Position numbers and translations under genes: made by a program. The notes under the pieces were generated by a model, which was not told where the DNA came from, searched no databases, and saw only the letters and a program-made list of their open reading frames with translations. From Ectopseudomonas composti (GTDB taxonomy: Bacteria; Pseudomonadota; Gammaproteobacteria; Pseudomonadales; Pseudomonadaceae), in the NCBI RefSeq assembly GCF_001567565.1, contig NZ_LSSW01000021.1, positions 186,001-250,000 on the forward strand: 64,000 nt of DNA, given 5' to 3'. This document shows positions 1-64,000 of the stretch, in pieces (position 1 is the stretch's first letter; each line of letters starts with the position of its first letter).

Positions 1-1415
1 TTGGCCGGGTCGAGTTTGATCACATCCGCGCCGAAACGGCCGAGGAACGAAGCCGAGTGCGGCCCCGCGATCACGTTGGTCAGATCGAGAACACGCACGC
101 CTTCTAGCCAGCCAGCGGCTTTTGCGGACGGAGCCGGCAGCGCTGGCGAGGCGCACTCGGCCAGCGTGGCGAGGGCTTCTTTGACACTCACCGTACGCCG
201 CGGGCTGGGTGTCAGCATCAGGGCGGCGCTGTCTTCCAGCCAGGTGATCGCACCCGGCTGCTTCATCTTGCCGTATTGCGGATCATCGACTTCGACCACC
301 AGGCCGGCGGTGTTGGCATGCTCATCATGCAGCCATTCCTGCGTGGAGCGATGCGGCGCACCAGGGAACTGGCCTTCGCCGAAAATCTTCTCCCATTCGG
401 CGGCGGTCTTGGTGAGGAACACCTCTTTCATGCGCGCCGAAATACGCTGGGCCCAATGCGCCGGCAGCGGATAGACGCCCAGCGACGCGTCGCCCTCCCA
501 CTGCTCCAGCGGCAGATAGGGGTCGTCGACCTTGGGCAGGCCGGCCGCCAGCATTTCCTCATACAGCCCCATGGCCTGCAGGCAACGCTTGGCGTGGGAA
601 CGGTGCGAGGGGCAAACCGCGTAGAACTTGCGGCCATCGGCGCATTCGTAAGTGCGGTAGAACGGGTCGAGATATTCCTGCAGATCCTCGTAGCTGAGGT
701 TCATCGGCAGGTTCTCGGCGCGACGGCGCTCGATTTCCTTCTCGCGCAGCGTCTTGTAGCGCAGCGGATAACCGTCGATCTTGATCGAGTTGTACGACAG
801 CCCCTCCATCACGGCGGAAGCCAGCGGCACCTCGATTTCATCGCCCAGGCCACTGCGCTGCCGCGCTTGCAGGGCCAGCACCACGGCCGACACGGCCAGC
901 ATGGTGCCGTAGGACGAAGCCAGCGGCAGCGGCGAGAAGCTCGGGTTGATCCCCATCAGCACGCGGTTCTGGCCCATGTCGGTGAACACCCCAGATGCCG
1001 AGGCGATGATCGACTCGAAGGCGCGCCAGTCGCGGCGCAACTCATCGTTGCTGGCAAAGCCGGGAATGGACAGGGTGATCAGCTCGGGGCGCTGACGGCG
1101 CAGTTCAGCGAAATCCAGGCCCAGGCGCTGCATGACGCCCGGACGGAAGTTCTCGATCACGATGTCGGCACTGGCGATCAGCGCCTTGGCATCTTGCAGA
1201 CCTTGGGCAGATTTGAGGTCAAGTTGCAGGCAGTGCTTGTTCCGGTTGAGCACGGCGTTGGCCGGGCTGTCCCACAATGGACCGCTGGGGGGATCGATAT
1301 GGATGACCGTGGCGCCGAGGTCCGCGAGGATCATGGCCACGGCTGGCCCGGCGATGTACTGACCGAAGTCGATAACCTTGACGCCGTTGAGGGGTAGTTG
1401 ACTGAGCTGTCCCAT
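1..1415 (-). CDS. CaiB/BaiF family CoA-transferase with two tandem domains (3' end outside window)
   Basis: Class III CoA-transferases move coenzyme A between carboxylic acids through an aspartyl-CoA intermediate. The reading frame opens at ATG 1415 and stays open to the window edge (471 codons visible). The N-terminus has the family start (GVKVIDFGQYIAGPAVAMIL, with GATVIHID shortly after). A second copy of the same motif (VRVLDLTNVIAGP, then GADVIKLDPA) appears at residues about 440-471. The protein is therefore a fusion of two CaiB-like domains, the second cut by the window. Single-domain members are about 400 residues, so the full protein should exceed 800. It follows the LysR gene on the same strand after 310 bp. 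The substrate cannot be told from sequence. Confidence 0.85.
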   Translation of the reverse strand, partial: MGQLSQLPLNGVKVIDFGQYIAGPAVAMILADLGATVIHIDPPSGPLWDSPANAVLNRNKHCLQLDLKSAQGLQDAKALIASADIVIENFRPGVMQRLGLDFAELRRQRPELITLSIPGFASNDELRRDWRAFESIIASASGVFTDMGQNRVLMGINPSFSPLPLASSYGTMLAVSAVVLALQARQRSGLGDEIEVPLASAVMEGLSYNSIKIDGYPLRYKTLREKEIERRRAENLPMNLSYEDLQEYLDPFYRTYECADGRKFYAVCPSHRSHAKRCLQAMGLYEEMLAAGLPKVDDPYLPLEQWEGDASLGVYPLPAHWAQRISARMKEVFLTKTAAEWEKIFGEGQFPGAPHRSTQEWLHDEHANTAGLVVEVDDPQYGKMKQPGAITWLEDSAALMLTPSPRRTVSVKEALATLAECASPALPAPSAKAAGWLEGVRVLDLTNVIAGPHSASFLGRFGADVIKLDPA

Positions 1416-1725
1416 GATTCACCATCGCTTACAAGACCCGCTGCAATACGGGCTTTTGTTGTTGTGAGTAATCGTCGGTACACCTGGCCCCTGCCTTGCC
1501 TCGGGGTTTGGAGACGACTTGGGGCGCTACTTTGGGAAAAATGGGGGAAGGCGAAAAGCAATAAAAAAAAACCCTATGACATGGTTTTTTTTATGGCTGA
1601 ATAAGTCTGCTTATGGATAGACAGGCTTCGACGTCCGGCTCCCTGGCAGGAACCGGCGCGAGTACGGCAAGGAATGAAACTGGGGCAGGCCCAACCGGCA
1701 GGGCCTCTGAGACCAAAGCTGGAAC
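1416..1725. other. Intergenic region between LysR and CoA-transferase genes
   Basis: No convincing gene. It holds an A/T palindrome at 1564-1592 (ten-base arms AAAAAAAACC and GGTTTTTTTT around a 9-base loop), which could form a weak hairpin in either direction. A GC-rich inverted repeat AGGCCC/GGGCCT lies at 1687-1706, just past the LysR stop codon, but no T-run follows it on the minus strand, so it is at best a weak transcription end. Confidence 0.5.
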
Positions 1726-2625
1726 TCAGTTCTCGGGCTGCCCGGCCTGAGCCTGGGCAACCAGCCAGGTGATAAAGGCCACGGCCTGGGGGTTGGCCGT
1801 GGCAAGAGGGGAATACACCAGGTAGAAGGCCTCCTGGGTGGTGAAGCGCTGCTCGAAGGGTGCGATCAGGGCCCCCTGATAGAGCATATGCTCGACCAGG
1901 GAAGAACGCGCCAGGGCCACTCCCTGGCCCAGCTCCGCCATCCTCAACGCCGAGATCAGGGTATCGAACTGCAGCCCCTGGGATGAATCCACGCGGTCTG
2001 CCCCGGCCTTTTTCAACCAGTAGCCCCAACCCTCTTCATACCCCAGCACATGCAGCAGTTGGTGGTGGGCGAGATCGGCAGGCGTGTTAAGCGGCTTTGC
2101 CTCGGTTGCCAACGAGGGCGAGCACACCGGCACCAGAGAGTCCCAGGTCAATCGATCGGCTTTCAGGCCTGCCCACTTGCCCTGGCCATGGCGAATCTCC
2201 AGATCGGCCTCGACATCGGTGTCGCCGACCCAGATATTGCTGGTGACATGCAGGTTGATATCCGGGTGCTGCTTGCGAAAGTCGGGCAAGCGTATCGCCA
2301 GCCAGTGGATGAAGAACACCAGATTGACGCGCACAGTCAGCACCTTGCGGTGCCCCTGGCCAAATATCTCGTCGGTGGCAGCGGCCAGACGCTCGATGGC
2401 TTCGTGCACCGCCGGCAGGTAGGCCTGCCCTGCCTCGCTGAGTTCCAGGCCTCTGGGCAGACGCTTGAACAGCGCCGCTCCCAGCCTCATCTCCAGCCCC
2501 TTGACCTGCTGACTCACGGCAGCCTGTGTCAGGCTGAGTTCTTCTGCGGCATGTGTGAAGTTGAGGTGGCGAGCCGCCGATTCGAAGGCCCGCAACCAAT
2601 TGAGCGGCGGCAAGCTTTGTTTCAT
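1726..2625 (-). CDS. LysR-family transcriptional regulator (GcvA-like)
   Basis: DNA-binding regulator of 299 residues. The N-terminal winged helix-turn-helix runs through LNWLRAFESAARHLNFTHAA and TQAAVSQQVKGLE, typical of the GcvA/AmpR-like branch. The rest is the substrate-binding fold (residues about 90-295) that senses a small effector. The start is ATG 2625, because the LysR domain begins at once (MKQSLPPLNWL) and GGAG lies a short way upstream; the frame stays open 30 bases further without another good start. It is transcribed towards the CoA-transferase, which makes that gene a plausible target, and away from the TetR/acuI pair. The effector is unknown. Confidence 0.88.
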   Translation of the reverse strand: MKQSLPPLNWLRAFESAARHLNFTHAAEELSLTQAAVSQQVKGLEMRLGAALFKRLPRGLELSEAGQAYLPAVHEAIERLAAATDEIFGQGHRKVLTVRVNLVFFIHWLAIRLPDFRKQHPDINLHVTSNIWVGDTDVEADLEIRHGQGKWAGLKADRLTWDSLVPVCSPSLATEAKPLNTPADLAHHQLLHVLGYEEGWGYWLKKAGADRVDSSQGLQFDTLISALRMAELGQGVALARSSLVEHMLYQGALIAPFEQRFTTQEAFYLVYSPLATANPQAVAFITWLVAQAQAGQPEN

Positions 2626-2814
2626 GAGGGGCGATCTCCGGGGATCATGAATCAACCACTGCGAATCTCGTCGTGGAGCTTAGGTCGTGGGATCGACAAG
2701 TAGAGCACAACACCTGCGTCGCCCTGGATACGAAGCATCAGGCTGCAGCCCCGGACCAGGTGCACGACAATCAAAAGCCCGCCGATGCGCAGCCAGCTGC
2801 TTCGGCAGCAGAGG

Positions 2815-2848
2815 TTGACACTATAGACGATCGGTCTAATATATTTCC
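2815..2848 (+). promoter_or_regulatory. Predicted promoter and operator of the TetR gene
   Basis: TTGACA at 2815-2820 and TAATAT at 2837-2842 are spaced by 16 bases, a fair sigma70 promoter. The palindrome TAGACGATCGGTCTA (2824-2838) fills the spacer, where a bound repressor would exclude RNA polymerase. The predicted transcript start falls at or next to the ATG at 2849 and no ribosome binding site is visible, so the message may be leaderless. A matching palindrome precedes acuI. Confidence 0.6.
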
Positions 2849-3481
2849 ATGACTACTTCCAAGCCCCAGGCCCGTCGTGGCCGTCCGCCCAAAGTCGCGA
2901 GAAGCTTCGATGACACTCGCGAGGCGTTGCTGCATTGCGGCATGGAAGTACTGACCGAGCAGGGCTTTGCCGCCACGGGGATCGATGCAGTACTGAAGCG
3001 TGTACGCGTGCCCAAGGGCTCGTTCTATCACTACTTCGACAGCAAGGAAGCCTTCGTCCAGGAAGTGCTGCAACGCTATGCCGGCTACTTCGCGCGCAAA
3101 CTGGATCGCTGGCTGCTGGACGAAAGCGTTCTGCCCCTGCAGCGCCTGAGCAATTTCGTCGAAGACGCCAAAGCAGGCATGGCCAGACATCAGTTTCGCC
3201 GCGGTTGCCTGGTCGGCAATCTGGGTCAGGAGATCACGGCGCTACCCGCCAGTTTTCGCCAAACGCTGGAGGACGTCCTCCTCGACTGGCAGGTACGGCT
3301 GGCCAACTGCCTGTCCGAGGCAGTCCGCCTCGGACAGCTGCGGCAAGGCAGCGATTGCGATGCGCTTGCCGCCTACTTCTGGATCGGCTGGGAAGGTGCC
3401 GTGTTACGCGCCAAGCTGGTTCAGGATGCCCAACCACTGGACACCTTCGCCACCGGTTTTCTGAACGGCATGGCGAGGTAG
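2849..3481 (+). CDS. acuR: TetR/AcrR-family regulator (AcuR-like)
   Basis: A 210-residue repressor. After a basic N-terminal tail (QARRGRPPK) the helix-turn-helix occupies residues about 43-69 (TGIDAVLKRVRVPKGSFYHYF, then DSKEAF), and the C-terminal half is the ligand-binding helical domain. It lies 47 bp upstream of an acuI-type reductase in the same direction. AcuR is the known TetR-family regulator of acuI in DMSP/acrylate metabolism. The same 15-base palindrome lies upstream of both genes, which supports autorepression and control of acuI. The AcuR name rests on context plus family resemblance; the inducer (acrylate or acrylyl-CoA) is inferred. Confidence 0.78.
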   Translation: MTTSKPQARRGRPPKVARSFDDTREALLHCGMEVLTEQGFAATGIDAVLKRVRVPKGSFYHYFDSKEAFVQEVLQRYAGYFARKLDRWLLDESVLPLQRLSNFVEDAKAGMARHQFRRGCLVGNLGQEITALPASFRQTLEDVLLDWQVRLANCLSEAVRLGQLRQGSDCDALAAYFWIGWEGAVLRAKLVQDAQPLDTFATGFLNGMAR

Positions 3482-3499
3482 TATTTTTTTCACCATTTA

Positions 3500-3514
3500 T
3501 AGACGATCAGTCTA
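3500..3514. promoter_or_regulatory. Operator palindrome upstream of acuI
   Basis: TAGACGATCAGTCTA has perfect TAGAC/GTCTA arms and differs by one base from the palindrome upstream of the TetR gene at 2824-2838. It lies just before the Shine-Dalgarno AAGGAG of acuI. This is probably a second binding site of the TetR-family regulator. Confidence 0.65.
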
Positions 3515-3528
3515 AATAAGGAGAGACC

Positions 3529-4512
3529 ATGTTCAAGGCATTACTCATCGAAAAAAATGACGACCGTTACCAGACCCGTCTGACCGAGCTGGATGACTCG
3601 CAACTGCCGGAAGGCGACGTCACCGTGCGCGTCGAGTGCAGCACGCTCAACTACAAGGACGGTCTCGCCATCAGCGGCCGCAGCCCGGTAGTGCGCCGCT
3701 TTCCCATGGTTCCGGGCATTGATCTGGCCGGCGTCGTCGAAGCCAGCGATCATGCCCAGTACAAGGTTGGCGACCGGGTATTGCTCAATGGCTGGGGCGT
3801 AGGCGAGAAGCACTGGGGTGGTTTGGCCCAGAAGGCCAGACTGAAAGGCGACTGGCTGATCCCCCTGCCCGATCAACTGAGCGCACGCCAGGCCATGGCC
3901 ATCGGCACGGCCGGTTATACCGCCATGCTTAGCCTGATCGCCCTAGAACGTCACGGCTTGTCACCCGAAAGTGGCGAAGTGCTGGTCACTGGCGCCAATG
4001 GCGGGGTCGGCAGCTTTGCCATCGCATTGCTGGCCAAACTGGGCTACTCGGTAACCGCCTCGACTGGCCGCCCGGCGGAGGCTGATTACCTGAAACGCCT
4101 GGGCGCAAAGACGATCATCGACCGGGCCGAGCTAAGCAACCCTGGACGCCCTCTGGCCGCCGAACGCTGGGCAGCGGCAATCGACTCGGTGGGCAGTCAC
4201 ACCCTGGCCAACGTCTGCGCCAGCACCCATGCCGACGGCGCCGTTGCAGCCTGCGGCCTGGCCCAGGGCATGGACTTCCCGGCCACTGTCGCCCCGTTCA
4301 TCCTGCGCGGCGTCAGTTTGCTGGGGATAAACAGCGTGACCCGCCCTTACGCGGAACGGGTAACGGCCTGGCAACGTCTGGCCTCGGAGCTGGACCTGGC
4401 GCTACTGGATGAAATGACCCGGGAAATTGCCCTCAGCGAGGCCATCGGCGCTGCCAATGACCTGCTGGACGGCAAGGTGCGAGGACGGATCGTGGTGGAC
4501 GTCAATCGATAA
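3529..4512 (+). CDS. acuI: Acrylyl-CoA reductase (NADPH), AcuI/YhdH family
   Basis: Zinc-independent medium-chain dehydrogenase/reductase of 327 residues that reduces acrylyl-CoA to propionyl-CoA with NADPH, detoxifying acrylate made from DMSP or 3-hydroxypropionate. Visible hallmarks are NYKDGLA at residues 41-47, the catalytic-domain stretch [10 protein letters not shown], and the dinucleotide-binding loop [12 protein letters not shown] at 153-164. The length matches YhdH/AcuI (about 325). ATG 3529 is preceded by AAGGAG. An operator-like palindrome lies immediately upstream and the AcuR-like gene precedes it. Confidence 0.9.
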
Positions 4513-4620
4513 ACCAAGGCTGCCGCTGCCGGGAAGACCGCCAGCCCTCACATGGCTGTCTCCCATCAGCGGCCCCGGGTATCGACCGAGACCTCAACGC
4601 ACCTGCCTTAGCCCGCTGCC

Positions 4621-6471
4621 TTATTCGACCGTGACACTTTTCGCGAGATTACGCGGCTGGTCGACGTCAGTGCCCTTGAGCACAGCGACGTAGTACGACA
4701 GCAGTTGCAGCGGCACGGTGTAAAGGATCGGCGCAAGCAGGTCGTGGATGTGCGGCATGGCCACCACATGGGTGCCTTCGCCATTGCGCATGCCTGCCTG
4801 CTGGTCAGCGAAGACGATCAGCTCACCGCCACGGGCGCGCACTTCCTGTAGGTTGGACTTGAGCTTTTCCAGCAGCTCGTTGTTCGGCGCCACGGTGACC
4901 ACCGGCATGTCGGCGTCGACCAGGGCCAGCGGGCCATGTTTGAGCTCGCCTGCCGGGTAGGCCTCGGCATGGATGTAGGAAATTTCCTTGAGCTTGAGCG
5001 CCCCCTCCATGGCCACCGGGTATTGCGCGCCACGGCCGAGGAACAGGCTGTGGTGCTTCTCGGCGAACAATTCGGAGATCTTCTCCACAGTCTTGTCCAT
5101 GGCCAGCGCTTCGCCCAGGCGGGTCGGCAGGCGGCGCAGCTCGTCGACCAGTTGCACTTCCAGTGCCTTGTCCAGAGAACCATGCACCTGGCCGAGAGCC
5201 AGGGTCAGCAGCATCAGACCGACCAACTGGGTGGTGAAGGCCTTGGTCGAAGCCACGCCGATTTCCGGACCGGCCTGGGTCAGCAGACACAGGTCGGATT
5301 CGCGCACCAGCGAGCTGGTGCCGACGTTGCAGATCACCAGGCTGGCCAGGTAGCCGCCCTGCCCCGGCGCCTTCTCCTTGGCATTGCGCAGCGCGGCCAG
5401 GGTGTCGGCGGTTTCGCCGGACTGCGAGACGCTGACGAACAGGGTGTCCGGCTGCACCACCACCTTGCGATAGCGGAACTCGCTGGCCACTTCGACCTGG
5501 CAGGGAATACCGGCCAGCTCTTCCAGCCAGTAACGGGCGACCATGCCGGCGTGGTAGCTGGTGCCGCAGGCGACGATCTGTATGTTCTTCACCTTGGCGA
5601 ACAGTTCGGCGGCCTGCGGGCCAAAGGCCTGCACCAGCACGTGATCACTACCCAGACGGCCTTCCAGGGTGCGCTGTACGACCTTGGGCTGCTCGTGGAT
5701 TTCCTTGAGCATGAAGTGGCGGTACTCGCCCTTGTCGGCGGCCTCGGCACCTTCGTGGTACTGCACGGCTTCACGCTGCACCGATTGGCCGGCCGCGTCC
5801 CAGATCTGCACGCCGTCACGACGAATTTCGGCGATATCGCCTTCTTCCAGGTACATGAAACGGTCGGTGACCTGACGCAGGGCGAGCTGGTCGGAGGCGA
5901 GGAAGTTCTCACCGAGCCCCAAACCGATCACCAGCGGGCTGCCACTGCGGGCGGCCAGCAGGCGATCCGGCTGCTTGGCGCTGATCACGGCCAGGCCGTA
6001 GGCACCGTGGAGTTCCGGGATGGCAGCCTTGAGCGCGGCGCTAAGATCACCGAACTGCTGCAGCTTGTGCTCGAGCAGGTGGACGATGGTTTCAGTGTCG
6101 GTATCGGAGCTGAAGACGTAGCCCAGGCCCTTGAGACGCTCACGCAGTTCTTCGTGGTTCTCGATGATGCCGTTGTGCACCACGGCCAGTTCCTGCCCGG
6201 AGAAGTGCGGGTGCGCATTGCGTTCGCTCGGCGCGCCGTGGGTGGCCCAGCGGGTGTGGGCGATGCCCAGACGGCCGGCCAACGGTTCGGCTTGCAGGGC
6301 GGCCTGCAGCTCGCTGACCTTGCCGACGCGGCGGCGCCGATCCAGCGCGCCCTGCTCGGTCAGCAGCGCCACACCGGCGCTGTCGTAGCCGCGGTACTCC
6401 AGGCGCTTGAGGCCTTCGACCAGTACCGGGGTGATGTTGCGTTCAGCGATGGCGCCTACGATTCCACACAT
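4621..6471 (-). CDS. glmS: Glutamine--fructose-6-phosphate aminotransferase (isomerizing)
   Basis: Makes glucosamine-6-phosphate from fructose-6-phosphate and glutamine, the first step to UDP-GlcNAc for peptidoglycan and LPS. The 616 residues start MCGIVGA, with Cys2 as the N-terminal nucleophile of the glutaminase domain (residues 1 to about 240). Two SIS sugar-isomerase domains follow, including the [13 protein letters not shown] motif, and the protein ends in the conserved KSVTVE. The gene follows glmR by 10 bp, with glmU nearby, so UDP-GlcNAc synthesis is clustered. Downstream (4513-4620) it converges with acuI; no clear terminator was found there. Confidence 0.98.
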
Positions 6472-6481
6472 GTCTAAGTCC

Positions 6482-7252
6482 TCAGTCTTGCTGCGGCGCG
6501 ATGATCAGCTGGATGCCACGCGCGCTCAGGTGTTCACGGGCCTCGCTGGCGAGGCGCTCGTCGGTGATCAGGGTATGGACGCTGCCCCAGGGCAGTTCCA
6601 GGTTGGGAATACGGCGGCCGATCTTGTCGCTCTCGACCATCACGATGACTTCGCGGGCAACTTCCGCCATCACTCGCGACAGACCAAGCAGCTCGTTGAA
6701 AGTGGTGGTGCCACGCTCCAGGTCGATGCCATCGGCACCGATGAACAGTTGATCGAAGTCGTAGGAACGCAGTACCTGCTCGGCCACCTGGCCCTGGAAG
6801 GATTCCGAGTGCGGATCCCAGGTGCCGCCGGTCATCAACAGCACCGGCTCATGCTCGATATCGCGCAGCGCATTGGCCACATTGAGCGAGTTGGTCATCA
6901 CCACCAGACCAGGCTTGTAGCCAAGCTGCGGAATCATCGCCGCCGTAGTGGTGCCGCTGTCGATGATGATCCGCGCGTGCTCGCGGATGCGCGCTACACC
7001 GGCGCGGGCGATGGCCTGCTTGTAGGGGGAGATGGGCTGAGTCGGCTCGCTGATCAGCTCTTGCGGCACCGGCACCGCACCGCCATAACGGCGCAGCAGC
7101 AGGCCGTTCTTTTCCAGGGCGGCGAGGTCCTTGCGAATGGTCACTTCGCTGGTGGCGAAGTGCTGCGCCAAGGCATCCACGGACACTTCGCCCTGCTCGG
7201 CGAGCAAGGCGAGGATGGTGTGGCGACGCTGCGGCGTATTGCGCTTCGACAT
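6482..7252 (-). CDS. glmR: DeoR-family regulator of glmS (GlmR)
   Basis: A 256-residue DeoR/GlpR-type repressor. The N-terminal helix-turn-helix ([20 protein letters not shown]) is followed by the family linker LRRYGGA and a sugar-phosphate-sensing domain with [11 protein letters not shown] and the GADGID motif. It sits 10 bp upstream of glmS in one transcription unit, as glmR does in P. aeruginosa, where it adjusts amino-sugar and cell-wall metabolism. A 13-base palindrome just upstream suggests autoregulation. Confidence 0.9.
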
Positions 7253-7259
7253 GCTTAAG

Positions 7260-7272
7260 TTTCGATTCGAAA
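7260..7272. promoter_or_regulatory. Possible GlmR operator
   Basis: TTTCGATTCGAAA has perfect TTTCGA/TCGAAA arms around a single base and lies 8 bp upstream of the glmR start. A further half-like element CGAAAC lies about 40 bp away. DeoR-family repressors often bind TTCG-type repeats near their own gene. Function is inferred from position only. Confidence 0.4.
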
Positions 7273-7325
7273 GATAATGGCGCGAATCAAAACATATGAT
7301 CGAAACGCCCGCAAGCGTCCGCTGA

Positions 7326-7937
7326 TCAGTTCAGCGTCAGTTTGACCCCGAAACCAACCAGGCAAAGCCCGCCCAGTTTCTCCAGAACTCGCGCGATACG
7401 TGGGTTGGCGCGCATGCGCTCGGCGAGAAAGTGAGTCAGCAGCACGATCAGCAGCCCATAGAGGAAGGTCAGCGCCATGATGGTCACGGCCATGAAAGCG
7501 AAAGTAATCAGGCCCTGATGCCGCTGCGGATCGATGAACAGCGGGAAGAAGGCCATGTAGAAGATGATGGCCTTGGGATTGAAAACGGTGATCACCAGGG
7601 TTTGCCACAGGTAACGGCGCGGCTTGATTTCCAGCGTCGGTGCCGCACCGGGCTTGGCCAGGATCATGCGCAGGCCGAGGTAGACCAAGTAGGCCGCACC
7701 GAGCCACTGCACCAGATGGAAGGCGGCCGGGTAGGCCTTGAGCAGCGCGGCGACACCGGCCACTGCCAGCCACAGCAGTACCTGGTCGCCAAAGATGATG
7801 CCGAAGGTCGAGGCCAGTCCACCGCGAATGCCGCCCTTGCCGGTGGACAGAATCAACGCCAGGTTACCTGGCCCGGGAATGGCCAGCAGGATGATGAAGG
7901 CCACCACGAAGGCGGCGTAATCCGTCACACCGAACAT
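7326..7937 (-). CDS. LysE/RhtB-family amino-acid exporter
   Basis: Inner-membrane efflux protein of 203 residues with the usual six hydrophobic segments. The N-terminal signature AIPGPGNLALILSTGKGGIRGG marks the LysE/RhtB family, and FNPKAIIFYMAFFP is a second conserved motif. Members export amino acids or their lactones; the substrate cannot be read from sequence. ATG 7937 is chosen over an upstream start because GGAG lies at the right distance and the family N-terminus begins there. A perfect DnaA box (7961-7969) lies just upstream. Confidence 0.88.
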   Translation of the reverse strand: MFGVTDYAAFVVAFIILLAIPGPGNLALILSTGKGGIRGGLASTFGIIFGDQVLLWLAVAGVAALLKAYPAAFHLVQWLGAAYLVYLGLRMILAKPGAAPTLEIKPRRYLWQTLVITVFNPKAIIFYMAFFPLFIDPQRHQGLITFAFMAVTIMALTFLYGLLIVLLTHFLAERMRANPRIARVLEKLGGLCLVGFGVKLTLN

Positions 7938-8005
7938 GCATAAACTCCGTACTGGGTAAGTTATCCACAACCCCGTGGTATCACCGCCCTGCTCAGCTCG
8001 CAGCG

Positions 8006-8518
8006 CTATTGACGGGCAGGCAGAATCGAGTTGGGATCAAGGTAGAACATCTTCTTCCAGCCCTGAGTCGAGTCGTCCGCACGCCAGGGCAACGGTAGCA
8101 GGCTGACGATCGAGTAGTGCAAATGTGCCGGTTTCCCGCGCGCGTTGCCCGTGTCTCCAACTGAACCGAGCCGGCTACCGGTCAACAGCAGCTGGCCTGG
8201 GTAGACATCGATGGTGTGCAAGTGGGCGTAGTAGTGAAGACGCCACTTCGGGCCCAGCACCAGGACGACCTTGCCACCTTGCTGGATTTCGCCACGAAAC
8301 AGCACCACGCCATAGCTGGTAGAGCGCACAGGTGTACCCAGCTTGGCGAAGATATCGATCCCCTTGTGCACGCCGGAACGGCCCCAGGGTTCGAACCAGA
8401 AGGTTTGCGGATTCCAGTCTCGCTTGCTCGCACCGTCGACCGGAATGCGCGGCCATTCCGGTAGCACCGCCCAGATCAGCAGCAACAGGAGCAGGATCCA
8501 GCGTTTACGTAGTGGCAT
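8006..8518 (-). CDS. M23-family metallopeptidase, membrane-anchored
   Basis: A 170-residue protein with an N-terminal basic and hydrophobic anchor (residues 5-18) and an M23/LytM domain. The zinc-binding pattern is complete: HKGID (His-x3-Asp) and HLH near the C-terminal end, so it is probably an active peptidoglycan endopeptidase facing the periplasm rather than an EnvC-like inactive activator. It lies 14 bp downstream of glmU on the same strand. Physiological partner unknown. Confidence 0.82.
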   Translation of the reverse strand: MPLRKRWILLLLLLIWAVLPEWPRIPVDGASKRDWNPQTFWFEPWGRSGVHKGIDIFAKLGTPVRSTSYGVVLFRGEIQQGGKVVLVLGPKWRLHYYAHLHTIDVYPGQLLLTGSRLGSVGDTGNARGKPAHLHYSIVSLLPLPWRADDSTQGWKKMFYLDPNSILPARQ

Positions 8519-8532
8519 CCTTGCCGGCTCCT

Positions 8533-9894
8533 TCAGACCTTCTTGGTCGGGCGCTTCCAGCCTTCGATATTGCGCTGCTTGGCGCGACCGACTGCCAGCG
8601 TGTCCGCCGGTACATCGCTGGTCACTACCGAGCCCGCGCCTGTGGTCACACGGTCGCCCAGGTTCACTGGCGCGACCAGTGCACTGTTGGAGCCGATGAA
8701 CACATCCTCGCCCATCACCGTACGGAATTTGTTGGCGCCATCGTAGTTACAGGTAATGGTGCCGGCACCGATGTTGGTACGGGCACCGATCTCGGCATCG
8801 CCCAGGTAGCTCAGGTGGCCGGCCTTGGCGCCTTCGCCCAGCACGGCGTTCTTCAGTTCGACGAAGTTACCCACATGAGCCTTGGCACCCAGTTTGGTCC
8901 CCGGACGCAGGCGGGCGAACGGGCCGCAATCGGCGCCCTCGCCCATCTCGGCGCCATCCAGATGGCTGTTGGCCTTGACGATGGCGCCCTTGCGCAGCAC
9001 TGAGTCCTTGATCACGCAGTTGGGGCCGATCTGCACATCATCCTCGATGACCACACGGCCTTCGAGGATCACGTTGATATCGATGGTCACGTCGCGGCCC
9101 ACACTGACCTCGCCGCGCACATCGAAGCGCGCAGGATCGATCAGGGTCACGCCCTGGGCCATCAGTTGGCGCCCAGCACGGTATTGATAGTGACGCTCGA
9201 GCTGCGCCAGCTGGATGCGATCATTGGCACCCAGCACTTCCATCTCGTCGCTCGCGCGTTCAGTGGCCACCACCAGGCCGTCGGCCACCGCCATGGCGAT
9301 CACATCGGTCAGGTAGTACTCGCCCTGCGCGTTACTGTTGGACAGACGCCCCAGCCAGTCGGCCAGGCGCTTGCCCGGTACGGCGAGGATGCCAGTGTTG
9401 CCTTCGCCGATCTGCCGCTGCGCTGCGCTGGCGTCCTTGTGCTCGACGATGGCCTGCACCACGCCCTGCTCGTCACGCACGATGCGGCCGTAGCCGGCGG
9501 GGTCGGCCAGCTCGACGGTGAGCAGGCCCAGTTGGTTGTCGTTGACCAGCCCCAGCAGGCGCTGCAGGGTCGCCGGCTCGATCAGCGGCACGTCGCCGTA
9601 GAGGATCAGCACGGTATCAGCGCTGAGCTGCGGCAAGGCCTGGGCCACGGCGTGACCGGTACCCAGCTGTTCGGCCTGGATGACGAAGTTCAGATCAGTG
9701 GCTGCCAGGCGCTCGCGCACCTTGTCGGCGCCATGCCCGATCACCACCTGGATGCTGCTCGGCTGCAGGCTGCGCGCAGTGTCGATGACGTGGCCGAGCA
9801 TGGGCTTGTCGGCGACCGGATGCAGCACCTTGGGCAGAGCGGAACGCATGCGGGTGCCTTGCCCAGCAGCGAGGATGACGATATCGAGCGACAT
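8533..9894 (-). CDS. glmU: Bifunctional UDP-GlcNAc pyrophosphorylase / glucosamine-1-phosphate acetyltransferase
   Basis: Catalyses the last two steps to UDP-GlcNAc. The N-terminal nucleotidyltransferase domain starts with LAAGQGTRM (residues 8-16) and Lys22. The C-terminal half is a left-handed beta-helix of hexapeptide repeats with the acetyltransferase site ([10 protein letters not shown]). The length of 453 residues matches the family when starting at ATG 9894 ([11 protein letters not shown]); an ATG 30 bases upstream adds residues absent from homologues. It lies downstream of atpC behind a strong terminator. Confidence 0.97.
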
Positions 9895-9954
9895 GAACGG
9901 CGATTCCTTGGCAGCCTCCGGCACAGGGCGCCGGAGTACGAAACGGCAGAAATG

Positions 9955-9982
9955 AAAAAGGGTAGCCTAGGCTACCCTTTCT
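9955..9982 (-). terminator. Terminator of the ATP synthase operon
   Basis: A perfect 24-base palindrome (9957-9980, half-site AAAGGGTAGCCT) followed on the minus strand by a run of Ts. It lies 27 bp after the atpC stop codon and about 60 bp before the glmU start, separating the two units. Confidence 0.9.
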
Positions 9983-10007
9983 CGAACAACGGTTGAAGCC
10001 GGCGAGA

Positions 10008-10433
10008 TTAACCGCCGAACTTCTTGCGCAGCTGCTGGACGGTACGCAGCTGGGCTGCGACTTCGGCCAGGTGAGCGGCGGCGGAACTGTAGTTGAACTC
10101 AGAACCCTGCTCGCTCAGCGCTTTCTCGGCGGCCTTGAGGGCCTCCTGAGCAGCAGCTTCGTCGATGTCGGCGGCGCGTTGCACGGTGTCGGCGAGAACC
10201 TTGACCATGTTCGGCTGCACTTCGAGGAAACCACCGGAGATGTAGAACACCTCGGCTTCGCCACCCTGCTTGATCAGGCGGATCGGACCCGGTTTCAGGT
10301 CAGTGATCAGCGGCGCGTGGCCCGGAGCGATACCTAGATCACCCAGGTTGCCGTGCGCAATCACCATCTCGACCAGGCCGGAGAAGATCTCCGCTTCCGC
10401 GCTGACGATATCGCAATGGACTGTCATAGCCAT
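10008..10433 (-). CDS. atpC: ATP synthase F1 epsilon subunit
   Basis: Central-stalk subunit that couples rotation and inhibits ATP hydrolysis. The 141 residues comprise an N-terminal beta-sandwich ([27 protein letters not shown]) and a C-terminal helical hairpin rich in Ala, Glu and Leu. It is the last gene of the operon. An 80-bp gap to atpD contains a stable hairpin sequence, and a terminator follows. Confidence 0.97.
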
Positions 10434-10454
10434 ACGCTTGCCTCAGGTTACAGA

Positions 10455-10480
10455 TTGTGGATAACCGAAGTTACCCACAA
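10455..10480 (-). other. Intercistronic hairpin with UUCG tetraloop between atpD and atpC
   Basis: On the minus strand TTGTGGGTAAC is followed by TTCG and GTTATCCACAA: an 11-base-pair stem with one G-U pair closed by the very stable C(UUCG)G loop. There is no T-run, so it is not a classical terminator. It could limit 3' decay or attenuate atpC expression. The same bases contain a perfect DnaA box (10456-10464) and a near one. Confidence 0.7.
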
Positions 10481-10513
10481 CTCTGATGCGCCCGTTGCCA
10501 GGCGCATGGGTGA

Positions 10514-11911
<1,398 letters not shown>

Positions 11912-11939
11912 TCAACCGTTCTAACAGTTGAACCGTTCT

Positions 11940-12800
11940 TTAAACCGCGGCAGCGCCGCCGACGATTTCCGAAATTTCCTGGGTGATCGCTGCCTGACGC
12001 GCCTTGTTGTAAATCAGCTGCAGGTCTTTGATGAGATCGCCAGCGTTGTCGGTGGCGTTCTTCATCGCAATCATCCGCGCAGCTTGTTCAGCCGCGTTGT
12101 TCTCGACCACCGCCTGGTACACCTGGGATTCGACATAGCGAACCATCAGGCCGTCGAGCAGCTCTTTGGCATCGGGCTCGTACAGATAGTCCCAGTGATG
12201 CTTGAGCTGTTGATCCGGATCGGCCACCAGCGGAACCAACTGCTCCACTGTAGGCTTCTGCGTCATGGTATTGATGAACTTGTTCGAGACCACGGACAGA
12301 CGGTCGATGCGACCTTCGAGGTAGGCGTCGAGCATGACCTTGACACTACCGATCAGGTCATTGATCGACGGCTCTTCGCCGAGGTGGCTGATCGCAGCGA
12401 CGACATTGCCACCAAAGTTGCGGAAGAATGCCGCGCCTTTGGAGCCAATCACGCAGAGATCGATCTCCACGCCTTGCTCGCGATCTTTCGCCATGTCCTT
12501 GACCAGGGCCTTGAACAGGTTGGTATTCAAACCACCGCACAGACCACGGTCACTGCTCACCACTACATAACCGGCACGCTTTACTTCGCGCTCGATCATG
12601 AAGGGATGGCGGTATTCCGGGTTGGCGTTGGCCAGATGACCAATTACCTGGCGGATACGCTCCGCGTAGGGACGGCTAGCTGCCATGCGCTGTTGAGCCT
12701 TGCGCATTTTGCTGACCGCCACTTTTTCCATGGCGCTGGTGATCTTCTGCGTGCTTTTGATGCTCGCAATCTTGCTGCGAATCTCTTTTGCGCCTGCCAT
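11940..12800 (-). CDS. atpG: ATP synthase F1 gamma subunit
   Basis: Rotating central shaft of F1, 286 residues. The N-terminal coiled-coil helix contains [19 protein letters not shown], the family signature, and the C-terminal helix ends [21 protein letters not shown]. Standard position between atpA and atpD, 50 bp after atpA. Confidence 0.98.
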
Positions 12801-12850
12801 TTCACACCTATCGGGTTAGCAGGCGGGCGTCTCGCGACGCCCGCTGCGGC

Positions 12851-14395
12851 TTACCAGGTTTGGGTGGCTTTGAACTTCTCGATACCGGCTTTGATGGCGG
12901 CGTCGATTTCGTCGTTGAAGTCACCTTTGACGTTGATCTTGGCCATCAGATCGGCCAGGTCACGGTTGAAGTAGCTCAGCAGAGCTGCTTCGAAGGCGCC
13001 AACCTTGTTCACTTCCACGTCGGTCAGGAAGCCGCGCTCGGCAGCGTACAGGGACACGGACATGTCGGCGATCGACATGGGCGCGTACTGCTTCTGCTTC
13101 ATCAGTTCGGTAACACGTTGACCGTGCTCGAGCTGCTTGCGGGTGGCTTCGTCCAGGTCAGAGGCGAACTGGGCGAATGCTGCCAGTTCACGGTACTGAG
13201 CCAGAGCGGTACGGATACCACCGGAGAGCTTCTTGATGATCTTGGTCTGAGCTGCGCCACCCACACGAGATACCGAGATACCGGCGTTGACGGCCGGACG
13301 GATACCCGAGTTGAACATGGCCGATTCCAGGAAGATCTGACCGTCGGTGATCGAGATCACGTTGGTCGGAACGAACGCGGAAACGTCGCCAGCCTGGGTT
13401 TCGATGATCGGCAGAGCGGTCAGCGAACCGGTCTTGCCAGTCACGGCGCCATTGGTGAACTTCTCGACGTACTCTTCGGAAACGCGGGAAGCGCGCTCCA
13501 GCAGACGGCTGTGGAGATAGAACACGTCGCCCGGGTAGGCCTCACGGCCTGGCGGACGGCGCAGCAGCAGGGAGATCTGACGGTAAGCCACGGCCTGCTT
13601 GGACAGGTCGTCGTACACGATCAGGGCGTCTTCACCGCGGTCGCGGAAGTATTCGCCCATGGTGCAACCGGCGTACGGAGCCAGGAACTGCAGTGCGGCA
13701 GATTCCGAAGCCGAGGCGGCAACAACGATGGTGTTGGCCAGGGCGCCGGATTCTTCCAGCTTGCGTACCACGTTGGCGATGGTCGATTGCTTCTGACCGA
13801 TGGCAACGTAGACGCAGAAGATACCGCTGTTCTTCTGGTTGATGATGGCGTCGACTGCCAGGGCAGTCTTACCGATCTGACGGTCACCGATGATCAGCTC
13901 ACGCTGGCCACGGCCTACCGGGATCATGGCATCGACCGACTTGTAACCGGTTTGCACCGGCTGGTCGACCGACTTACGCCAGATCACGCCCGGTGCCACT
14001 TTCTCGACAGCGTCGGTAGCGGCGGCGTTGATCGGGCCTTTGCCATCGATCGGGTTACCCAGGGCGTCGACGACGCGGCCCAGCAGTTCCGGACCAACCG
14101 GAACTTCCAGGATGCGGCCGGTGCACTTGGCGCTCATGCCTTCTGCAAGGCTGGTGTAAGCACCCAGTACTACAGCACCTACGGAGTCTTGCTCCAGGTT
14201 CAGCGCCATACCGTAGACGCCGTCCGGGAACTCGATCATCTCGCCGTACATGACGTCGGCCAGACCATAGATGCGCACGATGCCGTCGGAAACGGAGACG
14301 ATGGTGCCTTCGTTGCGGGCTTGGGAGGCGACGTCGAGTTTCTCGATGCGCCCCTTGATGATTTCACTAATTTCGGAAGGATTGAGTTGCTGCAT
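12851..14395 (-). CDS. atpA: ATP synthase F1 alpha subunit
   Basis: Non-catalytic nucleotide-binding subunit, 514 residues. It shows the P-loop GDRQIGKTA, the arginine-finger region [19 protein letters not shown] and the usual start [18 protein letters not shown]. It lies 21 bp after atpH in the atp operon. Confidence 0.99.
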
Positions 14396-14416
14396 AGCTC
14401 TGCTGCCCCTTCAAAC

Positions 14417-14953
14417 TCAAGATTTCAATGCTTCGGCCAGCTTCGCGAGTTTGCCGCGAACTGAGCCATCGATAACCAGGTCGCCGGCGCGAATCAGTAC
14501 ACCACCAATTAAGGTGGCATCTTCCGCGGCGTGCAGACGCACTTCTCGGCCGAGCCGTGCACTGAGAACCTTGGCGAGTTTGTCTTGCTGTTCATCGCTC
14601 AATGCGAAGGCACTTGTTACATCCACGTCGATCGACTTCTCCTGCTCGGCCTTGTACAGCTCGAACTGGGCGAAGATGTCCGGCAACAGGGCCAGACGGT
14701 CGTTCTCGGCGAGAACGTGGATGAAGTTCTGTGCCTGGGCGTCGAACTTGTCACCACACACCTCGATGAAGGTGGTGGCCTTTTCTGTACTCGTCAGACG
14801 CGGGGCCTTGAGCACGCGCTGCATGGTGTCGTCGATAGACACCGCCGCAGCCAGGCCGAGCATGGCTGACCAATTGGCCAGTTGCTGGTGGGCCTGGGCG
14901 TGCTCGAAGGCAGCCTTAGCGTAAGGTCGGGCCAGCGTGGTCAGTTCTGCCAT
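14417..14953 (-). CDS. atpH: ATP synthase F1 delta subunit
   Basis: Peripheral-stalk subunit joining F1 to the b dimer, 178 residues. The start [19 protein letters not shown] and the C-terminal [22 protein letters not shown] are family hallmarks. It lies 14 bp after atpF. Confidence 0.98.
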
Positions 14954-14967
14954 GATCGCGCCCTCGC

Positions 14968-15438
14968 TTAAATTTCGGCTGCCAGTTTGTTAACCAGCTC
15001 CGCATGCGCGTTTTGGTCGATGGATGCGCCCAGGATCTTCTCCGCACCGCTGACTGCCAGGCCACCCACTTGGGCGCGCAGGGCGTCTTTGATGCCGTTG
15101 ATTTCCTGTTCGATCTCGGCCTGAGCCTGAGCCTTGACACGTTCAGCTTCGCCACGGGCCTGATCACGGGCTTCGTCGACGATCTGAGTTGCACGTTTCT
15201 TGGCTTGCTCGATGATTTCGGCGGCCTGACCTTTGGCTTCGCGCAGTTGCTGGGCCACTTTTTCGTGGGCCAGCTCCAGATCACGAGCCGCGCGGTTGGC
15301 AGCGTCCAAGCCGTCTGCGATCTTCTTCTGACGTTCCTGCAAAGCAGTAATGACCGGAGGCCATACGTACTTCATGCAGAACAACACGAAGATGAAGAAG
15401 GCAACGGACTGGCCAATCAGGGTTGCATTAATGTTCAC
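14968..15438 (-). CDS. atpF: ATP synthase Fo subunit b
   Basis: Peripheral-stalk protein of 156 residues: one N-terminal membrane helix ([20 protein letters not shown]), then a long charged coiled coil that dimerises and reaches F1. It starts [11 protein letters not shown], the normal N-terminus in gammaproteobacteria. Confidence 0.98.
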
Positions 15439-15494
15439 GCCAACACCTCGCTCGTTCGTTGTCCGTCACACCAATTCACTCGAAAAGGAGTGAA

Positions 15495-15818
<324 letters not shown>

Positions 15819-15886
15819 TTACTGCGTCCCCATGACAGGGGTTGTCCCGGTGGCGTCACGAGTGACGCCACGGAACGTCATGCGCC

Positions 15887-17175
<1,289 letters not shown>

Positions 17176-17250
17176 CAACTGATGTCCTCGACTATCGAAC
17201 GCTTTAACTCAATGAATTGGCATAAAAAGTGCCAACAAAATTGCGCGCAG

Positions 17251-17279
17251 AGTATAGGGGGCCTATCCCCCCCATTCAA
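17251..17279 (-). promoter_or_regulatory. atpI: Promoter of the ATP synthase operon
   Basis: On the minus strand TTGAAT (17274-17279) and TATACT (17251-17256) are separated by exactly 17 bases, a good sigma70 promoter about 75 bp upstream of atpI. The spacer is unusual: seven Gs, ATAGG and five Cs, able to fold back on itself. Confidence 0.7.
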
Positions 17280-17298
17280 CTGCCGGGTAGTGATTTCC

Positions 17299-17317
17299 GA
17301 CCGTGCGCTACACGGTC
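17299..17317 (-). terminator. Hairpin after parB
   Basis: GACCGTG and CACGGTC arms (7 bp) around CGCTA lie about 18 bp after the parB stop codon. No T-run follows, so if it ends transcription it is a weak or Rho-assisted site; it may instead protect the parAB message. Confidence 0.45.
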
Positions 17318-17334
17318 AGATGTGGCGAATTGTT

Positions 17335-18204
17335 TCAGCGGATATGGGCGAGCACACCCTGCAGTTCGTCGAGAGAGTTGTAGCGGATAACCAACTGGCC
17401 CTTGCCCTTGGCCCCGTGCTTTATCTGCACTGGCGAGCCCAGACGCTCTGCCAGGCGCTGTTCGAGGCGACTGATGTCAGGGTCGGCCTTGGCTTTGGTC
17501 GGTGCTGGTTTGGCCGACAGCCACTGGCGAACCAGGGCTTCGGTCTGGCGAACGGTGAGGCCACGTGCGACAACGTGTCGCGCAGCTTCCACCTGCTGTT
17601 CGAGGGGCAAACCGAGCAATGCACGGGCATGGCCCATTTCCAGGTCGCCATGGGAAAGCAGCGTCTTGATCTCTTCCGGCAGGGCAATCAGGCGCAGCAG
17701 GTTGGTGATGGTCACGCGCGACTTGCCAACGGCATCGGCGACCTGCTGCTGGGTCAGTTCGAACTCCTGCTGCAGCCGCTGCAGGGCCACGGCTTCCTCG
17801 ATCGGATTGAGGTCTTCACGCTGGATGTTCTCGATCAACGCCATGGCGATGGCCGCTTCGTCCGGCAGATCGCGCACCATGGCCGGGATCTTGTCCTGAC
17901 CGGCCAGCTGGCTGGCACGCCAGCGGCGCTCGCCGGCAACGATCTCGTAACGACCCTCGCCAATCGGGCGCAGCACGATGGGTTGCATCACGCCCTGGGC
18001 ACGGATCGAGGCGGCGAGTTCTTCCAGCGCGGTCTGATCCATGTCGCGACGCGGCTGATACTTGCCACGCTGGATCAGCTCCAGGGGCACGTATTGCAGT
18101 TCGCGCGTGTCGACCTGGGCAGCCTCTTCCTGCAGTGCGCTGACGGTGTTGCCACCGAGCAGTGCGTCCAGACCTCGACCCAGACCTCGTTTCTTCGCAG
18201 CCAT
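17335..18204 (-). CDS. parB: Chromosome-partitioning protein ParB
   Basis: Centromere-binding CTPase-type protein of 289 residues. The N-terminus (RGLGRGLDALLG) is the ParA-stimulating motif. The nuclease-like domain carries GERRWRAS (91-98) and ENIQRE (122-127), followed by the helix-turn-helix VADAVGKSRVTITNLLRL and a C-terminal dimer domain. ATG 18204 follows parA by 11 bp. Its targets, two perfect parS sites, lie in recF 12 kb away. Confidence 0.97.
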   Translation of the reverse strand: MAAKKRGLGRGLDALLGGNTVSALQEEAAQVDTRELQYVPLELIQRGKYQPRRDMDQTALEELAASIRAQGVMQPIVLRPIGEGRYEIVAGERRWRASQLAGQDKIPAMVRDLPDEAAIAMALIENIQREDLNPIEEAVALQRLQQEFELTQQQVADAVGKSRVTITNLLRLIALPEEIKTLLSHGDLEMGHARALLGLPLEQQVEAARHVVARGLTVRQTEALVRQWLSAKPAPTKAKADPDISRLEQRLAERLGSPVQIKHGAKGKGQLVIRYNSLDELQGVLAHIR

Positions 18205-18215
18205 GCGGATGTTCC

Positions 18216-19004
18216 TTAAGCGGTAGCGGTTTTCGCGGCGGCACGCTGACGGCGCACCAGCTCGCCGGCCAAGGCCAGGTAGGCAATGGCACCACGGGAT
18301 TGTTTGTCGTAGACCAGCGCCGGCATGCCGAAGCTCGGTGCCTCGGCCAGGCGTACGTTGCGCGGGATAACGGCGTCGTACAGCTTGTCGCCGAAGTGCT
18401 GCTTGAGCTGAGCACTGACATCGTTGGTCAGGCTGATGCGCGGGTCGTACATGGTGCGCAGCAGACCTTCGATCTGCAGCTTGGGATTGAGCAACTGGGT
18501 GATGCGCTGAATGCTGTTGACCAGGTCGCTCAGTCCTTCGAGCGCGTAGTACTCGCACTGCATGGGGATGATCACGCCATCGGCAGCGACCAGAGCATTG
18601 ACGGTCAGCATGCTCAGCGAAGGCGGGCAGTCGATGAGGATGTAGTCGTAGTTCTCGCGGATCGGCGCCAGGGCATAGCGCAGGCGACTCTCCTTCATCT
18701 TCATTTCCAGCAGGGCCACTTCCGCTGCGGTCAGGTCGCGGTTGGCCGGCAGCAGCTGATAGCCGCCATGCTCGGAAAACTGCATGGCCTGGCTCAGGTC
18801 ACACTCGCCGATCAGGACGTCGTAGATCGAGTGTTCGAGGCCGTGCTTGTCGACACCGCTGCCCATGGTGGCATTGCCCTGCGGGTCGAGGTCGATCAGG
18901 AGCACGCGGCGCTTGGTCGCCACCAGAGAAGCAGCCAGGTTGATACACGTCGTGGTTTTGCCCACGCCGCCTTTCTGATTGGCGATCGCGAATACCTTGG
19001 CCAT
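18216..19004 (-). CDS. parA: Chromosome-partitioning ATPase ParA (Soj)
   Basis: Deviant Walker-type ATPase of 262 residues that drives origin segregation with ParB. The motif KGGVGKTT spans 11-18 and IDLDPQGN and IDCPPSL follow. No N-terminal DNA-binding domain is present, so it is the chromosomal Soj type. ATG 19004 (MAKVFAIANQKGG) is the family start; upstream codons overlap rsmG. Confidence 0.97.
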   Translation of the reverse strand: MAKVFAIANQKGGVGKTTTCINLAASLVATKRRVLLIDLDPQGNATMGSGVDKHGLEHSIYDVLIGECDLSQAMQFSEHGGYQLLPANRDLTAAEVALLEMKMKESRLRYALAPIRENYDYILIDCPPSLSMLTVNALVAADGVIIPMQCEYYALEGLSDLVNSIQRITQLLNPKLQIEGLLRTMYDPRISLTNDVSAQLKQHFGDKLYDAVIPRNVRLAEAPSFGMPALVYDKQSRGAIAYLALAGELVRRQRAAAKTATA

Positions 19005-19015
19005 CTTCTTTCCCC

Positions 19016-19660
19016 TTAGACCGAGCGACGCAGTATCAACAGATGGCGCTGGCCTTGGCAACCGGGAACCCGCAGCACATGTGTGGCACTGAGACTGAAG
19101 TCAGCCGGCAACGCCTGCAGCTCGTCATCCGGGTGCACGCCTTTCATCGCCAGCCAGTGAGTGTTGCCGTCGCCGAGATGGCGCGTCCAGTTGCTGAAGT
19201 CTTCCAGGCTGCTGAAAGCCCGCGAGCTGATGCCGTCGAAGGGGCGCTCAGGTCGGTACGCTTCGACCCGGCTGTGGACAACCTCGAGATTGGCGAGTTT
19301 CAGCTCCAGCTTCACCTGGACCAGAAAACGGGTCTTCTTGCCGTTGGAGTCGAGCAGGGTGAACTGCCGCTCGGGAAACATGATCGCCAGCGGCACACCA
19401 GGCATGCCGCCGCCACTGCCGACATCCAGCCAGTTATCCCCACGCTCGGCCACGAAGGGCACCACCGACAGGCTGTCGAGCAAATGGCGCGACACCATTT
19501 CGTCGGGGTCACGCACGGCGGTGAGGTTGTAGGCCTTGTTCCACTTGATCAACAGGCCCAGGTAGGCGAGCAGTTGTTCCTGCTGCTGGGCACTGAGTTC
19601 GATACCGAGCTCGCGGGCACCCTGGAGCAGTTCTTCGGCGTGACGCTGAGTGACCGACAT
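19016..19660 (-). CDS. rsmG: 16S rRNA (guanine527-N7)-methyltransferase
   Basis: S-adenosylmethionine-dependent enzyme (GidB) modifying G527 of 16S rRNA; loss is known to give low-level streptomycin resistance. The 214 residues contain [20 protein letters not shown] (77-96), the SAM-binding loop. Its ATG overlaps the mnmG stop by one base (TGATG), which implies translational coupling. Confidence 0.97.
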
Positions 19661-21555
19661 CAGGCGCTCTGCTCCAGCTTCTGGCCGGCACTGCGCTTTT
19701 TCAGGTGAATCAGCAACAGCGAGATGGCCGCCGGCGTGACGCCAGGAATGCGCCCGGCCTGGCCGAGCGTGGCCGGACGGGTGTTGCCCAGCTTGAACTG
19801 GATCTCCTTGGACAAGCCGGAAATGCCGCTGTAATCCAGATCATCCGGCAGCTTGGTGTCCTCGCTGGCACGCAGCTTGGCGATCTCTTCCTGCTGGCGG
19901 TCGATGTAGCCGGCGTACTTGGTCTTGATCTCGACCTGCTCGGCCACCTGGTTATCCACAGCCGGGGATTCGGTCACTTCAGCCAAGGTGGCGTAATCGA
20001 TCTCCGGGCGAGCCAGCAGGTTGAGCAGGTTGTACTCGTGAGCCAGCGGCGTGCCGAAGCGGGTGGCGATGGCATCGCCCTGCGGCGTGCCCGGGCGCAC
20101 CCAGGTGCTTTTCAGGCGCTGCTCTTCCTGCACGATGCCCTCGCGCTTGGCCTCGAAGGAAGCCCAGCGCTGGTCATCGATCAGACCCAGCTCGCGGCCT
20201 TTCTCGGTCAGGCGCAGGTCGGCGTTGTCCTCACGCAGAATCAACCGGTATTCGGCACGCGAGGTGAACATGCGGTACGGCTCCTGAGTGCCCAGGGTGA
20301 TCAGGTCGTCGACCAGAACGCCGATGTAGGCCTCGTCGCGGCGCGGGCACCAGGCTTCTTTGCCCTGCGCGCGCAGGGCCGCGTTGCAACCGGCCAGCAG
20401 GCCCTGGGCGCCGGCCTCTTCGTAGCCGGTGGTGCCGTTGATCTGACCAGCGAAAAACAGCCCGCCGATGACCTTGGTCTCGAGGCTGTACTTGAGGTCA
20501 CGCGGGTCGAAGTAGTCATATTCGATGGCATAGCCAGGACGCATGATGTGGGCGTTTTCCATGCCACGAATACTGCGCACCACCTGCAGCTGCACGTCGA
20601 ACGGCAGCGAGGTGGAGATGCCATTGGGATACAGCTCATGGGTGGTCAGGCCTTCCGGCTCGATGAACACCTGATGGCTGTCCTTGTCGGCGAAGCGGTG
20701 GATCTTGTCTTCGATCGACGGGCAATAACGCGGGCCGATCCCTTCGATCATTCCCGAATACATCGGCGAGCGGTCGAGGTTCGCCGCGATGATTTCGTGG
20801 GTACGCGCGTTTGTGTGAGTGATCCAGCAGCTGATCTGCTGCGGCTGATGCTCACGCTTGCCAAGGAAGGACATCAGCGGCGTAGGGGTATCGCCGGGTT
20901 GCTCAGTCATCACCGAGAAATCCACGGAGCGGCCATCGATACGCGGTGGGGTGCCGGTTTTCAGACGACCGACGCGCAGCGGCAGCTCACGCAGGCGATG
21001 AGCCAGTGCGATCGAAGGAGGGTCACCGGCACGACCACCGGAGTAGTTCTGCATGCCGATGTGGATAAGTCCGCCAAGGAAGGTGCCTGTGGTCAACACC
21101 ACGGAGTCCGCATGGAATCTGAGGCCCATCTGGGTGACCACGCCTTTGACCTCGGCGTTTTCCACAATCAGGTCATCGGCAGCCTGTTGAAAAATCCACA
21201 GGTTGGTCTGGTTTTCCAGAATCTCGCGTACCGCAGCCTTGTACAGAATGCGATCAGCCTGAGCACGCGTTGCACGAACGGCTGGCCCTTTACGGCTGTT
21301 GAGGATGCGGAACTGGATGCCCCCTTTGTCGGTGGCGATGGCCATGGCGCCGCCAAGGGCATCGATTTCCTTGACCAGGTGGCTCTTGCCGATCCCACCG
21401 ATGGCCGGGTTGCAGCTCATCTGGCCAAGGGTCTCGACATTGTGGGTGAGCAGCAGGGTCTTCACGCCCATGCGTGCTGCAGCCAGGGCTGCTTCGGTAC
21501 CGGCATGACCGCCACCGATCACGATCACGTCAAAACGGGAAGGGAAATCCACCAC
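19660..21555 (-). CDS. mnmG: tRNA uridine-5-carboxymethylaminomethyl synthesis enzyme MnmG
   Basis: FAD-dependent partner of MnmE; together they build the cmnm5 group at U34 of several tRNAs. Of 631 residues, the FAD loop [17 protein letters not shown] lies at the start and [20 protein letters not shown] further on. It begins with two consecutive GTG codons (21555 and 21552), as in P. aeruginosa, with GAGG upstream. Two perfect DnaA boxes (19952-19960, 21060-21068) lie inside the coding sequence. Confidence 0.97.
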
Positions 21556-21569
21556 GCACCTCGTGCCTG

Positions 21570-22371
21570 TTGAGAAAGGGGGTTTTCAGAAAGGCGGCAA
21601 GTATAGGGACTTCAGCCTCTTGAATGAAGCCTTCTGCACAAAAAATAGCCAACCGGCAGGTGATCTGCATTCCACCGAGCGCCTTTACCTGACGACCTGT
21701 TTGCCAATGCGCGATACGTTCAGGCTTATAAAGAATAGAAAGAGAGAATGTTTATAAAGCTTGTTCTTTATGTTTATGTATGGTGCAGCACTTTTCTGTG
21801 GATAAAGCTCTGCAGGCCTCGCAGTATCTAATGTACAGCGAATGATAAGCCTGTGTTGATCCTGCTCGGTTCCATTGAGAAAGCTGCTGAACCCCTGTGG
21901 ATGGAAGTACCAGTTACCCACAGGGGCATTTACGCCCAGCTTTGTCATAGGGTTATGGGCAGGGTTTATGGGCGGTTTTCCACAGGGTTTATCCTGGCCT
22001 GAATAACTCTGAAAATAGTTTCCAGGCATGCATTTATTGCTGATCAGAGTTGGCTCGAATGCCATCCATGGAATGGTTGGGGAGTTTGCGGATTGTAGGA
22101 GGCGAGCATCTGCCAGGCGCATTTTCCGGGCAGATCCATTAGAGAGCTGGCTGTGGACTTCTGAATGAACAGCCTGCGAGGGCTTGCTGACGGCACGCAG
22201 CTATCCGCATGGCCAGGAAGTGAACGGCAGGAGGGGTCGAGCAGGGATCGATAATGGGCTGGTGCCACAGGCCATACAGCTGTGGATAAAAGTGCAAGGC
22301 AGCCGGCAGCCATGTATGCCAGGCGCGAATCGGCTAAGCACAGGGGCCAGTCGAGCTTTAGCCCACGACCT
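21570..22371. other. Origin-like intergenic region between mnmG and mnmE
   Basis: About 800 bp without a convincing gene. It contains an AT-rich tract (21725-21780), two perfect DnaA boxes (TGTGGATAA at 21797-21805 and 22281-22289), and near matches at 21896-21904 (TGTGGATGG), 21914-21922 (TTACCCACA), 21976-21984 (TTTTCCACA) and 21989-21997 (TTATCCTGG). TATGTTTATGT (21769), ATGATAAGCCTGT (21842) and TTACCCACA (21914) recur in the same order and nearly the same spacing in the dnaA-rpmH region. I read it as a second origin-like element or DnaA-titrating locus. Confidence 0.65.
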
Positions 22372-23739
22372 TCATTTACCGATGCAGAAGCTGGAGAAGA
22401 TCCGGCCCAACAGGTCATCGCTGCTAAAGGCACCGGTAATCTCGCCCAGGGCCTGTTGAGCCATGCGCAGGTCCTCGGCCAGCAGTTCACCGGCGCCCAT
22501 CAGGGTGAGCTGGTTGCGGCCGTGCTGGAGGTATTGCTCGGCCTGGTGCAAGGCTTCCAGGTGGCGGCGGCGGGCGCTGAAGCCACTTTCTGCGGTCTGT
22601 TGATAACCCATGCAGGCTTTCAGGTGATCGCGCAGCAGTTCCAGACCCTCGGCGGATTTGGCGGACAAGCTCAAGGTGACGTGGCCATCGGCGCTGGTTT
22701 CCAGCGCGACCGCCTCACCGGACAGGTCGGCCTTGTTGCGGATCAGCGTCACTCGCGCCGGATCCGGCCGCTGTTCGAGGAACTCCGGCCATAAGGCAAA
22801 CGGGTCGGCCGCCTCCGGGGCGGTGGAGTCGACCACCAGCAGCACCCGATCGGCCTCGCCGATGGCCTTGAGCGCACGCTCCACACCGATGCGTTCCACT
22901 TGGTCGTCGGTATCGCGCAAGCCGGCGGTGTCGACCACGTGCAGGGGCATGCCGTCGATGTGGATATGTTCGCGCAGCACGTCGCGCGTGGTGCCGGCGA
23001 TATCGGTGACGATGGCCGCTTCACGGCCAGCCAGGGCATTGAGCAGACTGGACTTGCCGGCATTGGGCCGCCCAGCGATGACCACGGTCATCCCGTCGCG
23101 TAGCAGAGCCCCTTGTCCCGCCTCGCGCAGCACTGTGGATAAGTCGGCGCGAACGATGTCGAGCTGGCTCAGTACGTGGCCATCGGCGAGAAAGTCGATT
23201 TCTTCCTCGGGAAAATCGATGGCGGCCTCGACGTAGATACGCAGTTTGATCAGCGACTCGGTCAGCGCATGCACGCGCTTGGAGAATTCACCTTGCAACG
23301 AACGCAGCGCATTGCGCGCCGCCTGCTCGGAGCTGGCTTCGATCAGGTCGGCGATGGCTTCGGCCTGGGCCAGGTCGAGCTTGTCGTTGAGGAAGGCACG
23401 TTCGCTGAACTCACCGGGCCGGGCCAGACGCGCGCCCAGTTCGAGGCAGCGGCGCAGCAGCAGGTCGAGTACCACCGGGCCGCCGTGGCCTTGCAGCTCG
23501 AGCACGTCTTCGCCGGTGAAGGAGTTCGGGCCAGGGAAATAGATGGCCAGGCCTTCGTCCAGGGTCAGTTGTTGATCAGCGTAGAACGGCCCGTGATGGG
23601 CGAAACGCGGTTTCAGCTCACGCCGGCAGATGGCCTGAGCCAGCTGCCCAGCCAGTGGGCCGGACACACGCACGATTCCCACGCCGCCACGACCCTGGGC
23701 AGTGGCGACGGCGGCTATAGTGTCTCGGGCGTGGTTCAT
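22372..23739 (-). CDS. mnmE: tRNA modification GTPase MnmE
   Basis: Potassium-activated GTPase that works with MnmG on wobble uridines. Its 455 residues have an N-terminal folate-binding domain ([15 protein letters not shown]), the G domain with GRPNAGKS (223-230) and DIAGTTRD, and the C-terminal CIGK whose cysteine is conserved. ATG 23739 gives the family length; ten extra codons upstream are not conserved. A perfect DnaA box lies within the gene (23134-23142). Confidence 0.97.
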
Positions 23740-23767
23740 CGCATTCACTCGCTGTGTGGCGGATAGC

Positions 23768-23793
23768 AAAACGCCCCAATCATGGGGCGTTTG
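23768..23793 (-). terminator. Hairpin terminator between yidC and mnmE
   Basis: AAACGCCCC and GGGGCGTTT arms around a 6-base loop (23769-23792), followed on the minus strand by a short T-run. It lies 27 bp after the yidC stop, so yidC transcription probably ends or is reduced here before mnmE. Confidence 0.78.
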
Positions 23794-23818
23794 CTTGGTG
23801 CTTGGAAGCTTTGGCGAA

Positions 23819-25564
23819 TCAGGCGCTGGCCGGTTTCGTCGCGGCTTGGATCTTGCGCGTAATGTACCACTGCTGGGCGATGGACAGGCAGTTGTTGACC
23901 ACCCAGTACAGCACCAGACCTGCAGGGAACCACAGGAAGAAGAATGTGAAGATGATCGGCATCAGCTTCAGCACGCGGGCCTGCATCGGGTCCGGCGGCG
24001 TCGGGTTGAGCTGCTGCTGGATGAACATGGTCGCGCCCATGATGATCGGCAGGATGAAGAACGGATCCTTGATCGACAGGTCGGTGATCCAGAACATCCA
24101 CGGGGCCTGACGCATTTCCACCGATTCCAGCAGCACCCAGTACAGGGCGAGGAACACCGGCATCTGCACCAGGATCGGCAGGCAGCCGCCCAGCGGGTTG
24201 ATCTTCTCTTTCTTGTACAGCTCCATCATCGCCTGGGACATCTTCTGGCGATCGTCACCGTGCTGCTCTTTCAGTGCCTGCAGTTTCGGCGATACGGCAC
24301 GCATGCGCGCCATCGAACGGTAGCTTGCGGCGGACAGCGGGAAGAAGATCAGCTTGATGATGATGGTCAGGACGATGATCGACCAACCCCAGTTGCCGAG
24401 CACGCCGTGGATGACTTCCAGCAGCCAGAAGATCGGCTGTGCCAGGAACCACAGGAAGCCATAGTCGACGGTCAGCTCCAGGCCGGGCGAGAGGGTACCG
24501 AGGTATTCCTGCAGCTTGGGACCGGCATAGAGCACAGCGCCGGTCTCACCTTGAGCGCCTGCCGGAACCTGCAAGGCCGAGCTGGTGAAACCAACGATGT
24601 AGTTACCCTGGCTGTCCTTGCGAGTCTGAATCTGGTTGGTGCTGTCCTTGGACGGTACCCAGGCGGTGACGAAGTAGTGTTGCAGCCAGGCGACCCAGCC
24701 ACCTTCCACGGTTTCCTTGAAGCTGTGCTTGTCGATGTCTTTCATCGACAGCTTCTTGTACGGCTCGTCCGGCGTCCAGACGGCGGCACCCAGATAGGTG
24801 GCGGTGCCGGTGGCGGTGGTGGAGGACGGGTCACCGCTGTTGTCGCGCTTGAGCTGGGCGAACAGATTGCCGCTCCAGGCCTGGTCACTCTTGTTATCGA
24901 CCAGATAACGCACGTCGACCTGATAGGCCGCCGGATCGATGCAGCCAGGCTTCTTCAGCTGTTGCTCACGCGCCGAGCATTGCGGGTTGAGACCACGCTT
25001 GAAGCTGTAGCGCTTGATGTAGTTGACGCCGTTCTCGCTGTAGGTGAGGTCGACCACCAGGCTGTCCTGGCCTTCGGCCATTTCGTAGCTCTGCTTCTCG
25101 CTGGACCACAGGGCACGGCCGCTGGATTTGTCCGGGGCGTTCTGGCCGATCAGACCACTTTGCGCCAGGTAGGTACGCTCGTTGCCGTTGTCGAACAGCT
25201 GGAAAGGTACGTCAGGGCGGTCCTGGCGACGCGGATACTGCGGCAGGCGCAGTTGCACGACATCACCACCACGCGGGTCGATGGCCAGATCGAGCACATC
25301 GGTCTTGACGCGGATCAGCTCATCGCTGGCTGCAGCGCTCGGTGCGACAGCGGCTGCAGTGGGCTCTGCCACGGCGGTCGGAATGTCGTCGCTAGCAGCG
25401 CTTGCAGTTGCAGCAGGTGTATCGGGCAGGGCAGGCGTCGCAGCGGTCGAGGTACTAACCTCGGCTGGCAGGGCAGCCTGGCCATAGTCCTCGTTCCATT
25501 GCAGGACCATGAGGTAGGACACGACTGCCAGGGCGACGATCAGGATCGAACGTTGGATATCCAT
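23819..25564 (-). CDS. yidC: Membrane protein insertase YidC
   Basis: Inserts and folds inner-membrane proteins, alone or with SecYEG; Fo subunits a and c, encoded nearby, are classical clients. The 581 residues have an N-terminal membrane anchor ([18 protein letters not shown]), an Ala/Thr/Ser-rich linker, the large periplasmic domain, then the conserved five-helix core from about residue 365 ([17 protein letters not shown]). It ends in a basic tail. It lies 2 bp after yidD. Confidence 0.97.
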
Positions 25565-25566
25565 GA

Positions 25567-25812
25567 TTATTCGGCCATCGAAGGGGAACGGGATGTTTTA
25601 ACGGGTGGAACCGGATCGAATCCGCCGGCATTCCAGGGGTGGCAGCGGCCCAGACGGCGCGCTGTCAGCCAGCCACCGCGCAGGAAGCCATGTTGCTCGA
25701 TGGCTTCGTAGGCATAGCAGGAACAGCTGGGGTAGAAGCGACAGTGACTGGCCATCAGCGGGCTGATGGCGTAGCGATAAACCTGGATACAGGCTAGAGC
25801 CGCTTTACGCAT
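25567..25812 (-). CDS. yidD: Membrane protein insertion efficiency factor YidD
   Basis: An 81-residue protein with the family pattern [21 protein letters not shown] and [17 protein letters not shown], and an amphipathic N-terminus that attaches it to the inner membrane near YidC. ATG 25812 overlaps the 3' end of rnpA by 8 bases, a common arrangement; a longer frame runs back into rnpA but lacks family support. Confidence 0.94.
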
Positions 25813-26209
25813 GGGGATTGTCGCTTGTCCCGGAGGGTGAGTCTGCGTTGCGACTGGGCCGGCTTCGGGCCAAGCGTTTCCAGAGCTTGCCGAACTGCTG
25901 AGCAAGTTCGTCATTCTCCAGATCACCTAGCCCTCTGCGGGCGACCACCACGATGTCCCAGCCTGTCAGGTTGTCCTGATTCAGGCGAAAGGACTCGCGG
26001 ATTTGACGCTTGATGCGGTTGCGCTCGACGGCGAGCTTGACGCTCTTTTTGCCGATCACCAGACCTAGGCGGGGATGATCAAGCTGGTTATCGCGCGCTA
26101 GCAGCAGGACACTTTTGCCCGGAGCTTTGCCGCTTGGGGAGTCGAAGACTGCCTTGAATTGCCGGGGAGTCAGCAGTCGCTTTTCCCGGTCGAAGCCTCG
26201 ACTCACCAC
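25805..26209 (-). CDS. rnpA: Ribonuclease P protein component
   Basis: Basic protein of 134 residues that helps the RNase P RNA cut tRNA precursors. It shows [20 protein letters not shown] at the N-terminus and the RNR-type motif [15 protein letters not shown]. Translation begins at tandem GTG codons (26209 or 26206), as in P. aeruginosa. It lies 13 bp after rpmH. Confidence 0.96.
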
Positions 26210-26222
26210 CTGTCTGGATGAA

Positions 26223-26357
26223 TTAGACAGTCAGACGCTTGCGGCCCTTGGCGCGACGACGCGACAGGACGGCACGACCGTTCTTGGTGGCCATACGGGC
26301 ACGGAAACCGTGGGTGCGAGCGCGCTTGATGGTGCTGGGTTGGAAAGTGCGTTTCAT
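26223..26357 (-). CDS. rpmH: 50S ribosomal protein L34
   Basis: A 44-residue, very basic ribosomal protein ([18 protein letters not shown] at the start, [12 protein letters not shown] at the end), identical in length to other gammaproteobacterial L34. It is the first gene of the rpmH-rnpA-yidD-yidC unit and is transcribed away from dnaA. Confidence 0.98.
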
Positions 26358-26379
26358 GGTGCGTTACCTGGGTGATCGA

Positions 26380-26874
26380 CTAGGGTCGGAATGACCCTGG
26401 TTTAAAGAGACCGGCAATTCTAGAGAAAGCCGCGCGGCAGGTCAATTTCCAACCAGCCTTATTCGCTAGATAGAAATAGAAAGAAAGGAAAGGGTTTAAA
26501 GCTCTTTTTCTATGTTTATGTTGATTAGCAGCGCCCTTGGCTGTGGAAAACCCTCTGCCAGCCACGCTGCTTGGGCTTGAGCGACGATGATAAGCCTGTC
26601 CAAAAGAGGTGTCTCGACTGTGCGTGCCCTGTATGTAGCCTGAGGATGAAACGGCGGTTTACCCACAGGCAGGTTATCCGCCCATTCGTCCCCAGGCTTA
26701 TGCAGACGCTTATCGGGTGCTTATCCACAAGGTTTATGAGCATGCTGATAAGTCTTGTGAATGTAACTAAGGCTTTGATTTTACTTGGCCATCTAACCGC
26801 TGTTATGTGGATAACTCGGTCGTTGACCGTTACAATAGCGGCTGTTTTTGCATCGCCGCCCGAGGGGATAGTCA
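26380..26874. other. oriC: Chromosomal replication origin region (oriC) between rpmH and dnaA
   Basis: About 500 bp, gene-free, in the classical Pseudomonas oriC position. Perfect DnaA boxes are TTATCCACA at 26721-26729 and TGTGGATAA at 26806-26814. Near matches are TGTGGAAAA (26542-26550), TTACCCACA (26659-26667) and TTATCCGCC (26674-26682). An AT-rich, A/G-strand-biased tract at 26461-26521 is a candidate unwinding element. A TACAAT hexamer at 26831-26836 could be the -10 box of the dnaA promoter. Confidence 0.88.
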
Positions 26875-28365
26875 GTGTCAGTGGAACTATGGCAGCAATG
26901 CGTCGAGCTTCTGCGCGATGAATTGCCGGCCCAGCAATTCAACACCTGGATCCGTCCTCTGCAGGTTGAAGCCGAAGGCGACGAGCTGCGCGTCTATGCG
27001 CCCAATCGTTTTGTACTCGACTGGGTCAACGAGAAGTACCTGGGTCGTTTGCTCGAATTGCTCGGTGAGCGCTCTGGTGGTTTGGTCCCTGCGCTTTCCT
27101 TATTAATAGGCAGCAAGCGCGCCGCGACTGCGCGCGTCGCACCGACGGCACCGCTTCCCGCCGCCGCACGCGCGGCTCAGGTCCAGGCTGCTGCTGCCGT
27201 CAGCAAGCCGGTTCCGCCGCCTGCTCAGGAAGAACCTTCGCGCGCCAGCTTCGACTCGATGGCCGGCTCCGCGCCGCAAGCGCCGACACCTGCTGTAGCG
27301 CCGCGTACCGAACGCACCGTGCAGGTCGAAGGTGGCCTCAAGCACACCAGCTACCTCAATCGCACCTTTACCTTCGACAACTTCGTCGAGGGCAAGTCGA
27401 ACCAGTTGGCCCGCGCGGCCGCCTGGCAGGTGGCGGACAACCCCAAGCATGGTTACAACCCACTGTTCCTTTATGGCGGCGTCGGCCTGGGCAAGACCCA
27501 CCTGATGCATGCCGTAGGTAACCACCTGCTGGCGAAGAATCCCAATGCCAAGGTGGTCTATCTGCATTCCGAGCGTTTCGTCGCTGACATGGTCAAGGCG
27601 CTGCAGCTCAACGCCATCAATGAGTTCAAGCGCTTCTACCGTTCGGTAGACGCGCTGTTGATCGACGATATCCAGTTCTTCGCCAAGAAGGAGCGCTCCC
27701 AGGAGGAGTTCTTCCACACCTTCAACGCACTGCTCGAAGGTGGCCAGCAGGTGATTCTCACCAGCGACCGCTACCCGAAGGAGATCGAAGGCCTGGAGGA
27801 GCGCCTGAAGTCGCGCTTCGGCTGGGGCCTGACCGTAGCGGTCGAGCCGCCGGAACTGGAAACCCGTGTGGCGATTCTGATGAAGAAGGCCGACCAGGCC
27901 AAAGTCGATCTGCCGCATGACGCCGCGTTCTTCATCGCCCAGCGTATTCGCTCCAACGTGCGTGAGCTCGAAGGCGCGCTGAAGCGGGTGATCGCTCACT
28001 CGCACTTCATGGGTCGGGACATCACCATCGAGCTGATCCGCGAATCGCTCAAGGACCTGTTGGCTCTGCAGGACAAGCTGGTCAGCATCGACAATATTCA
28101 GCGCACCACCGCTGAGTATTACAAGATCAAGATTACCGATCTGCTTTCCAAGCGCCGTTCTCGTTCGATTGCCAGGCCGCGTCAGGTGGCCATGGCCTTG
28201 TCGAAGGAGTTGACCAACCACAGCCTGCCGGAAATCGGTGTGGCCTTCGGCGGGCGTGATCACACCACGGTGTTGCACGCTTGCCGTAAGATTGCTGAAC
28301 TTAGGGGATCCGACGCGGACATCCGCGAGGACTACAAGAACCTGCTGCGCACCCTGACTACCTGA
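26875..28365 (+). CDS. dnaA: Chromosomal replication initiator DnaA
   Basis: AAA+ initiator of 496 residues. Domain I (1-80) is [16 protein letters not shown] and onwards; a variable Ala/Pro-rich domain II spans about 82-150. The ATPase has Walker A GGVGLGKT (201-208) and Walker B LLIDDIQ (261-267), and the DNA-binding signature [14 protein letters not shown] lies at 460-473. It starts at GTG 26875 with GAGGGGA upstream, and begins the plus-strand cluster dnaA-dnaN-recF-gyrB. Confidence 0.99.
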
Positions 28366-28403
28366 ACCCGTTACAGTCTGCTGCGCGTCGGCTCTGCTGC
28401 GTT

Positions 28404-28475
28404 GAAAACAGGCTCGGAATGCTCATGTACAAAAGTACAGTCGCCCGCGACTCCGATCGTTCCACCCCTGTTTTC
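28404..28475. repeat. Palindromic intergenic element between dnaA and dnaN
   Basis: Nested inverted repeats: GAAAACAGG (28404-28412) pairs with CCTGTTTTC (28467-28475), and inside lies TGTACAAAAGTACA (28426-28439). No T-run follows. The whole 187-bp dnaA-dnaN gap otherwise holds no gene. The layout resembles short mobile palindromic repeats scattered in Pseudomonas genomes; copy number cannot be judged from this window. Confidence 0.55.
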
Positions 28476-28552
28476 GCCTTGCATGGCGCTAGCTCGCGAG
28501 ACTTTTTACAGGTTCTAATTACACGTATATCCACGAGGCAAGGGACTAGACC

Positions 28553-29655
28553 ATGCATTTCACTATTCAACGCGAAGCCCTGTTGAAACCCCTGCAACTG
28601 GTCGCCGGTGTCGTGGAACGACGCCAGACGCTGCCGGTTTTGTCCAACGTCCTGCTGGTGGTCGAAGGCCAGCAGCTTTCGCTGACCGGTACCGACCTCG
28701 AGGTCGAACTGGTTGGTCGCGTCACGCTGGAAGACGCCGCCGAGCCGGGTGAGATCACCGTGCCGGCGCGCAAGCTGATGGATATCTGCAAGAGCCTGCC
28801 AAGCGACGCGCTGATCGACATTCGTGTGGATGACCAGAAGCTGCTGGTCAAGGCTGGTCGCAGTCGTTTCACCCTGTCGACGTTGCCGGCCAATGACTTC
28901 CCCACCGTGGAGGAAGGCCCGGGCTCGCTGACCTTCAATCTGCCGCAAGCCAAGGTGCGCCGCCTGATCGAGCGCACCAGCTTCGCCATGGCTCAGCAGG
29001 ACGTGCGCTACTACCTCAACGGTATGCTGTTGGAAGTGCAAAGCGGTCTGCTGCGCGCCGTCGCCACCGACGGTCACCGTCTGGCCATGTGCTCGATGGA
29101 AGCGACCATCCAGCAGGACGGCAAGCACCAGGTCATCGTGCCGCGCAAAGGTATTCTCGAGCTGGCTCGTCTGCTCACCGATCAGGACGCTGAAGTGGCC
29201 ATCGTCCTGGGTCAGCACCACATCCGTGCCAACACCGGTGAATTCACCTTCACCTCCAAACTGGTCGACGGCAAGTTCCCGGATTACGAGCGCGTGCTGC
29301 CGCGTGGTGGCGACAAGCTGGTGCTGGCAGATCGTCAGGGTCTTCGCGAAGCGTTCAGCCGTACCGCGATTCTTTCCAATGAAAAGTATCGTGGCATCCG
29401 CCTGACCCTGGCGTCGGGCCTGCTGAAAATCCAGGCCAACAACCCGGAGCAGGAAGAGGCCGAGGAAGAGATCGTTGTCGACTACAACGGTGCCGGTCTG
29501 GAGATTGGTTTCAACGTCAGCTACCTACTGGATGTGCTGGGCGTGATGGGTACCGAGCAGGTGCGCCTGATCCTCTCCGACTCCAATAGCAGCGCCCTGC
29601 TGCAGGAAGCCGATAATGACGACTCTGCCTACGTCGTCATGCCGATGCGTCTTTA

Positions 29656-29656
<1 letters not shown>
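28553..29656 (+). CDS. dnaN: DNA polymerase III beta subunit (sliding clamp)
   Basis: Ring-forming processivity clamp, 367 residues, with the normal start [29 protein letters not shown] and end VVMPMRL. Three repeated clamp folds fit the length. Its TAA overlaps the ATG of recF by one base (TAATG). Confidence 0.99.
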
Positions 29657-33184
<3,528 letters not shown>

Positions 33185-33214
33185 TACGCCAAGTGCGGCA
33201 TCCATGAAGTACCC

Positions 33215-33242
33215 AACCCCGGCCTGAGTGCCGGGGTTTTTC
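33215..33242 (+). terminator. Terminator after gyrB
   Basis: Arms AACCCCGGC and GCCGGGGTT around CTGAGT, followed by a run of Ts (33237-33241): a textbook Rho-independent terminator 30 bp after the gyrB stop. It marks the border between the conserved origin cluster and the restriction-modification locus. Confidence 0.93.
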
Positions 33243-33308
33243 TTTGTGTGGCCAGGCGTGGATAATCCAGGCCAGACATTTTTCTACCCATTCAGGCAGT
33301 CATACCCA

Positions 33309-34793
33309 GTGATCACAGGCGCCATCAAATCCCAGGTCGACCAAATCTGGAACGCATTCTGGAGCGGCGGTATCTCCAACCCCATCGAGGTCATCGAGCA
33401 GATGACCTACCTGCTGTTCATCAAGCGGCTGGACGAGCTGCAAACAGTCAAGGAAAAGAAGGCCGCGCGCACCGGCCAGCCCATCGAGAGCCCCATCTTC
33501 AGCCCCTACCAGGCGCACCTGCGTTGGTCGCAGTTCAAGCTGCTGGGCGATGCTGGCAGCCTCTACACCCTGGTTGCGGAAAAGGTCTTCCCCTTCATCA
33601 AGACCCTCGGCGGTGAGGATGGTCAGTCCACCTACGCTGCGCACATGAAGGATGCGCGCTTCACCATCCCTACCCCGGCGCTGCTGGCCAAGGTGGTGGA
33701 CATGCTCGACGCCATCCCCATGGACGATCGCGACACCAAGGGCGACCTTTACGAATACATGCTCGGCAAGATCGCCAGCGCCGGGCAGAACGGCCAGTTC
33801 CGCACGCCCCGCCATATCATCAAGCTGATCGTCGAGATGATGGCGCCGCGCCCCGGCGACAGCATCTGCGACCCGGCCTGTGGCTCGGCAGGCTTTCTCG
33901 TGGCGGCGGCAGAATACCTGTACCAGCATCACCGCGACGAGATCTACCGCGACGGTGAGTCGGCGCGGCGCTTCAACCACGACACCTTCCACGGCTTCGA
34001 CTTCGACAGCACCATGCTGCGTATCGGCTCGATGAACATGCTGCTGCATGGCGTGGAAAACCCGGCCATCGAAAACCGCGACTCGCTGAGCCAAGGCCAC
34101 GCCAGCGTCGAAGGGCAGTTCAGCCTGATCCTGGCCAACCCGCCCTTTGCCGGCAGCCTGGACTACGAAAGCTGCGCCAAGGATCTGCAGCAAATGGTCA
34201 AGACCAAGAAGACCGAGCTGCTGTTTCTCGCCCTGTTCCTGCGCCTGCTGAAACCGGGTGGCCGTGCGGCGGTGATCGTGCCTGACGGTGTGCTGTTCGG
34301 CTCGTCCAAGGCGCACAAGGAGCTGCGCCGGCTGATCGTCGAAGAGCACAAGCTGGACGCCATCGTCTCCATGCCCTCCGGTGTATTCCGCCCCTATGCC
34401 GGCGTGTCCACCGCCATCCTGATCTTTACCAAGACCAATAGCGGCGGCACCGACCACGTCTGGTTCTACGATATGCAGGCCGACGGCTACTCGCTGGATG
34501 ACAAACGCAACCCGCTGGCTGCTGACCAGCATGCAAGCAACAACCTGCCGGATATCCTGACGCGTTGGCAGAACCGCGATGGCGAAACGGCGCGTGAACG
34601 CACCGAGCAAAGCTTCCTGGTGCCCAAGGCGGAGATCGTCGAGAAGGAGTATGACCTGTCGATCAACCGCTATAAGCAGGTGGTTTACGAGCAGGTCGAA
34701 CATGAGTCGCCGCAGACGATTCTGGATGAGCTGAAGGCGCTGGAGTCGGAGATCATGCTAGGGATGGATGAATTGCAGGACATGCTGCAATGA
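33309..34793 (+). CDS. hsdM: Type I restriction-modification system, DNA methyltransferase subunit
   Basis: N6-adenine methyltransferase subunit, 494 residues. The N-terminal HsdM helical domain (SQVDQIWNAFWSGGISNPIE) precedes the SAM motif DPACGSAGF (188-196) and the catalytic NPPF (277-280). The start is taken as GTG 33309, where family similarity begins; the frame is open upstream into the gyrB terminator but that part is not protein-like. The ribosome binding site is weak. It overlaps hsdS by 4 bases (ATGA). Confidence 0.94.
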   Translation: MITGAIKSQVDQIWNAFWSGGISNPIEVIEQMTYLLFIKRLDELQTVKEKKAARTGQPIESPIFSPYQAHLRWSQFKLLGDAGSLYTLVAEKVFPFIKTLGGEDGQSTYAAHMKDARFTIPTPALLAKVVDMLDAIPMDDRDTKGDLYEYMLGKIASAGQNGQFRTPRHIIKLIVEMMAPRPGDSICDPACGSAGFLVAAAEYLYQHHRDEIYRDGESARRFNHDTFHGFDFDSTMLRIGSMNMLLHGVENPAIENRDSLSQGHASVEGQFSLILANPPFAGSLDYESCAKDLQQMVKTKKTELLFLALFLRLLKPGGRAAVIVPDGVLFGSSKAHKELRRLIVEEHKLDAIVSMPSGVFRPYAGVSTAILIFTKTNSGGTDHVWFYDMQADGYSLDDKRNPLAADQHASNNLPDILTRWQNRDGETARERTEQSFLVPKAEIVEKEYDLSINRYKQVVYEQVEHESPQTILDELKALESEIMLGMDELQDMLQ

Positions 34794-35956
34794 CCGCCTT
34801 TCCGCGAAAAGCAATTGCTTATTTAGTTATTAATGAAAAGCAGCGCATAGCGGCTATCAAGGATGAGGTTTGGGAGCTCAACCTTGACCAGATTGAATCT
34901 GGGACAGGAAAAATTCTCGAAAAGAAATTAACGAAAATTTCTGAGCTAGGGCCATCAACCCATCCATTTTCTGCGGGCACGGTGCTTTATTCAAAGCTAC
35001 GCCCATATTTGAATAAAGTAGTCGTGGCAGATGACGATGGATATTCGACTACTGAGCTCGTGCCTTTAAGGTGTGATCCGGCTCAGGTGCTGCCTGAGTA
35101 TTTGGCCTACTATTTGCGCTCACCTGAATTTCTGAGCTTTGCTCATACCGTTGTCTCTGGTGCAAAGATGCCAAGGATGGTTATGAGCGAGTTCTGGATG
35201 TATAAAATACCTCTTCCACCAATCTCCGAACAACGCCGTATCGCAGCGATTCTGGACAAGGCCGACGCGCTGCGCGCCAAGCGCCGCGAAGCCGTCGCCA
35301 AGCTCGACCAGTTGCTGCAGTCGGTGTTTATGGAGATGTTTGGTGATGAAACCGATGCATCCGTGACAGTTGCAGATATCACCGCTTCAGAGACGGCCAT
35401 GCGAACAGGGCCATTTGGCAGCCAGCTTTTGCATAGCGAGTTCGTTGATTCAGGAATTGCGGTACTGGGCATCGATAACGCCGTGAGCAACAAGTTTGCC
35501 TGGGGCAAGCCGCGTTATATCACCGAGCAAAAGTACGCGAAGCTATCTCGTTATCGGGTGCTGCCAGGTGATGTGTTGATTACCATCATGGGTACATGTG
35601 GCCGATGTGCTGTTGTTCCAGAGGATATCCCGCTTGCGATCAACACCAAGCACCTTTGCTGCATTTCTCTGGATCGGAGCAAGTGTGAGCCTGAGTTCTT
35701 ACATTCCTATTTCCTGATGCACCCTGTTGCGCGCAATTACCTTGAGAGCAGGGCAAAGGGCGCGATCATGTCCGGTCTCAACATGGGCATAATCAAAGAG
35801 CTGCCGATTGCCTTGCCAACGATTGAACGCCAGCGCCAATTCGTAGCAATCAAAATGCAACTTGGTCAGCAACAAGCTCGGAGTGAGTCTCAGCTAGCTC
35901 GGCTTGAACACTTATTCGCGGCTATACAAGATCAGGCCTTCTCAGGAACGCTCTAA
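34790..35956 (+). CDS. hsdS: Type I restriction-modification system, specificity subunit
   Basis: DNA-recognition subunit of 388 residues with two target-recognition domains. The first spans about 1-140 and the second about 190-350. Each ends in the conserved spacer-helix type sequence (PLPPISEQRRIAAILDKADA, and LPTIERQRQFVAIK at the C-terminal end). The DNA for the first domain is much richer in A and T than hsdM or the central conserved segment (35220-35340), which suggests domain exchange. Overlap with hsdM implies coupled translation. Confidence 0.92.
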   Translation: MTAFPRKAIAYLVINEKQRIAAIKDEVWELNLDQIESGTGKILEKKLTKISELGPSTHPFSAGTVLYSKLRPYLNKVVVADDDGYSTTELVPLRCDPAQVLPEYLAYYLRSPEFLSFAHTVVSGAKMPRMVMSEFWMYKIPLPPISEQRRIAAILDKADALRAKRREAVAKLDQLLQSVFMEMFGDETDASVTVADITASETAMRTGPFGSQLLHSEFVDSGIAVLGIDNAVSNKFAWGKPRYITEQKYAKLSRYRVLPGDVLITIMGTCGRCAVVPEDIPLAINTKHLCCISLDRSKCEPEFLHSYFLMHPVARNYLESRAKGAIMSGLNMGIIKELPIALPTIERQRQFVAIKMQLGQQQARSESQLARLEHLFAAIQDQAFSGTL

Positions 35957-35959
35957 CCC

Positions 35960-37999
35960 ATGATCGACCTCCACTCCCCCGCCGACCTCGAACTGCTGCG
36001 CGAATCCATCGACCTGGAGTGCAAGCTGGCGGCTGGGCGCGAGGGGCAGGGGGCGTTACCGGAGGACTTCTGGCCCACCTACAGCGCCTTAGCCAATACC
36101 AATGGCGGTGTGGTGCTGCTTGGTGTGCGCGAGAAGAAAGGGCAGTTTTTTCTTGAAGGCATCGCCAACCCGGCCAAGGTGCGCAAGGAGCTGTTCGACA
36201 ACCTCAATAACCGCCAAAAGGTCAGCACCAACCTGCTGAGCGATGCTGACGTACGCGAGGTGGAGCTGGAGGGGCGTACCCTGTTGCTGGTGGAGATTCC
36301 GCGCGCCAACCGCAAGCAGCGTCCGGTACACCTGACGCCCAATCCCTTCGGCCATACCTATCGGCGGCTCAATGAAGGCGACCGTCATGTCGCCGACGAA
36401 GACGTCAAGCGCATGCTCGCCGAGCAGGTGGAAGACAGCCGCGATGATCGCATCCTCAAGGGCTATCACCTCGACGACCTGTGCAGCGAAACTCTGCGTG
36501 CCTATCGCCAGGTGTTCGCCAATCGCGACCCCGCGCACCCATGGAACGCCCTGGACGATCACGAGTTCCTGCGCCAGATCGGCGGCTGGCGACGTGATCG
36601 GGAAACCGATACGGCGGGCCTGACCCTGGCCGGGCTGCTGATGTTCGGCTGGATGAGCACCATCCAGGAAGCGTTGCCCATTTACATGCTCGACTATCAG
36701 GAGCGCCCGGAAGCGCGCACCGAGCTGCGCTGGGTGGATCGCGTGACCCTGGACGGCAAATGGTCGGGCAATCTCTACGACTTCTACCGCAAGGTCTACC
36801 TCAAGCTCACCGCAGACCTGAAGGTGCCGTTCAAGCTGGAGAAAGGCGAACGCCAGGACGAAACGCCGGTGCATGTGGCGCTACGCGAAGCCCTGGCCAA
36901 TGTGCTGGTGCATGCCGACTACTCCGACCGTGCCTCGGTGCTGGTGGTCAAGCGCCCGGACATGTTCGGCTTTCGTAACCCCGGGCTGATGCGCGTACCG
37001 CCGGAAGTGGCCATTCGCGGCGGTGAGCACGACTGCCGCAACCGCACGCTGCACAAGATGTTCCGCTTCGTCGGTGTGGGTGAACAGGCCGGCTCGGGTA
37101 TCCCGAAGATCTACGCCGGCTGGAAGGATCAGCACTGGCGCCCGCCCGCACTGTTCGAGCGCAGCGAGCCGTATAACCAAACGCTGCTTGAGCTGCGCAT
37201 GGTCGATCTGTGGCCGGAGGATGTGCTGCAGGCCTTGCGTCTGCAGTTTGGCCCAGTGTTCGAGCAGCTCTCCCATGACGAGCGCCTGACCCTGGCTGCC
37301 GCTGCCTCCGAGCGCACCATCAGCCATGGGCGAATCATGGAGATGACCGGCCTGCACTCTGTCGAGGCCTCGCGCCTGCTGCAGGCACTGGTACGTGGCG
37401 GCTATCTGGAGAGCCATAACCCAGGGCGTGGCGCGGTGTATTGCCTGCCCGGTGCCGGCTTGCCCACCCCGGAAGATGTATTCGGAGGTAGCGCCGACTA
37501 TTTGCCCGTCAGCTCCGAACATTTGCCGGACAGCTCCGGACATTTGGGCGGTAGCTCCGGACATTTGCCCGATAGCTCCGAACATTTGCCCGTCAGCTCC
37601 GAACATTCGCAGGCGAGCTCCGAACATTTGGCCCTTAGCTCCGAACATTCAATGGCGGAACGTGATGAGTACGGCAGAAGGCTTAGCAGCCATCTCGATG
37701 CGCCGATTCTCGACTCGCTGGCGTGCTTGCCACACGGCTACAAGGCACAAATGGAGGCATTGGCGAATGCTGCACGTAGCGGAAGGCTGAGCCAAAGCGC
37801 CATGCGTAGCGTCATTCTGGCCTTGTGCGAGGGGCAGTATGTAACAGGGCCAAGCTTGGCCAGCTTGCTGCAACGTAGCCCGGATGCATTACGCCAACAG
37901 CATCTGAAACCACTGGTCGTGTCCGGGCAGCTACGCCTGGCCTTCCCCACCACGCCTACACACCAGATGCAGGCCTACCGCACAACGGAAAGTGAGTAG
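35960..37999 (+). CDS. AlbA/Schlafen-type putative ATP-binding protein within the RM operon
   Basis: A 679-residue protein of the class annotated as AAA_4/AlbA_2 transcriptional regulator. The N-terminal AlbA_2 domain (about 10-140) shows ESIDLECKLA and TYSALANTNGGVVLLGV. A GHKL-like ATP-binding part follows from about 300 (REALANVLVHADYSDRASVL, VGVGEQAGSGIPKIYAGW), then winged-helix-like segments. Residues about 511-566 consist of eight 7-residue repeats (SSEHLPx type) encoded by 21-bp DNA repeats. It lies 3 bp after hsdS and 6 bp before hsdR, so it is expressed with the RM genes. Genes of this family recur inside type I RM operons; their role is not settled. Confidence 0.75.
   Translation: MIDLHSPADLELLRESIDLECKLAAGREGQGALPEDFWPTYSALANTNGGVVLLGVREKKGQFFLEGIANPAKVRKELFDNLNNRQKVSTNLLSDADVREVELEGRTLLLVEIPRANRKQRPVHLTPNPFGHTYRRLNEGDRHVADEDVKRMLAEQVEDSRDDRILKGYHLDDLCSETLRAYRQVFANRDPAHPWNALDDHEFLRQIGGWRRDRETDTAGLTLAGLLMFGWMSTIQEALPIYMLDYQERPEARTELRWVDRVTLDGKWSGNLYDFYRKVYLKLTADLKVPFKLEKGERQDETPVHVALREALANVLVHADYSDRASVLVVKRPDMFGFRNPGLMRVPPEVAIRGGEHDCRNRTLHKMFRFVGVGEQAGSGIPKIYAGWKDQHWRPPALFERSEPYNQTLLELRMVDLWPEDVLQALRLQFGPVFEQLSHDERLTLAAAASERTISHGRIMEMTGLHSVEASRLLQALVRGGYLESHNPGRGAVYCLPGAGLPTPEDVFGGSADYLPVSSEHLPDSSGHLGGSSGHLPDSSEHLPVSSEHSQASSEHLALSSEHSMAERDEYGRRLSSHLDAPILDSLACLPHGYKAQMEALANAARSGRLSQSAMRSVILALCEGQYVTGPSLASLLQRSPDALRQQHLKPLVVSGQLRLAFPTTPTHQMQAYRTTESE
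37490..37657 (+). repeat. In-frame tandem array of 21-bp repeats
   Basis: Eight consecutive 21-base units, seven of them beginning AGCTCCG[AG]ACATT (37511-37657) and one degenerate unit at 37490-37510. They encode SSEHLPD/V-type heptapeptides. Since 21 is a multiple of three, gain or loss of units would change protein length without a frameshift. Confidence 0.95.
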
Positions 38000-38005
38000 T
38001 CAGCC

Positions 38006-41000
38006 ATGAGTAACTTCCAGTTTCTCGCGCCGGAGTTCAAAGCCCTTCTCGAACCTGCCCAGGGCGCCGAGCAACTGGTGTATTCCGACCCGCGTGCCTG
38101 CTGCATGCGTACCCGCCATGCGCTGGAGCAGGCAGTGCATTGGTTGTACGAGCATGACCGCGATCTGCGCATGCCTTATGACCGCAGCCTCAACGCGCTG
38201 CTGAGCAACCGCGACTTCGAGGATCTGCCGCCGCCGCAGGTGTTGCAGAAGATGCGCCTGATCCAGAAGGCCGGCAACCAGGCGGTGCATGGCAGCGGTG
38301 CGATTGGCTTCAGCGACTCGATGAAGCTGCTGCGTGAGTTGTTCCATGTACTGTTCTGGCTCGCGCGCACCTACACCCGCGCCAGCGATCCCAAGGCCAT
38401 CGTCGCCAGCTTCGATGACAAGCGCGTACCGCAACTGGTCAGCAGCAGCGATGCAGCCACCTTCACCCGCGAGGAGTTGAAGAAGCAGGAGGCCAGGTTC
38501 CAGCAGCAGATCACCGAGCAGCATGCCGCGCTGGAAAAACGCGAAGCGGCCATCGCCGAGCAGGCCGCCACCCTCGCCGAGCGTGAAGCCTTGTTGGCGC
38601 AGGTCAATGCTGATCTGGCGGCAGCGCGTGCCGAACTGGCCAAGGCCAAGGCTGCCAATATCGCCGTGCCGGATACTCACGATTACGACGAAGCCGATAC
38701 GCGCCGCTTCTTTATCGATGTGCTGTTGCGTGAAGCGGGCTGGGAAGATGGCAAGAATCTGTCCAGCGAAGTGCCGCTCAAGGGCATGCCCAACAAGGCC
38801 AATGAAGGTTTCGCCGACTATGTGCTGTGGGGCGCGGACGGCAAGCCGCTGGCGGTGGTGGAGGCCAAGAGCAGCCTGAAAGACCCGGATATCGGCCGCC
38901 AGCAGGCCAAGCTCTATGCCGATTGCCTGGAAGCCGAGAAGGGCCAGCGCCCGCTGATCTTCTACACCAACGGTAACCACACCTGGCTATGGGATGACCG
39001 CCGTGCGCCGCCACGCGAAGTGCAGGGCTTCTATACCCGCGCCGAGCTTGAACTGGCCGTGCAGCGTCGGCAGTTGCAAGGCGATATACGCAGCCTGCCG
39101 ATCAACGCGAATATCGTCGGGCGCCCCTATCAGCAGCGCGCCATCCGCGCCATGGCCGAAGCACTGGCTAGCGGTCGCCGCGCCGGTCTGCTGACCATGG
39201 CCACCGGCACCGGCAAGACGCGCACCGCCATCGCTCTGGTGGAGTTGCTGATGCGCGCCAACTGGGTCAAGCGAGTGCTGTTTCTCGCCGACCGGGTGGC
39301 GCTGGTCAATCAGGCGGTGAGCGCCTTCAAGGAGCACTTGCCCGACTCCAATCCGGTCAATCTGGTGACCGAGAAGAACGGCCAAGGCCGCGTCTACCTG
39401 TCCACCTACCCGACCATGATGGGCCTGATCAATGAGATGGACGGCGAGCAGCGCCGTTATGGCATCGGCCACTTCGACCTGGTGATCATCGACGAGGCAC
39501 ACCGCAGCGTGTATCAGAAGTACGGGGCGATCTTTCGCTACTTCGACAGCTACCTGGTGGGCCTGACCGCAACGCCACGCGATGAGGTGGATCGCGACAC
39601 CTATCACCTGTTCGGCCTGGAAACCGGCGTGCCCACCGATGCCTACAGCCTCGACGAGGCCGTGGCCGCCGGTTATCTGGTGCCGCCCAAGGCGCATTCG
39701 GTACCGATCAAGTTCGTCCGCGAGGGCATTCGCTACGACGAGTTGAGCGATGCCGAGAAGGAGCACTGGGAATCCCTGGACTGGGGCGACCGCGCCGACG
39801 AGGAAGGCGAAGCGCCTGCCGAGGTGCTGGCCTCGGAGGTGAACAAGCAGCTATTCAACGAACACACCGTCGACCTGATGCTGCAGCACCTGATGCAACA
39901 CGGGCTGAAGGTCGATGGCGGCGAGCTGATCGGCAAGACCATCATCTTCGCGGTGAACAAGGAGCACGCCAAGTTCATCGCCCGCCGTTTCGATCATCAC
40001 TACCCGCAGTACAAGGGCGAGTTTGCCCGTGTCATCGTGCATGGCGAACCCTATGTACAGACGCTGATCGACGCCTTCGGCGCCAAGGACAACCGCCTGC
40101 CGCAGATCGCCATTTCGGTGGACATGCTCGACACCGGCATCGACGTGCCGCAGGTGCTCAATCTGGTGTTCTTCAAGGCCGTGCGCTCGAAGGTCAAATT
40201 CCTGCAGATGATCGGCCGTGGCACGCGCCTGTGCGAAAACCTGTTCGCACCGGGCGTGGACAAGAGTGAGTTCTATATCTTCGATTTCTGCGCCAACTTC
40301 GAGTACTTCAACGAGCACCCGAAAGGCGCACTGGGCGGCATGGCCGAGCCGGTCGGCAAGCGTCTGTTCAAGGCGCGGCTGGAACTGCTGTCGCTGCTCT
40401 CCGGCAAGGACACCCGCATGCCCGAGGGGCTCGCCGAAACCATCGGCGGCTATGACAGCCTGGGCAGCCTGCGCCAGGCGGTGACCGAGGAGCTGCACGG
40501 CGAGGTGGCGGCGATGAATCAGGACAACTTCATTGTGCGTACCGAGCGTGAGCATGTGGTGCGTTTCGCCGAGCGAGCAGCCTGGAACGACCTCGACGAT
40601 GCAGCGTTAGGCGATTTGCGCGCCCATGTCGCGGGTTTGCCCAGCGAACGCGAAGCCGAGCACATCACCGCCAAGCTATTCGACCTGCTCTGCCTCAACT
40701 TGCAGTTGGCCGTGCTGCGCTCCAGTGGCGATTTCGTCGTCTACCGCGACCGGGTACGTGAGCTGGCCAGCCAGTTGGAGTTGATGGAGAGCATCCCGGC
40801 GATTCGCGCCGAGCTGGCGTTGATCCAGGATCTGCAGACAGAGGAATACTGGCAGGACATCACCCTGCCGATGATCGAGCAGGTACGCCGCCGGCTGCGT
40901 GGGCTGATCCAGCTCATTGAGCGGCGCACATCCAACCCGGTCTACACCTTCCTTACCGACCAGATCGGTGAGGCCAGCGAGGTGGTGCTCAATGACTTCA

Positions 41001-41485
41001 GCACGGGCATCAACCTGGCGCAGTACCGCAAGAAGGTCGAGGCCTATATCCGCGCCAACGAAAATCACCTGGCCATCGCCAAGCTCAAGCACAACAAGCC
41101 GCTTACGGCGAGCGACCTGGCCGAGCTGGAGCGTTTCGTCTATCAGTCCGAGCCTGTGGAAAGCCGTGAGCGTTTCGTCGAGTGCTTCGGCAACGAGCGC
41201 CCGCTACCGCTGTTCATCCGCTCGCTGGTGGGGCTGGATCGCAACGCGGCGCTGCAGGCATTCGGCAAATTCCTCGACGGCAGCCGCTACAACAGCCAGC
41301 AGATCCGCTTCGTGGAAATGATCATCGAGCGCCTGACCAAGCACGGCACCATCGAGCCGGGCCAGCTCTACGAGCCGCCCTTTACTGCACTGCATCACGA
41401 AGGGCTGGATGGCGCCTTCGGTGATGCCGATGCCGATGGCATCGTGGCTGTGATCAACAGTCTCAATAAGGTGGAAGCCGCTTGA
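38006..41485 (+). CDS. hsdR: Type I restriction-modification system, endonuclease/translocase subunit
   Basis: Restriction subunit, 1159 residues. The N-terminal DUF4145-like helical domain (about 1-135) is followed by an Ala/Glu-rich coiled coil (about 155-215) and the nuclease domain, with Asp271 and Glu286-x-Lys288 (VVEAK). The superfamily 2 motor has Walker A ATGTGKT (399-405), DEAH (496-499), TATP (521-524) and a motif VI-like QMIGRGTR. The C-terminal helical region reaches the end. This architecture is the EcoKI-like/type IC-IB HsdR with extra N-terminal domain. Confidence 0.94.
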   Translation: MSNFQFLAPEFKALLEPAQGAEQLVYSDPRACCMRTRHALEQAVHWLYEHDRDLRMPYDRSLNALLSNRDFEDLPPPQVLQKMRLIQKAGNQAVHGSGAIGFSDSMKLLRELFHVLFWLARTYTRASDPKAIVASFDDKRVPQLVSSSDAATFTREELKKQEARFQQQITEQHAALEKREAAIAEQAATLAEREALLAQVNADLAAARAELAKAKAANIAVPDTHDYDEADTRRFFIDVLLREAGWEDGKNLSSEVPLKGMPNKANEGFADYVLWGADGKPLAVVEAKSSLKDPDIGRQQAKLYADCLEAEKGQRPLIFYTNGNHTWLWDDRRAPPREVQGFYTRAELELAVQRRQLQGDIRSLPINANIVGRPYQQRAIRAMAEALASGRRAGLLTMATGTGKTRTAIALVELLMRANWVKRVLFLADRVALVNQAVSAFKEHLPDSNPVNLVTEKNGQGRVYLSTYPTMMGLINEMDGEQRRYGIGHFDLVIIDEAHRSVYQKYGAIFRYFDSYLVGLTATPRDEVDRDTYHLFGLETGVPTDAYSLDEAVAAGYLVPPKAHSVPIKFVREGIRYDELSDAEKEHWESLDWGDRADEEGEAPAEVLASEVNKQLFNEHTVDLMLQHLMQHGLKVDGGELIGKTIIFAVNKEHAKFIARRFDHHYPQYKGEFARVIVHGEPYVQTLIDAFGAKDNRLPQIAISVDMLDTGIDVPQVLNLVFFKAVRSKVKFLQMIGRGTRLCENLFAPGVDKSEFYIFDFCANFEYFNEHPKGALGGMAEPVGKRLFKARLELLSLLSGKDTRMPEGLAETIGGYDSLGSLRQAVTEELHGEVAAMNQDNFIVRTEREHVVRFAERAAWNDLDDAALGDLRAHVAGLPSEREAEHITAKLFDLLCLNLQLAVLRSSGDFVVYRDRVRELASQLELMESIPAIRAELALIQDLQTEEYWQDITLPMIEQVRRRLRGLIQLIERRTSNPVYTFLTDQIGEASEVVLNDFSTGINLAQYRKKVEAYIRANENHLAIAKLKHNKPLTASDLAELERFVYQSEPVESRERFVECFGNERPLPLFIRSLVGLDRNAALQAFGKFLDGSRYNSQQIRFVEMIIERLTKHGTIEPGQLYEPPFTALHHEGLDGAFGDADADGIVAVINSLNKVEAA

Positions 41486-41528
41486 GACGCTCGACGAGGT
41501 GCGGCTTGGTCATGTTCCAAGGTTCCTG

Positions 41529-41975
41529 CTAACGGCGATTTCTGCAGCGCTGACGCCACGCCGTGCGCTGCCCTCGCACTTCCACCATGGCCGCTAGCAT
41601 GGCGCGGTAGCGCTTGCTGTTGAGCGTCAGCAGAGTAGCCAGGGGCAGTATCAGGCCAATGCTGTACATCACGTCTGGAGCGCGTCTACCCCAGTGTCCG
41701 AGCGCCACCAGCATGCAGGCCACCATGGCCGTGACGACCAGCCACACTGCCCAGGGGCGGCCGCGGATGATCAGCAGGTTGGCCATGCACAGGTAGATCG
41801 CGATCCCGGCGCTGCAGGACATCATGTAGACGCCATACTGCTGCTGGCTAGGTGGATACACCTCGAGCAACAGGATCATGCTGATCGCCAGGGAAAATAG
41901 CGCCAGGTAGAACGCACTGATGAAAATCAGAAAGTGTTGGCGCAGTATCGTCAGAAAATCCGGCCCCTGTTTCAC
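41529..41975 (-). CDS. Four-helix membrane protein, candidate immunity protein
   Basis: Not recognised. 148 residues with four predicted membrane helices (about 15-38, 47-69, 75-93, 103-118) and a strongly basic C-terminal tail (RTAWRQRCRNRR). It starts at GTG 41975, overlapping the stop codon of the preceding gene by 4 bases (GTGA), so the two are translated together. Small membrane proteins coupled to a T6SS cargo gene are commonly immunity proteins against membrane-acting toxins; here that is inference from context. It converges with hsdR, 43 bp away. Confidence 0.6.
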   Translation of the reverse strand: MKQGPDFLTILRQHFLIFISAFYLALFSLAISMILLLEVYPPSQQQYGVYMMSCSAGIAIYLCMANLLIIRGRPWAVWLVVTAMVACMLVALGHWGRRAPDVMYSIGLILPLATLLTLNSKRYRAMLAAMVEVRGQRTAWRQRCRNRR

Positions 41976-42877
41976 TCGTCCAGCTCCTCATACAGGCCGA
42001 TGGCATAGGTCTGCACCGTAGAGCTCCCTAGCAAACCGATACCGGCGCCCAGGGCGTCCTTGATGTTGATTGCCAATGCCGAAGAAATCTCAGTGGTGGC
42101 CATGCGTTTGGGAAGCTGACCACTGCTTTGCAGGGCCTTGCGCATCGCGGGAGTGAGGGCCGGGTTGCGATTTTCGAGGATCTCGTTGGTCAGGCGGCGG
42201 CGCTCCTGTCGGCTGAGCCCACTGAGGCTCTGATACCAGCTGCGGCCGGTCATGGCTCTACGCATGTTCATGACGCGCAGAATCGTTGCACCACTCCCGG
42301 CAACACCGCCCAGGGAAATGATATCCAGAGCCTTCGAGGTATTCTGGTACCACTCCTCGCTATCCAGCCTGTCGAGAGCTTCTGGATCCTTGATTTCGGT
42401 ATACACCCTCGCTGCGCCGGCGACGCACTGCAAGGAACTCGCCGAGGCTGCTGCGACACCGAGACTGGTAATCACCAGGCTCGCACCTCCGGTGAACGGC
42501 ACGATGGCCGATCCGCCGATAATCGCGATCCAACCCAAGACCGCCCCAGCGCAGGCCAGCGTGGTATTGACGCTTTCTGCGACTACTCGCGATTCCCGCG
42601 GGTTGCCCTGGACCTGCTGGGCAAACTGCTGCGGCGAGATATTGCGCGGCGCCTCACGGATGATGATGCGTTTGGGCTTGATGCTGCAGATCGGGGTGAA
42701 CTCGCGCAGGGTCACCACGTTGAAATTGGAATCGATATACACCACACCGGCACCGGAAATGGCCGGGTCGGCATCGATGGCGAAATAGAGTTTGCGCAGG
42801 TCGATCATGGCCTCGATGCGTTGCCGCGCCATGACCTGTGATGGGGTGTTTCTCAACCCGATCAGGTAGTCGGACAT
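41972..42877 (-). CDS. Unrecognised protein with hydrophobic core, candidate T6SS effector
   Basis: 301 residues, no signal peptide and no catalytic motif I recognise. Residues 1-100 are soluble-looking; 103-155 form a long hydrophobic Gly/Ala/Ser-rich stretch (ACAGAVLGWIAIIGGSAIVP, then TGGASLVITSLG) that could be a membrane hairpin; weaker hydrophobic stretches are at 183-199 and 267-290. ATG 42877 has a very strong Shine-Dalgarno (AAGGAGGG). It follows tagQ at the end of the minus-strand T6SS unit and is coupled to a four-helix membrane protein. A pore-forming effector is the best guess; a T6SS accessory membrane protein is the alternative. Confidence 0.55.
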   Translation of the reverse strand: MSDYLIGLRNTPSQVMARQRIEAMIDLRKLYFAIDADPAISGAGVVYIDSNFNVVTLREFTPICSIKPKRIIIREAPRNISPQQFAQQVQGNPRESRVVAESVNTTLACAGAVLGWIAIIGGSAIVPFTGGASLVITSLGVAAASASSLQCVAGAARVYTEIKDPEALDRLDSEEWYQNTSKALDIISLGGVAGSGATILRVMNMRRAMTGRSWYQSLSGLSRQERRRLTNEILENRNPALTPAMRKALQSSGQLPKRMATTEISSALAINIKDALGAGIGLLGSSTVQTYAIGLYEELDE

Positions 42878-42905
42878 TGGCCCTCCTTGGTCGAAGTACC
42901 GATGG

Positions 42906-42938
42906 CCGCCGGTTCTGCCCTGGAAGGAGAACCGGCGG
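42906..42938 (-). other. Strong hairpin between tagQ and the candidate effector gene
   Basis: Perfect 11-base arms CCGCCGGTTCT (42906-42916) and AGAACCGGCGG (42928-42938) around an 11-base loop, with no T-run on the minus strand. Located in the 92-bp gap after tagQ. It may attenuate read-through or protect the upstream T6SS message. Confidence 0.65.
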
Positions 42939-42969
42939 AGCACTCGGTCAGTTACTCATCCGAAATGAC

Positions 42970-43851
42970 TCAGACAGGGCAAGGAATCGGTGCCCAATCG
43001 CCCATGTCCGGGTTGTTGCACATGCTGTTGACCTGGGTGGCACCGGCAGTTGCCACTTGCTGGCTCTTGGCTTTCTTGGCTTCGGCCTGCTGCAGAACCT
43101 GTTCGGTCTTGACTGCTTCGGCTGGCACTTTGGCCGGCTTCTTGGCGGGTGCCTTGGCCGCTGTGGTCACTTCGGCGCGCTCGACGCCGACATTCTTCAG
43201 GTCAGCCTCGTAAGCCTGGGTGTAGTTGCTCAGGTCTTCGCCGGCCTTACCGTTGACAGCGGTGATCAGGTCGTTGGACTCGTTCAGACCGGAGATGATT
43301 TCGGCCAGACGCTTGCGACCTTCCTGCTCATTGATCGCACCGGACTTGCGCTGTTTCAGCAGGTTGCTGAACTCGTTCTGGTAGCAGCTCTGGGAAGCCT
43401 CGGCGTAGGCGATGCTACGGTCGAAGGTGGTGGCGCTGGCATTGATATCGGTCGAGTAGGCACCGATGCGCTGACGGTCGTCGCTGATCTGTTGTTGCTT
43501 GGTGGTGTAATAGGCAGCTGCGCCGCCGACCAGGGCGCCGCCGGCGGCGCCGATGGCGGCATTGCGCTTGCGATCTTCCTTGTCAGCAGTCAGTGCGCCG
43601 GTCAGTGCACCGCCCACTGCGCCGAGTACGGCGCCGGTGGCTACCGAGCGAGTCAGGTTGGAGTCGGTATCACGCAGGTGCTGAACCGGCTGGTAGCAGC
43701 TTGGGTAGTAGTTCACCTCGGTGCTTTTGCCGACACGGTTCACGGCGGAGGTGGAGCAGCCACTGATCAGTACGGCCATCGACGTGAAACCGATGGCGGC
43801 GAGGGTCAGTACGCGGCTGCGGGGTTGCGAGGTTTGTGCAGTGGATGACAT
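42970..43851 (-). CDS. tagQ: T6SS-associated outer-membrane lipoprotein TagQ
   Basis: 293-residue lipoprotein with lipobox LISGC (Cys32, Ser at +2, so outer-membrane sorting). A glycine-rich zipper-like stretch (GAVLGAVGGALTGAL, GAAGGALVGGAAAY) follows, then a charged helical region and a Lys/Ala-rich tail. In P. aeruginosa TagQ belongs to the TagQRST module that senses envelope damage and triggers PpkA. ATG 43851 gives a proper signal peptide; 24 further codons upstream do not. It follows tagR by 68 bp. Confidence 0.85.
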   Translation of the reverse strand: MSSTAQTSQPRSRVLTLAAIGFTSMAVLISGCSTSAVNRVGKSTEVNYYPSCYQPVQHLRDTDSNLTRSVATGAVLGAVGGALTGALTADKEDRKRNAAIGAAGGALVGGAAAYYTTKQQQISDDRQRIGAYSTDINASATTFDRSIAYAEASQSCYQNEFSNLLKQRKSGAINEQEGRKRLAEIISGLNESNDLITAVNGKAGEDLSNYTQAYEADLKNVGVERAEVTTAAKAPAKKPAKVPAEAVKTEQVLQQAEAKKAKSQQVATAGATQVNSMCNNPDMGDWAPIPCPV

Positions 43852-43919
43852 AGCTAGGGCTCTCTGCTGGTGGTGGATTGATCTGGGTCGTTCACTTTTC
43901 TGGGCTATCGCGAAGAGGT

Positions 43920-45725
43920 TCATGGTCGCTGGACCGCCCGCGTTTCCAGTAACTGTTTGAGGATCTCGGCCGAATCGGCGCGTTGCTGGCGGCGATACTG
44001 GGCGACATGGCTGACGAACAGGGTGGCGCGACTGACCAGGCTGTTACCGATCACTGGCTTGCGCGCAAGCTCCTCCTTGATGCGCTGAAACTGCACCTCG
44101 ATGACGTCGTTGGTGTAGCGGGTGCCGCTGGCCATGTTGTCGATATAAATGGCTACGGCCCCGTTCAGCGCACTGGTGCCGTTGCGGATGGCGGCACCGA
44201 AGATCTGTGCTGAGGCCGTGTCGTTCTTCTGCTGGGCCTCACGCTGGCTCTGACGCAGGTTGGTCAGGCGGATGTTGTAGTTGTTGATGGTTTCAGCCAC
44301 TAGCGCGGCCGACTGGATCAGGTTGCCGGCCGCCTCCTCGCGCTGGCGTGCAATCAACGAGACGTTGCGTTTGAGCTCTTCGTTGACCAGGCCAAGCTCG
44401 GCCTGCAGGCGCGGGTCGGTGGCGTTGGCGATGATGCTGTCGAGGCGTTGGGTCGGATCATCGGCCGCGGCGATGTCATCGGTCAGACCGGCCAGGCGCC
44501 CCTGTTTCTGCCATTGGCTGAAAAGCTCGTCATAACGCGAGCGGGGCGCTGACAGTGCGCCGATGGCGACGCGAAAACCGGTGGTCTCATTACGTTGTTC
44601 GCTGCCATCGGCGCCGAACAGCGGATACTCGCGGCGCATGCCGGTAAACAACGTGCCCTCGCCTTCCAGGTAATTGCCGCCCTTGACCACGAAGCCGCCA
44701 TAGGTGCCCTGGCGGCGCCCGGCACTGACCAGCTGGAAGGACTCCTGCACCATCTCGGCGGCGTTGCCGATCACGTCGAACAGGCCCAGCGGATTGCTCT
44801 GCTTGGTGCCGATTGGCATCAAGCGAGGTGCCTGACCGGTGCCACCTGCCACCTGGTTGAAGACCGCCCATTTGCCCAGCGGACCGTCATCGTCGCTACC
44901 TTCGACCGGGCGCGGGAAGAGTCGTGCTTCCAGTTGCTGGCGGCTGACTTCCGAGCCGCCGCGGGCAGCGAACTCCCACTCCACCTCGGTCGGCAGGCGG
45001 ACGAAGGCGGTGCCGCCCTCCTCTGCCTTCTTGCCGCGTCCACTGACAGGCAGCAGCTCCCGGTGATTGGCCAGCAACCAGGCGCTATAGACCGCTGCGA
45101 AGCGCTCGGCTTCGAAACGCGACAGCTTCACCTGTGGCAGGCGTCCACTCATGTCGGTGGCCGGTGCGCAAGCGGGGGCAGGCTCGCCGCTGGCCAGCGA
45201 CTGAGCCTGGGCCATGACCTGGGCGTACTGGTGAGCGGTGACTTCGTACTTGCCGATGAAATACATCATCGGTTTCAGCGGGCTGCCAACGTCGATCTTG
45301 GGTAGGCGAGCAGCGATCTGCTTCTGCCACTCTGGTGCCAGGTCCTGCAGGCTGAACTGTCCGTTGATGAAGTCGCGGCGGTAGCCGGAAATGAACGACT
45401 GCTTGTAGCCGGCTTCGCCTTCGCTGAACGGATAGCCGAGGCTGACTTCCCGGTCGTCCAGGCTACCCTGGGTGAGGACGTAGACATGACGAAAGACCAT
45501 CTCGCCGCCGCAGGGCAATGGCAGGCTGACGTCGCCGGGCAACGGCTTGGGGTTGTCCAGTTTCGCCAGTTGCTCCGGGTCCAGCGTGCGAGAAGGCTGG
45601 GCCTGGGACTGAGCGGGTGCGGCGGCGTTGTTTGCCGCAGGCGGCTCGTCGTCGCCTGGCGAGCAGGCTGCCAGCGCGAGTGTGGCGAGTATCAGGGCGG
45701 AAGCAGCGAAACGACTGTCAGACAT
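43920..45725 (-). CDS. tagR: T6SS-associated protein TagR (formylglycine-enzyme/SUMF1-like fold)
   Basis: 601 residues exported to the periplasm; acts upstream of PpkA to promote its activation in P. aeruginosa. The central region is a SUMF1-like domain (MMYFIGKYEVTAHQYAQVMA, PTEVEWEFAARGG, GGFVVKGGNYLEG and GFRVAIG) without reason to expect formylglycine activity. The N-terminus ends in LALAAC (Cys21), a good lipobox. The C-terminal 200 residues are helical. ATG 45725 overlaps the end of tagS by 8 bases. Confidence 0.9.
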   Translation of the reverse strand: MSDSRFAASALILATLALAACSPGDDEPPAANNAAAPAQSQAQPSRTLDPEQLAKLDNPKPLPGDVSLPLPCGGEMVFRHVYVLTQGSLDDREVSLGYPFSEGEAGYKQSFISGYRRDFINGQFSLQDLAPEWQKQIAARLPKIDVGSPLKPMMYFIGKYEVTAHQYAQVMAQAQSLASGEPAPACAPATDMSGRLPQVKLSRFEAERFAAVYSAWLLANHRELLPVSGRGKKAEEGGTAFVRLPTEVEWEFAARGGSEVSRQQLEARLFPRPVEGSDDDGPLGKWAVFNQVAGGTGQAPRLMPIGTKQSNPLGLFDVIGNAAEMVQESFQLVSAGRRQGTYGGFVVKGGNYLEGEGTLFTGMRREYPLFGADGSEQRNETTGFRVAIGALSAPRSRYDELFSQWQKQGRLAGLTDDIAAADDPTQRLDSIIANATDPRLQAELGLVNEELKRNVSLIARQREEAAGNLIQSAALVAETINNYNIRLTNLRQSQREAQQKNDTASAQIFGAAIRNGTSALNGAVAIYIDNMASGTRYTNDVIEVQFQRIKEELARKPVIGNSLVSRATLFVSHVAQYRRQQRADSAEILKQLLETRAVQRP

Positions 45726-46914
45726 CGCGAATTCCTTGTGAGGGGTCGATCCTGGCCGCGCGCCGCCCGCCCAGCGCAGCGGCAAAGGCACTGGCCAGCA
45801 GAACGGCGCCAAGGGCGACCAGGTAATGTTCGGGCAGCAGACGACTGGCGTAGTCGCCCGGCACCTGCACGAAGAGGTGGTTGATGCCGCCCTCTGCCAG
45901 GCGGTACAGCAGGGCTGACAAGACGCTGGCGAAGAGGCCGCTGTACAGCGCCTGGAGGATCACGAACAGCAGCAGGGCACCACTGCCGAAGCCCAGCAGG
46001 CGCAGTACGGCCAGCTCGCGCTGCTTACGCTCGACGGCTGCCAGCGCTCCGGCGCCGGTGGCCGCCAGCGCACCGCCTAGGGCCAGGGCGGTGATCAGCC
46101 AGAACAGCAGGTCGAGGTTGCGGCTCAGCGCTTGTACCTGAGCGATTTGCGCCGCCTGGGTAACGACTTGCACCTGTTGCGCGGCGAAGTACTGGCGCAG
46201 CGGCTCGACGTCTTCCAGCGTGCGTGCATAAAGACGAAAACCCGGGTAGATCCGCGGTGCCTGGCTGGCCGCCGCGCCTGGCCAGCCCAGTGCGGCGACC
46301 CCAAGGCCGTCGCGGTAATCCTCGACGGCTTCCAGCAGCGCTGCCTGGGCGAACAGCGCGTCACGCTCGAACGCCGCCAATGGCAGCACCGCCAGCACCT
46401 GCACGGAGGTCTGCTGCCACTGCAGAATGCCGCCTTGCTGGCGAGCGAAGCGTGCTTGAATCTGGCTGCCGGCAGCGACCCCAAGCTTCTCCGCGGCCGT
46501 ATGGCTGAGTACCACTTGCTGCAGTGTCTGGGGTACCAGCAGGCCTTGCAGCAGCGGGTCGCCGGCCGCGGTCGGCAGCATCTCCACGCTGACCGTGGTG
46601 CCCGCTGGCGCCTGCAGCTCGCTGGTAGCCGCGATCTGCCGGGTGCGGGCGATGGCGAAGGCAACCTCTTCACGCTGTTGCAGTGCGTCGATGAATTCTG
46701 CCTGCAGACGAGTGCCGCCCAGCGGGATGATTTCGCGCACGGCGGGATCACGTTGCAGGCGTTCGGTGAGGCTGCCGACCAGGCCGTACTTGAGGCCAAA
46801 CAGCACCAGCAACGGCGCGATCACCGCCACCAGCGCCAGTACGCTGCACGCCGACAGACGCGCCTCGCGGCGGTAGTCCTGCCAGGCCAGGCCGGCGATC
46901 AGCAGCGGGCGCAT
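45718..46914 (-). CDS. tagS: T6SS-associated ABC transporter permease TagS
   Basis: 398-residue MacB/FtsX-type permease: one N-terminal membrane helix (LSACSVLALVAVIAPLLVLF), a periplasmic domain of about 200 residues, and three C-terminal helices with the FtsX-like core (VERKQRELAVLRLLGFGSGA). With TagT it forms an inner-membrane ABC complex that relays an envelope signal to PpkA rather than transporting a nutrient. Start overlaps the tagT stop by one base. Confidence 0.9.
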   Translation of the reverse strand: MRPLLIAGLAWQDYRREARLSACSVLALVAVIAPLLVLFGLKYGLVGSLTERLQRDPAVREIIPLGGTRLQAEFIDALQQREEVAFAIARTRQIAATSELQAPAGTTVSVEMLPTAAGDPLLQGLLVPQTLQQVVLSHTAAEKLGVAAGSQIQARFARQQGGILQWQQTSVQVLAVLPLAAFERDALFAQAALLEAVEDYRDGLGVAALGWPGAAASQAPRIYPGFRLYARTLEDVEPLRQYFAAQQVQVVTQAAQIAQVQALSRNLDLLFWLITALALGGALAATGAGALAAVERKQRELAVLRLLGFGSGALLLFVILQALYSGLFASVLSALLYRLAEGGINHLFVQVPGDYASRLLPEHYLVALGAVLLASAFAAALGGRRAARIDPSQGIRDV

Positions 46915-47633
46915 CAGGCAGCCCGTTCCAGGTGAGCGCTGACGCCGCCGTCAGCGTCACGCTGGCAGCTCATGCGCAGGATGCTCAGGCCGGCATGCTG
47001 CGCCAGTGCCTCGTCATGAGTCGCGACGATGCAGGTCGCACCGGTCGCCTCGGCCTGGTTCAGCAGCAACTGCATGACCCGCTCGGCATTGAGTGGGTCC
47101 AGTGCTGCCGTTGGCTCGTCAGCCAGCAGCAGGCGTGGCCCGTGAGCCAGCGCTCGCGCACAACTGACGCGCTGTCGCTGGCCGATCGACAACTGCGCCG
47201 GATACTTGTCCAGCTGCTCCTGCACGTCCAGGGCCTGTGCCAGCCGCAGCACCTGGCCGTTGTCCGGCATCCCCAGGAGCTGTCGAGGCAAGGCGATGTT
47301 GCTGCGTACATCGAGAAAACCGAGCAAACCGCCGGTCTGTAGCACGTACCCCAGGTGCTGGCTGCGTAGCTGCGCCAACTGGCTCTGCCGGCCCTGTCGC
47401 CACAGCCCGGCGATGTCGGTTGCGGTGCTGGCCGGCTGCAGGTCGAAGGTCTCTGCGGTATCCGGTGCCAGCACCAGGGCCAACAGGTCGAGCAGCGTGC
47501 TCTTGCCGCAGCCACTGGGGCCGACCAGCGCGACTCGCGCACCAGGCTCCAGCAGCAGGTGCTCGATGGCCAGGCTGTAGCGCTGAGCGCCCTGACCACG
47601 CTGCTTGAGGACCTGCTGCAGATGAATCTTCAT
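46914..47633 (-). CDS. tagT: T6SS-associated ABC transporter ATPase TagT
   Basis: 239-residue LolD-like ATPase with Walker A GPSGCGKST, signature LSIGQRQRV and Walker B LLLADEPTAALD. Partner of TagS. Its ATG overlaps the end of ppkA by 4 bases. Confidence 0.92.
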   Translation of the reverse strand: MKIHLQQVLKQRGQGAQRYSLAIEHLLLEPGARVALVGPSGCGKSTLLDLLALVLAPDTAETFDLQPASTATDIAGLWRQGRQSQLAQLRSQHLGYVLQTGGLLGFLDVRSNIALPRQLLGMPDNGQVLRLAQALDVQEQLDKYPAQLSIGQRQRVSCARALAHGPRLLLADEPTAALDPLNAERVMQLLLNQAEATGATCIVATHDEALAQHAGLSILRMSCQRDADGGVSAHLERAA

Positions 47634-50600
47634 GGCAGTGTCGACAGCGGTACACGGTACAGGGCGTCGCCAGGCTCGGCGTTACCGAAGCGCACCCAGT
47701 TGGCCATGTCGTTATGGAAGGTTTCGTAGAGGCGAATCTTCGATTCCAGCTCGTCGATGAAGTCTTCCTGCTCAGCCACCGACAGCGACAGCCAGAGGTC
47801 CTGGGTCATGCTCAGCGCCTTGCTGCGATACGGCAGTCCGTCGAGGTATTCGCCGAGTACGCCGCTCTGCGCCAGGTTGGCGCCCTGGCGTAACGCAGCG
47901 GGGTCGCGACTCATGTAGGCGCTGGCGCTGGCGATCTCGCTGAAGAAATCCGCCGGTGAGGTCTTGGTCTTGCGCGCGGCGTCGACGATCAGCTTGAGCG
48001 ACTGCTGCAGGTCGTTGAGCTGCAGCTTGGTCAGCATCACGCACACCTGCAGCGTCGGCAGGCTCGGGTTGCTCAGGTCGCGGTCGGCAGTCCAGGCACT
48101 GACCAGCTGCGGCGCCTGGCTGGCGCTGCGGCGGCCGAGAAAATCCATGTGCATGGCGTAACCGATGGCCTGCGATTTGGCCGCCAGGCTGCCGCCATCG
48201 GCGAGCTGCGGCGGCACGGGCGCTTGCTGGGCGCGGACCTGTGCGGCCAGTTCGGCGAAGGTCGAGCCGATCTCGCGCACGCGCTCGCCGAACGCTTCGA
48301 CATCGCCGCCCGGTACCGAGACGTAGAGGTCGCCGATCTGCGGGTTGCTGTCGGCGGTCAGCACCCGATACTGCTGTTCGGCCGAGGCATGGTTGGCTTT
48401 GCCGGCCGGGGTGCGCAGGTGCAGGGCGAAGATCTTGATCTGCTTGCTCAGCGCGGCCTGGCGTACCTCGGCCTCGTTCATCAGGGTGCTGCTGAAGGGG
48501 TCGTTCTTGCGCAGCGCGCCGGCATCGCTGACCAGCAGGATCAGGCGCCCGCCATAACCCGACCAGTCCATGCCCTCGACCGCCTGCATGACGCCGGCGA
48601 AGGCGTCCTCTTTGAACGAGTGGCTGGAGACCGTGGTTGCCTGCACCTGTTCGGCGGCGCGCAGGAAACGCCGTGGATCACTGCCCTCCTGCAGGCTGAC
48701 CAGGGTCTTGCTCAGGTACTTCAGGCCCGGTGTGCGCGCGGTGCTGTTGCGATACCCGACCAGGCCGAAGCTGACGTTATCCAGCTCGCCGCGGGCCTGC
48801 AGCTGGCTCTGCAGCTCGCTGACCACCTGGCGCACACGGTCGATGTAGGGCTGCATGGATACCGAGGTGTCGACCACCAGCACGATGCCGGTGCGAAATC
48901 CTGCGTCATGGGCGGTGGCGGGCGGCTGTTGTTCGGAGCTGCGGGCAGCGCTGCCGGGGTCGATCGAGGCGATGTTGAGCAGTTGCACCGGCTGGCCTTC
49001 TGCGTCGAAGGCCTCGCGGAAGTCGAAGATCGGCATCAGGTAGAACTGGTCCTGCGGTACCGCGCTGGCGGTGGGTTCCAGCGCCACCACCTGCGGCACC
49101 TGCTCGGGCTCGTTCTGCGCCTGCAGCAGCAGTTCGCGAGCCTGGCTGGTGCGGTCGATCAGCTGTTCCACGTCGCCGGCCCGCTGCATGAACATTACCG
49201 GTGCCCGCCCGGAGCGTTCGGTGAACTTCAGCACCAGGCTCTGTTTCCAGTCGCTGGCCTGCTCGGCGGCGATCCAGCCCTGCACCCGGCCATCGCTGGC
49301 TGCGCCGACCTGCAACCAGGCCTGCCCGTCCTGGTTGCGCCGGGCATACACGTAGAGCACCGAAAAGGCCGGCAATGCCGTGCCAGTGCTGTCACCCGGA
49401 GCACTGAGCAGTTGCGCCCCGGGCTTGAGCAATACGCGCTGGTAGAGCGTCTGCTTACCGGGCATGAGCAGCGGATGTTCGCCCGCCTCGCCCGTATCGG
49501 CGGCTGGAATGGTGTCTGGGGAAATCTGCGCGCCGCTTTGCGGTGTACTGACCGAGGCCTGCAGCGCGGCAGACTGGCTGAGCCACCAGTAGGCGCCGCC
49601 GCCCAGACCCAGCGCGGCAGCGACGGCAACCGCCAGCAGCGCCATACGTGGTTTGCTGTTGCTGGTGGCCGGTCGCGCCGCTGCGTTACCGCTAGTGGCT
49701 GCCGGGGAAGGCGTCAAGGTCGGCGCGGGGGCCGGTGTGCTGCGTGGAATGTCGATGGATACCGGTTGCAGATCCCCCAGTTCGCTGGCCGATGGCGCGC
49801 CCAGCGTGGCCTGCTGAGTGACCACAGGACGGATCAGGGTGGCCTCCGGGTCCGGCGCGGGCTGGGCATCGAGCGCCGCCAGCAGCTCTGCGGCGTTGCT
49901 GAAGCGTTCATCGGGGTTCTTCGCCAGCAGGCGTTGCAACAGCGTCTGATAGCGACTGTGCTGTATCGGTAACTCCGGCAGCGGCTGGGTCAGATGGGCC
50001 AGCGCCGTGGACAGTGCGTCAGTGCCCATGTAAGGCAGCTCGCCGACCAGTATTTCGTAGAGCACCACGCCCAGCGCATAGAGGTCCGCGCGGCCATCGA
50101 TATCCAGGCCGCGCGCCTGCTCGGGGCTCATGTAGTTGGGTGTGCCGACGGCGAAGCCCACCTGGGTGAACTGGGTACGGTCGTCGAGTGACTTGGCGAT
50201 GCCGAAGTCCGACAGCACGGCGGTGCCGTCGGCGCGGAAGAGGATATTGGCCGGTTTCACGTCGCGATGGATCAGCCCCTGGCTATGGGCATAACCCAGC
50301 GCCGAGGCGATCTGGCGGATGTACTGCAGGCCCTGTTCGGGGCTCAGGCCGGCGGCGATGCGCTCACGCAGGGTACCGTTGGGCAGGTACTCCATGGCCA
50401 TGTAGTAGTGTTCGCCGACGTTGCCGATGTCGTGCACGGTGACGATGTGCGGATGGGCCAGACGCGCCAGGGTCTTGCCCTCGCGTAGGAAGCGTTCGCA
50501 GAACGAGGCATCGGCGGCCAGCGCCGGAGCCATGATCTTCAACGCCACCTTGCGCTCGAGGGAGCGCTGCAGCGCCAGGTAGACGGTGGCCATGGCGCCT

Positions 50601-50647
50601 TCGCCAATCACACCGTCGATGTCGAAACCGGGAATGTTCAGGTCCAT
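47630..50647 (-). CDS. ppkA: T6SS serine/threonine protein kinase PpkA
   Basis: Membrane kinase that phosphorylates Fha and so switches on T6SS assembly. 1005 residues: Hanks kinase domain with Lys37, HRDVKPAN (127-134) and DFG (147-149); a Pro/Thr-rich linker; one membrane helix (MALLAVAVAAALGLGGGAYW); an SH3-like region; and a periplasmic von Willebrand A domain with the MIDAS motif DTSVS. ATG 50647 (MDLNIPGFDIDG) begins the kinase domain and overlaps pppA by 10 bases; the frame upstream lies in pppA and is not real. Confidence 0.95.
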   Translation of the reverse strand: MDLNIPGFDIDGVIGEGAMATVYLALQRSLERKVALKIMAPALAADASFCERFLREGKTLARLAHPHIVTVHDIGNVGEHYYMAMEYLPNGTLRERIAAGLSPEQGLQYIRQIASALGYAHSQGLIHRDVKPANILFRADGTAVLSDFGIAKSLDDRTQFTQVGFAVGTPNYMSPEQARGLDIDGRADLYALGVVLYEILVGELPYMGTDALSTALAHLTQPLPELPIQHSRYQTLLQRLLAKNPDERFSNAAELLAALDAQPAPDPEATLIRPVVTQQATLGAPSASELGDLQPVSIDIPRSTPAPAPTLTPSPAATSGNAAARPATSNSKPRMALLAVAVAAALGLGGGAYWWLSQSAALQASVSTPQSGAQISPDTIPAADTGEAGEHPLLMPGKQTLYQRVLLKPGAQLLSAPGDSTGTALPAFSVLYVYARRNQDGQAWLQVGAASDGRVQGWIAAEQASDWKQSLVLKFTERSGRAPVMFMQRAGDVEQLIDRTSQARELLLQAQNEPEQVPQVVALEPTASAVPQDQFYLMPIFDFREAFDAEGQPVQLLNIASIDPGSAARSSEQQPPATAHDAGFRTGIVLVVDTSVSMQPYIDRVRQVVSELQSQLQARGELDNVSFGLVGYRNSTARTPGLKYLSKTLVSLQEGSDPRRFLRAAEQVQATTVSSHSFKEDAFAGVMQAVEGMDWSGYGGRLILLVSDAGALRKNDPFSSTLMNEAEVRQAALSKQIKIFALHLRTPAGKANHASAEQQYRVLTADSNPQIGDLYVSVPGGDVEAFGERVREIGSTFAELAAQVRAQQAPVPPQLADGGSLAAKSQAIGYAMHMDFLGRRSASQAPQLVSAWTADRDLSNPSLPTLQVCVMLTKLQLNDLQQSLKLIVDAARKTKTSPADFFSEIASASAYMSRDPAALRQGANLAQSGVLGEYLDGLPYRSKALSMTQDLWLSLSVAEQEDFIDELESKIRLYETFHNDMANWVRFGNAEPGDALYRVPLSTLP

Positions 50648-51375
50648 GAGGCGGTCTCGGTTGCCTTGATGACGATGGCGGTGATGTTGTCGGGAGCGCC
50701 GCGGGTCAGGCCCAGGTGGACCAGGCTGCGCACCACCTGATAGGGATCGGCGTGCGTCAGCACCTCGCGGATCTCGTGATCTTCGGCCGTGCGCGTAAGG
50801 CCGTCGCTGCACAGCAGCCAGGTGTCTCCGGGGAGGATGTCGAACAGGCTGCTGGAAAGCTCCAGCTGGTCTTGCACACCCACTGCGCGGGTGACGATGT
50901 TGGCGCGTGGGTGCTGGCGGGCCTCGGCCTCGCTGAGCAGGCCACTGTCCTGCAGGTCCTGCACATAGCTGTGGTCCCGCGAAACTGCCTGCAGCTCGCC
51001 GCCCCTCAGGCGATACAGGCGGCTGTCGCCGGCCCACAGGCACAGGCCCTGGTCGCCTCGGCTGGCCATCAGTACCACGGTGCTACCCATCATGGTCACG
51101 CCGCGCAGATGGGTTTGCTCGCGTACGGCCGAATTGACCTGGCTAAGGGTGAGCCGCAGCACATGCTCGTAGTCACACAGGCTGTCGCTCGCCTTGATGT
51201 TGCGCAGGCTGTCGACGATCAGGCTGCTGACGTAATCACCGGCGGCATGCCCGCCCATGCCATCGGCCACTACCCACAGGCCCGCCTCCGGACGCTCCAG
51301 ATAGGCGTCTTCGTTGATCTGGCGAACCAGGCCAACGTGGCTGTAGGCCGCAGACTGATAATGCAGTGCAGTCAT
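50638..51375 (-). CDS. pppA: T6SS serine/threonine phosphatase PppA
   Basis: PP2C-type phosphatase, 245 residues, that removes phosphate from Fha and turns the system off. Metal-binding motifs are visible: VADGMGGHAAGD, WAGDSRLYRLRGG, LLCSDGLT and GAPDNITAIVI. The start ATG 51375 overlaps tagF by 4 bases. Confidence 0.95.
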   Translation of the reverse strand: MTALHYQSAAYSHVGLVRQINEDAYLERPEAGLWVVADGMGGHAAGDYVSSLIVDSLRNIKASDSLCDYEHVLRLTLSQVNSAVREQTHLRGVTMMGSTVVLMASRGDQGLCLWAGDSRLYRLRGGELQAVSRDHSYVQDLQDSGLLSEAEARQHPRANIVTRAVGVQDQLELSSSLFDILPGDTWLLCSDGLTRTAEDHEIREVLTHADPYQVVRSLVHLGLTRGAPDNITAIVIKATETASWT

Positions 51376-52025
51376 TGCGCGATGACCTCCGAGCCCAGCA
51401 GATAGGCCGCGAAGGACTCGGTCGGTGGCAACCCCTGGCAACGTCTCAACCCCGCAGCGATACGTTGCGAGCCGCGTCCCCACCACAGGCTGGCACCGCT
51501 GCAGGCCTGGGCGGCGAGCGCAGCCAGGCGCCCAGGCGCATCGATCACCGGCCAATGCTGCAGGCCATGCGCCTCGTCGTACGTGGGCAGTGCGGTGTCC
51601 GGCAGGGGTTCCAGGCTTTGTACCGCGGCTTCGAACGCCTCGAACTGGGCACCCTCTTCCAGGGTGCTCAGCAGCAGATCCTCGATCCGCTCGAACCAGG
51701 CTTCGCTGGCCTGCAAGGCCTTGAGCGGTTGACCGCCGGGAATACGGCAGGCGACCGTCAGCGGAAAGTAGCGGCCGACGCGGTCGATGCTCGGCATCAG
51801 CACCCCGGCCATGGCTTCGTTGCCGCAGACGCCGGGAGCCAGCGCGAAGCGCCACAGCGGGCTGGTCAGATAGGCATCCAGCCAACCTTCGCCGAGCTGG
51901 TGCTGGCTGGTCTGCAGACCAGCCGACAGCCAGGTGTCCCAGCTGTGCTGGAAGTCCTTCGTCAGGTTGCGTTCGATGAAGTCGCCGCGACTGGCGACCT
52001 TGCCGTAAAAACCCATCATCGTCAT
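51372..52025 (-). CDS. tagF: T6SS post-translational regulator TagF
   Basis: 217-residue protein of the TagF/ImpM family (GFYGKVASRGDFIERNL, PLWRFALAPGVCG, MPSIDRVGRYFPLTVAC). In P. aeruginosa TagF restrains T6SS independently of PpkA, acting on Fha. ATG 52025 overlaps tssM by 4 bases (ATGA). Confidence 0.93.
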   Translation of the reverse strand: MTMMGFYGKVASRGDFIERNLTKDFQHSWDTWLSAGLQTSQHQLGEGWLDAYLTSPLWRFALAPGVCGNEAMAGVLMPSIDRVGRYFPLTVACRIPGGQPLKALQASEAWFERIEDLLLSTLEEGAQFEAFEAAVQSLEPLPDTALPTYDEAHGLQHWPVIDAPGRLAALAAQACSGASLWWGRGSQRIAAGLRRCQGLPPTESFAAYLLGSEVIAQ

Positions 52026-55000
52026 AGCCGCTCCGGCAGGGTGAAGCCGGCCACTGCGCGACTCTTGAAAGGATTGAAGGCACTGCTGGCACGCAGTTCG
52101 TAGGCGACGCTGGAGCGATCCAGACGTACCCGCAGGTTGAAGCGATCCGGCGAGGCACCACCGATCAATTCGGACTGATCGAGCAGGCGGAACCAGGCCC
52201 ACGGGCCCTCCAGCGTCAGCGCCGAGCGACCGCCTTCGACCGGTGGTGACACCGTCAGGCGTACGACGCCGATGCTGTTGGGGTTCGGCCATTGCACCGC
52301 AACGGGCCGGCTCGGGCCGTGGTCGAAGCCGATCAACTGGCCATCGAGATCGAGCTGCGACTGGCTGATGGTGGCGTTCATGCTCACCGGCTTGAGCTCG
52401 AAGCGCACGCTGGGCTGCAGGCCGCCGCTGCGGAAGAATTCGTCGCGAATCAGCGCCGCTCGCTGGAAGGTCTGCAGCACGCCGGCGGATATGCCCAGCT
52501 TCTGCGCCGCGCCAGGCTGCCAGCGCCAGTTGCGTGCCGAGGTGTCGACATAGGGCTGCAGGTACTTGCGGAAGTAGCTGTCCATCACCCCGCCGACGCC
52601 GAAGAACTGGCCGAAATCGTCCAGCGTGGAATCGCGCTGGCTGCCCGGTACCATCGGATAGCGGCCGCTCAGCGACTGCCGCCAGACGTTGACGACGTCG
52701 CTTTGCCAGGCCGCGTTGAGCTGATTGCGCACCCCGCCCATCATGCTGTTGGTGCTGGCGGCGACGACCGAAGCGACCAGCCCCTGAACCAGCTGCGGTT
52801 GCCGCGCGGCGGTCAGATTGACCCTCGCGGCGGCGGCGCTGGCCTGATTCTTCGCCTCGCCGAGCAGCGCCTCGCCGCTGGCGCCGACCATGCTGCTGAG
52901 CTGCACGTAGAATTCGTTGAGATCCGCCAGCAGTCCATCGATGGCCATCGGTGCCGACGGATCCTGGCTGACCAGGCTGTTGAGTTCGGCGAAGTGCGAG
53001 CTGACCGGGTCGATCTGCGTAACCGCGGCCACGGCGGTGCCTGCCGGCGTCTGGCCGAGCAACGAGCCGAGTTTTTGCTTGAGCTGCTCGACGCCCTCGT
53101 CGGTCGCCTTGGTCGCGTCTGCGGAGTCAGGTGCCTGCTGCAGGTCGGTTTCCCGCGCTACGGCGATCAGCAGTTGCTTGAGCGGTGAGGAAGGCCCCGA
53201 GAGGATCCGCAGCACGTCGGCGGCCTGAGCCACGCTGGTGATTGGCACGAAGTCGAGGTCGGTCAGCAGCGCGTCCCACTGTTGCACGTAGTCACGCAGG
53301 TACAGCTGGCGAACATCTGCGGCCAGGCTCACGGCGTCCTGGGTACTGTCGAGCTGACGGCCCAGTACCCATTGTTCCTCCGCCACGACGCTGGCCTGGC
53401 CGACGCTGGCGCGCAGGAAGGCTTCGCGGTAGCCGCGACGGGTGAACAAGCCGCTCAGCGGATCGCTCAGTGCCTTGCCGCTCTTGCGCGTGAACACCAG
53501 TGCGGCGTCGCGTCCGGCTGCCTCGCTGAGGCGGAAGTCACTGACCCCGTCCGGCAGCTTCTGGCGCTTGACCCGGTCGTACACGCGCTGTGCCAGCGGC
53601 AGGCGCTGCAACTGCATGCGCAGCTCGTCGATCAGGCGCTGATCCAGGCGGGCATCCGGCGGACGGCGTGCGAACAGCGCCTGCAGGTGCCCATCGAGAG
53701 CCTGGCGCTGCTCGTCCTGCAGGTCGCGCGGCAGGCTCTGATCCCAGTCCAGGCTGACCCAGGCCTTGATGAACTCGGCGTCGTACTGCTCGCCACCGCC
53801 GAACATCAGGTAGGCCTTGAGCCCTTCGTAGAGGTAGTCGGAGCCTCCGCCACTGCGCAGCTGCTCCTCGATTCGGCTGACCAGGCGCGGGGCGAAGGTG
53901 GCCACCAGCAGACGGCGATAGACGCTGGCGGCCTGCTCTTCGAGCATGTCGCCCTGATACAGACCGAAGCCTTCGGCCCAGTCCGGCGCATCGCCAGCCA
54001 GGTTGCGCACGGCGGTGAGTAGCGGCAACACCGCCAGCACGTCGCGTTGCGCCGGGCTGAGGCTGCGTACCTGCTGCTCCAGCGGCGCGATGCGCGCACC
54101 GACCTGAGCAATGTAGTCGCGGTTGGCGTTGTAGCTCAGTAGCCACAGCGTGCTCACCACCAATACCAGAGCCACGCTGGCTGCCAGCGAACCGATGGCA
54201 ATCCAGCGACGGCGACGCTCGACCTTCTGGTCGACACCGACCAGGCCGCGCTCGGCGAATGCCACGCGGCTGAACAGGTGCTGCAGAAAATAGCTGCGGC
54301 CACTGCCGCTCTGTCGCGCCAGGTGCTGGCGGTCGAGGTTCATGCTCTGCGCCATGGCGCCGATCAGACGGTCGATCGGGCTACCTTCCTGAGTGCCGCT
54401 GGTGAAGTACACACCGCGCAGCAAGGTGCGCTCCGAGTAGGCGTTGGGCTTGAACACACCGTTGAGAAATTCGCCGAGCAGGCCCTTGATCGCCGCGAAC
54501 TGCTGCGGGAAGCCGTAGATCAGGTCGCGTCGGGCCGGGTCGCGCTCGCGCTGCAGGCGCTCGACCAGGCGCTGGTTGAGACGCTGTTCGAGGGCGACGA
54601 ACTCGTTATCGAACTGTTCCAGCGGGCCGCCAACGCTCTTGCCGTCGTCCAAGGCGAAGGTAAAGCCCCAGACCTGGGCACGCTCCTCGCGGCTGAGGTC
54701 GTCGAAGAACTCCATGAAGCCCGGCACCAGGTCGCACTTGGTGAGCATGACGTAGACCGGGAAGCGCACGCCGAGCTGGCTATACAGCTCCTGCACCCGT
54801 GAGCGGATCGCCGCCACGTGCGCGGCGCGCTCACTGTCACTGCTCTGCAACAGGTCGGACAGGCTGATGGCGATGAAGGCACCGTCGATGGGGCGGCTCG
54901 CGCGCTGGGTCTTGAGCAGATCGAGAAAGCCGAGCCAGGCGGCCTTGTCCACCTGGGCATGGCTGTCCTGGGTGGTGTAGCGCCCGGCGGTATCGAGCAA

Positions 55001-55522
55001 CACCGCCTCGTCGGTGAACCACCAATCGCAATTGCGTGTGCCGCCCACACCTCGAATGGCGCCGGCACCCAGCTGCGCCGCGAGCGGGAAGTTCAGCCCG
55101 GAGTTGACCAGTGCGGTGGTCTTGCCGGAACCCGGCGGGCCGATGATCACGTACCAAGGCAGCTGGTACAGGTTGCGCCGCTCATCGCCACCCAGGCGCG
55201 CTTTCTTCAGCAGCGCCAGGGCTTCGTCCATGCGCTGGCGCAGGGTCGCCAGCTCCTCGGCGGTGGCCACGCTGGCGGCGTCCGGCGGCGTTTGCGCGGC
55301 CAGGCTGTCGAGCACCTTGCGCTCCTGCTGGCGCTCGCGCAGCGCACAGAACAGACGCCAGCCCAGCCACAGGGCGAACAGTACGATGATCAGTGTCCAA
55401 CGCGTCCAGGCTGGCTGTAGCGCGCTGAGCAGTGGGCCGATGAACCAGATGATCAGGCTCAGGGCAATCAGCCCGAGTACAGGGATGACCCAGCGGGTGA
55501 TGAATCCGAACAGCGCCTTCAC
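52022..55522 (-). CDS. tssM: T6SS membrane complex subunit TssM (IcmF)
   Basis: Large inner-membrane protein, 1166 residues, spanning to the TssJ lipoprotein. Two membrane helices near the N-terminus (about 11-33 and 43-60) and a third in the middle (IAIGSLAASVALVLVVSTLW) frame a cytoplasmic GTPase-like domain with Walker A GPPGSGKT (128-135). The periplasmic half carries the IcmF-related and C-terminal beta domains. It overlaps tssL by 4 bases. Confidence 0.96.
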   Translation of the reverse strand: MKALFGFITRWVIPVLGLIALSLIIWFIGPLLSALQPAWTRWTLIIVLFALWLGWRLFCALRERQQERKVLDSLAAQTPPDAASVATAEELATLRQRMDEALALLKKARLGGDERRNLYQLPWYVIIGPPGSGKTTALVNSGLNFPLAAQLGAGAIRGVGGTRNCDWWFTDEAVLLDTAGRYTTQDSHAQVDKAAWLGFLDLLKTQRASRPIDGAFIAISLSDLLQSSDSERAAHVAAIRSRVQELYSQLGVRFPVYVMLTKCDLVPGFMEFFDDLSREERAQVWGFTFALDDGKSVGGPLEQFDNEFVALEQRLNQRLVERLQRERDPARRDLIYGFPQQFAAIKGLLGEFLNGVFKPNAYSERTLLRGVYFTSGTQEGSPIDRLIGAMAQSMNLDRQHLARQSGSGRSYFLQHLFSRVAFAERGLVGVDQKVERRRRWIAIGSLAASVALVLVVSTLWLLSYNANRDYIAQVGARIAPLEQQVRSLSPAQRDVLAVLPLLTAVRNLAGDAPDWAEGFGLYQGDMLEEQAASVYRRLLVATFAPRLVSRIEEQLRSGGGSDYLYEGLKAYLMFGGGEQYDAEFIKAWVSLDWDQSLPRDLQDEQRQALDGHLQALFARRPPDARLDQRLIDELRMQLQRLPLAQRVYDRVKRQKLPDGVSDFRLSEAAGRDAALVFTRKSGKALSDPLSGLFTRRGYREAFLRASVGQASVVAEEQWVLGRQLDSTQDAVSLAADVRQLYLRDYVQQWDALLTDLDFVPITSVAQAADVLRILSGPSSPLKQLLIAVARETDLQQAPDSADATKATDEGVEQLKQKLGSLLGQTPAGTAVAAVTQIDPVSSHFAELNSLVSQDPSAPMAIDGLLADLNEFYVQLSSMVGASGEALLGEAKNQASAAAARVNLTAARQPQLVQGLVASVVAASTNSMMGGVRNQLNAAWQSDVVNVWRQSLSGRYPMVPGSQRDSTLDDFGQFFGVGGVMDSYFRKYLQPYVDTSARNWRWQPGAAQKLGISAGVLQTFQRAALIRDEFFRSGGLQPSVRFELKPVSMNATISQSQLDLDGQLIGFDHGPSRPVAVQWPNPNSIGVVRLTVSPPVEGGRSALTLEGPWAWFRLLDQSELIGGASPDRFNLRVRLDRSSVAYELRASSAFNPFKSRAVAGFTLPERL

Positions 55523-56853
55523 TCCACACCCTCCGCCAGTACGGTGATTTCTACCCGGCGATTCTTCGCCCGTCCTTCGGCCGTGGCATTGGACGCCAGC
55601 GGTTCGGTGTCGCTCAGGCCTTCGGCGCTGAAGCGCTGGGCCTGGCCAGTGCGCGCCGCGAGAATCTGCAGCACCTCCTCGGCACGTGCGCGAGAAAGCG
55701 CCCAGTTGGAGGGGAAACGCAATGTCGCAATCGGCTGGTTGTCGCTGTGCCCGGTGATGCGCACCTGGCCCTTGACCTTGGCGACCGCCTCGGCGATGCG
55801 CAGCAGCAATGGCTGGAAGTCGTCGCGGATGCTGGCGCTGCCGGAGCTGAATAGCTCATCGCCACGGATGGTCACCACCGAGCGATCGACGCCATCCTCG
55901 ACCGCCACGCGGTTGGCGCGAATGTCGTCGGCGAGGAAGGTGGCCAGGCGCGGGCGTTCGATTACTCGCGGTTTGACCACAGCCGGCTCGATGCTCTGCA
56001 CCGGCACCTCGCCCAGGGCGTGAATCTGTCGGAACACCGGCTCGGCGTCGGACGTCAGTTTCATCCGCAGCACCAACAGCAACACCAGTAGCAGTGCCAG
56101 CGCCACGGCCAGCCCTACCCAGGGCGGCAGCAGTCGCGACAGTCGGTCCGGTGCCACGCTGACGCCGCGCCAGTGGGGTGACAGCTCGTGCTCGCGCTCG
56201 CCGCGAACGCTGCGCAGGGTCGCCGCAGTGCGCTCGCGCAGCGCCTCCAGCTGGCTGCGCCCATCGTGCATGACCCGATAGCGGCCCTCGAAGCCGAGGC
56301 TGGTGCACAGGTACAACAGTTCGAGCAGGTCGAGCCGTTCGCGTGGGCTTTGCAGGCAGTGTTCGAGCAGCTGGAACACCTTCTCGCCACCCCATGCCTC
56401 GTTGTGCACGGTGATCAGCAGGCTTTGCTTGCCCCATTCGCTGGTGCTGCCCCAGGGGGTGCTCAGCACCGCCTCATCGAGAGCGGTGCACAGCGCGTAG
56501 CGTGCCAGCAGCACTTCGTTGCGCGGCACGCCGGCGGCCTCGGCACGTTGCTCGAACTGGCGCAGGTAGCCCAACAGCTGCGCACGCAGGCTGGCTGGCG
56601 CGGGATGGGCGAGGGTGCTGCGCAGCCGTGTCAGCATGCTCAGCAATGGCCCAGCAGCCTGCTCCAGTGGGTTCATGCCGCGGGCCTGGCCCGTCGGCAG
56701 TGGTGCGGCCGGCATTTGCAGGGGCGGTGCGGCCGGCGCTTCGCTGGCTGGCTGCGGTCCACGGCCACCCGGGCGTGGCATGAATTGCGTGCGATCGTTG
56801 TTCGGCTGTTGTGGCGCCGGTGGCTTGTTCAGCCAGTCGTCTTGATCCGTCAT
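55519..56853 (-). CDS. tssL: T6SS membrane complex subunit TssL with OmpA-like peptidoglycan-binding domain
   Basis: 444 residues: a Pro-rich N-terminal tail, the DotU/TssL cytoplasmic helical domain (about 60-240), one membrane helix (PPWVGLAVALALLLVLLLVL), and a C-terminal OmpA-like domain with GHSDNQPIATLRFPSNWALS and NRRVEITV that anchors the complex to peptidoglycan. This extended form is typical of HSI-I. It starts 3 bp after the tssK stop. Confidence 0.95.
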   Translation of the reverse strand: MTDQDDWLNKPPAPQQPNNDRTQFMPRPGGRGPQPASEAPAAPPLQMPAAPLPTGQARGMNPLEQAAGPLLSMLTRLRSTLAHPAPASLRAQLLGYLRQFEQRAEAAGVPRNEVLLARYALCTALDEAVLSTPWGSTSEWGKQSLLITVHNEAWGGEKVFQLLEHCLQSPRERLDLLELLYLCTSLGFEGRYRVMHDGRSQLEALRERTAATLRSVRGEREHELSPHWRGVSVAPDRLSRLLPPWVGLAVALALLLVLLLVLRMKLTSDAEPVFRQIHALGEVPVQSIEPAVVKPRVIERPRLATFLADDIRANRVAVEDGVDRSVVTIRGDELFSSGSASIRDDFQPLLLRIAEAVAKVKGQVRITGHSDNQPIATLRFPSNWALSRARAEEVLQILAARTGQAQRFSAEGLSDTEPLASNATAEGRAKNRRVEITVLAEGVE

Positions 56854-56856
56854 GGA

Positions 56857-58191
56857 TTAACCCCGTATCGCCCAGAAGGCCAGGTTCAGGCCGGGGTACT
56901 CACCCGCCACGTGGAAAGCGAAGCCACCGGATTGCGCCAGTTGCTTCCAGTGTTCGCTGCCACGGTCGAGTTCGTAGTAGGTCGAACCGGCGTGGAACGG
57001 AATCTGTCTCGGCGCCACCGGTAGCGGCAGCAGGTTGATGCCCGGCAACTGCAGGTTGACCAGGTCACGAATGTGCTCGACCGAGCCGATCTTGCTCTGT
57101 TGGCCGAAGCGTCCGCGCAGGGTTTCGGCGGGCATGTCGGCGCGTACCACCAGGATGAAACTGGCGTTGTCCAGCAGGCTGCGGTCGGCCAGCATGGCCA
57201 CGTGCACGCCGTAGGCCTTCTCGACGATGGGAATCGGCACGGCCTTGCTGTCGATCAGCATCGACAGGGCTTCGCGCAGCGCCTGCATCACCGGGGTGAA
57301 ACTGGTCTGCAGGTCATCGTGCAGATACGGCGCAAACTCCGACGGGCGCCGTCCGGCGCTGGAGAAGGTGGCGAATTCTCCGGCCAGAGCCAGCAATTCG
57401 CTGTACAGACGCTCGGGATGCAAGGGCTGTAGTTGGGCCAGGTGAGCGAACAGCGGTTGGGCACGGTTGACCAGCTGCAGCAGCATGAAATCGGCGATCT
57501 CCGAGGCGCCGCCGGCGCTGGAGGCCACGACGCGTCCGGCCAGGGCTTCGCCGCGCTGATGCAGCAACCCCAGTAGCTCGCCACGAAACGCGGCCAGTGG
57601 CGCACTGGCCGTCACATCGAGCAGCGGCGGGATGTACTGCTCATCCAGCACCAGTGCACGGTCGGCGCGCTTTTCGCGAACGCGCGCCACGCCCAGGGTG
57701 GCATATTCCTGCAGGCCGTCGGCCGCGCTGAGCAGGCGTAGCGCACGTTCACCCACCATCACCGGCACGCGGCTTTCGAAGGCTGCGTTGTCGTCGCGCA
57801 CTTCGCGCACCTGGCCACGATAGCGGGCGCCGCCCAGTGCTTCACCCGCTTCCACGGTGTCACGCACACCCGCCCGGCGCAGCGGCAGCGCCAGGTAGAT
57901 CACGCCGTCGCGCAGGTCGTCGGCGATATCCAGCGGTTCTGGCGCCACGTCGTCCTGCGGGATGTTGAACGGCGTACCGTCGGGTAGCAGGCCACGCGCG
58001 CTGATGATCGCCAGCTTGCCCTGTGCCAGCAGGCCGACATCGAGTTGCAGGTCGGCGAAGCCCCAGCCGGCCGCAGACAGAGGGCGGCTGCGGGCATCGA
58101 TCAGTGCCTCCAGATAGCGGTCGTGCTGCTGGAAATGCTGGGTGCCGATGAACATGCCTTCGGACCAGATCACACGGTTGTTCCAGGACAT
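56857..58191 (-). CDS. tssK: T6SS baseplate subunit TssK
   Basis: 444-residue adaptor that links the baseplate to TssL/TssM. Family hallmarks are MSWNNRVIWSEGMFIGTQHF at the start and LPLPVAPRQIPFHAGSTYYE near the end. ATG 58191 follows tssJ by 11 bp; further codons upstream overlap tssJ and are not part of the family. Confidence 0.96.
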   Translation of the reverse strand: MSWNNRVIWSEGMFIGTQHFQQHDRYLEALIDARSRPLSAAGWGFADLQLDVGLLAQGKLAIISARGLLPDGTPFNIPQDDVAPEPLDIADDLRDGVIYLALPLRRAGVRDTVEAGEALGGARYRGQVREVRDDNAAFESRVPVMVGERALRLLSAADGLQEYATLGVARVREKRADRALVLDEQYIPPLLDVTASAPLAAFRGELLGLLHQRGEALAGRVVASSAGGASEIADFMLLQLVNRAQPLFAHLAQLQPLHPERLYSELLALAGEFATFSSAGRRPSEFAPYLHDDLQTSFTPVMQALREALSMLIDSKAVPIPIVEKAYGVHVAMLADRSLLDNASFILVVRADMPAETLRGRFGQQSKIGSVEHIRDLVNLQLPGINLLPLPVAPRQIPFHAGSTYYELDRGSEHWKQLAQSGGFAFHVAGEYPGLNLAFWAIRG

Positions 58192-58202
58192 ACGGGCTCC
58201 TG

Positions 58203-58727
58203 TTAGCGAGAGTCGAGACGAGACGGCGCGGTGAGTTGAGCCGCGCTGGCGGCGTGGGTCCCGAGGTCGATGCGGTAATGACTGAGGGCGCCCTGCTTCG
58301 GCTCCAGCACCAGGCGCCACTGCGCCCGGTCGATTTCGCGGTAGCCGACCAGCAGGCCGAGATGACGGGTAGACGGGGCGAGCTTGCGGGTCAGTTCACG
58401 GGTCTGGCCGGGATGCACCAACCACTCATCCTCCGCCACCAGTTCGCCGCCCAGCATTGCCTCGGCGCGTTCGGCGAGGCTGAAGTAATCCGTGCGACTG
58501 AAGGTCGCCGCACTGCGCAGTTCCAGCAGCCGCACGCGCACGGGCGCGCTGTATCCGTCAGTGGTGGGGTTGAGCTCATCGTCAGCCCGCAGTTGCAGGA
58601 CGACCGTGGTCGACCCGTGCGCAGGGCTGGCCTCTTCCATTGCGTCCTTGCTGCAGCCGCTGGTCAGCCCCGTCAGCATAAGGCCCAGCAGAACGGGCCG
58701 AAGTGTTCGTTTTCGCACGTTGTTCAT
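58203..58727 (-). CDS. tssJ: T6SS outer-membrane lipoprotein TssJ
   Basis: 174-residue lipoprotein with lipobox LTSGC (Cys25). The transthyretin-like beta-sandwich fits the pattern PVRVRLLELRSAATFSRTDY and HLGLLVGYREIDRAQWRLV. It docks the membrane complex to the outer membrane through TssM. Confidence 0.95.
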   Translation of the reverse strand: MNNVRKRTLRPVLLGLMLTGLTSGCSKDAMEEASPAHGSTTVVLQLRADDELNPTTDGYSAPVRVRLLELRSAATFSRTDYFSLAERAEAMLGGELVAEDEWLVHPGQTRELTRKLAPSTRHLGLLVGYREIDRAQWRLVLEPKQGALSHYRIDLGTHAASAAQLTAPSRLDSR

Positions 58728-58741
58728 CCTTGCCCACGCCC

Positions 58742-60145
58742 CTAAGGGCGTCGTTGACGGGCGATATGTTGCTCATAGGCCCGGCCGAACTCGCGGCCGA
58801 ACAGGTCCTGAAAATCGTCTTCGGCTTCGCGCGACAGGGTCGCGTAGAGCTCCACGAATTGCTGCCAGCACTGCGCCTGGCGTGAGCCCGGGAGCAGGCT
58901 GGCCAGCCCGCCACCCTTGCCCATGCGCGCTTCCAGTGCCTGCGGCTCGAAGCGCGCGAGCAAGTGGCGGATGGCCGCCTGCACGCCTGCCATGACCGCC
59001 AACTGATGGGCGCGTAGATCCTCGAAACCGTCCTGTACGGCCTGGTCGGCCGGCATGAACGCCGAATTGCCGCCCCGCAGCAGCAGAAGCAGGGCCTCCT
59101 CGGCATTGGGCGCAAACTTCAGCGGGTTGTTCTGTACTGGCTGGACCATGGTCTGTTGCAGGCGAAACTCGCCCTTGAGGCTGCTGCGCGCGCGCAGCAC
59201 GTCGATCAGTCCGTCGACCATCAGGCGATAGCTTCGGCCGATGTTTTCCATCTGCGCGGCGGCATGCTGGGTATCCAGCTGCAGGCGCTCCAGCCCTGCG
59301 CCACGGAGGAAGGCTTGCAGCAGCGCATCTTCCTGCTGAGCGGTCACTGGCTGACTGGGTGCAGACGCAGGCGTCGGTGCGGGCGTCGGAGGAGGCAGCG
59401 ATACCGGCTCGGTCGGCTCCGGCGACAGGTCAAAATCCGCGGGTGGCAGTGCAGTCGGTGCTGGTGCAGCGGGCACGAGGCCATCGAGCAGGTCCCAGTC
59501 ATCCGGGATCAGGCCTGGCTCGACGCTTGGCGTCTGTGGCAGCGGTGGGGCTTTGACGTCCGGAGGACGAAAATCATGCTGCTGCGCCGGGACGTGGTCG
59601 GCAACGGGCTTCGGTGCCGATGCGCTAGGGCCGAGAAAGTCGAACAGATCAGGCAGGGTTTCGTGTGGTGCGACGCTCTGCAGATGAGCACTGGCTGAAG
59701 CGTCGAAGGGGTTTGGCGACGCGCTGAACGGGTCAGATGGAGCGTCCTGATGGCCTGCCATCAGGGCCTCGAAACTATTGCCAGACGGGGCCGTGGAAAA
59801 TGGTGCCGAGCCTTCGGCAATGGAACTTTCCAGCGCTACCTGAATTTCATATTCACCGATACGAATAACTTCGCCGTGATTAAGAAGTTCACTGTTGCCA
59901 CGTTGCATGCGCACACCGGCCTTGACCAGCTCCACACCGTTGGTGCTGCTGTCGGTGATGTAGTAGCGGCCGTCCTTATTTTGTACGAGGCAATGTTTCG
60001 ATGAAACAAGGCGCGCCGGGTCCGGTAAAACCCAGTCATTATCGGGCGCGCGGCCAATTGCCATCGAGCCATATTCCAGGGTTTTCTCGGGGCATTGACC
60101 GGGGGTGATCTTGTGATAGCTGGTGATGGTCAAACGCAGCGCCAT
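58742..60145 (-). CDS. fha1: T6SS forkhead-associated protein Fha (TagH)
   Basis: 467 residues, first gene of the minus-strand T6SS unit. The N-terminal FHA domain (about 20-105) has IGRAPDNDWVLPDP, SSKHCLVQ and STNGVELV, binding phosphothreonine; a long Pro/Ala-rich linker follows, then the ImpI/VasC-type C-terminal domain (about 260-460). It is the substrate of PpkA and PppA in P. aeruginosa, where phosphorylation starts assembly. ATG 60145 is preceded by GGGAGG. Confidence 0.94.
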   Translation of the reverse strand: MALRLTITSYHKITPGQCPEKTLEYGSMAIGRAPDNDWVLPDPARLVSSKHCLVQNKDGRYYITDSSTNGVELVKAGVRMQRGNSELLNHGEVIRIGEYEIQVALESSIAEGSAPFSTAPSGNSFEALMAGHQDAPSDPFSASPNPFDASASAHLQSVAPHETLPDLFDFLGPSASAPKPVADHVPAQQHDFRPPDVKAPPLPQTPSVEPGLIPDDWDLLDGLVPAAPAPTALPPADFDLSPEPTEPVSLPPPTPAPTPASAPSQPVTAQQEDALLQAFLRGAGLERLQLDTQHAAAQMENIGRSYRLMVDGLIDVLRARSSLKGEFRLQQTMVQPVQNNPLKFAPNAEEALLLLLRGGNSAFMPADQAVQDGFEDLRAHQLAVMAGVQAAIRHLLARFEPQALEARMGKGGGLASLLPGSRQAQCWQQFVELYATLSREAEDDFQDLFGREFGRAYEQHIARQRRP

Positions 60146-60524
60146 GTGGCCTCCCTGCCCGGCTTTCGTGACACCCGCGAAATCGTGAAAGCCTTGATTA
60201 ATGCGGCTCTCGGGCCGCATCTAGCTTTCGAGAATGGTCCATCAAGCGGGCTGTGGATCGCGAAAACACGCGATCTTACCTTCCATTTCGTGGTTCAAGT
60301 ATGCACTCAAACGCACAAGTTACCGAAACTTTGGGGTCGTTCACAAAGGTTCTTGGTGCGCGGATTCTACCTTGACTTTATATATTTTTAAGTTGAAGAA
60401 TGCACGACGTCATCGAGATTGTGTAGTGGCCAGTTGGTATTAATCAGCGACTGGCAAAGTGCTAGCTAGGATGAAGCGACTGCACTTTTGTGACACAGTT
60501 CAAATCGATAAGGAGATCGAAAAC
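60146..60524. promoter_or_regulatory. Divergent T6SS control region between fha and tssA
   Basis: 379 bp without a gene, driving both T6SS halves. It includes an AT-rich element (TTGACTTTATATATTTTTAA at 60372-60391). TGGCAAAGTGCTAGCT (60452-60467) has the correct GG-N10-GC spacing of a sigma54 promoter with one mismatch in the -12 box. AGGA-type motifs at 60468-60471 and at the tssA Shine-Dalgarno would suit RsmA/CsrA binding, which is known to repress this T6SS class in P. aeruginosa; this is inference. Confidence 0.5.
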
Positions 60525-61544
60525 GTGGAGATTTCGTTGTTGCTCGCCGCTATTTCCGATACTTCGCCCTGTGGTGAAGATCTGGAATACGACAGCGACT
60601 TTCTCCAGCTTGAGCGCGATGCGCTGGGGCGCCCCGAGCGCAGCATGGGTGATGCCATTCAGGCCGCCGAGCCGCCCGAATGGCGCCAGCTGGAGCAGGC
60701 CTGCCACGTCCTTCTGCAACGCAGCAAGGATCTGCGCATTACTCACTATCTGCTGCAGAGCCGCCTGGCTTTGCGCGGTATCGAAGGTCTGGCTGACAGC
60801 CTCGAACTGATCCTCGAGCTACTCTCGCGCTACTGGCCCGAGATTCACCCGCAGCTCGATGCCGACGACGACAATGACCCCACCGTACGCATCAACGTTC
60901 TTTCCGGCCTGACCTGTGAAACCAATCTCGGCTTGCTGCGCAATGCCGTGCTGGTGCGTTCGCGGGTGTTCGGCAATATCACCACCCGGGCGGCACTGAG
61001 TGCCGCCGGTCTGCACGTGGCCAGCGACGAGAGTCTTAGCATCGAAGAGCTCGGCGGCGCCTTGCAGGATGCTGACAGCGAGTCGCTACAGCTCACTCAC
61101 CAGGCTCTGAACCGTGCCCTGCAAAGCCTGAGCGCCATCGAGCGTCTGGTCAGCGAGCAGGTCGGTTCCGCTCAGGGCGTGGACCTGTCTGCGCTGCAGC
61201 AACCACTCAAACTGGCCTTGCAGGTACTGGGCGACAGCTCTGCCGTGGCAAGCGCAGAGAGCGATCCGATAGACGCGTCAGCCGCTGGCGAGCAGCCCGC
61301 GGCGCAGGTGTCGGCGCCTGCCGCAATGCGAGCCAGCGGCGAAATCGCCAACCGCGACGACGTGCTCAGAAGCCTGGAACGAATCCTCACCTATTACGCC
61401 CGCCACGAGCCTTCCAGCCCGCTGCCGGTGCTGCTCAACCGGGCTCGCAGCCTGGTCAACGCCGACTTCGCGACCATTGTGCGCAACCTGATACCCGATG
61501 GCATGAGCCAGTTCGAAAACCTGCGCGGCCCCGACGAGTACTAG
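60525..61544 (+). CDS. tssA: T6SS baseplate/cap protein TssA
   Basis: 339 residues, starting at GTG 60525: AAGGAGA lies 8 bases upstream and the protein then begins VEISLLLAAIS as the family does; upstream in-frame ATGs (60459, 60471) would add non-conserved residues. The ImpA N-terminal domain has SPCGEDLEYDSDF and PEWRQLEQAC; the C-terminal part (VLRSLERILTYYARHEPSSP, PVLLNRA) is the short TssA1 type that sits at the baseplate. Confidence 0.93.
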   Translation: MEISLLLAAISDTSPCGEDLEYDSDFLQLERDALGRPERSMGDAIQAAEPPEWRQLEQACHVLLQRSKDLRITHYLLQSRLALRGIEGLADSLELILELLSRYWPEIHPQLDADDDNDPTVRINVLSGLTCETNLGLLRNAVLVRSRVFGNITTRAALSAAGLHVASDESLSIEELGGALQDADSESLQLTHQALNRALQSLSAIERLVSEQVGSAQGVDLSALQQPLKLALQVLGDSSAVASAESDPIDASAAGEQPAAQVSAPAAMRASGEIANRDDVLRSLERILTYYARHEPSSPLPVLLNRARSLVNADFATIVRNLIPDGMSQFENLRGPDEY

Positions 61545-61635
61545 GCCGACCGGCCCAGGTATGCGGGATCACGCTTTACCGTAGACGGCCGGTGGCCGAC
61601 ACGCCGCGTCGCGTCAGGCGACCAGGAGAGAAACC

Positions 61636-62151
61636 ATGGCGAACAGCAGTTCTCAGAAATTCATCGCGCGCAACCGCGCGCCCCGTGTGCAGATCGAATA
61701 CGACGTCGAGCTCTACGGCGCCGAGAAAAAGGTCCAGCTGCCCTTCGTCATGGGCGTCATGTCCGACCTCGCCGGCAAGCCGGCCGAACCGCTGCCGGCA
61801 GTAGCCGATCGCAAGTTCCTGGAAATCGACGTCGACAACTTTGACTCGCGCCTCAAGGCGATGAAGCCGCGTGTGGCCTTCAACGTTCCTAACGAACTGA
61901 CCGGCGAAGGCAACCTCAGCATCGACATGACCTTCCAGAGCATGGACGACTTCAGCCCGGCCGCCGTGGCGCGCCAGGTAGACGCCCTCAACCAACTGCT
62001 GGAGGCCCGCACTCAGCTGGCCAACCTGCTGACCTACATGGACGGCAAGACCGGTGCCGAGGACGTGATCATGAAGGCGATCAAGGACCCGGCATTGCTG
62101 CAGGCCCTGGCCAGCGCGCCGAAACCCCAGGACAACGAGCCCCAGGCCTGA
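61636..62151 (+). CDS. tssB: T6SS contractile sheath small subunit TssB
   Basis: 171-residue VipA homologue (SSQKFIARNRAPRVQIEYDV, LPFVMGVMSDLAG, RKFLEIDVDNFD). It forms the contractile sheath with TssC. A good AGGAGAG ribosome binding site precedes ATG 61636. The 91 bp after tssA hold no gene. Confidence 0.97.
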   Translation: MANSSSQKFIARNRAPRVQIEYDVELYGAEKKVQLPFVMGVMSDLAGKPAEPLPAVADRKFLEIDVDNFDSRLKAMKPRVAFNVPNELTGEGNLSIDMTFQSMDDFSPAAVARQVDALNQLLEARTQLANLLTYMDGKTGAEDVIMKAIKDPALLQALASAPKPQDNEPQA

Positions 62152-62156
62152 TTCGG

Positions 62157-63659
62157 ATGACCACCATGAGCGAACAGTTGCAACACGACCAGGCCGCACT
62201 GGCCAATACCGAGCAGACCAGCGAATTTGCTTCGCTGCTGATGCAGGAATTCAAACCCAAGACCGAGCGCGCCAAGGAAGCCGTGGAAACGGCCGTGCGT
62301 ACCCTGGCCGAGCAGGCCCTGGCGCAGACCGATCTGATCTCCAACGATGCGATCAAGTCGATCGAGTCGATCATTGCCGCCATCGACGCCAAGCTCACCG
62401 CCCAGGTCAACCAGATCATCCACCACAGCGATTTCCAGCAGGTGGAAAGCGCCTGGCGTGGCCTGCACTACCTGGTCAACAACACAGAAAGCGATGAGCA
62501 GCTGAAGATTCGCGTGCTCAACATCTCCAAGCCGGAGCTGCACAAGACCCTGAAGAAGTTCAAGGGCACGGCCTGGGATCAGAGCCCGATCTTCAAGAAG
62601 ATGTACGAAGAGGAATACGGCCAGTTCGGTGGTGAGCCCTATGGCTGCCTGGTCGGGGACTACTACTTCGACCAGTCGCCGCCCGATGTCGAGCTGCTCG
62701 GCGAGCTGTCCAAGGTCTGCGCGGCCATGCATGCGCCGTTCATTGCCGCCGCGTCTCCGACCGTGATGGGCATGGGCTCCTGGCAGGAGCTGTCCAACCC
62801 ACGCGACCTGACCAAGATCTTCACCACCCCGGAATACGCCGGCTGGCGCTCGTTGCGCGAGTCCGAGGACGCGCGCTACATCGGCCTGACCATGCCGCGT
62901 TTCCTGGCCCGTCTGCCGTATGGCGCCAAGACCGATCCGGTGGAGGCCTTCGCCTTCGAAGAAAACACCGACGGCGCCGACAGCAACAAGTACACCTGGG
63001 CCAACGCCGCCTACGCCATGGCGGTGAACATCAACCGTTCGTTCAAGCACTACGGCTGGTGCTCGCGCATTCGTGGCGTGGAATCCGGCGGTGAAGTGCC
63101 TAACCTGCCGGCGCACACCTTCCCCACCGACGACGGTGGCGTGGACATGAAGTGCCCGACCGAGATCGCCATCTCCGACCGCCGCGAGGCCGAGCTGGCG
63201 AAGAACGGTTTCATGCCGCTGCTGCACAAGAAGAACACCGACTTCGCCGCCTTCATCGGTGCGCAATCGTTGCAGAAGCCGGCCGAGTACGACGACCCGG
63301 ACGCCACCGCCAACGCCAACCTGGCCGCGCGCCTGCCGTACCTGTTCGCCACCTGCCGCTTTGCGCATTACCTCAAGTGCATCGTTCGCGACAAGATCGG
63401 CTCGTTCAAGGAACGCGACGAGATGCAGCTGTGGCTGCAGGACTGGATTCTCAAGTACGTCGACGGTGACCCGGCGCACTCCACCGAGACCACCAAGGCA
63501 CAGCACCCGCTCGCTGCCGCCGAAGTGGTGGTGGAAGAAGTGGAAGGCAACCCGGGTTACTACAACTCGAAGTTCTACCTGCGCCCGCACTACCAGCTCG
63601 AAGGGCTGACGGTGTCGCTGCGGCTGGTTTCCAAGCTGCCGTCGGCCAAGGGCGCCTAA
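62157..63659 (+). CDS. tssC: T6SS contractile sheath large subunit TssC
   Basis: 500-residue VipB homologue (VESAWRGLHYLVNNTES, GCLVGDYYFDQSP, FAHYLKCIVRDKIGSF, PYLFATCRFA). It starts 5 bp after tssB; ATG 62157 and ATG 62166 are both possible. Sheath contraction drives the Hcp tube outward; ClpV, which recycles it, is not in this window. Confidence 0.97.
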   Translation: MTTMSEQLQHDQAALANTEQTSEFASLLMQEFKPKTERAKEAVETAVRTLAEQALAQTDLISNDAIKSIESIIAAIDAKLTAQVNQIIHHSDFQQVESAWRGLHYLVNNTESDEQLKIRVLNISKPELHKTLKKFKGTAWDQSPIFKKMYEEEYGQFGGEPYGCLVGDYYFDQSPPDVELLGELSKVCAAMHAPFIAAASPTVMGMGSWQELSNPRDLTKIFTTPEYAGWRSLRESEDARYIGLTMPRFLARLPYGAKTDPVEAFAFEENTDGADSNKYTWANAAYAMAVNINRSFKHYGWCSRIRGVESGGEVPNLPAHTFPTDDGGVDMKCPTEIAISDRREAELAKNGFMPLLHKKNTDFAAFIGAQSLQKPAEYDDPDATANANLAARLPYLFATCRFAHYLKCIVRDKIGSFKERDEMQLWLQDWILKYVDGDPAHSTETTKAQHPLAAAEVVVEEVEGNPGYYNSKFYLRPHYQLEGLTVSLRLVSKLPSAKGA

Positions 63660-63672
63660 CCGCCTTGTAACC

Positions 63673-63724
63673 GTGGGAGCGGCTTCAGCCGCGAATGCGT
63701 CTTCGCGGCTTGCGCCGCTCCCGC
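63673..63724. repeat. REP-type palindrome between tssC and hcp
   Basis: GGGAGCGGC (63675-63683) pairs with GCCGCTCCC (63714-63722), and the inner parts (CAGCCGCGAA and TTCGCGGCTT) also pair. The sequence GTGGGAGCGGCTTCAGCCGC is the common Pseudomonas REP motif. It can form a long hairpin in the tssC-hcp message. Confidence 0.85.
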
Positions 63725-63812
63725 GGCACATCCAGCGGATGCGCAAGACGAGTGAGATTACCGGGGGCATCCCCACATATACGCAGTGGCCCATGCCACG
63801 TCAGGAGAAAAC

Positions 63813-64000
63813 ATGGCTGTCGATATCTTCATCAAGATCGGTGACATCAAGGGCGAGTCTCAGGACAAGACCCACAAGGACGAAATCGAAGTGCTCAACT
63901 GGAGCTGGGGCATGTCCCAGTCCGGCAACATGCACACCGGCACCGGTGGTGGTGCGGGCAAGGTGAGCATCCAGGATCTGTCGCTGACCAAGTTCGTCGA
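63813..64000 (+). CDS. hcp1: T6SS tube protein Hcp (3' end outside window)
   Basis: First 62 residues of the Hcp ring protein (MAVDIFIKIGDIKGESQDKT, then EVLNWSWGMSQSGN and GAGKVSIQDLSLTK). The whole protein should be about 160 residues. AGGAGAAAAC precedes ATG 63813. A 153-bp gap from tssC with a REP palindrome suggests separate control, as expected for a protein needed in large amounts. Confidence 0.97.
   Translation, partial: MAVDIFIKIGDIKGESQDKTHKDEIEVLNWSWGMSQSGNMHTGTGGGAGKVSIQDLSLTKFV

What the first reader, a model, noticed from the sequence alone, without database searches (positions are those of the whole stretch)
21725..22289. Second origin-like region, paralogous to the dnaA-rpmH origin
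The mnmG-mnmE gap repeats the landmarks of the dnaA-side region in order: TATGTTTATGT (21769 / 26511), ATGATAAGCCTGT (21842 / 26587) and TTACCCACA (21914 / 26659). Spacings are 73 and 72 bases against 76 and 72. Both also carry an AT-rich purine-biased tract on the left and perfect DnaA boxes on the right. This looks like an ancient duplication of an origin unit about 4.7 kb apart. I recall reports of two autonomously replicating chromosomal fragments in pseudomonads, but cannot confirm that this is one of them.
Basis: partly seen in the sequence, partly recalled or inferred. Interest (0 to 1): 0.72.

Follow-up and report, generated by a model that had tools for sequence, protein, structure and literature searches.

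The report
Second copy of Pseudomonas replication origin
Next to its known starting point for copying the chromosome, this Pseudomonas keeps a second, older-looking copy of the same DNA-copying start signal, in the place where E. coli keeps its own; both copies are preserved in the family, which suggests that the start site moved during evolution.

Summary
The mnmG-mnmE gap (A) and the rpmH-dnaA gap (B) align far above chance (65 against at most 32 in 500 shuffles), in the AT-rich tract as well as in DnaA boxes. Both hold the same module: AT-rich tract, box R1, R2 117 bp and R4 179 bp further on. All 26 Pseudomonadaceae loci examined (window included) and 9 of 9 named ones carry it in A. E. 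coli oriC lies in slot A with R1-R4 = 180 bp and R2 at 106. A profile from Pseudomonas B modules alone finds the mnmG slot of other families and E. coli oriC (E = 3e-5), a signal carried by boxes and spacing. In two genomes of another family with mnmG and dnaA 36-39 kb apart, the module sits at mnmG and the GC-skew minimum lies 1.3 kb from it. So A is the positional counterpart of the E. coli-type origin, B its paralogue. A's boxes are conserved, but its R4 is off-consensus in all 22 aligned loci: probably a subordinate origin. Firing was not testable. Two replicating elements in P. aeruginosa and paired origin predictions are in print; shared geometry and slot-switching are what this adds.

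The parts
21556..22371 (.). region A, mnmG-mnmE gap that holds the second origin module
   Evidence: minus-strand mnmG begins at 21555 and minus-strand mnmE ends at 22372; four ORFs in or overlapping it have no Pfam hit; no Rfam hit
21732..21796 (+). AT-rich tract left of R1 in A (candidate unwinding element), AT 0.69 against 0.38 for the window
   Evidence: the 75 columns left of R1 average 0.78 conservation in 22 Pseudomonadaceae
21797..21805 (-). A box R1, TGTGGATAA (perfect)
21842..21854 (+). shared element ATGATAAGCCTGT between R1 and R2, copy A
   Evidence: related sequence in both family alignments
21914..21922 (+). A box R2, TTACCCACA, 117 bp from R1
21976..21984 (+). A box R4, TTTTCCACA, 179 bp from R1
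   Evidence: not a perfect box in any of 22 family loci
22281..22289 (-). further perfect box in A outside the module; not regular in the family
   Evidence: among the 22 loci with A read, a perfect reverse box beyond R4 only in the window and L065
26358..26874 (.). region B, rpmH-dnaA gap, the generally accepted Pseudomonas oriC
   Evidence: PMC3056050 and PMC3596284 passages
26474..26540 (+). AT-rich tract left of R1 in B, AT 0.64; the corresponding region was found open in DciA-depleted P. aeruginosa
   Evidence: PMC5109545 passages
26542..26550 (-). B box R1, TGTGGAAAA
26587..26599 (+). shared element ATGATAAGCCTGT, copy B
26659..26667 (+). B box R2, TTACCCACA, 117 bp from R1
26721..26729 (+). 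B box R4, TTATCCACA, 179 bp from R1
26806..26814 (-). dnaA-proximal box of B, no counterpart in A; a reverse box towards dnaA is common in the B slots of other Pseudomonadales
   Evidence: conservation 1.0

Best explanation
Region A is a second, complete copy of the DnaA-assembly module of a gammaproteobacterial oriC: an AT-rich tract next to box R1 facing left, then R2 and R4 facing right, with R1-R4 = 179 bp. It stands where E. coli has its oriC, directly upstream of mnmG. Region B, the accepted Pseudomonas origin beside dnaA, is its paralogue. The simplest history is that the mnmG-side origin is the older one, a copy of it was set beside dnaA in an ancestor of Pseudomonadaceae, and the copy took over. 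Inferred mechanism: DnaA binds R1, R2 and R4 in A as it does in B and can build the same complex over the AT tract. Because A's R4 is off-consensus in every aligned locus, while B's is perfect in at least 20 of 22, B should win and A should be a weak or reserve origin that also holds DnaA near the main origin. Shown: likeness of A and B within the family, geometry, conservation, slot. Inferred: homology with E. coli oriC, direction of copying, DnaA binding, any firing.
For: A-B alignment far above shuffles in the window; 21 of 22 family loci above all 60 shuffles; with boxes up to 1 mismatch masked 14 of 22 beat all 100 shuffles, up to 2 mismatches 13 of 22. Geometry rule met in A by 22 of 22 and in B by 25 of 26 Pseudomonadaceae loci; in the E. 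coli-containing order in slot A by 12 of 19 regions, E. coli oriC included, and in slot B by 0 of 10; none in shuffles, which were made for the Pseudomonadales regions only. Four loci with DNA inserted between mnmG and mnmE keep the module beside mnmG. Conservation in A: boxes 0.91-0.94, other core 0.72, flank beyond R4 0.44. Profile from B modules only: all 20 hits with E <= 1e-3 in 77 loci lie on the mnmG side, E. coli oriC E = 3e-5. GC-skew minimum at the mnmG slot in G033 and G157, with the module there. A published Halomonadaceae oriC motif (PMC7174414, passage) lies in slot A of all 7 genomes of family f33 and in 0 of the 5 B-slot stretches tested.
Against: Outside Pseudomonadaceae the profile hits vanish when DnaA boxes are masked, so that homology rests on boxes and their spacing, which function could also enforce. 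Direct A-B likeness is mostly a matter of this family: 5 of 33 other Pseudomonadales loci beat their shuffles. Inside the family L011, L074 and L075 fall to shuffle level once boxes are masked. Only 5 of 35 other Pseudomonadales A slots and 1 of 35 B slots pass the strict geometry rule. Family f31 has the module in slot B, not A, in the 3 of 5 genomes examined; Chromohalobacter (mnmG slot not seen) and a Marinobacter MAG have B-slot hits, and some f33 B slots have marginal ones (E about 0.007-0.009). So an old pair with differential loss is possible instead of copying from A to B. Skew in the own contig points to neither slot (minimum at window -5151). There is no evidence at all that A initiates.
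Confidence: 0.7

Rival explanations
1. A is a former origin that no longer initiates; its DnaA boxes are kept to hold DnaA near the origin (titration or datA-like control).
For: R4 in A is off-consensus in all 22 aligned loci. Perfect DnaA boxes are concentrated beside the origin: 24 of the genome's 54 lie in 72 kb left of the dnaA start, and two relatives show a similar excess.
Against: Titration alone does not require exact 117/179 spacing or the AT-rich tract, yet both are conserved.
Confidence: 0.3
2. A is the promoter region of mnmG, controlled by DnaA; origin-likeness is a by-product of DnaA boxes at a promoter.
For: A lies directly upstream of mnmG and stays with mnmG when the locus is split.
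Against: Full module geometry shared with B and, in its outer spacing, with E. coli oriC; slot-A modules that coincide with GC-skew minima in G033 and G157. No sigma-70-like promoter found by the simple scan (weak evidence).
Confidence: 0.15
3. A and B form one bipartite origin: DnaA bound at A loops to B across 4.7 kb.
For: Two box clusters near dnaA; bipartite origins exist in Bacillus and Helicobacter (PMC4285127 passages).
Against: That review says one of the two subregions has the unwinding element, whereas here both have an AT-rich tract. The spacer is about 4.7 kb against origins of up to about 2 kb there, and 4 of 26 family loci have further DNA inserted between the copies.
Confidence: 0.1
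4. The likeness is convergence or chance: DnaA boxes were arranged alike because the same protein complex requires it.
For: Outside the family the signal is carried by boxes and spacing.
Against: Within the family non-box sequence also matches in most loci, and the slot-B regions of most other Pseudomonadales have different box layouts.
Confidence: 0.1

Closest known systems
E. coli oriC (mnmG/gidA-mioC)
   Same: Same slot upstream of mnmG, R1 left-facing, R2 and R4 right-facing, R1-R4 180 bp; unwinding element on the mnmG side of R1 (recalled)
   Different: R2 at 106 instead of 117 bp; neighbour is mioC instead of mnmE; the E. coli dnaA gap (slot B) has one box and no module
Pseudomonas oriC (rpmH-dnaA)
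   Same: Paralogous module, same 117/62 spacing, alignable sequence
   Different: Perfect R4, extra dnaA-proximal box, opening shown in P. aeruginosa (PMC5109545, passages)
Two autonomously replicating elements of P. aeruginosa (Yee and Smith 1990; Jiang et al. 2006)
   Same: A second origin candidate in Pseudomonas
   Different: Papers not held; seen only as cited in PMC4403523 and as reference titles, so identity with the mnmG-mnmE gap is unverified
E. coli-like high-affinity site motif across gammaproteobacterial origins (Leonard and Grimwade 2015, PMC4451416)
   Same: Already notes shared site orientation and gaps, P. aeruginosa included, and a possible bipartite arrangement in Acinetobacter (passages)
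   Different: The passages seen do not speak of a paralogous second copy, nor of a change of slot
Paired oriC predictions (DoriC 10, PMC6323995; gammaBOriS, PMC7174414)
   Same: Two potential oriCs predicted in some gammaproteobacteria (passage); 105 chromosomes marked as containing two oriC sequences, 355 one (section)
   Different: In what was seen, taxa of the pairs are not named and paralogy is not discussed

Membership tests
gammaproteobacterial oriC (E. coli type) | R1, R2 and R4 DnaA boxes in fixed orientation with R1-R4 about 180 bp | tested here: met
   179 bp in A; 22 of 22 family loci meet the rule; R2 at 117, not 106
gammaproteobacterial oriC (E. coli type) | AT-rich unwinding tract next to R1 | tested here: met
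   AT 0.69 at 21732-21796; composition only, no melting assay
gammaproteobacterial oriC (E. coli type) | lies upstream of mnmG | tested here: met
gammaproteobacterial oriC (E. coli type) | coincides with GC-skew minimum | tested here: inconclusive
   own contig minimum at window -5151, 27 kb left of A and 32 kb left of B; met for slot A in G033 and G157
gammaproteobacterial oriC (E. coli type) | initiates replication in vivo or as a plasmid | not testable with these tools
   needs bench work
gammaproteobacterial oriC (E. coli type) | low-affinity DnaA sites, DnaA-trios, IHF and Fis sites | not tested
   no dedicated scan was run
bipartite origin | two box clusters of which one carries the unwinding element | tested here: not met
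   both copies carry an AT-rich tract left of R1; composition only
datA/DARS-type DnaA regulatory site | IHF-dependent DnaA-ATP hydrolysis or reactivation | not testable with these tools
   biochemical definition

The most novel reading that the evidence does not exclude
The working Pseudomonas origin is a transposed copy of an E. coli-type mnmG origin. The ancestral origin is still in place under selection and still usable, so Pseudomonadaceae carry two live, competing chromosomal origins 4.7 kb apart, while other families kept only the one or the other.
Probability: 0.35. Interest if true: 0.8.

Novelty: new variant of a known kind. Interest (0 to 1): 0.6.

Why it matters
Pseudomonas origins were described in 1990 as a class distinct from E. 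coli-type origins (title seen as a citation). The shared module, spacing and slot suggest instead one origin type that changed its site between mnmG and dnaA, with Pseudomonas caught holding both. That turns an old question, how a bacterial chromosome origin moves without killing the cell, into a direct test: which copy opens, and what happens when either is removed, in a laboratory strain such as P. putida KT2440.

Tried and rejected
GC skew in the own contig could not separate two sites 4.7 kb apart. Skew in f31 was ambiguous: G031 has its minimum 2.2 kb from the slot-B module, but the change-point score peaks 102 kb away, and G113 shows no clear minimum. With boxes masked in the targets, profiles found nothing outside the family, so no claim of non-box homology to E. 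coli is made. Protein reading of A was rejected: the four ORFs have no Pfam match up to E 0.01. RNA reading was rejected: no Rfam match at the gathering score in 21300-27100. Promoter and terminator scan of A: nothing. Gene conversion between A and B: within-genome A-B pairs score higher than permuted pairs (p = 0.0105), but this is not corrected for relatedness and is not used. In one search the marks for L022 and L030 mean nothing because their A regions were too long to be shuffled; they were dropped from the count (33 of 35 left). Also dropped there: L067, L068, L072, L077 (mnmG outside the first fetch; examined later). In one search, three of the 44 training cores were badly registered (L009 A, L010 B, L082 B) and were left in. 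In one search the L071 match at the stricter mask is not collinear. G130 (f18) was looked at in both slots and has at best a marginal hit in slot B (cA E = 0.023, cAB 0.022). Two motifs of PMC7174414 were compared with A and B: the genus motif favours A, but the family's trio motif occurs in neither.

Full report
Observation. The gaps align with score 65 against at most 32 in 500 shuffles and 24 for the reverse complement. Masking every DnaA box up to one mismatch leaves 44 against at most 27 in 100 shuffles, in the AT-rich tract; masking up to two mismatches leaves 29 against 26. No protein or RNA family explains region A.

Anatomy. A is the mnmG-mnmE gap, B the rpmH-dnaA gap. Each has an AT-rich tract, a left-facing box R1, then right-facing R2 and R4. 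Starts are 21797, 21914 and 21976 in A and 26542, 26659 and 26721 in B, so the spacings 117 and 62 bp are the same. B has one more box, towards dnaA, without a counterpart in A. Many B slots of other Pseudomonadales families, and the E. coli dnaA gap, have a left-facing box towards dnaA, so this one is probably the old dnaA control box (inference).

Relatives in the family. I fetched 25 Pseudomonadaceae loci besides the window. In 22 of the 26 both gaps could be read at once, and A scored above all 60 shuffles against B in 21 of 22 (L065 tied). With boxes up to one mismatch masked, 14 of 22 beat all 100 shuffles, and 13 of 22 with boxes up to two mismatches masked; L011, L074 and L075 are then at shuffle level. 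In the other four, DNA lies between mnmG and mnmE, and further stretches showed the module still beside mnmG with E from 2e-56 to 3e-74. The module is therefore present in slot A of 26 of 26 (22 by the geometry rule, 4 by profile). Nine named loci (six Pseudomonas, two Stutzerimonas, one Halopseudomonas) carry it in both slots, 9 of 9. In the A alignment the three boxes average 0.91-0.94 conservation, the rest of the core 0.72 and the flank beyond R4 0.44, so A looks selected. R4 of A is not the perfect box in any of 22 loci, while R4 of B is perfect in 20 of 22 in that table (of the two exceptions L082 is a registration failure of the script, L009 is real).

The E. coli connection. E. coli oriC lies between mnmG and mioC. 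Of 20 loci fetched from the order that contains E. coli-like genomes, 8 show the run mnmG, mioC, mnmE, yidC, rpmH, dnaA within one stretch, and a ninth shows it without a mioC match. Named Vibrio, Colwellia and Pseudoalteromonas loci show the run too. So slot A is the slot of E. coli-type oriC; that Vibrio oriC lies there is recalled. Where the rule below is met in that order, R1-R4 is 178-180 bp, as in Pseudomonas, with R2 at 105-106 instead of 117; the difference is about one helical turn. The rule 'R1; R2 at 105-107 or 115-118; R4 at 177-181; at most two mismatches each and four in all' is met by 22 of 22 and 25 of 26 (Pseudomonadaceae A and B), 5 of 35 and 1 of 35 (other Pseudomonadales A and B), 12 of 19 and 0 of 10 (the E. 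coli-containing order with K-12, A and B) and 0 of 10 and 0 of 14 (other class members with gaps of at least 200 bp). Shuffles, made only for the Pseudomonadales regions, gave none.

Profile test. A profile made only from 22 Pseudomonadaceae B cores was run on 77 loci outside the family, 565 kb. Both slots are in view in 63 of the 75 fetched loci, and in E. coli as two records. All 20 hits with E <= 1e-3 are on the mnmG side (two on the opposite strand), E. coli oriC among them with E = 3e-5; the first hit in a rpmH-dnaA slot has E = 0.0012. Controls: masking the boxes in the targets removes every hit, which counts against general homology. Reversed profiles give none; block-shuffled profiles give fewer and weaker hits, best 1e-5. 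Outside the family the evidence is thus box order and spacing, not general sequence. Direct A-B alignment beats its shuffles in only 5 of 33 other Pseudomonadales loci.

Which slot is the origin elsewhere. In G033 (family f33), mnmG and dnaA starts are 39 kb apart. The skew minimum is at 1211680, the module at 1210212-1210451 beside mnmG, and no hit with E <= 1 lies at dnaA. G157 of the same family repeats this: minimum 250572, module 249058-249283, dnaA at 213841 with a hit of E = 0.45 only. All seven f33 genomes of the sample have the module in slot A; of the five further B slots looked at, two have marginal hits at E about 0.007-0.009. A motif listed for Halomonadaceae origins in PMC7174414 (Table 1, passage) is in slot A of all seven and in none of the five slot-B stretches tested; it also occurs once elsewhere in each of the two long stretches. 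This suggests that f33 is Halomonadaceae (inference). Family f31 is the other way round: the module is at dnaA in G031, G089 and G113, the 3 of 5 genomes examined. Its skew is unclear: G031 has the minimum 2.2 kb from the module but a broad trough, and G113 is uninformative. Chromohalobacter and a Marinobacter MAG also have slot-B hits. The module has therefore stood in either slot, and Pseudomonadaceae have it in both.

Function. In DciA-depleted P. aeruginosa, open DNA was found next to R1 in the rpmH-dnaA region (PMC5109545, passages), and genome papers place oriC there (PMC3056050, PMC3596284, passages). B is thus the accepted origin. For A, binding and opening are inferred from the intact R1, the spacing and the conserved AT tract. 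The off-consensus R4 argues for a weaker site. I therefore favour a subordinate origin over pure titration or promoter control, without proof. The own contig's skew cannot decide.

What is in print. Two autonomously replicating elements of P. aeruginosa are cited in PMC4403523 (passage); the originals are not held. DoriC 10 mentions two potential oriCs in some gammaproteobacteria, of which only the one next to gidA was kept (PMC6323995, passage). gammaBOriS marks 105 chromosomes with two oriC sequences (PMC7174414; passages, and sections 5 and 11). Its genus Pseudomonas motif occurs in A in 16 of 35 and in B in 1 of 35 loci here, while its Pseudomonadaceae trio motif occurs in neither; its Pseudomonas set may thus include A-type sequence (inference). 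PMC4451416 describes a shared E. coli-like site motif that includes P. aeruginosa (passages). In ten paper searches (listings, and passages of the papers named) I saw no account of A-B paralogy or slot-switching; most subscription papers are not in that library.

Verdict. Observation confirmed, interpretation supported and extended: a retained second copy of an E. coli-type origin module, new as a variant, with firing untested.

Noticed in passing
own contig C21:141524-212814 (window coordinates about -44476 to 26814): 24 of the genome's 54 perfect DnaA boxes lie in 72 kb left of the dnaA start (1 within 100 kb to the right). Of five relatives searched, places near dnaA were listed for two: G257 has 22 left and 4 right, G211 19 and 3, within 100 kb. 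A one-sided DnaA-box zone beside the origin.
   Followed up: partly
L032, L038, L042, L046 (family f38) and L257: The block rpmH-yidC-mnmE between the two slots is inverted, so these genes point away from the mnmG slot. Module hits (E <= 1e-3) are at the mnmG side in L032, L038 and L257, and none was listed in L042 and L046.
   Followed up: partly
L019 (family f15): A and B align with score 56 against at most 34 in 60 shuffles, unlike most other non-Pseudomonadaceae loci, but without the R1-R2-R4 geometry: perhaps a separate duplication.
   Followed up: no
L266, L278, L281, right of dnaA: Module-like profile hits on the minus strand downstream of dnaA (E 3.6e-5, 5.9e-4, 8.2e-3), perhaps a third slot.
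   Followed up: no
L111 and L135: mnmG lies directly beside dnaA with only 216 and 198 bp between them.
   Followed up: no
window 30077-30092 and 30707-30722: Two perfect parS palindromes (motif recalled), both in the ORF 29656-30759, probably recF. PMC3909081 says that P. aeruginosa has its nearest parS sites in recF (passage).
   Followed up: no
L067, L068, L072, L077 with L186-L189: Four genus members have about 5-9 kb between mnmG and mnmE; the origin module stays with mnmG.
   Followed up: partly
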